Shown piece after piece: positions 1-47,281 of a DNA stretch of 47,281 nt. Below the pieces are notes generated by a model. The model was not told the DNA's origin, did no database searches, and saw only the letters and a list, made by a program, of their open reading frames with translations. How positions within the stretch are numbered: the first letter of the stretch is position 1; every line of letters starts with the position of its first letter. A program made the position numbers and the translations under genes. The DNA lies in assembly GCA_938018185.1 (NCBI GenBank), contig CALIIW010000053.1, positions 1 to 47,281 of the forward strand. Reading direction: 5' to 3'. Origin of the DNA: an uncultured Saprospiraceae bacterium. Its GTDB lineage: Bacteria > Bacteroidota > Bacteroidia > Chitinophagales > Saprospiraceae.

Positions 1-1400
1 CTTGGACAAGCTACCTATACTGATTCCATCTCTGTTGATGATCCTTGTATCGGAGCTTCTATTATTACCAGAACTTGGTTCTTGAGTGATGACTGTGGAA
101 ATGAAACTACACATATTCAAACCATTACTTTAGAAGATATTGTCGCGCCGACTTTTGATCTACCAGAAGACATTACTATACAATGTACTGATGATGCTTT
201 GGATTTGGATCTTGTGGGCGATGCAGAAAATGAAGATGATAATTGCGATCATTCTCTTGGGCAAGCTACTTACGAAGATGTTGTCTCTGCTGATGATCCT
301 TGTATTGGGGCTTCTATTATTACTAGAACTTGGTCACTTGGTGATGACTGTGGCAATGAAACTGTTCTTGTGCAAACCATCACACTTATTGATACCGTTC
401 CACCTATTTTTGATGTGCCTGCTGATATCACTATTGAATGTACCCAAGATCCTTTAGACCTAGATCTTGTTGGTGATGCACTTAATGAGTTTGACAATTG
501 CGACCACTCGCTTGGGCAAGCTACTTATACTGATGTGGTTTCTGCGGATGACCCTTGTGTTGGTGCTTCAGTTATTACCAGAACTTGGTTCTTAAGTGAT
601 GATTGTGGCAATGAAACTGTTCACGTACAAACGATAACCTTAGAAGACATTGTCGCGCCTACTTTTGATGCACCTGAAGATATTACAATAGATTGTACAC
701 AAGACCCATTTGACTTAACAATAGTTGGGGATGCACTTAATGAATTTGACAATTGTGATTCTTCTCTTGGGCAAGCTACTTATACCGATGTAGCTATTGC
801 CGATGATCCATGTATCGGTGCAAGTGTTATCACAAGAACTTGGTCACTAGACGATAATTGCGGAAATGTAACTGAATTTATTCAAACAATAACATTACAG
901 GATACCCAAGCGCCAAGTTTTGTTGCTCCAGAAGATGTAAGCATCGATTGTGCAGAAGATTATACTGACTTAACAATTACTGGAGATGCAACCGGCCTTG
1001 TTGATAATTGTGATACAACTGTTATTATTGCACTTCATTCTGACCAGATCGATGCCAATGATCCTTGTGCCATTACAATTACCAGAACATGGGTGGTAGA
1101 AGACAACTGTGGCAATTCTGATTCAAAGATTCAAACCATCACTTTAATTGACGATGCTGCTCCTGTTTTTAACACGATAGTAGAAGACTTGACCTTAAAT
1201 TGTGAAGAAATTCCAGAAGCACCTGAAATGGAAACAGAAGATAATTGTAGCGATGTTACTTTACAATTTGATGAAATTATTGAAGATGGTATTTGTGAAA
1301 ATATTTATACAATAATAAGAACTTGGACAGCTACAGATGAATGTGGAAACTCTAATGTACTTACCCAAAGTATTGATATGAAAGATTGCGATCCGCCGTT
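1..1400 (+). repeat. HYR-like 255-bp tandem repeats in the adhesin gene
   Basis: Units begin at 1, 256, 511, 766 and 1021, spaced exactly 255 bp (85 residues); a shorter diverged unit begins at 1261. Each of the first four opens with LGQATY, then DDPC, ITRTW, D(D/N)CGN, IQTITL, AP.F..PEDI, C and DNCD. The TW...D.CGN.....QTI...D..AP pattern is that of HYR/Ig-like repeats of Bacteroidota surface proteins. There are four cysteines per unit. The array continues to the left edge, so more copies may lie outside. Confidence 0.85.
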
Positions 1401-4400
1401 AGAAATCTCATTAGATACAGATGATTCTATTTGCGAGGAAGCTTTTGTTAGCCTTACTTCTATCCTTGGTGACGGGTTCGACAATCCGTATTACCAATGG
1501 CAGTATAGTTCTGATAAAATAACTTGGATTAATATTCCTAATGCAAACAGTCCAATTTTGGAATTTAATGCGGACATTAATGATGAAGGATGGTATAGAC
1601 TTGTTATTGGAAGTGATGCGAGCACAATTGAAAATACGGATTGTAATGTAATTTCAGATGAACTTTATTTAGATGTTAGACCACATTCACCATTAGTAGA
1701 ACAAGATATCTCTATCTGTCTTGGAGCATCTTACGAAATAAACGGAAATTCTTATACTACCCCTGGAAATTATGTAGACACCTTGGTGGCAGATAATGGT
1801 TGTGACAGCATCGTTTTGACAACTGTTGTAGTAGAACCAATTTTGCAATCTGATCAAAGTTTTAATATCTGTGAAGGTGACATAATTACCGTTGGTGATT
1901 CGAATTATACGGAGGAAGGAACTTATTCTGACATTCTAGTTACAGCTGATGGTTGTGATAGTTTGGTTATTACAGAAATTATATTCAAGCCACCTTATAA
2001 TACTGATCTCCCATTCACAATTTGTGAGGGAGCTAGCATAACATATGAAGGCGTTGAATATGACCAGGCTGGTAACTATATAGTAAACTTAGTTGCCTCA
2101 GATGGTTGTGACAGTATTATTCATATTGACTTAGCTGTTGAACCTTTGATCCTATTTGACCAATCATTTGTCGTATGCCCTGGCACTGAAATTACTGTTG
2201 GAAATATAATCTATGATCAAGCAGGAACTTACAATGACACATTAGTTACTCCTGACGGCTGCGATAGTTTAGTCATTACTCAAATTGCTCTTATTCCTTC
2301 TGTTTTCACAAATATAAATGAATCTATTTGTATTGGGGGTTCAACATTGATTAACGGAAATATCTATGACGACGCAGGAATTTATTACGACAGTTTATTA
2401 ACAGCAGATGGTTGTGATTCTATTTTAATCATTGAAATTAATTTAGAAGATCAGATATTAACCAACCAAACAGAATCATTATGTCCTGGTGGTAGTATCA
2501 TGATCAATGGGACTGTCTATACGGATGCAGGTATAATTTTCGACACACTATCAACGGTAGATGGTTGCGATTCCATTGTGATTACTGATCTAATTTTAAC
2601 TCCGCTTATTACCACTGAAATTAATGAATCTATATGTGTTGGTGGTCAAATCCAAATTGGAAACAATACTTATGATCAAGCTGGCCAGTACATAGACTCT
2701 CTAGTTACTGCTCAAGGTTGTGATAGTATTGTCTACATTGATATCTTAATGGAACCACTTATTATTACCAATCAAGATCTTTACACTTGCCCTGGTAGTT
2801 TTGTTACTATTAATGGCAATGTCTATGATCAAGAAGGGACTTATTATGATACGCTTACAACTGCTGACGGTTGTGATTCTGTTATGGTCTCTGAATTAAT
2901 ATTCACTCCACTTATTACCACTGAAATTAATGAATCAATTTGTGTGGGTGGTCAAATATTAATTGGTGGAAATGTTTACGATCAAGAAGGTCAATATACT
3001 GACTCTTTAGTTACTGCTCAAGGTTGTGATAGTATTGTTTACATCGACATCCTAATGGAACCTCTTATTATTACGAATCAAGATCTTTACACTTGTCCTG
3101 GTAGTTTTGTTACTGTCAATGGCAATATCTATGATCAAGAAGGGACTTATTATGATACGCTTACAACTGCTGACGGTTGTGATTCTGTTATGGTTTCTGA
3201 ATTAATATTCACTCCGCTTATTACCACTGAAATCAATGAATCAATTTGCGTTGGAGGTCAAATATTAATCGGTGGAAATGTTTACAATCAAGAAGGTCAA
3301 TATACTGACTCTTTAGTTACTGCTCAAGGTTGTGATAGTATTGTTTACATTGATATCCAAATGGATCCTCTTATCATTACTAATCAAACCTTGACAACTT
3401 GTGTTGGCGGATCTGTTACTGTCAATGGAAATATATACGATCAAGAAGGGACATACTACGATACTTTAACCACTACCAATGGTTGTGATTCAGTTATAGT
3501 ATCTACTCTCAACTTTGATGATATTATCTCAACCCAAATTCAAGAATCAATTTGTATCGGTGGAGAAATAATTATTGGTGGAAACGTCTATGATCAGGAA
3601 GGTTCTTTCATTGACTCTCTTATCACTTCTCAAGGCTGTGATAGTTTGGTATTTATCGAAATCGAATTCGATCCGGAAATTATAACACCTCAAACACTTA
3701 CTACTTGTGTCGGTGGTTCTGTTTCCGTTAACGGAAATATCTATGATCAAGAAGGGACTTATTATGACACCTTAACAACTTCACTTGGTTGTGATTCTAT
3801 AATTATTACAACTTTGAACTTTGACGATGTCATCTCTACTTATATTGAAGAATCTGTCTGTATCGGTGGAGAAATAATTATTGGTGGAAACGTCTATGAC
3901 CAAGAAGGTTCTTTCGTTGACTCTCTTATCACTTCTCAAGGCTGTGATAGTTTGGTATTTATTGAAATCGAATTTGACCCGGAAATTATCACACCTCAAA
4001 CACTTACTACCTGTGTCGGTGGTTCTGTTTCTTTTAACGGAAATGTCTATGATCAAGAAGGGACTTATTATGATACCTTAACAACTTCACTTGGTTGTGA
4101 TTCTATAATCATTACAACGCTGAATTTTGACGATGTCATCTCTACTTATATTGAAGAATCTGTCTGCATAGGTGGAGAAATAATTATTGGTGGAAATGTC
4201 TATGATCAAGAAGGTTCTTTTGTTGACTCTCTTCTTACTTCTCAAGGTTGTGATAGTTTGGTATTTATTGAAATCGAATTCGATCCTGAAATTATGGTTG
4301 AGCAAGAATTTAGTTTATGTATTGGTGGATCTATTACAATTAATGGAAATACTTATGAGCAAGCCGGTACATACTATGACACATTGACTACATCTTTGGG

Positions 4401-6420
4401 ATGTGACTCCATTGTTCAAAGTGTCATTGAATTTGATGACTCCATTGAAACAGAACTTGAGTTTGAAATTTGCGCAGGAGGAACAATAGAAGTTGAAGGA
4501 ATGTCTTATACCATACCAGGTATTTATTACGATACATTACTTACTTCAGAAGGTTGTGATTCTGTATTAATAATAGAACTGACAAATACAACAGCAATAA
4601 CTGTTGACATGGATTTGAGTTTATGTGAAGGAGATTCAATTCTTATTTCTGGAAACTGGGAAATAGAAGAAGGTGTTTATGCTGACACATTATCAAATAG
4701 TGATGGATGCGACAGTATAAATGTTTACAACTTAACATTTATAGAAAAGTACGAAGATTACTTCTTTATCACAATGTGCGACGGAGACTCCGTAACAATT
4801 GGCGAGGAGGTTTTCTATGATGATGGAAACTATCAGATTGATCTAGTATCAACAAATGAATGTGATAGTATTATCTATTTAGAAATAATAACCTTTGAAT
4901 TTGTCAGAGATACCATTGAATATACTATTTGTGAAGGAGATAGTGTAGATATAAATGGACAGATTATAACAAGTCCAATCGAAATTGAAGAAATTATTTT
5001 AAATGAATTTGGCTGTGACACAACAATCATTCATCAAGTTTATACTAATCCTTCTTACATAGAATTTGACACAATAAATCTTTGCGAAGGAGACGTAATC
5101 ACAATAGGCAACCAAACTATTACTGAGGAGGGTACTTATCTAGAAGATTACAATACCGTAGAAGGTTGCGATAGTCTTATTTATACAACTATAATTTATG
5201 GCAATATAGTTTCAGTAGATGAATTTTATACCCTATGCTTAGGAGATTCCGTTTTGGTCAATGGCGAATATGTCTATGATACAGAATCTATAGAATGGTC
5301 AGTGATAGGAGATGGCAATTGTGATACTTTGTTCCAAGCAATAGTTGTTGCTTATGGCACAAATGAATATTATGAAAATTATTCTTTTTGCGAAGGAGAT
5401 TCTGTTATGATCAATGGCAACTACTATTATAATGCGCAATTTTTCACAGAAGAATACTCAGATGTAAACGGATGTGATAGTATCATTAATTATGACATTT
5501 CTGTAATCCCAGAAAGTTATAGTGATCAACTCTATACTATATGCGAAGGAGATAGTATATTAATTTTGGGTGAATATATTTCAGAACCTCAAATTTTACA
5601 TGATACTACTGTCAACTATTTGGGTTGTGATTCTATTATTACAATTGAAGTTCTTCTAGAACCTAAGGTTGAAATTTTAGGAAACTTTTATGAAATATGC
5701 GAAGGAGATTCAATTGAAATTTCGGTAACAGGCGCTACAAATATTATGTGGACGCCTCACCCAGATCTATCTTGTTTAGATTGCCCTAGCCAATTAGTTG
5801 CTCCATCTGTTACAACCACGTATACTGCTACTGCAGAAAGTTGTCTTGGCGAAATGGTTACAGCACAAGTTACCGTTACGGTTAGACCAAATCTGTACAT
5901 CGATATAGAACCTAGTATTGAACTTTTAAAAGGAGACTCTGCTATATTAGACGCTTGGACCAATGCACCTGAGTCAATTATGTACTGGGAGGATTGGGAA
6001 GGAAATATATTATGTAGTGAATGTTCTTCCGTAGTTATAAAACCTGAGTTATCACTTCCATATACGGTCCATGTTATTGACCAATTTGGTTGTGAAGCAT
6101 CAGAACAAATTCAAGTAAGACTTAGAACTAAATGTGAAGAAGGTAAGATAGATCTTCCAAATATGATTACTCCAAATGATGATGGTGTAAATGATGATCT
6201 TGAAATTAGATATTCTGGAGTAGAGAAGATTGCCCTATTGCGTATCTATAATCGTTGGGGAGAACTAGTCTTCGAGACCAGAAGTGTTGATGATGAAAGA
6301 TGGGATGGTACATTCAGGGGGAAACAATTAAACCCCGGAGTCTATGTGTATTATCTTGATGTTATATGTTTAAACGGACTCCATTTTGAGAAAAAAGGTA
6401 ACGTAACCATTATCAGGTAA
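1..6420 (+). CDS. Giant T9SS-exported adhesin, 5'-truncated by the window
   Basis: The reading frame is open from base 1, so the first in-frame TTG at 82 is not the real start; at least 2139 residues are present. Order: five and a half HYR-like repeats of 85 residues (1-1400), an Ig/PKD-like segment (about 1400-1680), 26 repeats of 51 residues (1687-5664), two further Ig-like segments, and a C-terminal gliding-motility (type B, CHU_C) sorting domain from about 6151, with the signature MITPNDDGVND followed by YNRWGELVF and an N-P-G-V-Y-V-Y-Y strand. This domain family directs export through the type IX secretion system and surface attachment. Each repeat keeps paired cysteines, which suggests a disulfide-stapled extracellular rod. 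A PorP/SprF-like gene follows 297 bp downstream, as in sprB-sprF type loci. The role as adhesin or gliding/attachment fibre is inference; the sorting domain is clear. Confidence 0.93.
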   Translation, partial: LGQATYTDSISVDDPCIGASIITRTWFLSDDCGNETTHIQTITLEDIVAPTFDLPEDITIQCTDDALDLDLVGDAENEDDNCDHSLGQATYEDVVSADDPCIGASIITRTWSLGDDCGNETVLVQTITLIDTVPPIFDVPADITIECTQDPLDLDLVGDALNEFDNCDHSLGQATYTDVVSADDPCVGASVITRTWFLSDDCGNETVHVQTITLEDIVAPTFDAPEDITIDCTQDPFDLTIVGDALNEFDNCDSSLGQATYTDVAIADDPCIGASVITRTWSLDDNCGNVTEFIQTITLQDTQAPSFVAPEDVSIDCAEDYTDLTITGDATGLVDNCDTTVIIALHSDQIDANDPCAITITRTWVVEDNCGNSDSKIQTITLIDDAAPVFNTIVEDLTLNCEEIPEAPEMETEDNCSDVTLQFDEIIEDGICENIYTIIRTWTATDECGNSNVLTQSIDMKDCDPPLEISLDTDDSICEEAFVSLTSILGDGFDNPYYQWQYSSDKITWINIPNANSPILEFNADINDEGWYRLVIGSDASTIENTDCNVISDELYLDVRPHSPLVEQDISICLGASYEINGNSYTTPGNYVDTLVADNGCDSIVLTTVVVEPILQSDQSFNICEGDIITVGDSNYTEEGTYSDILVTADGCDSLVITEIIFKPPYNTDLPFTICEGASITYEGVEYDQAGNYIVNLVASDGCDSIIHIDLAVEPLILFDQSFVVCPGTEITVGNIIYDQAGTYNDTLVTPDGCDSLVITQIALIPSVFTNINESICIGGSTLINGNIYDDAGIYYDSLLTADGCDSILIIEINLEDQILTNQTESLCPGGSIMINGTVYTDAGIIFDTLSTVDGCDSIVITDLILTPLITTEINESICVGGQIQIGNNTYDQAGQYIDSLVTAQGCDSIVYIDILMEPLIITNQDLYTCPGSFVTINGNVYDQEGTYYDTLTTADGCDSVMVSELIFTPLITTEINESICVGGQILIGGNVYDQEGQYTDSLVTAQGCDSIVYIDILMEPLIITNQDLYTCPGSFVTVNGNIYDQEGTYYDTLTTADGCDSVMVSELIFTPLITTEINESICVGGQILIGGNVYNQEGQYTDSLVTAQGCDSIVYIDIQMDPLIITNQTLTTCVGGSVTVNGNIYDQEGTYYDTLTTTNGCDSVIVSTLNFDDIISTQIQESICIGGEIIIGGNVYDQEGSFIDSLITSQGCDSLVFIEIEFDPEIITPQTLTTCVGGSVSVNGNIYDQEGTYYDTLTTSLGCDSIIITTLNFDDVISTYIEESVCIGGEIIIGGNVYDQEGSFVDSLITSQGCDSLVFIEIEFDPEIITPQTLTTCVGGSVSFNGNVYDQEGTYYDTLTTSLGCDSIIITTLNFDDVISTYIEESVCIGGEIIIGGNVYDQEGSFVDSLLTSQGCDSLVFIEIEFDPEIMVEQEFSLCIGGSITINGNTYEQAGTYYDTLTTSLGCDSIVQSVIEFDDSIETELEFEICAGGTIEVEGMSYTIPGIYYDTLLTSEGCDSVLIIELTNTTAITVDMDLSLCEGDSILISGNWEIEEGVYADTLSNSDGCDSINVYNLTFIEKYEDYFFITMCDGDSVTIGEEVFYDDGNYQIDLVSTNECDSIIYLEIITFEFVRDTIEYTICEGDSVDINGQIITSPIEIEEIILNEFGCDTTIIHQVYTNPSYIEFDTINLCEGDVITIGNQTITEEGTYLEDYNTVEGCDSLIYTTIIYGNIVSVDEFYTLCLGDSVLVNGEYVYDTESIEWSVIGDGNCDTLFQAIVVAYGTNEYYENYSFCEGDSVMINGNYYYNAQFFTEEYSDVNGCDSIINYDISVIPESYSDQLYTICEGDSILILGEYISEPQILHDTTVNYLGCDSIITIEVLLEPKVEILGNFYEICEGDSIEISVTGATNIMWTPHPDLSCLDCPSQLVAPSVTTTYTATAESCLGEMVTAQVTVTVRPNLYIDIEPSIELLKGDSAILDAWTNAPESIMYWEDWEGNILCSECSSVVIKPELSLPYTVHVIDQFGCEASEQIQVRLRTKCEEGKIDLPNMITPNDDGVNDDLEIRYSGVEKIALLRIYNRWGELVFETRSVDDERWDGTFRGKQLNPGVYVYYLDVICLNGLHFEKKGNVTIIR
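1687..5664 (+). repeat. 26 tandem 153-bp (51-residue) cysteine-pair repeats
   Basis: Twenty-six units of exactly 153 bp run without any insertion or deletion. Consensus features per unit: Cys at position 11 in an (I/L)C.GG or CEGDS context, an NGN.Y segment near position 20, G.Y.D(T/S)L near 28-33, and GCDS with Cys at position 39. I checked each translated unit and both cysteines are kept in all 26. Units 7-17 alternate between two subtypes, giving a 306-bp higher-order period in the DNA (for example the ITTEINES segment at 2605, 2911 and 3217). Later units (18-26) are more diverged and drift toward CEGDS. Similar GCDS repeats are familiar in Bacteroidota T9SS cargo, but no function is established that I know of. 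Confidence 0.92.
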
Positions 6421-6717
6421 TTTATTTTCAACAATAGATTATCACAATTGCTGCCCACAACCAAATGTTATTGAAAATTTTTCATAGTGTCAATTAATTT
6501 GTCATTATGAAAAACAAGTGACGAAAATCTTGAAATAGGTTAATATCCTATTGCGAAAATTACCCTAAGTGCGGTATTGATAAGAATAGTAAATTAGTAG
6601 AAATTGTACTTGTATTCAAAAAACAAATGAATAAAGTTTCACTTCTAAAAAAGGCATCTGCCTTGTGATATACTTTCTTGATCAAGCACTGATATTTTTT
6701 AAAATTAAACTAATTGA
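6421..6717. other. Intergenic gap, adhesin to porP/sprF-like gene
   Basis: AT-rich, 297 bp, with no open frame of note and no strong hairpin. I saw no clear TAnnTTTG promoter element. The two flanking genes could be co-transcribed, but this is not shown. Confidence 0.4.
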
Positions 6718-7794
6718 ATGTTTAAAATATCATCTGCTAAAGGACAGCTTTTTTTATTTCTTCTTATTTTGTTTGTAGGCTTGAGCGACTCAAGGTTGGC
6801 TGCACAAGATATTCACCTTTCTCATATCCATGCTTCACCTACTTATTTAAATCCTGGAATGAACGGTATGTTCAATGATGGATTTTTACGTTTAATAGCT
6901 AATTCTAGAAGTCAATGGGATGCAGTAACTAATGGTTATCAAACGGCCATGATATCCGCAGATTACAAGGCTATGGACAATGGCAATTCTGTTGTCAGTG
7001 CTGGTATACAGTTATATCATGATGTAGCTGGAGATTTAGATTTCACTACTCAACAAGTAGGTTTATCCCTATCCGTAATTAAAGTGCTAGACAGAAAACA
7101 AAGAAACTTAGTTTCAGCTGGTTTTCAAGCATCGCATGTCAGTAATAGAGTTGACTTTAATAAGGCATATACCTTTGATGCTGACCCTTTAGTTTACGAT
7201 TATGGTGTAACTAACAAGATTGGTTATTTTGACTTTTCTTTTGGAGGGACATATTTTCACAAACTTAGAACCTATGGAAACTTTCATCTAGGACTTAGTT
7301 TGGCTCATATCAATATGCCTGACGTTTCTTTTTCTAGCAGATTAGAAGATCAACCAGGTACTTACCAAGTAGACCTAAAAACACTTTATAGAAAATTCAT
7401 CTTTCACGGAGGGGCTGACCTTAGACTTTCTAGATACATGTCAGTTTTGCCTTCTTTTATTTTTATGGATCAAGGACCTCATCAAGAAATTTCCTTAGGT
7501 TCTTTTCTTAAGGTTTGCAAGGATCCATCTTTCAAGAAATCACCATATGCATTCTATATAGGAGCTTGGTTTAGATGGTATGCCGAACATGATATTGTAG
7601 GTACAGATGCTTTAATTGTATCCTTAAGAACAGATATTAAAAGGACTAAAATTGCCTTTTCATTTGACTTAAATCTATCTACATTAAGTGTTGCTTCAAA
7701 AGGACTAGGTGGTCCGGAGCTTTCAATTATTCAGGTAATTCATAGTGACAAGAGAAGATTCAGAAGAGGAAAAGTGAAATGTCCTGCAATGTAA
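6718..7794 (+). CDS. PorP/SprF family T9SS outer-membrane protein
   Basis: A 358-residue protein with an N-terminal signal peptide (hydrophobic FLFLLILFVGL, likely cleavage after AAQ near residue 30). The mature start, DIHLSHIHASPTYLNPGMNG, is the typical opening of the PorP/SprF family: Q/D-x-x-x-S-x-x-x-x-x-P-x-x-x-NP followed by a G. The rest is a run of amphipathic strands expected to form an outer-membrane beta-barrel. In Flavobacterium johnsoniae, SprF is needed for surface delivery of the adhesin SprB and is encoded next to it. Here the gene likewise follows a giant type B cargo gene, so it is probably the dedicated partner of that adhesin. The 297-bp gap before it shows no obvious terminator. 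The start codon is supported by the signal peptide. Confidence 0.88.
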   Translation: MFKISSAKGQLFLFLLILFVGLSDSRLAAQDIHLSHIHASPTYLNPGMNGMFNDGFLRLIANSRSQWDAVTNGYQTAMISADYKAMDNGNSVVSAGIQLYHDVAGDLDFTTQQVGLSLSVIKVLDRKQRNLVSAGFQASHVSNRVDFNKAYTFDADPLVYDYGVTNKIGYFDFSFGGTYFHKLRTYGNFHLGLSLAHINMPDVSFSSRLEDQPGTYQVDLKTLYRKFIFHGGADLRLSRYMSVLPSFIFMDQGPHQEISLGSFLKVCKDPSFKKSPYAFYIGAWFRWYAEHDIVGTDALIVSLRTDIKRTKIAFSFDLNLSTLSVASKGLGGPELSIIQVIHSDKRRFRRGKVKCPAM

Positions 7795-7815
7795 ATAATA
7801 CACATAAACATAAAA

Positions 7816-7849
7816 AAAGAGCTTGTCTATAACTTTAGACAGGCTCTTT
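7816..7849. terminator. Bidirectional rho-independent terminator
   Basis: A 14-bp stem (7816-7829 pairs with 7836-7849, one G-T wobble) with a 6-nt loop, preceded by an A-run and followed by CTTTT. It lies between the convergent porP/sprF-like gene and infB, so it can serve both strands. Confidence 0.85.
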
Positions 7850-7876
7850 CTTTTAAAGATTCTTTAAAAATATTAT

Positions 7877-10648
7877 TTACTTCAAAGTCTGTTTCACTTC
7901 GATGATTTCGTAACACTCGATGACATCTTCTACCTTAATGTCATTGAAATTCTTTATTGCAATACCACACTCCATTCCATTCTTAACGTCCTTGACATCT
8001 TCTTTAAACCTCTTCAGAGAAGACATTTCTCCTTTGACATTTTCCTTGGTTGGATATATGACAATACCATTTCTAACCAATCTAATGTAGTTGTTTCTAG
8101 AAATTTTACCCTCCATAACTTGGCAACCAGCGATGGTACCAACCCTACTGATCTTATAGACTTCTTTGACCTCCACTTGACCCAATATTTTTTCTTCCTT
8201 GGTTGGTTCAAGCAATCCTTCAATTGCGTTTCTGACTTCTTCTATCGCTTCGTAAATAATTGAGTACATCTTAATTTCTACTCCTTCCTTTTCAGCAAGT
8301 TTTCTTGCACCCAAAGATGGCCTAACTTGGAAACCAATAATAATGGCATCCGATGCTGAGGCAAGTAATACATCTGATTCGATGATTTGACCTACAGCTT
8401 TATGTATAACATTTACTTGGATCTGCTCAATTGATTGTTTAATCAATGCATCAGAAAGTGCCTCGATCGAACCATCCACATCACCCTTAACAATAAGATT
8501 AAGTTCTTTAAAGTTTCCAAGAGCCAATCGTCTTCCGATCTCATCTAAACTAATACGCTTACTAGCTCGATTAGATTGCTCTCTTGCTATTTGTGACCGT
8601 TTGGTCGCTATTTGTCTTGCTTCTTGTTCCGTGTCAGTAACCTTAAACTTCTCACCTGCTTGTGGTGCGCCTGTAAGGCCCAATACTAAAACTGGAGCAG
8701 AAGGTCCGGCTGTTTTTACTTTCTTTCCTTTTCCATTAAACATTGCCTTCACCTTTCCAGAGTGCTCCCCTGCAACTATAGAATCGCCAATCTTCAACGT
8801 ACCATTAAGTACAAGCATTTTGGTGACATACCCTCTTCCCTTATCTAGAGAAGCTTCTATAACTGTTCCTACACCATTTCGATTAGGATTTGCTTTAAGC
8901 TCTAGAAGATCAGATTCAAGCAATATTTTTTCTAATAAAGAGTCAATGTTGGTTCCAGCTTTCGCTGAAATATCTTGTGATTGAAATTTGCCACCCCAAT
9001 CTTCAACTAGGATGTTCATTTCAGCTAACTGCCCTTTGATTCGTTCTGGATCAGATCCATCCTTATCAATTTTGTTTATTGCAAAAACCATTGGCACACC
9101 TGCAGCTTGTGCGTGACTAATGGCTTCTTTTGTCTGTGGCATTATCGCGTCATCTGCCGCAATTATAATAACTGCAACATCAGTCACCTTGGCTCCCCTT
9201 GCTCTCATGGCAGTAAAGGCTTCGTGACCAGGAGTATCCAAGAAGGTTACTGTTCGTCCTTCTGCTGTTTTTACCTCATATGCTCCAATGTGTTGTGTAA
9301 TACCACCCGCTTCACCAGAAGCCACATTTTCAGATCTAATATAATCCAAAAGTGACGTCTTTCCATGATCAACGTGACCCATGACAGTTACAATCGGAGA
9401 ACGTGCTACCAAGTCTGCTGGATCATCTTCTATTTCTTCATCTTCTTCGACTTGTTCTTCAGCACTTATAAACTCTATTTCTGTTTCAAATTCATCCGCA
9501 ACTAATTCTATGATCTCCGCATCCAATCTTTGGTTGATAGATACAATGACTCCCAAATTCATACAAGTCATGATCACTTCTGTCACAGGGACATTTAGCA
9601 AACTAGCCAAATCAGATGCAGAGATAAACTCTGTCAACTGCAATACACCTGTTTCTTTTGCTGCTTCTTTTGCTTCTTGTTTTTCGCTTACTTGTTTTCT
9701 ATGTTCTCTTCTTAGCTTCTGTCTCTTCTTCTTACCACCTCCAGAGATCTTAGCCATTGTTGCTTTGATCTTCTCTTCAATTTGCTTCTGAGAAACTTCT
9801 TTCGGGACCTCCGGTCTCCTAGTATTATTTCCGCCTCTATTATTTCCAGGACGATTTCCTTGTCCTCTATTTTGATTTGACTGAGGAAGCTTTCTTCTCT
9901 TTCTTTTACGTTTCTTATTTTCGTTAGAAGAAGCAATAGGCTGACCTTTACTATCAGACTTTTCTTTTCCTTTCTTCTTATCTTTTATTTCTATTTTTCC
10001 GAGAATCTTAAGCCCCCTTAAGTTAGGAGCTTCCCCTTTATGTAGTTCTTGTTGAGGTTTCGCAGTTTTTGCTTTGGGTACATCAGCTGCATTTTCTTTT
10101 GACTCTTCATCCTTTGGAGTTTCTCCTTTTGGCGCTTCAGCCTTTGGAGTTTCCACTTTAGGTGTTTCTACAACAGCCTTCTTGACAGGTTCTTCTTTTT
10201 TCTTGGCAAGCGTTTTCTTAACAGGTTCTTTCTTTTTTTCAGAAAGATCAATTTTTCCAACTACTTTAGGACCTTCCAATTTAGGCCCTTCAACTACTAC
10301 TTCCTCCTTGACTTTCTCAACAGGTTTTTCCACTTCTGGTTCAACAACAGGTTCCGGTTCTGGAATAACTGGTTCGGCTTCAACTTTAGGAAGTGGTGGA
10401 AGAGGAGATTTCTTTTCTGGAACTGGAGGTGCTTCTTTAACAATGCGGGTGCCTATGACCATTTGGTCTGCCTTTTCTCTGATGGCTTTGTTTCCCTGAA
10501 ATTCTTGAAGAAGAAGAGGATACATTTCATCAGTAACTTTTGCAGTTGGCTTAGCTTCTATCTCAAACCCCTTATTCTTAAGGAATTCAGCTATAGTGCC
10601 TAATCCGACATTAAATTCTTTTGCTACCTTGACTAACTTACTTGCCAT
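7877..10648 (-). CDS. infB: Translation initiation factor IF-2
   Basis: A 923-residue GTPase that brings initiator tRNA to the 30S subunit. An IF2_N domain covers about residues 1-50. A long linker follows (about 60-330) rich in Lys, Glu, Pro and Val, then in Arg/Lys/Asn/Gly, with a second IF2_N-like segment near 335-385. The G domain starts near 420 with GHVDHGKT (G1), then DTPGHEAFT (G3) and NKIDK (G4). Domains II to IV follow and end with the usual IF-2 C-terminus ([15 protein letters not shown]). It is the last gene of the rimP-nusA-infB cluster, 242 bp after nusA, a gap that carries a terminator-like hairpin and a possible own promoter. The product assignment is certain; the long charged linker is typical of the phylum. 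Confidence 0.98.
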
Positions 10649-10796
10649 AGAAAAAACTAAATACTAATTAATTGCTGTACAATAAGATATACAAAAGCTT
10701 TTAATGTGTTACTGATTTTACATAATGTGTTATCTCATTTTTGTGAATAATACTATATGAATAATTAAAAGCTATGTTCAAACGCCAACAAAGTTA
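10649..10796 (-). promoter_or_regulatory. Possible infB promoter and leader
   Basis: On the minus strand the element TAACTTTG (10796 down to 10789) matches the Bacteroidota -7 consensus TAnnTTTG; a matching -33 TTG at the usual spacing was not found. It would give a leader of roughly 130 nt before infB. The leader contains a perfect 10-bp inverted repeat (10696-10705 with 10764-10773) enclosing a 58-nt segment with two copies of AATGTGTTA. Whether this structure regulates infB is unknown. Confidence 0.4.
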
Positions 10797-10830
10797 AAGC
10801 AATTATATTGCAATGTTTATTAATTCGGTT

Positions 10831-10851
10831 AAAAAGGCCCAAAAGGGGCCT
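10831..10851 (-). terminator. Intrinsic terminator between nusA and infB
   Basis: Read on the minus strand, AGGCCC (10851-10846), a CTTTT loop, GGGCCT (10840-10835), then a T-run. It lies about 40 bp past the nusA stop and upstream of infB on the same strand, so it should end or attenuate the rimP-nusA transcript. Confidence 0.75.
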
Positions 10852-10890
10852 CTTTAGACCATCTTTATTTATTTTTTATCCGATAAGCCC

Positions 10891-12144
10891 CTATTTAGAG
10901 CTGTCTTCATCGAATTCAGATGCTAAAATCCTCAATACTTCATCCACGGTTTCTTCTTCCAAGTCAGTTCTTCTTAATAATTCTTCTTTACTAAGATCCA
11001 ATACTGATCTTGCACTATCGCAACCTATCCCTTTCAAAGCATCAATAACCCAGCCTTCCAATTCATCCATGAATTCGTCCAAATCTACATCATCTACCTC
11101 AAATTCATCTGTATTTCGGTAAACATCAATTTCGAATCCAGTCAATCTACTCGCCAGTTTAATATTTGTTCCTCCTTTACCTATGGCCAAAGAAACTTGA
11201 TCAGAATCTAAATAAACAGCTGCTTTTTTATCTTCGTAATCAATGTCAATATTAGTAACCTTTGCAGGAGTCAATGCTCTTTGAATAAACAAAGTATCGT
11301 TTGCTGTAAAGTTAACGATATCAATATTCTCGTTTTTCAATTCTCTAACTATACCATGAATTCTAGATCCTTTCATTCCTACACAAGCTCCTACTGGATC
11401 AATTCTATCATCATAAGACTCAACAGCAACCTTTGCTCTTTCTCCTGGAATTCTCACAATCTTCTTAATAGTAATCAAACCATCTTCAATCTCTGGAACT
11501 TCTTGTTCCATTAATTTTTCTAAGAATTTAGGGTCTGTTCTTGAGACAATAACAACTGGGTTGTTGTTTTTCATTTCCACAGATCTAATCACTCCTTTGA
11601 CGATATCTCCTTTTCTAAAGAAATCAGCTTTTATCATTTCATTTCTAGGAATAACCAATTCTGTTCCAGTGGCATCATCCAAGATCAAGATTTCTCTTTT
11701 CAATATCTGGTGAACCTCACCAACTATTATGTCCCCTACTCTTTCATTATACCTCTTAAAGACTTCGTCTTTCTCTAATTCCATTATCCTCGAAATCAGT
11801 GTCTGACGTGCAGCCATAATAGACCTTCTTCCAAAGTCTTCCAAAAATAACTGCTCATAACATTCCTCCCCTATTTCATGGTCATCATCAATATTCATTG
11901 CTTCTGACACAGATATCTGGGCTCTGTCATCAGTCACCTCTCCATCGTGTACGATTTCTCTTACCCTCCAAAGTTCAAGGTCACCATTGTTTGTATTTAC
12001 AATGACATCAAAATTATCATCTGAGCCATATTTCTTCTTTATCAAAGTTCGGAATACATCTTCAAGGACACGTACCATTGTAGGACGGTCAATGTTTTTC
12101 ATGTTTTTAAATTCCGAAAACGTATCTACTAAGTTTACTCCCAT
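10891..12144 (-). CDS. nusA: Transcription termination/antitermination factor NusA
   Basis: A 417-residue RNA polymerase-associated factor. The NusA N-terminal domain is at about 1-130, then an S1 domain (near 135-200, GDIVGEVHQI...VKGVIRSVE), then two KH domains. Family motifs seen are RIPGERAKVAVES, DPVGACVGMKGSRI and AIGKGGTNIKLASRLTG. The C-terminus carries one acidic helical segment rather than the two AR repeats of the roughly 495-residue E. coli protein, which is normal for the phylum. It starts 2 bp after rimP and is therefore translationally close to it. The assignment is certain. Confidence 0.97.
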   Translation of the reverse strand: MGVNLVDTFSEFKNMKNIDRPTMVRVLEDVFRTLIKKKYGSDDNFDVIVNTNNGDLELWRVREIVHDGEVTDDRAQISVSEAMNIDDDHEIGEECYEQLFLEDFGRRSIMAARQTLISRIMELEKDEVFKRYNERVGDIIVGEVHQILKREILILDDATGTELVIPRNEMIKADFFRKGDIVKGVIRSVEMKNNNPVVIVSRTDPKFLEKLMEQEVPEIEDGLITIKKIVRIPGERAKVAVESYDDRIDPVGACVGMKGSRIHGIVRELKNENIDIVNFTANDTLFIQRALTPAKVTNIDIDYEDKKAAVYLDSDQVSLAIGKGGTNIKLASRLTGFEIDVYRNTDEFEVDDVDLDEFMDELEGWVIDALKGIGCDSARSVLDLSKEELLRRTDLEEETVDEVLRILASEFDEDSSK

Positions 12145-12146
12145 GA

Positions 12147-12617
12147 TTAAAAATTCGTTTTTACGATAGCTTTGTTAATGTTATCAAATAAAATTTCTTT
12201 TTCAATAATTACTGTCTTTTTCTTCTTCCCTTCTTTGATCCTTTCCTTGTACTCCAATTTAATTCTGTCGTCATGAACTTCTGTTAATTCACCTAAAACA
12301 GATTCCCCTTCTATATCGAGCACCTCCATTTTACGACCGACATTCTTCACATATTGCCGCTTAAATTTCAACGGCCTGTCAGTTCCTGGTGAAGAAACTT
12401 CCATGGTATATTTTTCAGGCACTAGTTCCGCTTCTTCTACCATTGCTTCTAACTGTCTCGATATCTTTTGGCATTTGCCAAAGCTCATTCCAGAGTCTGC
12501 GTCTATAAAAACAGCCAATTTATGACTACTTGATAGGCTCATATCTACAAAAAAGCAATCCTCAAAACCTTCCATTTTGAATATTTCTTCTAAGAATGCT
12601 ATTATCTTATGCTCCAA
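12147..12617 (-). CDS. rimP: Ribosome maturation factor RimP
   Basis: A 156-residue protein needed for 30S subunit maturation. RimP motifs are visible: the VFIDADSGMSFGKCQKISRQLE segment of the N-terminal domain (written here in part), and EVSSPGTDRPLKF at the junction with the C-terminal SH3-like domain. The position directly upstream of nusA is conserved across bacteria. The start used is a TTG at 12617: no in-frame ATG lies between it and the upstream TAA, and the next internal methionine is too late. An intrinsic-terminator-like hairpin lies 25 bp before the start codon. Confidence 0.93.
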   Translation of the reverse strand: MEHKIIAFLEEIFKMEGFEDCFFVDMSLSSSHKLAVFIDADSGMSFGKCQKISRQLEAMVEEAELVPEKYTMEVSSPGTDRPLKFKRQYVKNVGRKMEVLDIEGESVLGELTEVHDDRIKLEYKERIKEGKKKKTVIIEKEILFDNINKAIVKTNF

Positions 12618-12641
12618 AATCAGTGTTTACCAAAATAAAAA

Positions 12642-12663
12642 GAGGGAACTAAATAGTTCCCTC
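12642..12663 (-). terminator. Hairpin with T-run just upstream of rimP
   Basis: A perfect 9-bp stem (GAGGGAACT at 12642-12650, AGTTCCCTC at 12655-12663) with a 4-nt loop. On the minus strand it is followed by TTTTTATTTT. It looks like an intrinsic terminator for a transcript coming from the 48-residue gene at 12955-13101, or an attenuator in the rimP leader. Confidence 0.7.
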
Positions 12664-12954
12664 CCGATCGAAAGTTGACGTAATATAAGGCATATTTATA
12701 TTAAATGCCAATATTTGACTTATTTATTATTAGCCAAGAACCATTTTACCCCCTAAAAAGCTATTTTACCATTTCTTCTTTAATGAATGGGAAACAATGT
12801 TGTTTAAAATTAAAATCCCCGATGACAAAGCCATCAGAGACATATCTTTAATTAGATTTTAGGTAGCTATATAGCTAGTACTCCAAAAATAAATTATGAC
12901 AACAATAACTTCAAATTTGCTAAAAGCATGAATTGGTTTTTCGTGTATTTGTTG
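12664..12954. other. Intergenic region upstream of the rimP hairpin
   Basis: 291 bp with no convincing gene. It holds a 14-bp palindrome TAGCTATATAGCTA (12864-12877) and a weak hairpin (12689-12709). A 25-codon minus-strand frame (12766-12843, hydrophobic then ending KKKW) is too short to call. Confidence 0.4.
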
Positions 12955-13101
12955 CTAATCAACTTCGTTGTCTTCTGCATTTACCTGCTCCTTTATTTTG
13001 CGTATTGCCTCATTTCTCATATCTCTCTGTTCTTTCCATTTTAAGTGTAGCTCCATTAATTCTCTTGCTAGACTTTTTGATTCCAATGTTTGCTCTTTCA
13101 T
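12955..13101 (-). CDS. Small charged helical protein, 48 residues
   Basis: A minus-strand frame from ATG at 13101 to TAG at 12955. The protein starts MKEQTLESKSLARELMELH and ends EDNEVD. It is dominated by Glu, Lys, Arg, Gln and Leu with heptad-like spacing, so a single amphipathic helix or short coiled coil is likely. There is no signal peptide and no cysteine. The even use of helix-forming residues over the whole frame argues against a chance frame. A hairpin with a T-run about 290 bp downstream could terminate it. I do not recognise a family, and function is unknown. Confidence 0.5.
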   Translation of the reverse strand: MKEQTLESKSLARELMELHLKWKEQRDMRNEAIRKIKEQVNAEDNEVD

Positions 13102-13386
13102 ATTTAATCAATTTTTGATGTTTATTTAATTGTTCTATTTTGACTAAGCAGAATAAATCTCATATTCATAATGACTTTGTCTACTTAGTGGTTTTAAAAT
13201 AATTGGCCATGAATAATATCTCGATTGTGTTTTCTCAAATATATTGCGAAACTGAATTGAATACTTCTTCAAAAAAGACAAGTTTTTATTCAAAAAGGAC
13301 ATTATCCTTGCTGAAACTAGACATTTTATATGAAGGTCTTATAAAATCCTATTCACAGCTTTCAATAAAAATTGAAACTTAATTAC
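13102..13386. other. Divergent intergenic region before mqnC
   Basis: About 285 bp, AT-rich, between the leftward 48-residue gene and the rightward mqnC promoter. I saw no additional gene. It should hold the promoter of the small gene, but no good TAnnTTTG element was seen for it. Confidence 0.35.
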
Positions 13387-13417
13387 TTGTTCCGTGAACT
13401 GTCAAAAGCTATCTTTG
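13387..13417 (+). promoter_or_regulatory. Bacteroidota-type promoter of mqnC
   Basis: TTG at 13387-13389 and TATCTTTG at 13410-13417 (a full match to TAnnTTTG), separated by 20 nt. The mqnC ATG begins only 10 bp after the -7 element, so the transcript would have a 5' leader of a few bases at most. Confidence 0.65.
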
Positions 13418-13427
13418 TTGTCTAATT

Positions 13428-14570
13428 ATGAATACAACTGATCTTTTACAAAAAGCCTTAAATTCTGAACACTTGAGTGTTGAAGAAGGCGTATTCTTAT
13501 TTCAGCAAGCTGCAACCCCTGATCTGATGCTTGTTGGAAATAAAATCAGACAAAAACAAGTACCAGGAGAAGTTGTCACTTGGATCATAGATAGGAACTC
13601 TAATACGACCAATGTCTGTGTGGCAAACTGCAAATTCTGTAATTTTTATAGAAGGCCAGGCCATGAGGAGTCATATATCACAACTATAGAGGAATACAAA
13701 CAAAAGATCGAAGAAACTTTTGATTATGGAGGGGAGCAACTCTTGCTTCAAGGGGGACATCATCCAGATCTTGGTTTGAAATTCTATGTGGATCTTTTCA
13801 AAGAATTAAAATCCCTTTATCCAAATTTAAAACTGCACGCTTTAGGGCCTCCTGAGATAGCTCACATTTCAAAATTAGAAAAAGCTTCTCACTCGGAAGT
13901 GCTATCCGCATTGAAGGATGCTGGTTTGGATTCACTCCCAGGAGCTGGTGCTGAAATTTTAAATGATAGAGTTAGAAGGCTGATCTCTAAAGGAAAGTGT
14001 GGTAGGCAGGAATGGCTCGATGTCATGAGGGCAGCACATCAATTGAATATCACTACCTCTGCAACGATGATGTTTGGTCATATCGAAACGGATGAAGAAA
14101 GAATGGAACACTTCGTTGATATACGTCAAGTACAAAGTGAAAAGCCTGCAGACTCAAAAGGTTTTCTAGCATTCATTCCTTGGCCATTTCAAGATGAAGA
14201 AACAATTCTTAAAAAAATAAAAAGAGCAAGAAATAATTGTACAGGAGATGAATATGTTCGTATGATAGCAATGAGTAGAATCATGCTGCCTAACATAGTC
14301 AATATTCAAGCTTCTTGGCTAACAGTTGGAAAGTCAGTAGCACAGGTTTGTTTGCATTCAGGTGCGAATGACTTTGGATCAATTATGATAGAAGAAAATG
14401 TCGTTTCGGCTGCGGGTGCTGCTTTTCGATTTACTGCTCAAGGAATTCAAGATGCTATCAAAGATGCTGGCTTTATACCAAAACTAAGAAATCAGCAATA
14501 CGAATTTAGAGCAGTTCCAAAAAACATAAAACAACAGGAACTGGATAAGGCAAGTATGATAGTAGATTAA
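13428..14570 (+). CDS. mqnC: Cyclic dehypoxanthinyl futalosine synthase
   Basis: A 380-residue radical SAM enzyme that cyclises dehypoxanthine futalosine in the futalosine route to menaquinone. The [4Fe-4S] ligands are Cys64, Cys68 and Cys71 (CVANCKFC, the CX3CX2C motif of the MqnC/MqnE/CofH group). MqnC-type segments follow: FDYGGEQLLLQGGHHPDLG, SLPGAGAEIL, TSATMMFGH and GANDFGSIMIEENVV near the C-terminus. The GGHHP and PGAGAE context fits MqnC better than MqnE. No other mqn gene is in the window, so the pathway genes are dispersed. The start is set by the family N-terminus and by the promoter immediately upstream. Confidence 0.93.
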   Translation: MNTTDLLQKALNSEHLSVEEGVFLFQQAATPDLMLVGNKIRQKQVPGEVVTWIIDRNSNTTNVCVANCKFCNFYRRPGHEESYITTIEEYKQKIEETFDYGGEQLLLQGGHHPDLGLKFYVDLFKELKSLYPNLKLHALGPPEIAHISKLEKASHSEVLSALKDAGLDSLPGAGAEILNDRVRRLISKGKCGRQEWLDVMRAAHQLNITTSATMMFGHIETDEERMEHFVDIRQVQSEKPADSKGFLAFIPWPFQDEETILKKIKRARNNCTGDEYVRMIAMSRIMLPNIVNIQASWLTVGKSVAQVCLHSGANDFGSIMIEENVVSAAGAAFRFTAQGIQDAIKDAGFIPKLRNQQYEFRAVPKNIKQQELDKASMIVD

Positions 14571-14595
14571 AAACGCACACTTCTTAAAATAAAAA

Positions 14596-14618
14596 GAGGC
14601 TAGATCTCCTCTAGCCTC
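14596..14618. terminator. Hairpin terminator after mqnC
   Basis: A perfect 9-bp stem (GAGGCTAGA 14596-14604, TCTAGCCTC 14610-14618) with a 5-nt loop, 26 bp past the mqnC stop. The downstream T content on the plus strand is moderate (TGTATTTT). The upstream A-run would serve the minus strand better, so it may act both ways. Confidence 0.65.
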
Positions 14619-14631
14619 CTTAGCTGTATTT

Positions 14632-14789
14632 TCCTATTTAAATTTACATTTGCCTTTATATTTAGTTTTATTCGATCGCAAGCTGTGTTAAAAACACTCG
14701 CCATAGCTACTGCTATGACTGCGTTTTTTGCCTTGCTTTCAATCGAATAATTCCAAAATCTTATACGGCAATGTAAAATATAAATAGGA
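14632..14789. repeat. 158-bp imperfect palindrome (MITE- or REP-like)
   Basis: The two halves are diverged reverse complements: outer ends TCCTATTTA / TAAATAGGA, then TTTACATTTGCC / GGCAATGTAAA, ATTCGAT / ATCGAAT, and a central perfect stem CATAGC-TACT-GCTATG at 14702-14717. The centre of symmetry is near 14710. The 65-codon minus-strand frame lying across it is explained by the palindrome and is not called. The shape suggests a mobile or folded intergenic repeat; no second copy was seen in the window. Confidence 0.7.
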
Positions 14790-15141
14790 TTAAACAACTT
14801 TCATTTCAATCTATTCACATTTTTTAATTGGCCTATAAATTCCAAAATTCAAAGTAAGTGCAAACAGCACAAACTTTAATTTTTAGAACATGGCTTCATA
14901 GATGAAGAGCAGAAAGGTGTTAAGGATACAATCTGTTAGGAAGCTTAGGCAAACTCCTTACAGGAGTAAGTCTCATCTTCATTTGGTTTGGTACTAAGGT
15001 TACACAGGATTCTGCTCAATCAAATAATCCTATAATCATTATAAGTACTGCAATTATAGCTGCTTTTAGATGAAAAATAAGGTTGAAATAGTATTTGGAT
15101 TGACCCAATTCTTATTTGGCTAGTCTCAGTTAGTACAATAT
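14790..15141. other. Intergenic region downstream of the LytTR gene
   Basis: 352 bp with no supportable gene. A plus-strand frame of about 50 codons (14924-15073) without an ATG encodes two hydrophobic stretches and could be a relic of a small membrane protein; a basic 30-codon frame overlaps it. Neither is called. Confidence 0.4.
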
Positions 15142-15882
15142 TTAAAAATCGAGTGCATTTAGCATATCATCTTTCTTCTGTTTACTCACCGGTATTAAAG
15201 TTTTGTCTTTAAGAATAAGACTGTGATCTGATTTGGAATAAGCTGTTATATAACTTGTGTTAACTAAATAGGATTGGTGAGATCTGAAAAATTGGTTGGC
15301 ATTTAGCTGAGCTTCAAAGTATTTTATGGTTTTTGAAGTAAGGAAAGTTTCCCCATTAGCCATATAAAAGTGTGTATAGTTACTTTCTGCTTTTAAATAT
15401 ACAAGATCGTCAAGGTCAATAAAAAGTGTTTTATCCTGTAAGTGTACAATTAACCTTTTGTTTTGAGTTTGCTCCAATCTAGAAATCAAATCATTCACCA
15501 TATCTGAATTTGAAGCCTTCTGTTTTTTATAAATAAACTTCTTGACTGCTTCTTTCAGATTTTCAACGTCAATTGGTTTTAGGATATAGTCAACTGCGGA
15601 TACTTTGATAGCATCCATTGCAAAATTTTGATAAGCAGTTGTAAAAATTACCTCAAATTCAGGCAAATGAAATTTATTCATAAATTCAATTCCAGTTATA
15701 TGAGGCATTTGGATATCTAAAAACAATAAGTCTGGGGGAGTTTCCATAACAGACTCCAGACCTCTTCTCGAGTCTTTAAACACGTTTTCAATTACTAATT
15801 CAGGGCAATGAATTTCTAATAATTTTTGAAGTACTTTGGCTGAGTTTACTTCATCGTCAAGAATGGCAACTTTGTATTTCAT
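15142..15882 (-). CDS. LytTR-family response regulator
   Basis: A 246-residue regulator. The receiver domain (1-120) has acidic residues Asp9/Asp10, phospho-acceptor Asp56 (LLFLDIQMP), Thr81/Thr82 and Lys102 in ILKPID. The LytTR DNA-binding domain (about 140-246) shows YLKAESNYTHFY and FFRSHQSYLVN, which are typical. It starts 6 bp after the histidine kinase gene and is therefore its cognate regulator. LytTR regulators bind direct repeats upstream of target genes; the targets here are unknown. The architecture matches the LytS/YehU-type two-component pairs common in Bacteroidota. Confidence 0.95.
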   Translation of the reverse strand: MKYKVAILDDEVNSAKVLQKLLEIHCPELVIENVFKDSRRGLESVMETPPDLLFLDIQMPHITGIEFMNKFHLPEFEVIFTTAYQNFAMDAIKVSAVDYILKPIDVENLKEAVKKFIYKKQKASNSDMVNDLISRLEQTQNKRLIVHLQDKTLFIDLDDLVYLKAESNYTHFYMANGETFLTSKTIKYFEAQLNANQFFRSHQSYLVNTSYITAYSKSDHSLILKDKTLIPVSKQKKDDMLNALDF

Positions 15883-15888
15883 AGGGGT

Positions 15889-18800
15889 TTAATGATAGGG
15901 TATGTAAACATTTACTATTGTTCCAGTAATATTTTCTTTATTATTTTCAAGATCGAGTATTTCAATCCTAGAAGATTGATCTCCCGTATTAAATTTTTGA
16001 TTTATCAGCTCGATTCTTTTTTGAGTTATTTTAATGCCATAAGATTTATGATCTGCATCTGTTTTTTGAATTTCTCTAGCTTTACGTCTTCCAATGCCAT
16101 TATCCTCCACCGATATTTTGATTAATTTGTTTTCAAGTTTGAGTACATCAATCGTAAGTTTTTTATAGCCATCTTTATGCATGAGCCCATGCCAAATGGC
16201 ATTTTCAACAAATGGCTGCAAAAGCATTGAAGGAATTTTTACCGTACTTGTTTTTATATCTGATGAAATATTGAATTCGAAATCAAAGGATTCATCAAAT
16301 CTCATATTCTCCAATTCAATATACAATTTAAGTCCTTTTAACTCATCTTCTAAAGAGACAAATCCACTTTCAGAATTCGTAAGAATATTTCTCATCAGTT
16401 GGGAAAATTTAACCAAATAACGAGAGGCAATCATTCCTTCTTCTTGTACTATGTAGTTATTGATAGAATTTAAAGTATTAAATAAAAAATGGGGATTTAT
16501 TTGTGCTCTCAATGCCTTCATTTCCATTTCAGAAATCTCTTTCTGATATTTATTCTTTACACGTTCTTTTTCTTTAAAGGCGTCCATTCTATATTTATAA
16601 ATACTATAAACTAATAAAATTGGAAGCAACACATATAAACCTTTCATCCACCAGGTTTGCCAAAATGCAGGTTCAATTTCAAAAGTGAATTCTGTAGAAT
16701 TATCTGACTTCATGCCATCATAATTAGCTGCTTTAACTTCAAAGGTATAGTCTCCTGGTTTTAAATTAGTATAAGTGGTGAATGTTCTATTTGTTGGCTT
16801 TGACCACTTATCATTATAGCCTAAAAGGCGATATTCATAATTTGTTTTATCAGGCACAGTAAATCCAAGAGCATTGTATTCTATTGACACCGCATTCTGC
16901 CCTGGCTCTAGGACCAATTCTTTTAAATATGGAAAATCTATTTCTGATTTTATGTTTTGTTTAAAGGATTGAAAGTTTGTGACAACTACTTTTGACTTAT
17001 GTGGATTATCTTTTAGTTTACTAGGCACAAAATAATTTAGTCCTTCTATTGTTCCAAACCAAAGCGTATCCTTAGTTTTTAAGTAAGCTCCTGTCATGAA
17101 TTCATTTGATGTTAATCCATCAAATTGGTTGTAAAATTTTTGTGAAAACTTCTTTTCTTCCATACTAAAGGACAAGCGATGTAATCCATTATTTGTACTG
17201 ACCCACATATTGGCATCGTCATCTTCAAGCATAGAACAAATGGCATTATTTTTCAACTGCCCATTTTCTACAGATGCATGGGCTAGGATATTAAAATCAC
17301 CATCCAATACATAGACGCCTTTTCCATCAGTTCCTAACCAATAAAGGCCTTGAGAAGAAAAGTGAATTGCTTTAGCAGCTATACCCTCTTCATTTTTCTT
17401 AGGGTACATTTTTTCAAAATCCTGCTTTGACTCTATCCATTTATATACACCACCTAATCTAGTAGACAAGATAATTTCTCCTTCGATTAAGTCAATGGTT
17501 TGTATGGTATTGTCTTCAAGAATGGAATTTTTATTATGTACCTGCCTAATGTTTTCACCATCAATAATGTAGACTCCACCTGCTCTAGTTCCAACCCACA
17601 ATCTCCCTATTGGATCTTTAAATAAATTCCAAACTACATTGCTAGTACTTACTTGTTCAGAAGTGGATTTTAAGGTAATGTGTTTTATTTTTTTTAAGTT
17701 ATCTATATCTAGAACTGATATACCTAATCCATTATGTCCGACATAAAGTTTGTCATCATCAGCTAAAAGATGTATCGCAGAGTTGCTGATCATAATCTCT
17801 GGAGTTTTTTCTTTGGTAAAATTCACCAATGTATTATTGGTAGGTGAAAATTTCCACAATCCAAGGTTTAGAGTTCCCAACCAAATGTCTCCATTTTTAT
17901 CTTGCTTAATTTTTCTGATCATTCGAAGATCAAAATCATCGTCAAACCTTTCTGGATTTAGGCTAGCAAATTTTTTGAGATAAGGATCATGAACCAAGAC
18001 ACCATATTGATCCGAGCATAACCAAATAACATCTTTCGAATCTATGCACATTGTGATGACATTTTCTGACCTTAGAGATTTTTTGCCCGGCACCTTGACC
18101 TCATAAACGTCCCACTTTTTTTCTTCAAAATTAAAATTTAATAAGCCCGACCTTTTGGTGCATATCCAAATTGACTTCTTTTTTTTATCGAGATAAATTG
18201 TGTTTATAAACACTGATTCTTTTTCTACATCAATGGGCAGTTCAATTTTTGTAAATGTTTTTTCTTTAGTTAAAAACTTATACATACTTCCAGATCTAGA
18301 CCCCATCCAAATATTGTTTTCATGATCCACTACAGATGTGACAAACAATTTATCTTTTCTTAATTTATTTTTAAAAACGGTTTGAGATTTGTCTTTCCAA
18401 TCTACATGAATGATATCCCCGTAATTGTTAACTAGATATAAGTTTTCTGAATCCGTATGAACAAGACCCGAAAAATACCAGGTTCTAGATTCTTTAAAGA
18501 GCCCAACATTTACAATCAAGCTGTCTTGAATCTCATAATCAGAATTGATCTTATACAAAGCTCCGCCACCTCTTAAGAGATAAATGTTTTCACCATATTG
18601 AGTCAGATTCCTAAAGGTGCCAAATACATCGTGGTCGATTTCTTTTACTATACTATTTGTTTTAGGATTGAATACTCTTAAGCCTATCTCATTCCTTATC
18701 CATAGATTTCCGTTTAAATCTTCATCTATAGAATAAATTCTATTATTGGGATCATCTGGCAAAGACACACCTTTTCGGAAGGTTTTAAATTGATGCCCAT

Positions 18801-19017
18801 CAAATCTATTAATTCCGTCATAAGTCCCTACCCAAACAAATCCTTTTTGATCTTCGTGGATACTTATAGCAACATTTGTGGATAGGCCGTTAGAGATATC
18901 AAATTGCACAAGGGGAAGTGCTTTAGCTATACTTTGCCCATAAAGTGGATTATTGATTATACCAATAATAAGTATAATCAGATATAAACAGGTGGTTTGA
19001 AAGTCAAGCTTGTACAT
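15889..19017 (-). CDS. Beta-propeller (Reg_prop) sensor histidine kinase, LytS type
   Basis: A 1042-residue sensor. A signal/anchor segment (about 10-27) is followed by a periplasmic region of about a dozen Reg_prop blades (repeated pattern such as GFVWVGTYDGINRFDG, NIWMGSRSGSMYKF, GRLWVGTRAGGVYII). A Y_Y_Y domain follows at about 690-775 (YEYRLLGYNDKW... GDYTFEVKA), then a transmembrane helix near 785-805. The kinase core is of the His_kinase type: His843 in NPHFLFNTLNS, FVENAIWHG near 935 (N box) and VEDNGIGRRKA near 985 (G box). Unlike the one-piece hybrid sensors used for glycan uptake loci, the receiver is encoded by the separate next gene. The ligand is unknown; no glycan-uptake genes adjoin it. 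Confidence 0.93.
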   Translation of the reverse strand: MYKLDFQTTCLYLIILIIGIINNPLYGQSIAKALPLVQFDISNGLSTNVAISIHEDQKGFVWVGTYDGINRFDGHQFKTFRKGVSLPDDPNNRIYSIDEDLNGNLWIRNEIGLRVFNPKTNSIVKEIDHDVFGTFRNLTQYGENIYLLRGGGALYKINSDYEIQDSLIVNVGLFKESRTWYFSGLVHTDSENLYLVNNYGDIIHVDWKDKSQTVFKNKLRKDKLFVTSVVDHENNIWMGSRSGSMYKFLTKEKTFTKIELPIDVEKESVFINTIYLDKKKKSIWICTKRSGLLNFNFEEKKWDVYEVKVPGKKSLRSENVITMCIDSKDVIWLCSDQYGVLVHDPYLKKFASLNPERFDDDFDLRMIRKIKQDKNGDIWLGTLNLGLWKFSPTNNTLVNFTKEKTPEIMISNSAIHLLADDDKLYVGHNGLGISVLDIDNLKKIKHITLKSTSEQVSTSNVVWNLFKDPIGRLWVGTRAGGVYIIDGENIRQVHNKNSILEDNTIQTIDLIEGEIILSTRLGGVYKWIESKQDFEKMYPKKNEEGIAAKAIHFSSQGLYWLGTDGKGVYVLDGDFNILAHASVENGQLKNNAICSMLEDDDANMWVSTNNGLHRLSFSMEEKKFSQKFYNQFDGLTSNEFMTGAYLKTKDTLWFGTIEGLNYFVPSKLKDNPHKSKVVVTNFQSFKQNIKSEIDFPYLKELVLEPGQNAVSIEYNALGFTVPDKTNYEYRLLGYNDKWSKPTNRTFTTYTNLKPGDYTFEVKAANYDGMKSDNSTEFTFEIEPAFWQTWWMKGLYVLLPILLVYSIYKYRMDAFKEKERVKNKYQKEISEMEMKALRAQINPHFLFNTLNSINNYIVQEEGMIASRYLVKFSQLMRNILTNSESGFVSLEDELKGLKLYIELENMRFDESFDFEFNISSDIKTSTVKIPSMLLQPFVENAIWHGLMHKDGYKKLTIDVLKLENKLIKISVEDNGIGRRKAREIQKTDADHKSYGIKITQKRIELINQKFNTGDQSSRIEILDLENNKENITGTIVNVYIPYH

Positions 19018-19143
19018 TCTCCCATTAATATAATTTTATTTTGCCAACCATTCAAAGCTTGCTTATTAATTGTTACTTATTAGTGAGTATTAGCTGCTTT
19101 ACACTGAGCAAGTAAAGATTTAAAGGTTGGAATTTTATCAAAA

Positions 19144-20157
19144 CTAGACATTCACAACCACTTTCCCTACGGTCTTTCCAGACTGAAAAGATTTCACAGC
19201 ATCTAGCAAGTTATCAAACGAAAAGGTTTGCCCAACATGAGGTTTTCCAAGATCCATGGATGCCAATTCCAAAAGAAGTTGATTCATCAAATCAGCTTTT
19301 TCATACAGATATATTAGATTGAAACCCAATATTCCTTTATTAAGTTCAATCATCTTCTGTGGATCAATTTTGGGGCGTGTCAAAAATTGATACATCATTT
19401 TAGCATACTTAGGTTTGTCCGTTCTCGAAGCATACCTGGCTGACCCATAAATTATCAAGCGTCCTTCTTCAGCAAGCATGTCATATCCTGCTTGCATGAC
19501 CTCTCCTCCTATGCATTCCATTACCAGATTTAATTTTTCTTCTCTACAGATCAAGTCTAAATCTTCTTTAAAAGTCGAGGCTCTTAAAATCACATGATCA
19601 TAACCTTCTTTTTTACAAAAATCTATTTTCTCTGCGGTACCAACTGTTCCAATCGTATACGCTCCCAATTTCTTCGCGATCCGATTTGCCCAAATCCCAA
19701 CGCCTCCAGCTGCACTATGAATAAGAATTCTATAATCTTTCTGAATATTTCCCAAATTTTTGAGTCCATAGAATGCCGTCAAGACCTGAACTAAATAAGC
19801 AGCGCCTTCATCATAGGTCCAGTCAGTCGGTAGTTTTGTCAAATACCTTTGATCACTATTTATTACAGTTGTATATCCCCCAAATCTTGTCACGCCCATC
19901 ACTCGATCACCCATTTTTAAATTCTCTACAGCTTCACCTTTAGCAATTACTTCCCCAGAGTATTCTAATCCTGGCGTAAATACGCCTTTGGGTGTTGCAC
20001 TGTAAAGCCCCCATATTGCAAATATATCTGCGAAGTTTAGACCGATGGATTTTACTTTGACTTGGACTTCATTGGGCTTAGGCGGAGAAAGGATGCCCTC
20101 TTCGATTTGTAGGTTTTTGAGGTTTCCGGCTTTGAGGGTGTATTTTTGGTAGTTCAT
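19144..20157 (-). CDS. Zinc-free MDR-family quinone oxidoreductase-like protein
   Basis: A 337-residue medium-chain dehydrogenase/reductase. The GroES-like domain contains LNFADIFAIWGLY and PGLEYSGEVIAKG. The Rossmann domain has AAGGVGIWANRIAKKLGA, the NADPH-binding AxxGGVG type. The catalytic zinc Cys/His set of alcohol dehydrogenases is absent, so it belongs with the quinone oxidoreductase/VAT-1-like branch; the substrate cannot be told. It is a single gene on the minus strand. A TAATTTTG element (20170-20163) lies 5 bp before the ATG, hinting at a near-leaderless transcript, but no clear -33 partner was seen. Confidence 0.85.
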   Translation of the reverse strand: MNYQKYTLKAGNLKNLQIEEGILSPPKPNEVQVKVKSIGLNFADIFAIWGLYSATPKGVFTPGLEYSGEVIAKGEAVENLKMGDRVMGVTRFGGYTTVINSDQRYLTKLPTDWTYDEGAAYLVQVLTAFYGLKNLGNIQKDYRILIHSAAGGVGIWANRIAKKLGAYTIGTVGTAEKIDFCKKEGYDHVILRASTFKEDLDLICREEKLNLVMECIGGEVMQAGYDMLAEEGRLIIYGSARYASRTDKPKYAKMMYQFLTRPKIDPQKMIELNKGILGFNLIYLYEKADLMNQLLLELASMDLGKPHVGQTFSFDNLLDAVKSFQSGKTVGKVVVNV

Positions 20158-20190
20158 AGGTTCAAAATTATTAACACAAAAATCAATAGC

Positions 20191-20462
20191 TTATTTTTTG
20201 AAGAAACAATTTCGAATGTACTCGTTTTTTTTAAGAATATCCTAGTACAATTCCAATCCTACTTTCAAGCCTACAAATCTATAAAGTTGTTTAAAATCAT
20301 TTTCTTGCTTTGCTACATTGACCTCAGCTTCTAAAAACACTTGTGTTGGTGGATTTTGATCTTCCTATGTTGAATTGATATCATCTTTGCGACATGAAAA
20401 CATTAGAAGCAGCAACACAGACATAATAAATATTGCGTTTATATATATTTTTGTGACGTCAT
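20191..20462 (-). pseudogene. Decayed small lipoprotein gene
   Basis: Read on the minus strand, a frame gives MSVLLLLMFSCRKDDINST from 20424, a lipoprotein signal with lipobox LMFSC, then an in-frame TAG (20367-20365). After this stop the same frame resumes as EDQNPPTQVFLEAEVNVAKQ and continues through FKQLYRFVGLKVGLEL to a second TAG (20244-20242). A third segment runs to a TAA at 20193-20191. An upstream ATG at 20462 (MTSQKYI) lies one frame away, as if separated from the lipobox by a single-base shift. Protein-like sequence across stops indicates a recently inactivated gene. The parent family is not recognised. Confidence 0.55.
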
Positions 20463-20921
20463 TTTGAAATATTTTTAATTGATAAAAGGTTCACAATACT
20501 GTATACTTTAAGTACAAGTTGAAAATATAAAATGCTGCAAAGAGGGAATATTGAAATGAAGTTTTCAGCTTCATTTAGTGGTGCAATTTATTTTTCAAAA
20601 GAAACAATCTAAGATTTCTCCACTGCGGTCGAAATTAGATTCATTTTAACCAATTCGATTCCTCGATTCCGCTATCGCTGTACTCCCTAAAGGAAACGGG
20701 CAGGCCCTAAAGGAAACGGGCAGGCGGAATGACAATCTTCTATTTCAACATTGATGACTTATTGTCATTACCCTAAATTTACAAGCAAAGCATTGTTAAG
20801 AAGCTATGGATGACAATATTATTAAAAGGATGTTATTTAGAAGAGACTTTTATGAATACCTAATCATTCTGTCGGGCCTCAATAGGCTTTTAAAGCTTAG
20901 TAAACATAAGTCATTGTATGT
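20463..20921. other. Intergenic region with small hairpin and REP-like repeat
   Basis: 459 bp without a gene. It contains an 8-bp-stem hairpin (20554-20576) and the REP-like element listed separately. The part next to ybeY (20735-20921) shows nothing notable. Confidence 0.4.
20617..20734. repeat. REP-like intergenic element with exact 20-bp tandem duplication
   Basis: The stretch holds TTTCTCCACTGCGGTCGAAA and ends GCGGAATGACAA, GC-richer than its surroundings, resembling the dispersed intergenic repeats of Bacteroidota genomes. Inside it, CCCTAAAGGAAACGGGCAGG occurs twice back to back (20685-20704 and 20705-20724). Confidence 0.6.
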
Positions 20922-21368
20922 CTAAAGCCGCTCAAGATAAAAATCCTCCTTCCCCCTCATCACCTTCTTCTCTTCATCCGATTTATCACCATAACCACAA
21001 AGGTGCAAAACACCATGAGCTAGCACACGATTTAGCTCAGATTTAAAAGAGGTCGTAAGTTCTTTGGCGTTTTCCTCTACCCTTTCTATGCTAATAAAGA
21101 TGTCTCCTTCTAGAGGTTCTTCATTGTACTGAAAAGTGATGATATCTGTATAGGTATCATGATCGAGATATTCTTGATTCTTTTTTAAAAGGTAGGCGTC
21201 ATTGCAGAAAATGAAATTGATATTTGAGTACTCTTTTTTTTCTTCTAAAATAAGAGCTTCTAACCAATTAGAAATTCTTTCTTCGTCAACTAAAACAAAG
21301 TCTATTTCTTCTTGATGGAAAAAAATATTTTGAGAATCTTGTGGAGATGGGTTTGAAGGCCAGTCCAT
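20922..21368 (-). CDS. ybeY: Endoribonuclease / rRNA maturation factor YbeY
   Basis: A 148-residue metal-dependent RNase of the YbeY family, acting in 16S rRNA processing and ribosome quality control. The metal site is visible as LAHGVLHLCGYGDKSDEE: two histidines of the HGxLHLxGY motif, with the third His replaced by the GY.DK form that I recall from the phylum. The preceding YTDIITFQY and GDIFIS are also family-typical. I place the start at the ATG at 21368; a TTG one codon earlier is possible. It begins 4 bp after the RsbW-like gene stop, so the two form an operon. Confidence 0.9.
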   Translation of the reverse strand: MDWPSNPSPQDSQNIFFHQEEIDFVLVDEERISNWLEALILEEKKEYSNINFIFCNDAYLLKKNQEYLDHDTYTDIITFQYNEEPLEGDIFISIERVEENAKELTTSFKSELNRVLAHGVLHLCGYGDKSDEEKKVMRGKEDFYLERL

Positions 21369-21372
21369 CAAA

Positions 21373-21783
21373 TTAAATCAATTTGAATTTAAGTTCTACG
21401 GTACTGCCATTGTCAGAGAAGACTACCCCATCTGATAGTTGCCTCATTAAAAAGACTCCCCTACCATTTAAATCATGAAGATTGGAAGGTGCCGTTGGAT
21501 CAGGCACGTCTTCAAAATCAAAACCAGGTCCTTGGTCTGTGATTCTAAAAGCCAATAATCTATCGTTAATTATTTTTGTATCTAGAAACACTTGTCGGTT
21601 AGAATCTGCTTGATTGCCATGTATGATGGCATTAGTGACTGCTTCGGTCACTGAAACAAGAATATTGCCGTAGAGGTCATTTTTGATGTTAAATTGCTGA
21701 ACCACACGGTCAATATAAGGCTGAACCTCACTAACATTAGCAGGGTCAGAATCTAGGGCCATATAAAAAGGTGATTCGTTCAT
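21373..21783 (-). CDS. RsbW/SpoIIAB-like ATP-binding protein
   Basis: A 136-residue single HATPase_c_2 domain. The N box is VTEAVTNAIIHGN, the G1 region is ITDQGPGFDFEDV, and the G2 region is LNGRGVFLMRQLSD, which is the anti-sigma kinase (RsbW/SpoIIAB) pattern. In Firmicutes such proteins bind and phosphorylate anti-anti-sigma factors. No STAS protein or sigma-B lies nearby, and many Bacteroidota encode this protein as a stand-alone gene before ybeY. The partner is unknown. It is the first gene of the operon with ybeY. Confidence 0.85.
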   Translation of the reverse strand: MNESPFYMALDSDPANVSEVQPYIDRVVQQFNIKNDLYGNILVSVTEAVTNAIIHGNQADSNRQVFLDTKIINDRLLAFRITDQGPGFDFEDVPDPTAPSNLHDLNGRGVFLMRQLSDGVVFSDNGSTVELKFKLI

Positions 21784-21861
21784 TTATGTCTATTTCTAAT
21801 AAGTATACTATAAAGATAAATAGTTTCAATTATAAAATCGAACAATATTATCTTCAAATAA

Positions 21862-21889
21862 AAATGACATGCCTAAAGACATGTCATTT
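21862..21889 (-). terminator. Intrinsic terminator of the DUF4175-type gene
   Basis: A perfect 10-bp stem (AAATGACATG 21862-21871, CATGTCATTT 21880-21889). It starts 3 bp after the minus-strand stop at 21893 and is followed on that strand by TTTTATTT. Confidence 0.8.
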
Positions 21890-21892
21890 GAT

Positions 21893-24800
21893 TTATTTTC
21901 CTTTTAATTCTTTGAAGTATTCTTCTACCAAAAACTTGTAATAAGGCTTTAACGAGGGAGAAACTGTCTTAAACATTTCAATCTCGGCTTCTCTTTTCTT
22001 GATATATTCTTCCAAAGTTGGAGGCATTTTTCTTTCCTTTTGGTTTCCTACCTCTGCTTTACGCTTATTATCATATTCTCTTTGTTGCTTAGCCTTTTCA
22101 TGCTTTAGCAATCTGGTCATAATATCTTGCTGTCTTAGCAGCATTTCATTTGTCAATCTTTTATTGACCAAGTCCGTCTCCGTCTTGTTCATTTGATCGA
22201 TTATTTCTTGCAGGTCTTTGGATCCATTTCCTTGCTCCTGAGCTTTCTTTCTCTGCTCTTCCATTGCCTTTCTTATGGCCGCTTGTCTTGCTGCCATCTC
22301 TGCAAATTCTTTGGACATTCCTCCTTCTCCTTTTCCTTTGCCTTCCTCCATTGCTTTTTTCATTTCTTGCATGGATTGGTTTAAAGACTTTTGTCCATCT
22401 CCTGGTTTGTCTTTTGGCTTGCCTCCAGGTTTAGGATTATTGCCAGGGTTATTACATTGTTGATCCCCTTGCATTTGTTGAGCCATTTGTTGTTGCATCT
22501 GCTGCATCACCTCATCCAACATTACTGCAAGATCGTTTAGAGATTTCATTGACTTATGTTGCTGCTCCCCTGCCTGCGGTTTTTTTCTATCTTCCAATTC
22601 TTTTGTACTCTTCTTCATACTGGTTTTAATCTCTGCAACCTTTTCCATCACATAAGATTCAATTTGAAAAATTCTCTTACTCAGTGCATGCAAACTATCT
22701 TCAACTAATTTGAAATCATCTTTTAACTTGTATTGGTCTTGTACAAGATCCGTATACCTCGGTGTATTAATTCGTGTTTGTCCAATATCTCCAATCAATC
22801 CTTCTTGATCAAAAGAAAGGGTAACCAAATTCTCGAGCAGCTGCCTTAAGGCCTGCATGTCTTCTTCCATTTGCTCCTGCTCTCCAGCTTCCATTTGAGC
22901 CTTCATATCATCAGCCATTGCCTTCATTTTTTCAGAAGCACCTTTCTGTGATTTTGCAGCTTTTTTATTTTCTTGCTTTTCTAAACTCTCTTCACTTTTT
23001 TCTAAATCTTCTTGAATATCCTCCATATCTTCCTCATTTTCATCCAAATCCATCGGATTTTCAAGTTCTTCGTTCATCTCTTCCATCTTTTCCATATCCT
23101 CCTTAATCTCTTCAAATTTCTCATTGATCTCCTCTTGTTCTTTCTCTAATTGATCCTGTGGCTTTTCTTCTTTTTCCGTTTCTTCTGCCAATTTTTCTTG
23201 TTCTTCGGCAAGCTCTTCTAGTTTCTCAATGGCCTTATTCATTTCGTTCTCCATTTCAAGCTGCTTGAACAATTCAAGCATTCTATCCATTTCCATATTG
23301 AGTTCCTCATCATTCATCTCCATCTCCTCCATCTTTTCCAGTGCATCCTCTTTTTCCATGTCTTGCATCAATTCTTCGATTTGTTTCATCAGCTCCTTCA
23401 TCTCTTCACTCATCAGCTCTTCAAACATCTCTTGAATCTTTTCTTGCTTCTCCTGTATTTCCTCTTCAACCTCAGTAAACTCTTCCTGATTTTTTACATT
23501 CTCCTCAAATTGCTCTTTTGCATTTTCTATATCTTGCTCTAACTGCTTTTGTCTCTCAAGCAGCTTTTCCATTTCTTTTTTAGTTTGCCAATCCATTTCA
23601 TTTTTCTGAAGCATTTTCTCTCTCAGCTTCTTAAAATCTTCTTGAATCTTTTTTGATTCTTTTATGGATTTTTCCAATTCCTTTTTGATCTCTTCATTAT
23701 TTTTTTCGGCCATTTCTTCAAACTCATCAACCGTAGGCATCTCAAATGTCATCACATTTGTTTTTGCCGATTTAGAACCATTGATTCCGTCATTGTCAAA
23801 AATTTGAAAATAATAAGTCAGTTCATCTCCTGGCTTTAAGTCAAGCTCTCTAACATCCCAGGTATAATCGTACTGAATTTGTTTTGCATCAGGTCTTTTC
23901 ATCTTAACTGATTGCAAAGGACCTTGTCCACCTTTATCTTTAGTTATTCTATAGTTGAAAGATAAATTAAGCAAACCATAATCATCTGATGCTTCTCCTA
24001 CAAAGAAAAGTAATTTGTTATCTAGACTATCTACAAATTTTTCAACCTTGATAGAAGGATGCAAATCAGGAACTACAGAAATTGAATAATTGATTGAATC
24101 AGCATTTGGCAAATCTGCATTAGAGATGTAAAGCTTATAGCTCTGATCCCTCATAGCCTTTTTGTAAAAAGTGAAATTTTCTTCTCCAGCTCTCTTGGCT
24201 TCTTTGTTATCTTTTTGACCTGAAAATTTGATGTCAATCTTATCCGTATTCAAGGCATTAAAAAACCAACTTATATTGGTTCCAACAGGCACGACTACGT
24301 CTCCTATGTTAGATAAATTTTCATCTTTTCTACCGATGTAAGATGGGTAGTCAAGTTTTATATCAAAACCTGTGATATTTGGTCTAAGTAAAACATTAAT
24401 CGCAAAGTCTTCAGATTCTACTCCAGAAGAAGTCAAATGGAAATTTGTTTTTTTCTGAACATTGGAAAACTTGTAAGTAAATGTATTGGCATCTACCTTT
24501 TGCATTCGATATTTGTGATTTTCAATATCAATAAATACTTCGTTTGGCAAAACCTCCCCATCAACTTTTATTGTCAAAGGGTAATCGTCAAACTGTACTA
24601 CAGTCATGTCTTCATCTTCAACAAGAAACTGAAAAGGAGCTGCACGTTCAAATTCTTTATCATTATTGATAAGTCTATTGGTTCCTTCCTTGAGAATACT
24701 AGGCGCAGCAAATAAAAGTACGAGCAGCATCATGACAGGTGGCAGGGCATACCTCAAGTATTTTTTATTTTTTGACAGGTCAATTGCCCCTTTGAAAGCA

Positions 24801-25234
24801 ACTGGTTTTATTTCTTCTGATTTTTGGTTGATACTAGCTAAAAGCAATGACTTGTCAGATTGACTCTGAGATTGCTTTTTTAACTGAAGAATATTTAGCA
24901 GCTTATCTTTTACATCACCAAAGTGATCACCAATTATATTGGCAGCTTGCTCATGGCTAATAACAGAACCTAATCTGAAGTATCTAGCTAAAGGCAGAAT
25001 TAACCAATAAATTAAGGCAACGGAACTAAGACCTAGAAAGGAGTAAAAAAGACCTTTTCGTATATCTGAGCTGAAATAGTAATAATATTCCAAGACATTA
25101 AAAAGAAGAAAAAGTAGCAAAATGAAGCCTACAGAATACAAAAAACCTCTAATCAGTTGATTGATATAGTATTTACGAATAAACTGGTCTAGCTTTTCAA
25201 TTAAAAGTTGGTAGTTATCCTTTACTTTTGCCAT
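21893..25234 (-). CDS. DUF4175-type membrane-anchored coiled-coil protein
   Basis: A 1113-residue protein. Two closely spaced transmembrane helices lie at about 22-80, and a third near 155-178 (PPVMMLLVLLFAAPSIL). A beta-rich, presumably periplasmic domain covers about 200-490. Then comes a very long Glu/Met/Lys/Gln-rich coiled coil (about 500-795), a conserved-looking segment around 800-870 (GDIGQTRINTPRYTDL), and a Gln/Met/Lys-rich C-terminal part with MQQQMAQQMQ and NPGNNPKPGGKPKDKPGDG. The layout matches the DUF4175 proteins of Bacteroidota, whose function I do not know. It has its own terminator and lies upstream of, but separate from, the RsbW-ybeY pair. The biased composition is strong enough to attract spurious matches. 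Confidence 0.8.
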   Translation of the reverse strand: MAKVKDNYQLLIEKLDQFIRKYYINQLIRGFLYSVGFILLLFLLFNVLEYYYYFSSDIRKGLFYSFLGLSSVALIYWLILPLARYFRLGSVISHEQAANIIGDHFGDVKDKLLNILQLKKQSQSQSDKSLLLASINQKSEEIKPVAFKGAIDLSKNKKYLRYALPPVMMLLVLLFAAPSILKEGTNRLINNDKEFERAAPFQFLVEDEDMTVVQFDDYPLTIKVDGEVLPNEVFIDIENHKYRMQKVDANTFTYKFSNVQKKTNFHLTSSGVESEDFAINVLLRPNITGFDIKLDYPSYIGRKDENLSNIGDVVVPVGTNISWFFNALNTDKIDIKFSGQKDNKEAKRAGEENFTFYKKAMRDQSYKLYISNADLPNADSINYSISVVPDLHPSIKVEKFVDSLDNKLLFFVGEASDDYGLLNLSFNYRITKDKGGQGPLQSVKMKRPDAKQIQYDYTWDVRELDLKPGDELTYYFQIFDNDGINGSKSAKTNVMTFEMPTVDEFEEMAEKNNEEIKKELEKSIKESKKIQEDFKKLREKMLQKNEMDWQTKKEMEKLLERQKQLEQDIENAKEQFEENVKNQEEFTEVEEEIQEKQEKIQEMFEELMSEEMKELMKQIEELMQDMEKEDALEKMEEMEMNDEELNMEMDRMLELFKQLEMENEMNKAIEKLEELAEEQEKLAEETEKEEKPQDQLEKEQEEINEKFEEIKEDMEKMEEMNEELENPMDLDENEEDMEDIQEDLEKSEESLEKQENKKAAKSQKGASEKMKAMADDMKAQMEAGEQEQMEEDMQALRQLLENLVTLSFDQEGLIGDIGQTRINTPRYTDLVQDQYKLKDDFKLVEDSLHALSKRIFQIESYVMEKVAEIKTSMKKSTKELEDRKKPQAGEQQHKSMKSLNDLAVMLDEVMQQMQQQMAQQMQGDQQCNNPGNNPKPGGKPKDKPGDGQKSLNQSMQEMKKAMEEGKGKGEGGMSKEFAEMAARQAAIRKAMEEQRKKAQEQGNGSKDLQEIIDQMNKTETDLVNKRLTNEMLLRQQDIMTRLLKHEKAKQQREYDNKRKAEVGNQKERKMPPTLEEYIKKREAEIEMFKTVSPSLKPYYKFLVEEYFKELKGK

Positions 25235-25427
25235 TCTGTTGTTAATTTAATTCTTCTGCTATGTAAGACTTAAACGCTTAAAACAGGTAAATAGATTTGC
25301 TAATTTAGTGATTTAACAGTCTAATTTCCTTATTGTTACGTTATATGTCAATCCTTATTTTCAAGCTAATCTGAGAACTGTAATATCAGAAATTGAATAT
25401 ATTAATAGATGCGCTATAATTCAAGTC

Positions 25428-25435
25428 TATCTTTG
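25428..25435 (+). promoter_or_regulatory. -7 element upstream of the lipoprotein gene
   Basis: TATCTTTG, identical to the -7 element of mqnC, begins 26 bp before the ATG. No TTG sits at the usual spacing upstream, so the -33 part is uncertain. Confidence 0.45.
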
Positions 25436-25453
25436 TTAATGAAAAGCTAAACA

Positions 25454-26203
25454 ATGCTCAAAAAGTCGATATTTCTTATGTATTGTGCTGCAATTCTGTT
25501 GCTTAGCCTAAATTCATGTCAAAAGGCTCCAAAGGAGGCTGGATTTTTAGCATATTATTATCCTCTTGAAGAACTCAAAGAAGGCCTAGTTTATGAATAT
25601 CAACCCGTTGAGAACGACTCTTTGCCAGTAAATTACTGGTACTATATGGTTCAGGAAGTAGATGGTGAAAAATATCTTATTGGCAATAATTATAATTCTC
25701 AATTTGAGGTACAGCAATTCATTAGAGAAAAGGTGGGCGAAAATGCTGTTTTGCTTGAAGATTTTATCCTATACGAGGATGCTGAAGACAAAAAGAAAAG
25801 GCCAATTAAGGTGTCGGTCATATCTAATGAGGTTTTTCCTGCTTTTAAGCTAGACTCTTTGAAAGAATATAAAATGGCCTTAAAGTGGGATATTACACAG
25901 GAAAAAGGTACTTCTATAACTTTAAATAGATCAAGAACGTTCTTAAATAATCTTAGCACATTTGAATTTGAAGGAAAGTCTAGATCCTGTAGTATTTTTA
26001 AAATTCAAGAGCATATTGAGCACTTTGTTGAAGACGATGGATATTTAGAACCTATTTATCCTGGAATAGAATTTTATGCAAACGGCATAGGTCTTGTTTA
26101 TTATAAGAAGGTACTTGCTGAAGGAGTTGAAATAGAATATCAGTTAGCAAAAAGATATTCTATGGCAGAATTCGAAAAGAAGTTTAGCCGTTCTTTAAAG
26201 TAA
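25454..26203 (+). CDS. Hypothetical lipoprotein
   Basis: A 249-residue protein with a lipoprotein signal peptide: MLKKSIFL start, hydrophobic core, lipobox LLSLNSC, so the lipidated Cys is about residue 22. The mature part is rich in Tyr, Glu and Lys, with beta-strand-like segments (GLVYEYQPVEN, NYWYYMVQEVDG, GIEFYANGIGLVYYKKV). The last motif, a GIGLVYY near the C-terminus, resembles the closing part of small Bacteroidota lipoproteins that have no assigned role. The gene is followed after 23 bp by a T9SS cargo gene on the same strand, so they probably share a transcript. I do not recognise a named family. Confidence 0.75.
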   Translation: MLKKSIFLMYCAAILLLSLNSCQKAPKEAGFLAYYYPLEELKEGLVYEYQPVENDSLPVNYWYYMVQEVDGEKYLIGNNYNSQFEVQQFIREKVGENAVLLEDFILYEDAEDKKKRPIKVSVISNEVFPAFKLDSLKEYKMALKWDITQEKGTSITLNRSRTFLNNLSTFEFEGKSRSCSIFKIQEHIEHFVEDDGYLEPIYPGIEFYANGIGLVYYKKVLAEGVEIEYQLAKRYSMAEFEKKFSRSLK

Positions 26204-26226
26204 ATACTATAAGCCAATTGTCTTTT

Positions 26227-27969
26227 ATGGATTTAAAATCACCCATATTCTTTCTTACTATTTTTCTGTTTGTAATTAACAGTATTTATTCACAAATAAA
26301 TCCGCCCAATTTTCTTTGTGTTAGAAACGATACTCTTTTTTGGGAAGCTCCAATTAATGATTGCGGTCCCTTCATTAGTTATACGATTTATTTTTCAAGC
26401 ACAGAGGATGGCCCCTACACTGTTTTAGACAACACCGCTTTTTTTACAGCGACAGAATATGAGCACCCTAATCCAGGTGGTAACTTATTCTACTATTATT
26501 TAGTCAGCAATTATGATTGTCCAGGAGAAGTGCAACTTACTTCTGACACCTTAAATACAAGGCCCCCTGAAATTGGACCAATTGTAAGAGCAAGCGTTGA
26601 AGGCGGAGGAGTCTTGCTTGAATGGGAAACCAGTCCTTCTCCTGAAGTGAACGCATACATTATTTATCGAGTTTTTGTTACCGGAACATTCCCAATTGAT
26701 ACTGTTTTCAATCAAACACAATATATTGACCCTAATGCAGATCAAAATAGTCGCATTGAATCTTATTTTGTGGTCGCGTTAGATCCATGTGAAAACACAA
26801 GTATATTTGGAGACCCGCATTCAACTATTTTTCTTGATTTTGACTTAAGTGATTGCGAAAGACAGATTACCTTAAATTGGAACCTATATGATGGTTGGGC
26901 ATCTGGAATTGACAGGCAAGAAGTTTGGGCTTCTATAGATGGTGCTACTCCAGAATTAATTGCAAGTATAGATGCTTCTGAAAACACTTATACCTTGAAT
27001 CAAATAGTTGATGGTGCTGATTATGAAATTTTTATACAAGCTCACCAACAAAACAATTCTGCTGTTTTCTCCCGCTCAAATACTGTTTCTTTCAATGCAA
27101 ATGTAACAGAAGCTATCACGGAATTAAGTATTGTTTCTGTGCGTACCAATTTGAGTAATGAAGTAGAACTCAATTGGAATTGGAATCCCAATGCTGAATT
27201 GACACAATATGACATTGTGCAAACAGACGCTGCGGGCAACTCAAATTCTGACATACAAAATCCTGTACCAACACCTTTATCAGCAAGCGAATTTTACAAT
27301 GATTCTGACATTAACGCTACCGAAGAAATATTTACATATCAAATTCAAACTGTTGATGATTGTGGAGATATGGCTAGCTCTAACGAGGCAAAAAATATAG
27401 TGCTGACTTGTCGTCAAATAGATAATTCCGCAAATGAAATTAACTGGTCTATTTTTGAAATGGATAGAGCTGTCTTAAACTCTTATAAACTTTACCGCAT
27501 TAATAATGGTTCAGAAGAGTTGCTGGCGGAAATTACGGATGGTACTACTAACTTCCTAGATGACTATGAAGCAATAGCTGTAGGAAATGAAGATTTCTGT
27601 TATTATCTTGTTGCAGATGCAAGATTGGAATTACTTGATGGGAATCTTATTGATGCATTTATACAATCCAACAGATGTTGTGTTGAAAGAGCAGCTTATG
27701 CTATTGTTCCAAATGCATTTGTTCCATCTGGGAAAAATTCCATTTTCAAACCATTACTTTTCAATAAAGCATCTTTACAAAGTTATCAATTGAATATCTG
27801 GTCCAGATGGGGAGAACTAATATTCAGTTCTAGTGATCCAGAAATGGGGTGGAATGGTCAAAAGCAAGGACGTGATATGCCACAAGGAGCCTATGCTTTT
27901 TTGATTAGTCTAAAGATGAATGATGGGACAGAAGTCCAGGAAAAGGGATCTGTTTTGTTATTGAAATGA
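26227..27969 (+). CDS. Fibronectin-type T9SS cargo protein, type B sorting domain
   Basis: A 580-residue secreted protein. The ATG at 26227 is chosen over an upstream TTG (26218) because it gives a clean signal peptide (MDLKSPIFFLTIFLFVINS, cleavage after IYS or IYSQ). Several fibronectin type III-like domains follow (about 25-480; for example GGVLLEWETSPSPEVNAYII and VELNWNWNPNAELTQYDIV). The C-terminal gliding-motility sorting domain begins near 490: AIVPNAFVPSGKNSIF, then IWSRWGELIF, MGWNGQ and PQGAYAF. Only one PorP/SprF-like gene is in the window, far away, so its partner is elsewhere or shared. The stop overlaps by 12 bp the end of the convergent gene. Confidence 0.88.
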   Translation: MDLKSPIFFLTIFLFVINSIYSQINPPNFLCVRNDTLFWEAPINDCGPFISYTIYFSSTEDGPYTVLDNTAFFTATEYEHPNPGGNLFYYYLVSNYDCPGEVQLTSDTLNTRPPEIGPIVRASVEGGGVLLEWETSPSPEVNAYIIYRVFVTGTFPIDTVFNQTQYIDPNADQNSRIESYFVVALDPCENTSIFGDPHSTIFLDFDLSDCERQITLNWNLYDGWASGIDRQEVWASIDGATPELIASIDASENTYTLNQIVDGADYEIFIQAHQQNNSAVFSRSNTVSFNANVTEAITELSIVSVRTNLSNEVELNWNWNPNAELTQYDIVQTDAAGNSNSDIQNPVPTPLSASEFYNDSDINATEEIFTYQIQTVDDCGDMASSNEAKNIVLTCRQIDNSANEINWSIFEMDRAVLNSYKLYRINNGSEELLAEITDGTTNFLDDYEAIAVGNEDFCYYLVADARLELLDGNLIDAFIQSNRCCVERAAYAIVPNAFVPSGKNSIFKPLLFNKASLQSYQLNIWSRWGELIFSSSDPEMGWNGQKQGRDMPQGAYAFLISLKMNDGTEVQEKGSVLLLK

Positions 27970-28632
27970 TTTAGCTTTTCTAAAGCGCTTTTTCTTTTGT
28001 TTGATATAGGTTTCAACTTTCCAGAAATGAATCAACTCTCCAAAAATTAAAATTATCCAGCCTGAAGCAAAAAGAATATTTCTCGACAACTCAATTACAA
28101 AAACTTTGTCAAGAAAGAAATTCCTTACTACTAAAACCTCAAACCCTATAACAAAGGCAGCCAAAATAAAAACTAAGATGCTTATAGCTCTTGAGTTTTT
28201 GAGATACTTTGGAATGATCTTACTTTTTGTTTTTGCTAATGCTTGGAAATATTTATCCTTATAAGGGTCAATTTTTATGAGTTCTTCAAAAATATAGATT
28301 GCTTCTGTGTATTTCATATTAAAATGACAAGCCTCCCCTTTCATATATAAGAGCTTGTTAAAAATATTTTCATGATCTACATATACAATATTGTGAATAA
28401 TTGAGGTCTCAATGGCTTCATCTACTAAGGCTAGAAATCGATCAAATTCATTAAAATCAAAAAGAGCTGTTAGGTAGGATACTTGGAGTTCAAAAAACTC
28501 ATTTAGCTCTAGAGAATAGATTTCTTGTTTGTTCTCCTCATAAAACCTTATAATCTCAGCTAACTCGGAACCTCTCAAGCTTTTGAATTCTTGATAGATT
28601 TCCGACAGATAATGAGATGACAATTGTGCCAT
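27958..28632 (-). CDS. TPR-like protein with C-terminal membrane helices
   Basis: A 224-residue protein, last gene of the minus-strand nadK operon. The start at ATG 28632 (MAQLSSHYLSEIYQEF) is chosen because it lies directly behind the preceding stop; a longer frame to 28770 would overlap that gene by 136 bp. The N-terminal 130 residues are helical, with one TPR-like unit (ACHFNMKYTEAIYIFEELIKIDP). Two hydrophobic helices near 150-205 (SILVFILAAFVIGFEVLVV and NILFASGWIILIF) are followed by a very basic C-terminus (KQKKKRFRKAK). A membrane protein with a cytosolic helical-repeat domain is likely. No family is recognised. Confidence 0.75.
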   Translation of the reverse strand: MAQLSSHYLSEIYQEFKSLRGSELAEIIRFYEENKQEIYSLELNEFFELQVSYLTALFDFNEFDRFLALVDEAIETSIIHNIVYVDHENIFNKLLYMKGEACHFNMKYTEAIYIFEELIKIDPYKDKYFQALAKTKSKIIPKYLKNSRAISILVFILAAFVIGFEVLVVRNFFLDKVFVIELSRNILFASGWIILIFGELIHFWKVETYIKQKKKRFRKAKSFQ

Positions 28633-28634
28633 TT

Positions 28635-29387
28635 TTAAATTGGATTTAAATTGTATATGATTGGTCTGCTCGGGGCAGCATCCAAAGATAAGTTTGTTAC
28701 CTGCATATTTAACAAATAAATACCTTCTTTGATTCCACTTGGGACGAAAATTAACTCCGTTATGGTACAATTTTGACGAATATTTTCAGGATAATCCCAA
28801 AATAATTTATGCCCCTCCAATTTACCCTCATCTTCTTCTCTGTCTACCGAAGGAAAATCTGTCAAAAGGTGTTCGATTCCACAGTCCCTTAAATAAGCTA
28901 GAGCAATAGGTTCGAAGTATGGCGGGTTTTGTCCAGAAAAATCCATGCTTTTGAAATAAGTATAAATATCAGAGCTGATTATAAGTGCTTTTTGCCCATT
29001 TGGCTTCACTTTCTTTTTTAGTGCCTCTTTAGAAATACGATAATCTCCATTTTTTGTTTTTTCCAGTTTAATATCAATGAGTTTTGCTACTAAAAAGGAA
29101 TCCTGGAGACATGCATTTACTAAGTATTTTTCCTTAGCAATATGCCCAACACATTCTGTGTGAGTCCCTGATCCATGCGGGTTAAAAAACACATTATAAA
29201 AATTTACTGGACTACCTTCTGCTGTAGAACCAATAAAAGAATCTGTTTTCACAGGTTCAAAATTAGGATCTGGGGCATAAAAGCATTTAGGATTATCTTT
29301 TCCATGATTTAATGGAAAAGAAAGATCAATTCCTTGATTAAGATCAACATGGTAATTTTTATCTTCTATTTGAATACCTGCTAACAT
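28635..29387 (-). CDS. Cyclase / kynurenine-formamidase-like hydrolase
   Basis: A 250-residue protein of the cyclase family (PF04199). The metal-binding signature is HGSGTHTECVGHI at about 65-78, a variant of the HxGTHxDxPxH motif with Glu in place of Asp. Other family segments are DLSFPLNHG near the N-terminus and GIEHLLTDFPSVDREEDEG. Relatives hydrolyse N-formylkynurenine or related amides, but the true substrate cannot be told and no kynurenine genes are nearby. The ATG at 29387 is chosen, 4 bp after the nadK stop, rather than the upstream frame extension that would overlap nadK. Confidence 0.82.
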   Translation of the reverse strand: MLAGIQIEDKNYHVDLNQGIDLSFPLNHGKDNPKCFYAPDPNFEPVKTDSFIGSTAEGSPVNFYNVFFNPHGSGTHTECVGHIAKEKYLVNACLQDSFLVAKLIDIKLEKTKNGDYRISKEALKKKVKPNGQKALIISSDIYTYFKSMDFSGQNPPYFEPIALAYLRDCGIEHLLTDFPSVDREEDEGKLEGHKLFWDYPENIRQNCTITELIFVPSGIKEGIYLLNMQVTNLSLDAAPSRPIIYNLNPI

Positions 29388-29391
29388 GAAT

Positions 29392-30273
29392 TTAATTTCT
29401 TGAGTCCATTCCCCAAGCAAGTTTTTCGCGCATAGTGCTTAAAAAACTTTTGTTGGGCAATTGGACCAACTTGATGGTATAATCATTTTTGCGGATTGCT
29501 ATTTCATCCATAGAAGAGATTGTTTCAAACCTGGAATCCAAAGTGCACAAAAAGTTTTCAGCTCTACCTTCTACACCAAAGGAAACAATGGCGTCATCTG
29601 AAATAACTATCGGTCTAATATTTAAATTATGCGGAGCAACTGGAGTTAAAACAAAGTTGCCGGAATCTGGAAAAATAATCGGGCCCCCACAACTTAAATT
29701 ATAACCAGTCGAACCAGTTGGTGTTGACAAGATTATTCCATCTGCCCAATAGGTAGCCAAATAAGCTCCATTGATATAAGCACTGATTGAGATCATCGAA
29801 GAGGTATCTCTTTTCAATATGGTGAAATCATTCAAGGCCACTTTTACATCGGCAAAAAGATTTTTATCAGACTCCAAATAGAGCATGGTTCTTTCTTCTA
29901 AACTGAAACGGTCATCACAAAGCTGAGTTATAGCAGTTTTAATTGTTCCTTTATCGATACTTGCCAGAAAACCTAATCTACCCAAATTAATCCCTAGGAT
30001 TGGTACATGTTGATCTAAGATTACAGTGACTGCATCTAGTATGGTGCCATCTCCCCCAAGACAAATCATAAAATCAATCTTTTTGACCTTTAGATCAAGG
30101 TAGCCTTCAAAAACTCCAACATCACGCTTAAATTTTATTTTATCATTAAATTGTTTGAAATATGGAGCATAGATGTAAGCGTTTATCTGCTTTTCGTGAA
30201 GCACGTCCAATAATTCCTGTATATAAGGAATATTCCCTTCTTTCACATATTTTCCGAAAATTACAACCTGCAC
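29392..30273 (-). CDS. nadK: NAD kinase
   Basis: A 293-residue enzyme that phosphorylates NAD to NADP. The signature GGDGT is present (ICLGGDGTILDAV, about residue 73), as are GRLGFLAS, the ND motif in LNDFTILKRD, and the conserved TPTGSTGYNLSCGGPI. The length matches the bacterial family. A GTG start codon (30273) is used; no in-frame ATG is near. It sits 14 bp after the Omp85-like gene and 4 bp before the cyclase-family gene, within one minus-strand operon. Confidence 0.96.
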   Translation of the reverse strand: MQVVIFGKYVKEGNIPYIQELLDVLHEKQINAYIYAPYFKQFNDKIKFKRDVGVFEGYLDLKVKKIDFMICLGGDGTILDAVTVILDQHVPILGINLGRLGFLASIDKGTIKTAITQLCDDRFSLEERTMLYLESDKNLFADVKVALNDFTILKRDTSSMISISAYINGAYLATYWADGIILSTPTGSTGYNLSCGGPIIFPDSGNFVLTPVAPHNLNIRPIVISDDAIVSFGVEGRAENFLCTLDSRFETISSMDEIAIRKNDYTIKLVQLPNKSFLSTMREKLAWGMDSRN

Positions 30274-30287
30274 TTAATTATCGTATT

Positions 30288-31679
30288 TTAAAGTGTAAGA
30301 CTAAAGTCTAAAAATACGCCTTTTTCCCCTAGTTGGTTCCAACTATATTCAATCTTAAGCACCTTATCGTAATAAAAGACAAGATTTAGCCCAAATCCTC
30401 CTCCCCAAAGCACTTTATTATTTAAACTTCCGTAATGATCATAGTAGGGTGCGTTAATATAACCCAAGTCATTATTTATTGTAAAATAGCACTTAGTGGG
30501 CATTTCTCTAAAACTTTTGATAGGCATAATCTTACCCCATTTAAATTCTTTTTCTAAAAAGGAAAACCTAAATGTGGTTTGCAACATGCCAAAATCTAAG
30601 CCATCAATAACATATAGTTCATAGCCGTTCATTACATTTTGCCCATAGCCTACATTGGAGACGTGGGTGTAAGGTTGCTTCTCTCTAATGAAGCTGTATT
30701 TAGCCCTGACTATAGCTTCTAATGAAAGTCTTTTGTTAAAACTTAGATACTGGGCGTAAATAGCGTTCAAAAAAAACGCATTAACATCATCAAAGATTCC
30801 AAAACCATCTTTTTGCAATCTGCCATTCAGCAAATAGCCATTAAGGGGGTAAGGCTTAATATCTCTATTATCAAGTACTCCTTCATATTGCAAGGTGAAG
30901 TGTTGTTGGCTTGCTTTATTATTAAGAAAGTATTCCTCATTCAAATCAAATGCAATACGATCTCCTATGGTATTATCACTGTAAAGAATCTTGGCAGTAT
31001 GGTAGGCATAAAAAGCTGGTCTGTAGGAAACTCCTGCTGCGATTCTAAATCTTCTTATTAAAAATTCATTGTTAAAATTTTCGAAAAGAAGTTTGTTCTC
31101 TTGAGTGATGTAGGCAATTTCCTTTCCTCTAGAAAAGAAAAAGTTGGTAAAAACGCCAAGAGTTTGAGATTTATTTATTCCTGGAATAAAATATTCAAGC
31201 TCATATTTTTTTGTGTATCCATCCTGCAAGGTCAGTTTTAATTTATCTCTATTTCCAGTTGGATTAATATAGTTTAATCTAATGCCATAATTTACTCTTT
31301 TTAGAGAGCGTTTTTGTTCTTGCCACCAGACATTAAAATTTCTGTCTGCCAATTCGAATATAGGGTATGGATAGAGGTACCAGGTTTCAACAAGTTCAAT
31401 ATTTATATCTACCAACTTCTCGGAAAATTGAATTAATTGAATTTCTGCTTTTACAAAAAGGCTGGTATTGAGAATGTTTTCCTGACTCCGACTTATTTCT
31501 TTTTTAAGTTCTTCAAGCTTGAAAGAATCTTCTGTCGTAAAGGTCAATTCCCTAAGAATAATTTTGTCCTTGGTTTTTTTATTTCCTTCAATACTAATAC
31601 TTCTTACAGTAAGCCCACTTTGCGCAAAACTTGTTTCGCACATAAAAAGTAAAAGCAATATTGAAAAAAGTCTAATCAA
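30288..31679 (-). CDS. Omp85/BamA-like outer-membrane protein, short form
   Basis: A 463-residue protein. The signal peptide is IRLFSILLLLFMCETSFA followed by Q. One POTRA-like domain covers about 24-95 (VRSISIEGNKKTKDKIILREL), then a beta-barrel-like region with alternating aromatic strands. It is much shorter than BamA (about 800 residues, five POTRA domains), so it is more likely a specialised Omp85-like transporter or lipid-related barrel. The start codon appears to be TTG at 31679, as no ATG precedes the signal peptide and a stop lies upstream. It is the first gene of the nadK operon. Confidence 0.78.
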   Translation of the reverse strand: MIRLFSILLLLFMCETSFAQSGLTVRSISIEGNKKTKDKIILRELTFTTEDSFKLEELKKEISRSQENILNTSLFVKAEIQLIQFSEKLVDINIELVETWYLYPYPIFELADRNFNVWWQEQKRSLKRVNYGIRLNYINPTGNRDKLKLTLQDGYTKKYELEYFIPGINKSQTLGVFTNFFFSRGKEIAYITQENKLLFENFNNEFLIRRFRIAAGVSYRPAFYAYHTAKILYSDNTIGDRIAFDLNEEYFLNNKASQQHFTLQYEGVLDNRDIKPYPLNGYLLNGRLQKDGFGIFDDVNAFFLNAIYAQYLSFNKRLSLEAIVRAKYSFIREKQPYTHVSNVGYGQNVMNGYELYVIDGLDFGMLQTTFRFSFLEKEFKWGKIMPIKSFREMPTKCYFTINNDLGYINAPYYDHYGSLNNKVLWGGGFGLNLVFYYDKVLKIEYSWNQLGEKGVFLDFSLTL

Positions 31680-31744
31680 GCTAAAAGATTTTTTATAAGA
31701 TAAGCTAAACTAATCAAACAAATACACTGCAATTCGCTAAAAAA

Positions 31745-31770
31745 GGGACTATCCATTTCTGAATAGTCCC
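31745..31770 (-). terminator. Intrinsic terminator of the DUF3078 gene
   Basis: An 8-bp stem (GGGACTAT 31745-31752, ATAGTCCC 31763-31770), followed on the minus strand by a T-run. It lies about 43 bp past the stop at 31814. Confidence 0.8.
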
Positions 31771-31813
31771 CTGACGTTTATTTTTCGTTTATTTTTATGC
31801 TATTACATATGGC

Positions 31814-32836
31814 TTATAGCGCATAAGTAAGACCTATTAAAAGGTATGTTTGAACTTTGCTTTCAAATCCGTCAGCATCTTTTAAATCTGCTATATCAAG
31901 GAAAGGAATATTATCAGTATTATCAACTTGAGTACTGAATGAAGGTACACCATTACCGTCTACTTTATTTGTTACGTAGTTGTTGTAAGCTTGTTGTTTG
32001 TCACCTCTAAGACCAAGTGAAACACCTACTCCAATACCTTTCCATACGTTAAAGCCAAAACCGTTGATCCATTCCCAGTTTGAGAAATTGTTAACGTCAG
32101 CATAACTAACAAATGCAGAAAGATTAGAAGACCAAGCGATACCAGAAAACTCTCTATTGTATTGAGCTAAGATCTTGCAACCTAATGAAGATTCGTAGTT
32201 CTGTAATTCATTATTAGAGAATACAAAGTTGTAGTTTAATGGGTGAAAATAAGCTGTGAAAGCAGGAATTGGCGTCCAGTTAAGACCCGCTCCTAAATCA
32301 AGCGTACCAGGATCATTGATATTAGATAAAGTAGTCTTGTAATCTCCTAATACAGATACAGCCCACTTTGGATTCAATTTATAACCATATGCTGAATTGA
32401 TACCAATGTTATCAGCAATTGTAGGAACGCCTGAAAATCCTTCATCAGGAATTACATCAGTGTTTCTACTATCAACTACTGTTCTAGCTTTTTGGAAGTT
32501 GAAGTTCAATCCAGTTCTCCAAAAATCTTTTTCTCTATCTAAATTTGCAAATGCGTTTACAGCAAGTCCAAGATCCAAACCACCAGAGTAAGGGTTTGCA
32601 GCACCATACCAGTCGTTGTATTTATTGTAGTTACCTCCAATAGTACCTAAGGCTCCAAATTTCCAACCTGGAAATTCTAAAATTCTTGTGTTAAGGTCAT
32701 CAATTTCTGCAGCTAGTGCGTCTAATTGCGCTTGCTTGTCTGCTTTCTGAGTCTTTAGTTCATCTACTGTTTGAGCATTTAAGCCAAATGTAAAGAGTGC
32801 TACAACTAAAGACAATAAAAATAATTTTCTACTCAT
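31814..32836 (-). CDS. DUF3078-type outer-membrane protein
   Basis: A 340-residue protein. The signal peptide is MSRKLFLLSLVVALFTFGLN with cleavage after LNA. A short helical segment follows (VDELKTQKADKQAQLDALAA), like a periplasmic coiled coil, and the rest is a beta-barrel-like region: GTIGGNYNKYNDWYGAANPY, DFWRTGLNFNFQKART, FTAYFHPLNYNFVFSNN. The W-x-x-G...N...W pattern fits DUF3078 proteins of Bacteroidota. Function is unknown. It is probably the last gene of the ECF-sigma cluster, with a terminator downstream. Confidence 0.78.
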   Translation of the reverse strand: MSRKLFLLSLVVALFTFGLNAQTVDELKTQKADKQAQLDALAAEIDDLNTRILEFPGWKFGALGTIGGNYNKYNDWYGAANPYSGGLDLGLAVNAFANLDREKDFWRTGLNFNFQKARTVVDSRNTDVIPDEGFSGVPTIADNIGINSAYGYKLNPKWAVSVLGDYKTTLSNINDPGTLDLGAGLNWTPIPAFTAYFHPLNYNFVFSNNELQNYESSLGCKILAQYNREFSGIAWSSNLSAFVSYADVNNFSNWEWINGFGFNVWKGIGVGVSLGLRGDKQQAYNNYVTNKVDGNGVPSFSTQVDNTDNIPFLDIADLKDADGFESKVQTYLLIGLTYAL

Positions 32837-32903
32837 GTTTAATTTTTTTAGTTCGTAATAGTTAATTTGAATTTATATTTAATAATCATAAAGTCCGCGT
32901 CAA

Positions 32904-33716
32904 TCACTTATCGTGAATTGTTATGTTCTCTTCGGTAAATTTACTGAGTGGGATTATGGTTCGCCCAGAAGTAGAGGCTAATGTGATTGTAGTGCTGTCC
33001 ATTGAGACAACTTCTCCTGTTATATTTTCTATACTTATGTTGTCACCCAAATTTATTCTTCCTTTTGAATAATAAGAGGAAAGAAAATTTGCCATAATAC
33101 TTTTGGAAGCTATTCCATAACCGATAGCAAAAGCTCCAATTATTCCAGCAAACATGATGGTCAAATTATCTGTTAAAAATTGAGTTGGAATAGTTGCCTT
33201 CTTTAAGGCAATCATTAGTGCATTTATTAACACAAAAAAGAAAACGAATGAAGCTATGATTTTCGCTGCCGGTATCCCTAAAGATTGACAAGTCGAGAGT
33301 ACAACTTTACGAATACTTTCCCCTATTAATAGGCCTAATACCATAATTATACCTGCAACAATTAAATTTGGAATCAGTCTAATTACATCTTGAATTAGAG
33401 CAGTTACCTCTTCTATTGCTAAAATATCAGCAGATATTAGAATTATCCCAAGTAGTCCCAAATAATAAACCAGTTTAGAAATAATCGTACTAGGAACAAA
33501 CTGAATGTTAGATTTACTAACAAAGTCAATTTCCTCCAATTTGTCTTTCAATTTATCTATTCCTGATTTCTTTAAAACAGTTTTTATAGCCCATGCAATC
33601 ATCTTTATAATTAGGTAACCAATTATAAAAACAACTAAGGCCTTAAATAATTTCGGTAGGGTTACAACCAAGTCATTAAATAAACCATTAATTACTTTTG
33701 ATGTTAATTCACCCAT
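32904..33716 (-). CDS. MscS-like mechanosensitive channel family protein
   Basis: A 270-residue inner-membrane protein with about five hydrophobic helices. It includes conserved TM-helix repeats (LFKALVVFIIGYLIIKMI and IVAGIIMVLGLLIGESI) and a pore-lining-like helix IGAFAIGYGIASKSIMANFLSS. A small beta-domain at the C-terminus (INLGDNISIENITGEVVSMD... TIIPLSKF) matches the MscS beta-domain, but the large MscS C-terminal cage domain is missing. It probably responds to membrane tension; this follows from family knowledge only. It lies between the 86-residue gene and the DUF3078 gene on the same strand. Confidence 0.83.
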   Translation of the reverse strand: MGELTSKVINGLFNDLVVTLPKLFKALVVFIIGYLIIKMIAWAIKTVLKKSGIDKLKDKLEEIDFVSKSNIQFVPSTIISKLVYYLGLLGIILISADILAIEEVTALIQDVIRLIPNLIVAGIIMVLGLLIGESIRKVVLSTCQSLGIPAAKIIASFVFFFVLINALMIALKKATIPTQFLTDNLTIMFAGIIGAFAIGYGIASKSIMANFLSSYYSKGRINLGDNISIENITGEVVSMDSTTITLASTSGRTIIPLSKFTEENITIHDK

Positions 33717-33775
33717 TGATTTTTCGTTTAGTTGGGTTTAATAAAAATACTAAGCTTTACAGATATGTTGATGGA

Positions 33776-34036
33776 TTATAATGGTGGCTCTGATGGAGAG
33801 TTTTCGTTATCTCTTTTAATTTCACCACCATCAGCATTGCGTGGTGATTTTAATTTCTTTTCTGAACCTCCTCCAGACATAGAAATTAACAACTGGAAGA
33901 ATCCAGGCAAATATAATTCAATAACTCTAGAAACAGAATTGATTAATGATATTGATCCATTTAATTCTTTTTCGCCATTAGGCGGTAATTCTGAGTCGTC
34001 GTCTAACCTTTTAAAACTATTTCTTTCTTCACTCAT
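33776..34036 (-). CDS. Hypothetical 86-residue protein downstream of the ECF sigma gene
   Basis: Starts 10 bp after the sigma factor stop and is thus translationally close to it. The ends are strongly polar and charged (MSEERNSFKRLDDDSE; KRDNENSPSEPPL) around one hydrophobic/amphipathic stretch at about 30-52 (LINSVSRVIELYLPGFFQLL) followed by SMSGGG. The position is that of an anti-sigma factor, but no zinc HxxxCxxC motif or FecR-type domain is seen. It could bind the sigma factor or the membrane. No family is recognised. Confidence 0.65.
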   Translation of the reverse strand: MSEERNSFKRLDDDSELPPNGEKELNGSISLINSVSRVIELYLPGFFQLLISMSGGGSEKKLKSPRNADGGEIKRDNENSPSEPPL

Positions 34037-34046
34037 TATTTTGCGT

Positions 34047-34622
34047 TTACAGGTCTTTAAAAATGTCTTTATACGTTTTCTGAGCTTTGTGTTTTGCCCT
34101 TTTGATTTTCATCTTTATGGCACTCTCAGATTTATCAAGAATTTCTGCAATTTCTTTAATTGACATATCATCTTGATACTTCATTAATAAGACTGTTTTA
34201 TCACCTAATGGGATCTTTTCTAACACAACTTTCAATCTGCTCACTTCCATTTCTAGAAGTTCTTTCTCTGGAACATCATCTATGACCTCCCCAACATTTT
34301 CAACTTCATCGTCTGCAAATAGATTTCTATCTTTCTTTCTTCTTCTTATAAAATCAATGCAATAATTATAAGTAATGGAATACACCCAGGTAGAAAATTT
34401 AGATTTTCCACTGAATTTGGCAAGATTCAAGTATATTTTCATAAATACATCTTGAGTCGCATCATTTGCCAATTCTTCATCCTTCAATAGAGAAATACAC
34501 TTACTAAACACCTTGCCCCCATACCGCTTATATAGTATAGAGAAATAAGATGATTCTCGTGTATTTAGATACAGAGAGATGATCTCTTCGTCTGGTATAT
34601 TCTTTAGTGCTTGCTTTCTCAA
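34047..34622 (-). CDS. ECF-type RNA polymerase sigma factor
   Basis: A 191-residue sigma-70 family protein with region 2 (QDVFMKIYLNLAKF, then FSTWVYSITYNYCIDFIR) and region 4 (LLMKYQDDMSIKEIAEILD, then KSESAIKMKIKRAK, a helix-turn-helix). No region 1 or 3, so it is of the ECF group. The start appears to be TTG at 34622: no ATG is in frame between the upstream TAA and this codon, and the sequence from here matches the usual N-terminus. The 86-residue gene follows by 10 bp and the MscS-like and DUF3078 genes follow on the same strand, suggesting an envelope-related regulon; this is inference. Confidence 0.92.
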   Translation of the reverse strand: MRKQALKNIPDEEIISLYLNTRESSYFSILYKRYGGKVFSKCISLLKDEELANDATQDVFMKIYLNLAKFSGKSKFSTWVYSITYNYCIDFIRRRKKDRNLFADDEVENVGEVIDDVPEKELLEMEVSRLKVVLEKIPLGDKTVLLMKYQDDMSIKEIAEILDKSESAIKMKIKRAKHKAQKTYKDIFKDL

Positions 34623-34855
34623 AGAACCGCCTTGTAATATTGGGTTTTCATTATTGCTATTTTAGACGCCAATTATACCTCTATGGGTACAAAATCGAAA
34701 CGTTAAATTGAATAAATTAAAAAGATTAACAGCGTAATATCTGCAAAATATCTAATATAATAGGCCATTCTTACTAAGGATCCTGAAAAAACATCTCCAC
34801 AAGTCTTAATAACAAGGACTAATTAATATCTTCAAGCTCTTAATTATTGAACTAT

Positions 34856-36259
34856 ATGCCTAATTTTTTATCACGTTTATCCCTGATCATATTCATAATC
34901 AGCCTTTCATTCGATGTTTACGCCCAAAAGGTTGAAGAAACAGAAGATGCTTTCTTTATAAAAGCCATTTACGACCAAGTTTTATCTTCTTCTAGCTGCT
35001 ACGATTGGCTAGATCATCTGAGCTCCAACATTGGTGGTAGGTTATCTGGTTCTGAAGCTGCTGCAAGGGCGGTCGAATACACCAGAGACATGCTGGATAC
35101 CCTAGGTTTAAGTCGAGTACATTTACAGGATTGCATGGTTCCTCATTGGGAAAGAGGAGAAAAAGAAGTGGTATACATGACTTCTAAAAAGACGGGAAAA
35201 CGAACGAATTTAGACGTTTTAGCGCTTGGAAATTCAGTTGCCACTATTGCTACAGGAATATCTGGAGAAGTTGTCGAAGTAAAAAGCTTGGATGATCTAG
35301 AAAAATTAGGAGAAGCCGGGCTTAAAGGAAAAATTGTATTCTTTAATCGTCCCATGGACCCTACTCAAATTAGAACATTTAATGCTTATGGAGGTGCTGT
35401 AGATCAAAGGGTATGGGGCCCAACGAAAGCCTCTAAATATGGTGCTATAGGTGCACTGGTTCGATCTATGACAACTAAAATTGATGACATCCCTCATACA
35501 GGGGTAACCGTTAATGAAGAAGGCAATGTAAAGATACCCGCATTAGCTGTCAGCACGATGGATGCTGAATTACTTTCTGCTACTTTAAAAGAAGGTATTG
35601 TAGAAGTATATATTAAGACAGATTGCAAAACTTTTGAAGATGCGCCAAGTCACAATGTAATTGGTGAAATCATAGGATCTGAATTTCCTGAAGAAATTAT
35701 CCTTGTTGGAGGTCATCTAGATAGTTGGGATGTAGGTGGAGGCGCTCATGATGATGGGGCAGGCTGTGTACACGCTATGGAAGTTTTGAATATTTTAACA
35801 AAATTAAATTATCGACCTAAAAGAACTTTGAGGTGTGTCCTTTTTATGAATGAAGAGAATGGTCTTGGAGGTGGCAAGGCTTATGCCGAAGCTTCTGATA
35901 AAAATAACGAATATCATTTAGCCGCAATAGAATCTGATGCAGGTGGATTTACGCCTAGAGGATTTTCTGCTGATGGCCATGCTGATATTTTTAGTGAACG
36001 GTATAAAAACGTTTCAAAGTGGCTTCCACTACTTGAGCCTTTTGGATTGTCATTTAGCAAAGGGGGATCAGGTGCAGATATTTCTCCTTTAAAAGGACAA
36101 AAGGGAATGTTGTTTGGCTTTAGACCTGACTCACAAAGATATTTTGATTATCACCACACCGCTGCAGACACCATAGATGCAGTAAACCAAAGAGAATTAG
36201 AGATGGGAGCTGCGGCAATTACAAGTTTGGTTTATTTGATTGATAAGTACGGCTTGTAA
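34856..36259 (+). CDS. Secreted M28-family zinc peptidase with PA domain
   Basis: A 467-residue aminopeptidase-like enzyme. The ATG at 34856 is preferred over a TTG three codons upstream because it gives a good signal peptide (LSLIIFIISLSFDVYA then Q). A protease-associated segment covers about 120-250. The two-zinc site of family M28 is complete: His in GGHLDSWD, bridging Asp in HDDGAG, catalytic Glu pair in NEENG, Asp in ESDAGG, and His in YHHTAADT. It probably acts in the periplasm or outside the cell on peptides, like plasma glutamate carboxypeptidase relatives. It is followed after 23 bp by the phosphoribosyltransferase gene. Confidence 0.92.
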   Translation: MPNFLSRLSLIIFIISLSFDVYAQKVEETEDAFFIKAIYDQVLSSSSCYDWLDHLSSNIGGRLSGSEAAARAVEYTRDMLDTLGLSRVHLQDCMVPHWERGEKEVVYMTSKKTGKRTNLDVLALGNSVATIATGISGEVVEVKSLDDLEKLGEAGLKGKIVFFNRPMDPTQIRTFNAYGGAVDQRVWGPTKASKYGAIGALVRSMTTKIDDIPHTGVTVNEEGNVKIPALAVSTMDAELLSATLKEGIVEVYIKTDCKTFEDAPSHNVIGEIIGSEFPEEIILVGGHLDSWDVGGGAHDDGAGCVHAMEVLNILTKLNYRPKRTLRCVLFMNEENGLGGGKAYAEASDKNNEYHLAAIESDAGGFTPRGFSADGHADIFSERYKNVSKWLPLLEPFGLSFSKGGSGADISPLKGQKGMLFGFRPDSQRYFDYHHTAADTIDAVNQRELEMGAAAITSLVYLIDKYGL

Positions 36260-36282
36260 GCCTGGGTTTATATTTAGATAAA

Positions 36283-36843
36283 ATGGAAAAGACGATAAAA
36301 TTGCTTGAGGGAGAAGTACAGATTCAGGATCTCACGTTTGGAAAATATATTTCGGGGGAGAAAATTCAAGAAAGGATTGAATCTTTAGGTAAAAAGATAG
36401 CAGCAGATCATTCTAAAACCTCACCTGTTTTTGTTGCTGTTTTAAATGGTGCTTTTATTTTTTGTGCAGATTTAGTCAGAGCTGCAAATATAAACTGCGA
36501 GGTAGCTTTTCTTAAAGTTCAGTCTTATGAAGGCACGTCAAGTACAGGGGAACTCAAACAAGATTTCACCTTTTCTAAAAACATAAAAGATCGACACATC
36601 ATTATTGTTGAAGACATTGTAGACAAAGGGCATACGATGATGCACCTTTTAGATCATCTAAAATCACAGCATCCTAAATCAATAAATATAGCTAGTTTTT
36701 TATATAAACCTACTGCTTGTTTATATGACATTAAGATAGACTATTTGGGTTTTGAGATTCCTGCTGACTTTGTGGTAGGTTATGGTTTGGATTATAATGG
36801 GTTTGGAAGGAATTTGAGGGATTTGTATCGTTTGAATAGTTAA
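36283..36843 (+). CDS. hpt: Hypoxanthine phosphoribosyltransferase
   Basis: A 186-residue purine-salvage enzyme that makes IMP or GMP from the base and PRPP. The PRPP loop IIVEDIVDKGHTM is present at about 105-117. Other family segments are FVAVLNGAFIFCADLVRA at the N-terminal side, the KVQSYEGTSSTGEL flexible loop, and FVVGYGLDYNGFGRNLRDLY at the C-terminus. The length is normal for the family. It is probably co-transcribed with the preceding M28 peptidase gene (23-bp gap), a link with no clear functional meaning. Confidence 0.95.
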   Translation: MEKTIKLLEGEVQIQDLTFGKYISGEKIQERIESLGKKIAADHSKTSPVFVAVLNGAFIFCADLVRAANINCEVAFLKVQSYEGTSSTGELKQDFTFSKNIKDRHIIIVEDIVDKGHTMMHLLDHLKSQHPKSINIASFLYKPTACLYDIKIDYLGFEIPADFVVGYGLDYNGFGRNLRDLYRLNS

Positions 36844-36929
36844 GGTTATTGTTGGCTAGGGTTTTTTTTAGAGGATTAGAGATTTGTAGGAGGAGAGGTA
36901 GGAGGATTTTTGAGTTTGGGTTTTCAAAA

Positions 36930-36947
36930 GTAATATTGCAATATTAC
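36930..36947. promoter_or_regulatory. Operator copy 1 of the ArsR-type module
   Basis: GTAATATTGCAATATTAC, an 18-bp perfect palindrome, identical to the copy at 37084-37101. It lies 203 bp before the arsR-like ATG. The size and symmetry suit an ArsR-family dimer; binding by the adjacent regulator is inferred from position and duplication. Confidence 0.75.
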
Positions 36948-37083
36948 GATGAGCCCAGTGTTTCTCGATACTCTACCTTCTAATTTCAAGACCAAAGCCT
37001 GAAATTATCCAAACAGAAGTTACATTTTGTTGTGAAGAAGTTGTTAATTAGATTTACTTTTTGCAATTTTTCGCTAATCAAAC

Positions 37084-37101
37084 GTAATATTGCAATATTA
37101 C
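37084..37101. promoter_or_regulatory. Operator copy 2 of the ArsR-type module
   Basis: Second exact copy of the 18-bp palindrome, 49 bp before the arsR-like ATG, where it would overlap or adjoin the promoter. A TACTTTTTG stretch lies about 20 bp upstream of it, a loose match to the -7 consensus. Confidence 0.8.
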
Positions 37102-37150
37102 TAGAAGAAAATTATAAAGCTATTTCTTAACAAAACTAAAACTTAAAGCT

Positions 37151-37498
37151 ATGGGAGCCTCCAAAGCAGCAGAATTCTCCGACGAATTAAATCAAATTGC
37201 CAATCTTTGTAAAGGTCTTGGACATCCAGCAAGAGTAGCAATTATCAACTATTTATTGAACAATCAAATTTGTACATCTAAAGATATTCTTGAAGAATTA
37301 CCTTTGTCGCAACCAACAATTTCTCAGCATTTTTCTATGCTAACCTTTGTTGGACTTATTAAAGGCAGAACTATTAACAACACCGTTTGTTATCAAGTTG
37401 AAAACAAAGCACTACAAATTTTATCAAAGTATTTCTTTTTGTCAATTGACAAAATATCTGAATATGAAGAAATTAGTTTTAAAAATTATCTATCATGA
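37151..37498 (+). CDS. ArsR-family transcriptional regulator
   Basis: A 115-residue winged-helix repressor. The helix-turn-helix is TSKDILEELPLSQPTISQHFSML, quoted in part here as LPLSQPTISQHFSML, followed by the wing GLIKGRTINNTVCYQVE. The classical arsenic site ELCVCDL is absent, but a cysteine stands at the start of the DNA-binding region (NNQICTSKD) and another in the wing (NTVCYQ). It overlaps the next gene by 4 bp (ATGA), so both are expressed together. Two identical 18-bp palindromes lie upstream. It likely releases these on binding a thiophilic metal or metalloid; the ligand is not shown. Confidence 0.9.
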   Translation: MGASKAAEFSDELNQIANLCKGLGHPARVAIINYLLNNQICTSKDILEELPLSQPTISQHFSMLTFVGLIKGRTINNTVCYQVENKALQILSKYFFLSIDKISEYEEISFKNYLS

Positions 37499-37965
37499 AA
37501 TTAAATGAGTTTAAAGAAATTATAAAAACTACAGAACACTTGAGTTTTGTATTGCCTTCTGGAGAATCTGTTCCTGCACACTACCACGTTACAGAAGTTG
37601 GTAGCATCACTAAAAACTTCATCGATTGTGGAGGCACGATTAGAGAAGAAAAGGTAGTCAATTTTCAACTTTGGCATGCTGATGACGATGATCATAAATT
37701 GGCACCTGAAAAGATGTTAGCTATAATTGAATTATCTGAAACAAAACTTGGGATAGGCAATCACGAAATCGAAGTAGAGTATCAGTCAGACACAATTGGA
37801 AAATATTCTTTGTCTTATAACGGGAAATCTTTTGTTCTTGGCACTAAGATGACCGATTGCTTGGCTTCAGATAAGTGTGGGATTCCTGAAGAGAAAAAGA
37901 AAATGAATCTTTCAGATCTTGTCGTACAGAATAATAGTTGTACGCCGGGTGGTGGATGTTGTTAG
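37495..37965 (+). CDS. DUF6428-type cysteine-rich protein
   Basis: A 156-residue protein of the kind I recall as DUF6428, encoded beside arsenic-type ArsR regulators in Bacteroidota. Visible features: LPSGESVPAHYHVTEVG near the N-terminus, FIDCGGTIREEKVVNFQLWH, a D-D-D-D-H cluster, TDCLASDKCGIPEEKKK near 123-140, and a C-terminal tail SCTPGGGCC with three cysteines. The tail and the CxxxxxC segment look suited to bind a soft metal or As(III). Function is not established. It overlaps arsR by 4 bp. No arsenite exporter or arsenate reductase follows; the next gene is convergent. Confidence 0.85.
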   Translation: MKLNEFKEIIKTTEHLSFVLPSGESVPAHYHVTEVGSITKNFIDCGGTIREEKVVNFQLWHADDDDHKLAPEKMLAIIELSETKLGIGNHEIEVEYQSDTIGKYSLSYNGKSFVLGTKMTDCLASDKCGIPEEKKKMNLSDLVVQNNSCTPGGGCC

Positions 37966-38028
37966 ATTAGTTAATGGTTTTCAGTTAAAGGCTGATCGCT
38001 TTTCGTTGACTTTTAAGACCTTTACTGT

Positions 38029-38066
38029 AATAAGAAGGATTAGGGCATATCTTGATCCTTCTTATT
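38029..38066. terminator. Terminator between the ars-type module and the giant gene
   Basis: A perfect 12-bp stem (38029-38040 with 38055-38066; AATAAGAAGGAT / ATCCTTCTTATT) with a 14-nt loop and a T-rich plus-strand flank. It lies 63 bp past the DUF6428 stop, between convergent genes. Confidence 0.7.
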
Positions 38067-38128
38067 TCCTTTCTAGATATGCATCAGCGCATGCCCATAT
38101 GCTACGGATAAAAACATTGTGAGAAATT

Positions 38129-41100
38129 CTAATTCTTAATTATCCGTTTCACTACAGTTCCTAAATCCGTTTTTATTTCTATGAAATAAATTCCTGCAGG
38201 TAGTTCTGTCAACTCTATTTTCGAAAGCTTTCCTTCTTTGATCAACGAATAAACCTCTTGGCCTATAACTGTATAAACTGAAATTGATGACCACTTGATT
38301 TGTAGTCCTTTATAATCAACATTAATAACATCAGATGTCGGATTTGGATAAACCTTTATATCAGAACCTATTTGCCCAGCACTTTCCGAAGACGTTATTA
38401 ATTGTCCTTCGGCAACTGCTGTACAACCATTGGCATCTGTAACAGTAAGCTGATAAATCTCTCCCGTAATTGCGTATTCATTAACCGCAGATGTTTCTCC
38501 TGTGCTCCATAAATAATTATAAGGTGTGCTTCCTCCAACTGCGTTTGCTTCAAGCATGCCATCCATATTTGTAATAACATTTCCGACAAGCTCATCAGGC
38601 GATGACAATATTATGGTTTGAAGTAAAAAACAGCCAAGGCTATCCGTTATGGTAACTTCATAAGTTCCAGCCGGAATCATACTCAATGTTGAGCCTGTAG
38701 AATCAGAATAAGGTTCTGACCAAGTATAGAAAAATAGCTCTGTTCCATCATCTACTGTAAGTTGAATTGCCCCATCATTAAAACCAAAACATGATGGTAT
38801 CGTTGCATCAACAGAAATGGAAGGGGGAAATTCATTTACAACATTAATCTCAACTGTTGAAGTACAGCCATTAGTTTCATCTGTAACAATGCCAATATAA
38901 GTACCTTGCTCAGTTACAATATTGTCAAGTAGCAAGTCTCCATCAAAACCGTACCACTCGACAAGATATATGCTGTCGTCTGGTAAAACAATAGAAACAC
39001 CACATTCTAAGGTCAATGAACTTGGAAAAAATACATCCGGGTTATTTTGATCTTCTGTGTAACTAAAAGACTGCTCTACAGTACATCCTGTTTCTACATC
39101 TAATATTGTTACAGTTGATACTAAATCTGTTCCTGAATAGTTAGGTCCAGTTTGCAAAACAAATCCACTGCCGTCAAGCCACTCTATCTCATAATTATTT
39201 AAGGAATCATAAACAACTTCAAATTCAAAGGTGTCAAGCCTACAAGTGATGACTGGACTTGAAGTAGAAGGTATGATCTCATAAGTAAGATCTTCTACCG
39301 CGGTTACAAGAACTGTTGCGGAATCGCTACAACCAGTATCCTCGTTTGTAAGAGTCAAAGTATATTCTCCTATTTCAAATACCGTTGGATTGAGTGTGTT
39401 CTCATTGAGGATCATACCTCCGTTAATTGTTGTCCAAAGTATGCTAACATTGTTTCCATTCAAAATAGATCCTGAAGCGTCTAATTCTAAACCTATAACA
39501 CCAAAACATGAAATGGTGCCCGGTGTTTCAATTACCGCCTGAGGAGCATCTCCACTTTGACTTTCTGATATAGTAATCAAAGCTTCTGAAGCACAAATGG
39601 TCGTAGCATCAGTAAATATAAATAGGTAATCTCCTACTCCAGTATTCGGGTCATTCGCCAAAACAGTTAAAGTAGAAGTAAGACTTCCATAAGACTCAGG
39701 AATTGAAATCAAACTTGGCGGTGTCGTACTGTAATCTACTTTCCACCAGGTTTGAGATATTGGCACAAGGGAAGGATCTGAGGAAGATCCAATTAAAGTC
39801 AATTCTGAAAGGCCACAATCAAATGCCGCATAATCGGCTTCTATTATTGCAGGTATTGATGCTTGTAAATTTAGTTCGATTGTTTCAGTGGCTAGACAAC
39901 AATTTGCTGCATTTGATATTTCAATTGTATACACTCCTGGGATACAAATCCCCTCGGACGAAGTTTGAACCTGTGTACTGACATTGAATAGCTCCGTCTC
40001 TGACTTTACCAAATTGCCTACAGTATCATACCAAGCAAATGTAAATTCATGATTGTACAATGCTGGATGAACGTCATTCAAAGTTATAATAGCCGGGGTA
40101 ACAATTGTATGGCAATCTGGGTCTAGAAGGTTTGGGCATAATATCCCTGGGCTTGACTCTGCTATCCATCCATTTGAATTGTCTCCTCCATCTACAAGGT
40201 GAACTATAATTTCACAAACATCCTCACAACAAGCGTCGATCATTAAGAAATGAGTTGCACCTGCAATTGCATCTACTGTTATTAAATCAAAGCTTTGATC
40301 TACACAACTGATACAATCCAAGTTCATGAGTTCAGGCCCATCAGAAATGTTGCACTCCCCTCTTAAAAGACCTGCTTTCATTCCACTACAAGAAAGACTT
40401 GGTGACAAACAGTTTACTATTTCAATATTTAGATGGAGCCTTCCACTTTTTGTTGCTGTGAATGCAATCCATAGATTATTATTAATGCTGGTAAAACCAG
40501 GACAAATGATAGCTAATTCATTTTCGGTATCTGCTGTAAACCCACAAGTAGTTGTTTGGAATCCATCGATTGTACAAATACTAACTGGTATTGCGTCAAT
40601 ACAATTATCACTTGCAACTACTGTCCCGCAATCGTCGCATAAGTTTGTATAGCTATCCGTTTCTGAACAAAAAATTTCACATTCCCCGATGCTTATATAA
40701 TTAGAAATTACAGAACAATTATTTGCATCTGTTATGGTAACTGAGTATGCCAAATTATTTGATGGATTCAATACTATTGAGGCTGTACTATTGTCTGACC
40801 ACAAATAAGTGTAAGCTGCTGTTCCACCTGTTGGAGCAACTTCTAAATTGTTATCTCCATTCAAAAATATCTCTGCTTCAAGAACTTCCGGTTCTAATAT
40901 TATAGTAGTCGCTTCCGCTGAACATGCGTTACTGTCTGTGACCGTGATGCCGTAGCTTCCTGACGATGCCATATTCGCTGTTGGTGCTACACCATCCGGT
41001 GTCGACCATAAATAAGTAAACGGCTCTTGCCCATTTGATACTTGCAGTTCAATATTGCCGTCCATGGCTCCAAAACAAGAAATATTAGTGGCGCTAATTT

Positions 41101-44100
41101 CGATTTCAGGATCAGCAATTAGGGTAATAATTAAAACATGTTCTATAAAACAATTGACAATTATATCTTCGACAAGAGCTGTATAAACGCCAGCTTCCGT
41201 AAGAACTAAATTTTGAATCTCATTCCCATCCTCATCTGTCCAGCTTACATTATAGTTTGGCGTAGGTGGTAAGGTATAACTTGTGTTATTGCAATTTAAA
41301 GAAACGTTTGTTGGAAAATCAATGCTGATGTTGCAAGCGAAAAAAGTATTTGTACAGGTGCAGCCATTTGCATCTGTAATGCTAACTGTATAATTTGAAT
41401 TGACAGCATAGTTAACAAGGAGCTCTCCCATTTCTCCATTAGACCAGAGGAATGTATATGGTGCTGTACCTCCATTTCCTGAAGCTAAAAGACCTTGACT
41501 CATTTCATCAATCGTGCAAGTTAGTTCTGCAGGTTCATTTATGAATATAGATTCTGTTGTCGTACAATTATTTGCATCAGTCACTGTGAGATCATATTGA
41601 CCTGCAGTCAAATTATTCAGTGTGCTTTCGGAGGCGGTACCATTCGGAGTCATCCAAGAAAAAACAAAAGGAGCTTGTCCATTCTGAACAGAAACCATGG
41701 CTGTTCCATCTGTTGATTGATAGCAAGATAAATTGGTAGCAGTTACTATTATTTCAAGGCTCTCTGCAGCAACAACCAACAGACTGGCATTGGCAGAACA
41801 TCCATTTGATGGATCTACTACCTCAGCATAATAAATTCCTGTTTGATCCGTACTTCCTAAAATAATATTGCCACTAGCGTCTCGCCAAGTTGTAATGTAA
41901 TTATTGTTTTGTGGCAAGTCAACTAACAATAGATTGCAATCCAATTGCAAAGTAGTTGGAAAATCAATCACGGGTTCTTCAAAATTTGCAATATAATTTA
42001 TTGCCTGTGTACTTGAACAAGCCGAATTTGAATCCGTGACAGATACTGAACTAAGATTTAGATTCGAAGCATAATAAGTTGGACCTGTAGCAAGAACATT
42101 TCCATCTGCGTCCAGCCACTCGATTAGGGCATTTGAATTAGTCGTTTGCACAGAAAATTGAATGTCAACTTGAGGATTATTACAATCAATTGTAATGCTA
42201 GAAGGATCCGGTGTGATTTCAAAATCTAAATCTGTAGCAGATTGAAAAACCTCTATTGAGGCAGAAGCAGAACAGGAATTATCTAGATTGATAATGGTTA
42301 ATGTATATATTCCCGCTTGACTGACAGTAGGTGTAAAAGTTGCTTCGTTAAGTATAGGCTGGTTGGAATCTGAAGTCCACAACAGGGTGTAATTATTAGT
42401 TGGTACAATTTCTTCTTGTGGAAATCCACCTGCTTGAATATCCAATGTAATGTTGCAATCTATAATAGCTCTATTGACCACAGAAGCAGAAGCGTCTAAA
42501 ATTATACTGGCACTTTGGTCGCAATCCAGAATTCCAGCTGCGCCTATATTGACAATTGGAGAAATGGTGTCTACGGCAATACAAACCATAGTTTCTGAAA
42601 CGCAAAAATCATTCATCCCAATGTAGGTGTATAGGTACACTCCCCCGCCAGTAAATTCATCATCTAATTCTACTACTAAATTTGAAGTCTGTGACCCAGA
42701 AGATGCTGGTATAAATTCTCGAGTTGCAGGGAAATTACTGAAGTCAACTTTCCACCAATTTTGAAACAGAATATCATAGGCTGGATCATCAGGCGTTCCA
42801 TTTAAGCTTAGCGATTGTTGATTGCAATCCAATTGATCTCCATTTAAAAATGAAAATTCCGCCCCCGGTATATCCGCTTCACCTAATTCAAATTCCAAAG
42901 TCAACACTTCGCAGCTTCCTGGAGAAAAGCATTCTACTTTATAGGTACCTTCTAAACAGAAATAGACTCCTCCCCCTGCAGGATTAGTGCCTGTAAGAGA
43001 TGAAAAGATTGTGTTTCCGTTTGGAATTCCTGGCCCCTCCCACATTATATTTCCATTTGGATCATACCATCTGAATTCGTGACTTTCTGGTAAAGGTGTC
43101 CCATCAATAGATGCCAATTGCACCACAGCTCCAGAGTTTGGTGAACAGCAATTTGGATTTAAAATATCTGGACAAAGAATACCACTAACGAATTCTAAAC
43201 GATAAGGTGATTCTGGTAAACCGTCAATAACATTGATCTTAAACTCACAGGCGTCTCCGCAACAACCGTCTATCATTAAGTAATGAGGCTGGCCTGGAAT
43301 TAGGTCTGATGTAGTAAGTGCGAAAGTACTTGTAGCACAATTAACGCAGCTTAAAGTTTCGTAACCATTTGGTTCAAATACATTTCCGGGATTAGAACAT
43401 ACTGCCCTTACGATTGCAGCTTGCATGCCATTGCAGGCATTGTTTGTACTAAGGCAATTAATAATTTCAACTTCTAGTGTTATACTATTTGTAGAAGTAG
43501 GCACGTCAAAACCGATCCACATATTGTTTTGAGCAATCGTTCCAAGGCCACAAAAATCCATTAAATCATTTGGCCCATCTGCTGTCAATCCGCATAAGGT
43601 AGATGTAAAGCCATCTAACTCCATTAAAGTTCCTATGTAAGCATCCGCACAATTGTCGGCCAAAATTTGATTGTCACATCTAGAGCATAGATTTATAATA
43701 GTATTGGCTACAGAACAAAACACCTCACATCCTGCTCTACTTGCAACTGCTGTACATCCATTGGCATCCGTCACAGTCACGGTATAATGATGGGTAGGAT
43801 CAAAATTAATCGAAGGGTTTGTGGATCCTATATTCCACAAATAAGTATATGGTGGAGTACCTCCTTGAATAATAGTTTCTAATTGATTTCCTGTTTCGCT
43901 TAATTCAACCAGCAGTTGTTCCGGCTGAGAAATCGTAATCATTTGTTCACTGGTACAATTATTTGCATCCGTTAAAGTAAGTGAATATGTTCCTACTGCT
44001 AAGGCAGTCAAGTCAACTGGCATCATACTTCCAAATGGTGTATCCCATTCATATGTAAATGGCTCTAATCCGGCTTCTGTAGCTATTGAAATAGCGCCAT

Positions 44101-46633
44101 TCATTTCTCCAAAACACAAGATATTTTGAGCGGTCAAAGTCAGTGTTGGATCTTCTTGTACGTTCACTTCAAGACTAGCAGTTGTTTCACAAAAATTTAT
44201 TTCATCTATAATTGTAGCATGGTAAGTTCCAGCTTGATTGATTGGTCCATCTACGGTATTGTTATTTTCATCTTCCCAGGTAACGGTAAAGTCTGGATGA
44301 TCCGGAAAATTTTCTTGAGGGTTTTGACAATTGATCGTGATGTTTTCTATAAATTCAACATCCGGGCTTAGAGTGTTTTGTATAATAGTAAAATCTTCAT
44401 TGCTACTACTACAAGTATTATCTAAATTATTTATTGTGACGGATGCAAGATTTTGTAATAAGCCTTCATAAGTCGTTCCAGTCGAAATTATTTGACCTGC
44501 CCCATCATACCAAATCACTTCATAATTTGGAGCCTTGTTTACAGTTGCGACAATAGTAAATAATTCATTTTCATTTTGGCAATTAATTGTAATGCTGTTA
44601 GGGTCCGGATCTATCGTATAATCTACTTCAGAAGAATTGCTAAATACTTCTACATCTTGAGCGCTTACACAACCATTATCATTGTTTGTGATCGTAATAG
44701 TGTAAATTCCTGCTTGGCTTACTATAGGAATTAGTGTCGATGAATTTTCTATTGGAAAATTATCCGCGGAGGTCCACAAGATACTAGAGGGGCCAATTAG
44801 AAAAGTACTAGCTGCATTTAATTGAAGGCTAGGATTGTTAATGCAATCAAGAATTCCTGGGGAGTCAATATTTATATTAGATGTAGTAAGAGTATCAGCT
44901 AGCATTTCAATCATAGCTTCAGAAGGACAGATACTAGAAATTTCATACATATTGTATAGATAAATTCCAGGTCCTGTAAGGGGGTCATCAAGAGAAATTG
45001 ATAAACTTTCATTGACCTCGTTTATAATTTGGTTTTGTACCGGTGGCAAAGTACTATCGTCAACTTTGAACCATTGGTGTTTAGTTGGAATGACTGTAGG
45101 ATCTGTTGGACTTGCTAGCAAAAGTTCATCTGGTTCATTGCATGAAAGAAAAATATCAGAGGCAAGAATATTCACCTCCTGAGTCTCTGAAAAGCTTACA
45201 TTGAAATTTCTATCCGCTTTAGAACAATCATTCAGATTTTTTATCTCAACGGAATATATTCCTTCACTACAAAAATAAGATTGCCCTGTATTTGGATTCA
45301 CTCCTGACAAGGAGCTTTGACTAGTTCCTACATTTGCTGGACCTTCATATATAACTTGAGCAAAAGGATCTCGCCAAGTAAAAAAGTAATCAGGATTTGG
45401 ATCTTCAAAAGGATCAATTTTCGCAGTAGCTAACGCATTTGATATTTTTGATCCGCAATTAGGCATTGCGATTGATTCGCAGAATACACCAGAGACAGCC
45501 TCTACTTCCAAACTTGATTCTTCAAAGCCATCGATCACATGTATAGTATATTCACAAGCATCTCCACAGCAGCCATCAATCATAATGTAATGTGGGACTC
45601 CTGCAATAGCATCTACTGTGATTAGGTCAAAAGTTTGATTAACGCAGTTAGCACAATCTAAAGTTTCGTATTCAAATCCTGAAAAAACATTTCCAGGATT
45701 CGAACAGAGGGCTCTGGCAACAGCAGCTTGTAAACCATTGCAACTTGGGTGTGGAGAAAAGCAATTTATTATTTCAATATTTAGGTGTAGTCTTCCATTT
45801 TTTAGCGGTTCAAATCCTACCCAAGTATTATTGTGAACAATAGTTCCAGGTCCACAAAACTGTGGCAAGCCACCTGGCCCATCGGGAGTAGAATAACAGT
45901 TTATCGTATTAAATCCATCCAGATCGCATAGAGTTGCAATTTCTGCATCTGCACAGTTATCTGTGGCAACTACAAAGCCCGCATCTGAACAAACATTTAC
46001 ACACGAATCTAATATTCCACAATACACTTGACAAGGAGAAATACAATTACCAGCTGAAAGAGATTCTTCAATAGCTATCTCATCTAACCATGAAATTGAT
46101 TTTCTTATACAATTCCCTTCAGAATCTCTTGCTGAGCCACTTTCAATTGTTATTTTTAAAGAATCTGCAATTGAACTATCAAAAGGAAGTTTTATCTTTT
46201 TAAAAGCGTTAATTTCATCGTAAGTCTCCCATCTAAAATTTCCTGCATCAGCACCTTGAGCATAAAAATTTCCATAAATTTCAAAAAATATAAACCCTGA
46301 GGTATTAGATTTTTCAAATTTAGTCTTAACAAAAAATGTCAATAGTTTATTTTCTCCAACAGGACCTTCCAATTTAAAACCCGCTGTTGCAGTATTAGTA
46401 CATTCTTGCAGATCGCTGGTAGGACCTGGTATTATTTTTAAAGAATAATTCCCTTGAACTGCATCAGTATCTTTAACAAATCTTTCGAAATTTGAATCTT
46501 GGTTGGTTTCCCAATGTAAGGGTTTTTCAAAATTTTGGATTGGTTCCCAGTCTTCAAAACTTGGATTTAAGATTTGGGCCTTGATAGTTATTTGAAGTAA
46601 TGCGAATAGAACTAAAAGTAAAGTTTTTCTCAT
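38129..46633 (-). CDS. 2834-residue T9SS-exported modular adhesin
   Basis: The signal peptide is MRKTLLLVLFALLQITIKA then Q. A jelly-roll-like N-terminal domain covers about 20-190. Three super-modules follow, each with a cysteine-rich domain (NC.DA...GF...C... IEI(I/V)NC.S...C.G...A...R, then MIDGCCGDAC or a variant), PKD/Ig-like domains, and SprB-type repeats (SCFGxxDG...PFTYxW...GxYxxTVTDANxC). The second super-module is longer, with an extra Ig plus SprB block. The C-terminal type A sorting domain is VYPNPTSDVINVDY... GIYFIEIKT...VKRIIKN. SprB repeats occur in the mobile gliding adhesin of F. johnsoniae, so a surface adhesin or gliding role is likely but unproven. There is no PorP/SprF gene beside it, in line with its type A rather than type B signal. 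Confidence 0.92.
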   Translation of the reverse strand: MRKTLLLVLFALLQITIKAQILNPSFEDWEPIQNFEKPLHWETNQDSNFERFVKDTDAVQGNYSLKIIPGPTSDLQECTNTATAGFKLEGPVGENKLLTFFVKTKFEKSNTSGFIFFEIYGNFYAQGADAGNFRWETYDEINAFKKIKLPFDSSIADSLKITIESGSARDSEGNCIRKSISWLDEIAIEESLSAGNCISPCQVYCGILDSCVNVCSDAGFVVATDNCADAEIATLCDLDGFNTINCYSTPDGPGGLPQFCGPGTIVHNNTWVGFEPLKNGRLHLNIEIINCFSPHPSCNGLQAAVARALCSNPGNVFSGFEYETLDCANCVNQTFDLITVDAIAGVPHYIMIDGCCGDACEYTIHVIDGFEESSLEVEAVSGVFCESIAMPNCGSKISNALATAKIDPFEDPNPDYFFTWRDPFAQVIYEGPANVGTSQSSLSGVNPNTGQSYFCSEGIYSVEIKNLNDCSKADRNFNVSFSETQEVNILASDIFLSCNEPDELLLASPTDPTVIPTKHQWFKVDDSTLPPVQNQIINEVNESLSISLDDPLTGPGIYLYNMYEISSICPSEAMIEMLADTLTTSNINIDSPGILDCINNPSLQLNAASTFLIGPSSILWTSADNFPIENSSTLIPIVSQAGIYTITITNNDNGCVSAQDVEVFSNSSEVDYTIDPDPNSITINCQNENELFTIVATVNKAPNYEVIWYDGAGQIISTGTTYEGLLQNLASVTINNLDNTCSSSNEDFTIIQNTLSPDVEFIENITINCQNPQENFPDHPDFTVTWEDENNNTVDGPINQAGTYHATIIDEINFCETTASLEVNVQEDPTLTLTAQNILCFGEMNGAISIATEAGLEPFTYEWDTPFGSMMPVDLTALAVGTYSLTLTDANNCTSEQMITISQPEQLLVELSETGNQLETIIQGGTPPYTYLWNIGSTNPSINFDPTHHYTVTVTDANGCTAVASRAGCEVFCSVANTIINLCSRCDNQILADNCADAYIGTLMELDGFTSTLCGLTADGPNDLMDFCGLGTIAQNNMWIGFDVPTSTNSITLEVEIINCLSTNNACNGMQAAIVRAVCSNPGNVFEPNGYETLSCVNCATSTFALTTSDLIPGQPHYLMIDGCCGDACEFKINVIDGLPESPYRLEFVSGILCPDILNPNCCSPNSGAVVQLASIDGTPLPESHEFRWYDPNGNIMWEGPGIPNGNTIFSSLTGTNPAGGGVYFCLEGTYKVECFSPGSCEVLTLEFELGEADIPGAEFSFLNGDQLDCNQQSLSLNGTPDDPAYDILFQNWWKVDFSNFPATREFIPASSGSQTSNLVVELDDEFTGGGVYLYTYIGMNDFCVSETMVCIAVDTISPIVNIGAAGILDCDQSASIILDASASVVNRAIIDCNITLDIQAGGFPQEEIVPTNNYTLLWTSDSNQPILNEATFTPTVSQAGIYTLTIINLDNSCSASASIEVFQSATDLDFEITPDPSSITIDCNNPQVDIQFSVQTTNSNALIEWLDADGNVLATGPTYYASNLNLSSVSVTDSNSACSSTQAINYIANFEEPVIDFPTTLQLDCNLLLVDLPQNNNYITTWRDASGNIILGSTDQTGIYYAEVVDPSNGCSANASLLVVAAESLEIIVTATNLSCYQSTDGTAMVSVQNGQAPFVFSWMTPNGTASESTLNNLTAGQYDLTVTDANNCTTTESIFINEPAELTCTIDEMSQGLLASGNGGTAPYTFLWSNGEMGELLVNYAVNSNYTVSITDANGCTCTNTFFACNISIDFPTNVSLNCNNTSYTLPPTPNYNVSWTDEDGNEIQNLVLTEAGVYTALVEDIIVNCFIEHVLIITLIADPEIEISATNISCFGAMDGNIELQVSNGQEPFTYLWSTPDGVAPTANMASSGSYGITVTDSNACSAEATTIILEPEVLEAEIFLNGDNNLEVAPTGGTAAYTYLWSDNSTASIVLNPSNNLAYSVTITDANNCSVISNYISIGECEIFCSETDSYTNLCDDCGTVVASDNCIDAIPVSICTIDGFQTTTCGFTADTENELAIICPGFTSINNNLWIAFTATKSGRLHLNIEIVNCLSPSLSCSGMKAGLLRGECNISDGPELMNLDCISCVDQSFDLITVDAIAGATHFLMIDACCEDVCEIIVHLVDGGDNSNGWIAESSPGILCPNLLDPDCHTIVTPAIITLNDVHPALYNHEFTFAWYDTVGNLVKSETELFNVSTQVQTSSEGICIPGVYTIEISNAANCCLATETIELNLQASIPAIIEADYAAFDCGLSELTLIGSSSDPSLVPISQTWWKVDYSTTPPSLISIPESYGSLTSTLTVLANDPNTGVGDYLFIFTDATTICASEALITISESQSGDAPQAVIETPGTISCFGVIGLELDASGSILNGNNVSILWTTINGGMILNENTLNPTVFEIGEYTLTLTNEDTGCSDSATVLVTAVEDLTYEIIPSTSSPVITCRLDTFEFEVVYDSLNNYEIEWLDGSGFVLQTGPNYSGTDLVSTVTILDVETGCTVEQSFSYTEDQNNPDVFFPSSLTLECGVSIVLPDDSIYLVEWYGFDGDLLLDNIVTEQGTYIGIVTDETNGCTSTVEINVVNEFPPSISVDATIPSCFGFNDGAIQLTVDDGTELFFYTWSEPYSDSTGSTLSMIPAGTYEVTITDSLGCFLLQTIILSSPDELVGNVITNMDGMLEANAVGGSTPYNYLWSTGETSAVNEYAITGEIYQLTVTDANGCTAVAEGQLITSSESAGQIGSDIKVYPNPTSDVINVDYKGLQIKWSSISVYTVIGQEVYSLIKEGKLSKIELTELPAGIYFIEIKTDLGTVVKRIIKN
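38390..44150 (-). repeat. Four paired SprB-type repeat blocks in the giant gene
   Basis: Approximate blocks: 44150-43735, 41760-41340, 41115-40690 and 38825-38390. Each has a first unit with a C(F/Y)...(D/N)G.....V..G..PF.Y.W pattern and LTVTDANNC, then a shorter unit (GGT.PYTYLW, VTDANGC). The third block is the extra one in super-module 2. Confidence 0.75.
40180..46060 (-). repeat. Three copies of a roughly 175-residue cysteine-rich domain
   Basis: Copies at about 46055-45520, 43740-43200 and 40695-40180. Shared landmarks in order: a CxxxC start, DNC.DA, DGF....C, N.(T/L/M)W(V/I)(G/A)F, NC.S....C.G(L/M)(Q/K)A, and H(Y/F).MID.CC.D.CE. The SprB-containing segments separate them, so the copies mark the start of each super-module. 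Confidence 0.8.
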
Positions 46634-46855
46634 AGCATTTTGTTTTATTGATATGGGCTAATATAATAAGTCGCAAATCTGCTGAATTGCTGCTAATGAG
46701 CCGTTCACATCTTCCTTTAATTTAATAAAAAATTAAATCGCAAATTATGGTATCTATCATCCTTATTCTGGTTTTAAAATCAGGCAAAAAGGATTATATT
46801 CTAAATTAATAAAATATTGGTATAAGAATAAATATTTTTTAAGATTTTGATATAA
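46634..46855. other. Intergenic region upstream of the giant gene
   Basis: 222 bp, very AT-rich, expected to carry the promoter of the 2834-residue gene. One A/T inverted repeat (TTTAATTT...AAATTAAA) is present. No convincing promoter match or gene was seen. Confidence 0.4.
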
Positions 46856-46893
46856 AAAAGCTGACAGTTCCATTAAGAGAACTGTCAGCTTTT
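46856..46893. terminator. Strong intrinsic terminator
   Basis: A perfect 14-bp stem (46856-46869 with 46880-46893; core GCTGACAGTT / AACTGTCAGC) with A- and T-runs at its two sides. It is 28 bp past the minus-strand stop at 46922, terminating that gene. Confidence 0.9.
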
Positions 46894-46921
46894 TTATAAA
46901 GTATAATTTTAAATTAGTTAT

Positions 46922-47281
46922 TTACTCTATCACAAATTTTCCGGAAGCTGTTGCTCCATTCTTTTCTATAATAGTATAAAAATGAATTCCAGTTGTTTTA
47001 CTTGGTGTATTCCAAATAGCGCTGCCTATCTGTTCTTTTTGCTCAGCGATCGTACGACCTAAGTTGTCAAAGATTATCAAGTCAAACACTTTGTCTGTAC
47101 TGTTACTCTTAAATGTAAAAACATCAGTACCTGGATTTGGAAATACTTGATAAGTCCCTTTTGTCAAATTTTCCGTTGAGACTACACTATCAAAAAGTTT
47201 TAGGTTGTCCAAAAGAACAAAATCATAGAGGCTATAATTGTCTGCAATGGTTGCCCCCTTATTTCCCGAAAGGGTAATCAC
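46922..47281 (-). CDS. C-terminal part of a T9SS cargo protein, type A sorting domain
   Basis: A partial minus-strand gene entering from the right edge; the GTG at the edge is not a real start. The visible 119 residues end with a type A sorting domain: YQVFPNPGTDVFTF, LIIFDNLGRTIAEQ, then GIHFYTI and the final basic-hydrophobic strand GKFVIE. The preceding SLYDFVLLDNLKLFD looks like the closing strand of a beta-sandwich or lectin-like domain. It lies upstream of, and in the same direction as, the giant adhesin gene but is separated by a strong terminator. Confidence 0.85.
   Translation of the reverse strand: MITLSGNKGATIADNYSLYDFVLLDNLKLFDSVVSTENLTKGTYQVFPNPGTDVFTFKSNSTDKVFDLIIFDNLGRTIAEQKEQIGSAIWNTPSKTTGIHFYTIIEKNGATASGKFVIE

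Follow-up and report, generated by a model that had tools for sequence, protein, structure and literature searches.

We found that the two conserved cysteines in a long array of 51-residue units, part of a giant surface protein from an uncultured Saprospiraceae bacterium, are partnered between neighboring units. The gene lies at the start of the window, by which we mean the whole 47,281-nucleotide stretch of DNA that was analyzed. The joint loss of cysteines across homologous arrays and the direct coupling of alignment columns both show that the cysteine at position 11 of one unit, C11(n), and the cysteine at position 39 of the following unit, C39(n+1), are evolutionary partners. We infer that this partnership takes the form of a disulfide made in the cell. 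The most probable overall reading, which we put at about 0.86, is that the beads of the array are stapled head to tail, from C11(n) to C39(n+1), and would thereby form a covalently stitched stalk.

The array at positions 1687–5664 consists of 26 consecutive units of 153 bp, or 51 residues, each, and these coordinates, the count and the phase agree exactly with those given by an earlier sequence-only reading of the same DNA. That reading had also placed cysteines at unit positions 11 and 39 of every copy, 52 in phase, and this is what we observed: both are present in 26 of 26 units, and the array is otherwise free of cysteine. The invariant columns of the unit alignment (26/26) are C11, G13, C39 and D40. 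From position 5665 onward a further Ig-like domain follows, in which the first cysteine falls at unit position 12 and the 51-residue period is not kept. The proposed constraint on length and cysteines is supported. In the homologous arrays the modal spacing was 51 in 59 of the 73 runs of at least 10 units; spacing was perfectly uniform in 18 of the 73, the window array among them. Strict unit length is typical of the whole family and not peculiar to the window array. In units 7–17, mean nucleotide identity was 0.84 at a lag of two units versus 0.53 at a lag of one, a 306-bp period that points to duplication of unit pairs.

Table 1. Features of the array protein and of the gene that follows it
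Feature	Positions	Strand	Basis
Frame of the giant, predicted T9SS cargo protein, 2139 aa visible	1–6420	+	5'-open ORF
HYR_4C run, four Cys per domain	1–1395	+	PF23237; limits by eye
Ig-like domain 0; C11-like Cys at nt 1432, C39-like Cys at nt 1642	1396–1686	+	Type and limits by eye
26 units, each 51 aa long with its own C11 and C39; predicted mini-Ig fold	1687–5664	+	Translation, alignment, AlphaFold2
Two-unit (306-bp) higher-order repeat, units 7–17	2605–4287	+	Lag identities
Ig-like domain 27; C11-like Cys at nt 5698, CxxC at nt 5773/5782, C39-like Cys at nt 5842	5665–5889	+	Limits by eye
Ig-like domain 28; no C11-like Cys, CxxC at nt 6013/6022, C39-like Cys at nt 6091	5890–6126	+	Limits by eye
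Type B T9SS C-terminal sorting domain (CHU_C), residues 2050–2138	6148–6414	+	PF13585, TIGR04131
PorP/SprF-family outer membrane protein gene, next after the cargo gene	6718–7794	+	TIGR03519

The 5' end of the cargo gene is missing because the contig begins inside it (Table 1). PF23237 matched the visible protein at 77.8 bits (cut-off 27) in five stretches, the best of them at residues 309–381, and the sorting domain scored 64.6 bits with PF13585 (cut-off 27) and 48.3 bits with TIGR04131 (cut-off 35). Domain 28 is the last bead ahead of the sorting domain, a place where head-to-tail stapling predicts no C11. The product of the following gene scored 136.8 bits with TIGR03519 (cut-off 90.55), has a single cysteine in its C-tail (KVKCPAM) and is the likely carrier and anchor of the cargo protein. 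The same genome contains one match to SprA (TIGR04189, 2428.8 bits against a cut-off of 200). By its sorting domain, the PorP/SprF gene and the genomic SprA, the array protein is classed as a T9SS type B surface protein.

When one of two bonded cysteines is lost the other is freed, and losses of bonded cysteines are thus expected in pairs. We scored both cysteines in each unit of homologous arrays from 79 loci, out of 380 relatives, and from 36 regions, with co-loss counts that leave out loci L001–L042 and L158–L185. HMM matches of fewer than 24 columns were removed from the discovery set and from both holdouts; under the wider rule applied to the pooled set, matches were removed if they covered fewer than 14 columns or stopped short of about column 36. 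Units containing X were removed, except in the shuffle and the per-ORF analysis. The discovery set includes duplicates (L082 and L138 are one locus, L110 and L120 near copies), and a de-duplicated recount removed 18 ORFs that shared 25 residues with another, leaving 149 ORFs with 1993 units. From the holdouts we also took out any ORF that had 40 residues in common with an earlier set, 43 in the first (L190, L194, L195 and L200) and 6 in the second (L244), along with 13 duplicate ORFs of the first holdout. The pooled set under the wider rule comprised 167 ORFs, 189 runs of at least three units and 2156 units.

The discovery set showed 33 joint and 8 single losses for C11(n) and C39(n+1) (phi 0.89), and 1 joint and 126 single losses for C11 and C39 of the same unit. 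The pooled set gave the same picture for C11(n) and C39(n+1), with both present in 1886 cases, one lost in 10 and both lost in 41 (phi 0.89), as did the de-duplicated recount (39 joint and 9 single losses in 11 ORFs, phi 0.89). When losses were shuffled within runs 1000 times, the joint losses of this pair averaged 10.0 and reached 19 at most, compared with the 41 observed. Among the 17 ORFs with at least two lost cysteines, the pairing of C11(n) with C39(n+1) was the best in 11 and same-unit pairing in none, while 5 were tied or favored no pairing. Runs of at least four units held 122 lost cysteines, of which 82 lay in C11(n)/C39(n+1) pairs, 16 were the C11 of a last unit and 15 the C39 of a first unit; 113 of the 122 are thereby accounted for, which leaves 9 exceptions. 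The joint losses are confined to 12 ORFs, some with duplicated units, and so represent fewer independent events; many of the loci come from metagenome assemblies.

Two holdout sets were scored in the same way. In the first (37 ORFs and 452 units, taken from additional genomes within the order), all six losses in runs of at least four units fell at the predicted free ends, three being first-unit C39 and three last-unit C11. No interior loss occurred in runs of that length, and this set is thus a test of array ends only; the count leaves aside a further nine losses, which come from runs of just one or two units and mostly concern other Ig-like domains. The second holdout (20 ORFs, 217 units) was composed of other proteins from genomes hosting loci with losses, genomes which, being picked for that reason, are not a random draw. 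Under the original rule it gave 8 joint and 16 single losses of C11(n) and C39(n+1) (phi 0.55). Because 11 of these 16 single losses were shifted cysteines of short units lying outside the searched range, the cysteine search rule was widened for all sets after the second-holdout data had been seen, and the widened rule gave 9 joint and 4 single losses (phi 0.82).

The ends of arrays offer a separate view of the pairing. Over all ORFs, C39 was missing from 15 of 170 first units and C11 from 6 of 157; at the other end, C11 was missing from 16 of 171 last units and C39 from 5 of 168. The cysteine lost at an array end is mostly the one without a partner. Head-to-tail stapling does not account for five of the six first-unit losses of C11, though three resemble other domain types. 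Where the first unit had C39, the preceding 120 residues held a cysteine in 127 of 128 cases, and where it did not, in 8 of 10; for last units, a cysteine within 115 residues downstream was present in 128 of 128 cases with C11 and in 7 of 9 without. These counts of flanking cysteines weakly favor staples that reach beyond the array.

We also searched the same ORFs iteratively with an Ig-like HMM seeded with domain 27, which yielded 560 domains in 147 runs of at least two. For the C11-like cysteine of one domain and the C39-like cysteine of the next, 3 joint and 10 single losses were counted (phi 0.42), compared with 2 joint and 75 single losses within the same domain and 1 joint and 66 single losses for the C39-like(n)/C11-like(n+1) pair. 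In 70 runs of at least three Ig-like domains of about 80 aa, last domains lacked the C11-like cysteine in 24 of 70 cases and the C39-like cysteine in 0 of 70. Among first domains, 2 of 70 were without the C11-like cysteine and 3 of 70 without the C39-like one; the corresponding figures for interior domains were 2 and 3 of 266. The concentration of C11-like absences in last domains is the end effect that head-to-tail stapling predicts.

The chain of staples in the window protein probably continues into the flanking domains. C39 of unit 1 would be bonded to the C11-like cysteine of domain 0. At the other end, C11 of unit 26 would be bonded to domain 27, whose own C11-like cysteine would bond the C39-like cysteine of domain 28; there, with no C11 available, the chain would end. 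Between nt 1432 and the stop codon there are 63 cysteines, which can be arranged in 31 pairs if the one at nt 1642 is left for the upstream domain. This assignment combines the staple rule with two CxxC pairs and one pair in the sorting domain, and the cysteine at nt 1387 lies outside it.

Mean-field direct coupling was computed for 1831 consecutive unit pairs from 171 ORFs, covering 4186 column pairs. The coupling of C11(n) with C39(n+1) ranked first of the 4186, with a z of 17.3, whereas C11 and C39 of the same unit reached z 0.9 (rank 393) and the two columns taken two units apart z 2.1 (rank 133). Further couplings at the same junction were 50(n)-37(n+1) (z 4.6) and 13(n)-39(n+1) (z 3.1). 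Two couplings between neighbors do not fit this junction, 29(n)-27(n+1) (z 4.2) and 39(n)-11(n+1) (z 3.6), and a control pair, 39(n)-11(n+2), reached z 4.9, which we attribute to arrays whose losses occur at regular intervals. Couplings between homologous columns (18-18, 23-23 and the like) were set aside as artefacts of relatedness.

The couplings within a unit outline its topology. Strands 1 and 5 pair in parallel (5-44, 6-45, 7-46, 9-48, 10-49), strands 4 and 5 in antiparallel fashion (33-41, 32-42, 30-44, 28-46, 27-47), and strands 2 and 3 form a hairpin (17-22, 18-23). The parallel register of strands 1 and 5 would keep a unit's own two cysteines some ten strand residues apart, at opposite ends of the bead, where they could form no bond with each other and would be placed for a bond across the junction. 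C11, at the end of strand 1, would occupy the pole that faces the next bead, and C39, in the turn ahead of strand 5, the pole that faces the previous one, such that C11 of bead n would bond C39 of bead n+1. Staples of this kind would be expected to stiffen the stalk, fix the orientation of the beads and prevent them from being pulled apart.

Structure prediction of consecutive units, as the earlier reading had suggested, was run on four of them with AlphaFold2. With 105 aligned rows, the model was all-beta with five strands per unit (pLDDT 94.3, pTM 0.63); a shallow run with 11 rows gave a pLDDT of 80.9 and a pTM of 0.39. We read the five-strand pattern, repeated in each unit of the model, as separate mini-Ig beads. 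The model supports a tandem all-beta structure, but "blade" and "solenoid", the terms of the earlier reading, are not the most fitting ones for separate beads. Single units superposed on Ig domains at about 2–3.4 Å over 46–51 residues, with Z scores of about 4–5 that lie under the level at which chance is excluded.

The sequence-only reading had proposed one disulfide inside each unit, between its own C11 and C39. Both cysteines do occur in every window unit, and the 28-residue span between them, found in 1510 of 1995 scored units, is feasible for a disulfide. The losses tell otherwise, with 1 joint and 121 single losses in the pooled set (1 and 112 after de-duplication), the same-unit coupling is low, and the strand register derived from coupling puts the two at opposite poles; co-loss and coupling pair C11(n) with C39(n+1) instead, and we regard a bond within the unit as very improbable. 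Little more can be said for a pairing across the linker between the cysteines that follow each other along the chain, C39(n) and C11(n+1), even though their spacing is the most constant of all (23 residues in 1719 of 1853 cases), their joint losses carry a weak signal (phi 0.17) and their coupling reaches z 3.6. This pairing was the best in 1 of the 17 ORFs with multiple losses (L067, which has a run of X in the gap). Its 11 joint losses stand against 89 single ones (81 after de-duplication), and with X-containing units included the 12 joint losses observed fall within the range of the shuffles (mean 9.8, maximum 17). L063 and L234, in which several staples in a row would have been lost, account for nine of these 12, and losses at array ends mostly go the opposite way, which leaves this arrangement with very little credence.

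Co-loss and coupling show partnership, not chemistry, and C11(n) and C39(n+1) might be partners without a disulfide, as a metal site at the junction or as a packing pair. In line with this, DsbB and VKOR were looked for and not found in the genome of the array, which is 92% complete. However, two cysteines by themselves rarely form a metal site, the sorting domain marks the protein as extracytoplasmic, and D40 was kept in 54 of the 59 units that had lost C39, which indicates that D40 does not depend on the cysteine as a shared metal ligand might; we consider partners of this kind improbable. Disulfides between neighboring stalks are hardly credible. They could be imagined because GhpA, the grappling hook protein of Aureispira sp. 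CCB-QB1 and the nearest solved structure, is described as a heptamer (PMC11205867, PMC13319060), but the loss pattern of C11(n) and C39(n+1) would then need chains offset by exactly one unit. Head-to-tail stapling within a single chain accordingly remains our preferred reading of the pattern in these sequences.

Among genomes sampled across the order, 236 of 298 contained the unit, as did 15 of 296 sampled across the phylum, the array's own genome being included in both. That genome carries it in at least 124 places, a lower bound since 150 of 451 candidates were scored, and the nearest locus by identity was L043, from a Saprospiraceae MAG (55%). Common as the unit is in the order, none of the Pfam or NCBIfam families listed for units 7–10 reached its cut-off, in keeping with the earlier reading, against which a well-characterised family covering the unit would have told; for the other 104 members of the four-unit alignment the results are counts and best E-values, and a few may pass Ig_7 or another model. 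HYR_4C (PF23237) was not among the seven Pfam families listed for units 7–10 at E ≤ 1. Among the 105 four-unit members, Ig_7 (PF19081) reached E ≤ 1 in 21 (best E 1.5e-6) and PKD_4 (PF18911) in 18 (best E 1.4e-4). The window units scored 16.8 bits with PKD_4, under its cut-off of 27, and Ig_7 was not listed for the window member.

Several other candidates were rejected. NuoB (NCBIfam) matched 27–37 of the 105 members with a best E of 2.7e-6, and the window member scored 11.6 bits against a cut-off of 142.7, which we attribute to chance. A match to 2csi (RIM binding protein 2; E 0.0023 over 36 residues) was likewise ascribed to chance, as it was lost with a deeper four-unit profile; no PDB chain matched that deeper profile at E ≤ 10. 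In a search for relatives on viral contigs, 39 stretches fitted a pattern and none was confirmed.

In Foldseek searches, GhpA was the best match of both AlphaFold2 models (ranks 1–3 for the shallow model; ranks 1–2 for the deep model, E 1.6e-6). Its structure was reportedly described by Lien et al. in 2024, and the PDB entries are 9flp, 9fls, 9flu, 9flv, 9flw, 9flx, 9fly and 9g8b. With a second aligner, GhpA occupied rows 1–7 for the deep model at Z 5.0–6.2, 15–21% identity and an rmsd of 11.3–12.5 Å, followed in row 8 by CD200R (Z 4.9), and an animal Ig domain came first for the shallow model (3rbg, Z 5.1); Z scores under 8 may reflect merely a common arrangement. The deep-model alignment covered about 200 of 204 residues over 330–340 residues of GhpA, which we read as four array beads laid against four longer GhpA beads, and the large rmsd indicates a bead-by-bead likeness and not one rigid match. 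At the sequence level, the sorting domain of GhpA matches that of the window protein (E 8e-6), and one Ig-like stretch of GhpA has "ICEG" and "GCNS" cysteines like those of domain 27, although the Ig-like stretches are singly non-significant (best 0.33). The GhpA beads would be about 83 residues long, compared with 51 in the array, and a profile of the 51-aa unit matched no chain at E ≤ 10 in a PDB library that contains GhpA. GhpA is also described as a T9SS substrate. We do not claim membership of the array protein in the GhpA family, and by analogy the two may possibly work in the same way.

We lean somewhat towards the view that stapling between beads is a general rule of Bacteroidota T9SS stalks, one that would take in the 51-aa units, the Ig-like domains of about 80 aa and hooks of the GhpA type. 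The staple would join the cysteine where strand 1 of domain n ends to the one in the last hairpin of domain n+1. If the rule holds, these appendages would be covalently stitched end to end. Ig_7, the CHU_C-associated Ig-like family, and PKD_4 occur in the same T9SS cargo setting as the array. A further likeness is to the gliding adhesin SprB, which has a type B CTD and SprF as its carrier (PMC12635249); the array protein also combines a type B CTD with a PorP/SprF partner. In that source SprF has a reported CxC motif, whereas the C-tail of the window's PorP/SprF-family protein has one cysteine. For the visible 2139 aa of the array protein, nine Pfam families were listed at E ≤ 1, and a SprB repeat model was not one of them.

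The giant adhesin of Mobiluncus mulieris resembles the array protein in that its stalk is very long, is built of tandem Ig-like domains and carries covalent cross-links. These are isopeptide, ester, disulfide and thioester bonds, described as intramolecular and lying within domains, and the interdomain linker is flexible (PMC10619420). The cross-links proposed for the array would instead lie between beads. In searches of open-licence PMC papers, the titles and opening lines of abstracts that were listed made no mention of disulfides joining the domains of tandem Ig-like adhesins in bacteria. The usual picture of a long bacterial adhesin is a string of beads that owes its strength to bonds inside each bead or to calcium. 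Disulfide stitching from bead to bead, if true, would be a different route to a stiff, pull-resistant stalk made of a single polypeptide, and it suggests a simple sequence test for other tandem stalks, in which C11(n) is paired with C39(n+1) and not with a cysteine inside its own domain.

Within the array of 51-residue mini-Ig units that forms part of the stalk, the truncated type B cargo protein of the type IX secretion system (T9SS), units 7-17 form a two-unit higher-order repeat. When units two apart were compared (units 7-18), synonymous codon differences outnumbered non-synonymous ones in 8 of the 10 comparisons.

Features of the window discussed here
Feature	Position (nt)	Strand	Details
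Higher-order repeat	2605-4287		two units, 306 bp
PorP/SprF neighbour	6718-7794		
Second T9SS cargo gene	26218-27969		CHU_C domain, 40.1 bits (cut-off 27)
ORF	38129-46633	minus	2834 aa

Among the homologous arrays, the putative staples, disulfides predicted to join C11 of one unit to C39 of the next, were missing at regular spacing in three (L107, L115 and L234). The loss fell at approximately every third junction between units in L107 and L115, and at every second junction in part of L234. Such regularly spaced losses are perhaps hinges built into the stalk. We also observed a shortened unit of ~41-43 residues that kept both cysteines at six loci: L137, L130 and L132, which are contigs C125, C56 and C126 of the genome that the window comes from, and L229, L231 and L232. 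Judged by eye, this form apparently lacks the hairpin of strands 2 and 3.

A further cysteine, at nt 1387, lies where the last HYR_4C domain ends, outside the assigned pairs. Neither DsbB nor VKOR was detected in the bacterium's own genome (92% complete), despite a surface protein rich in paired cysteines.

The C-terminal tail of the PorP/SprF neighbour contains only one cysteine, within KVKCPAM. PMC12635249 describes SprF as bonding to GldK through a CxC motif in its C-terminal tail; by analogy, the single-cysteine tail of the neighbour may serve as a link between the stalk and the moving track of the envelope.
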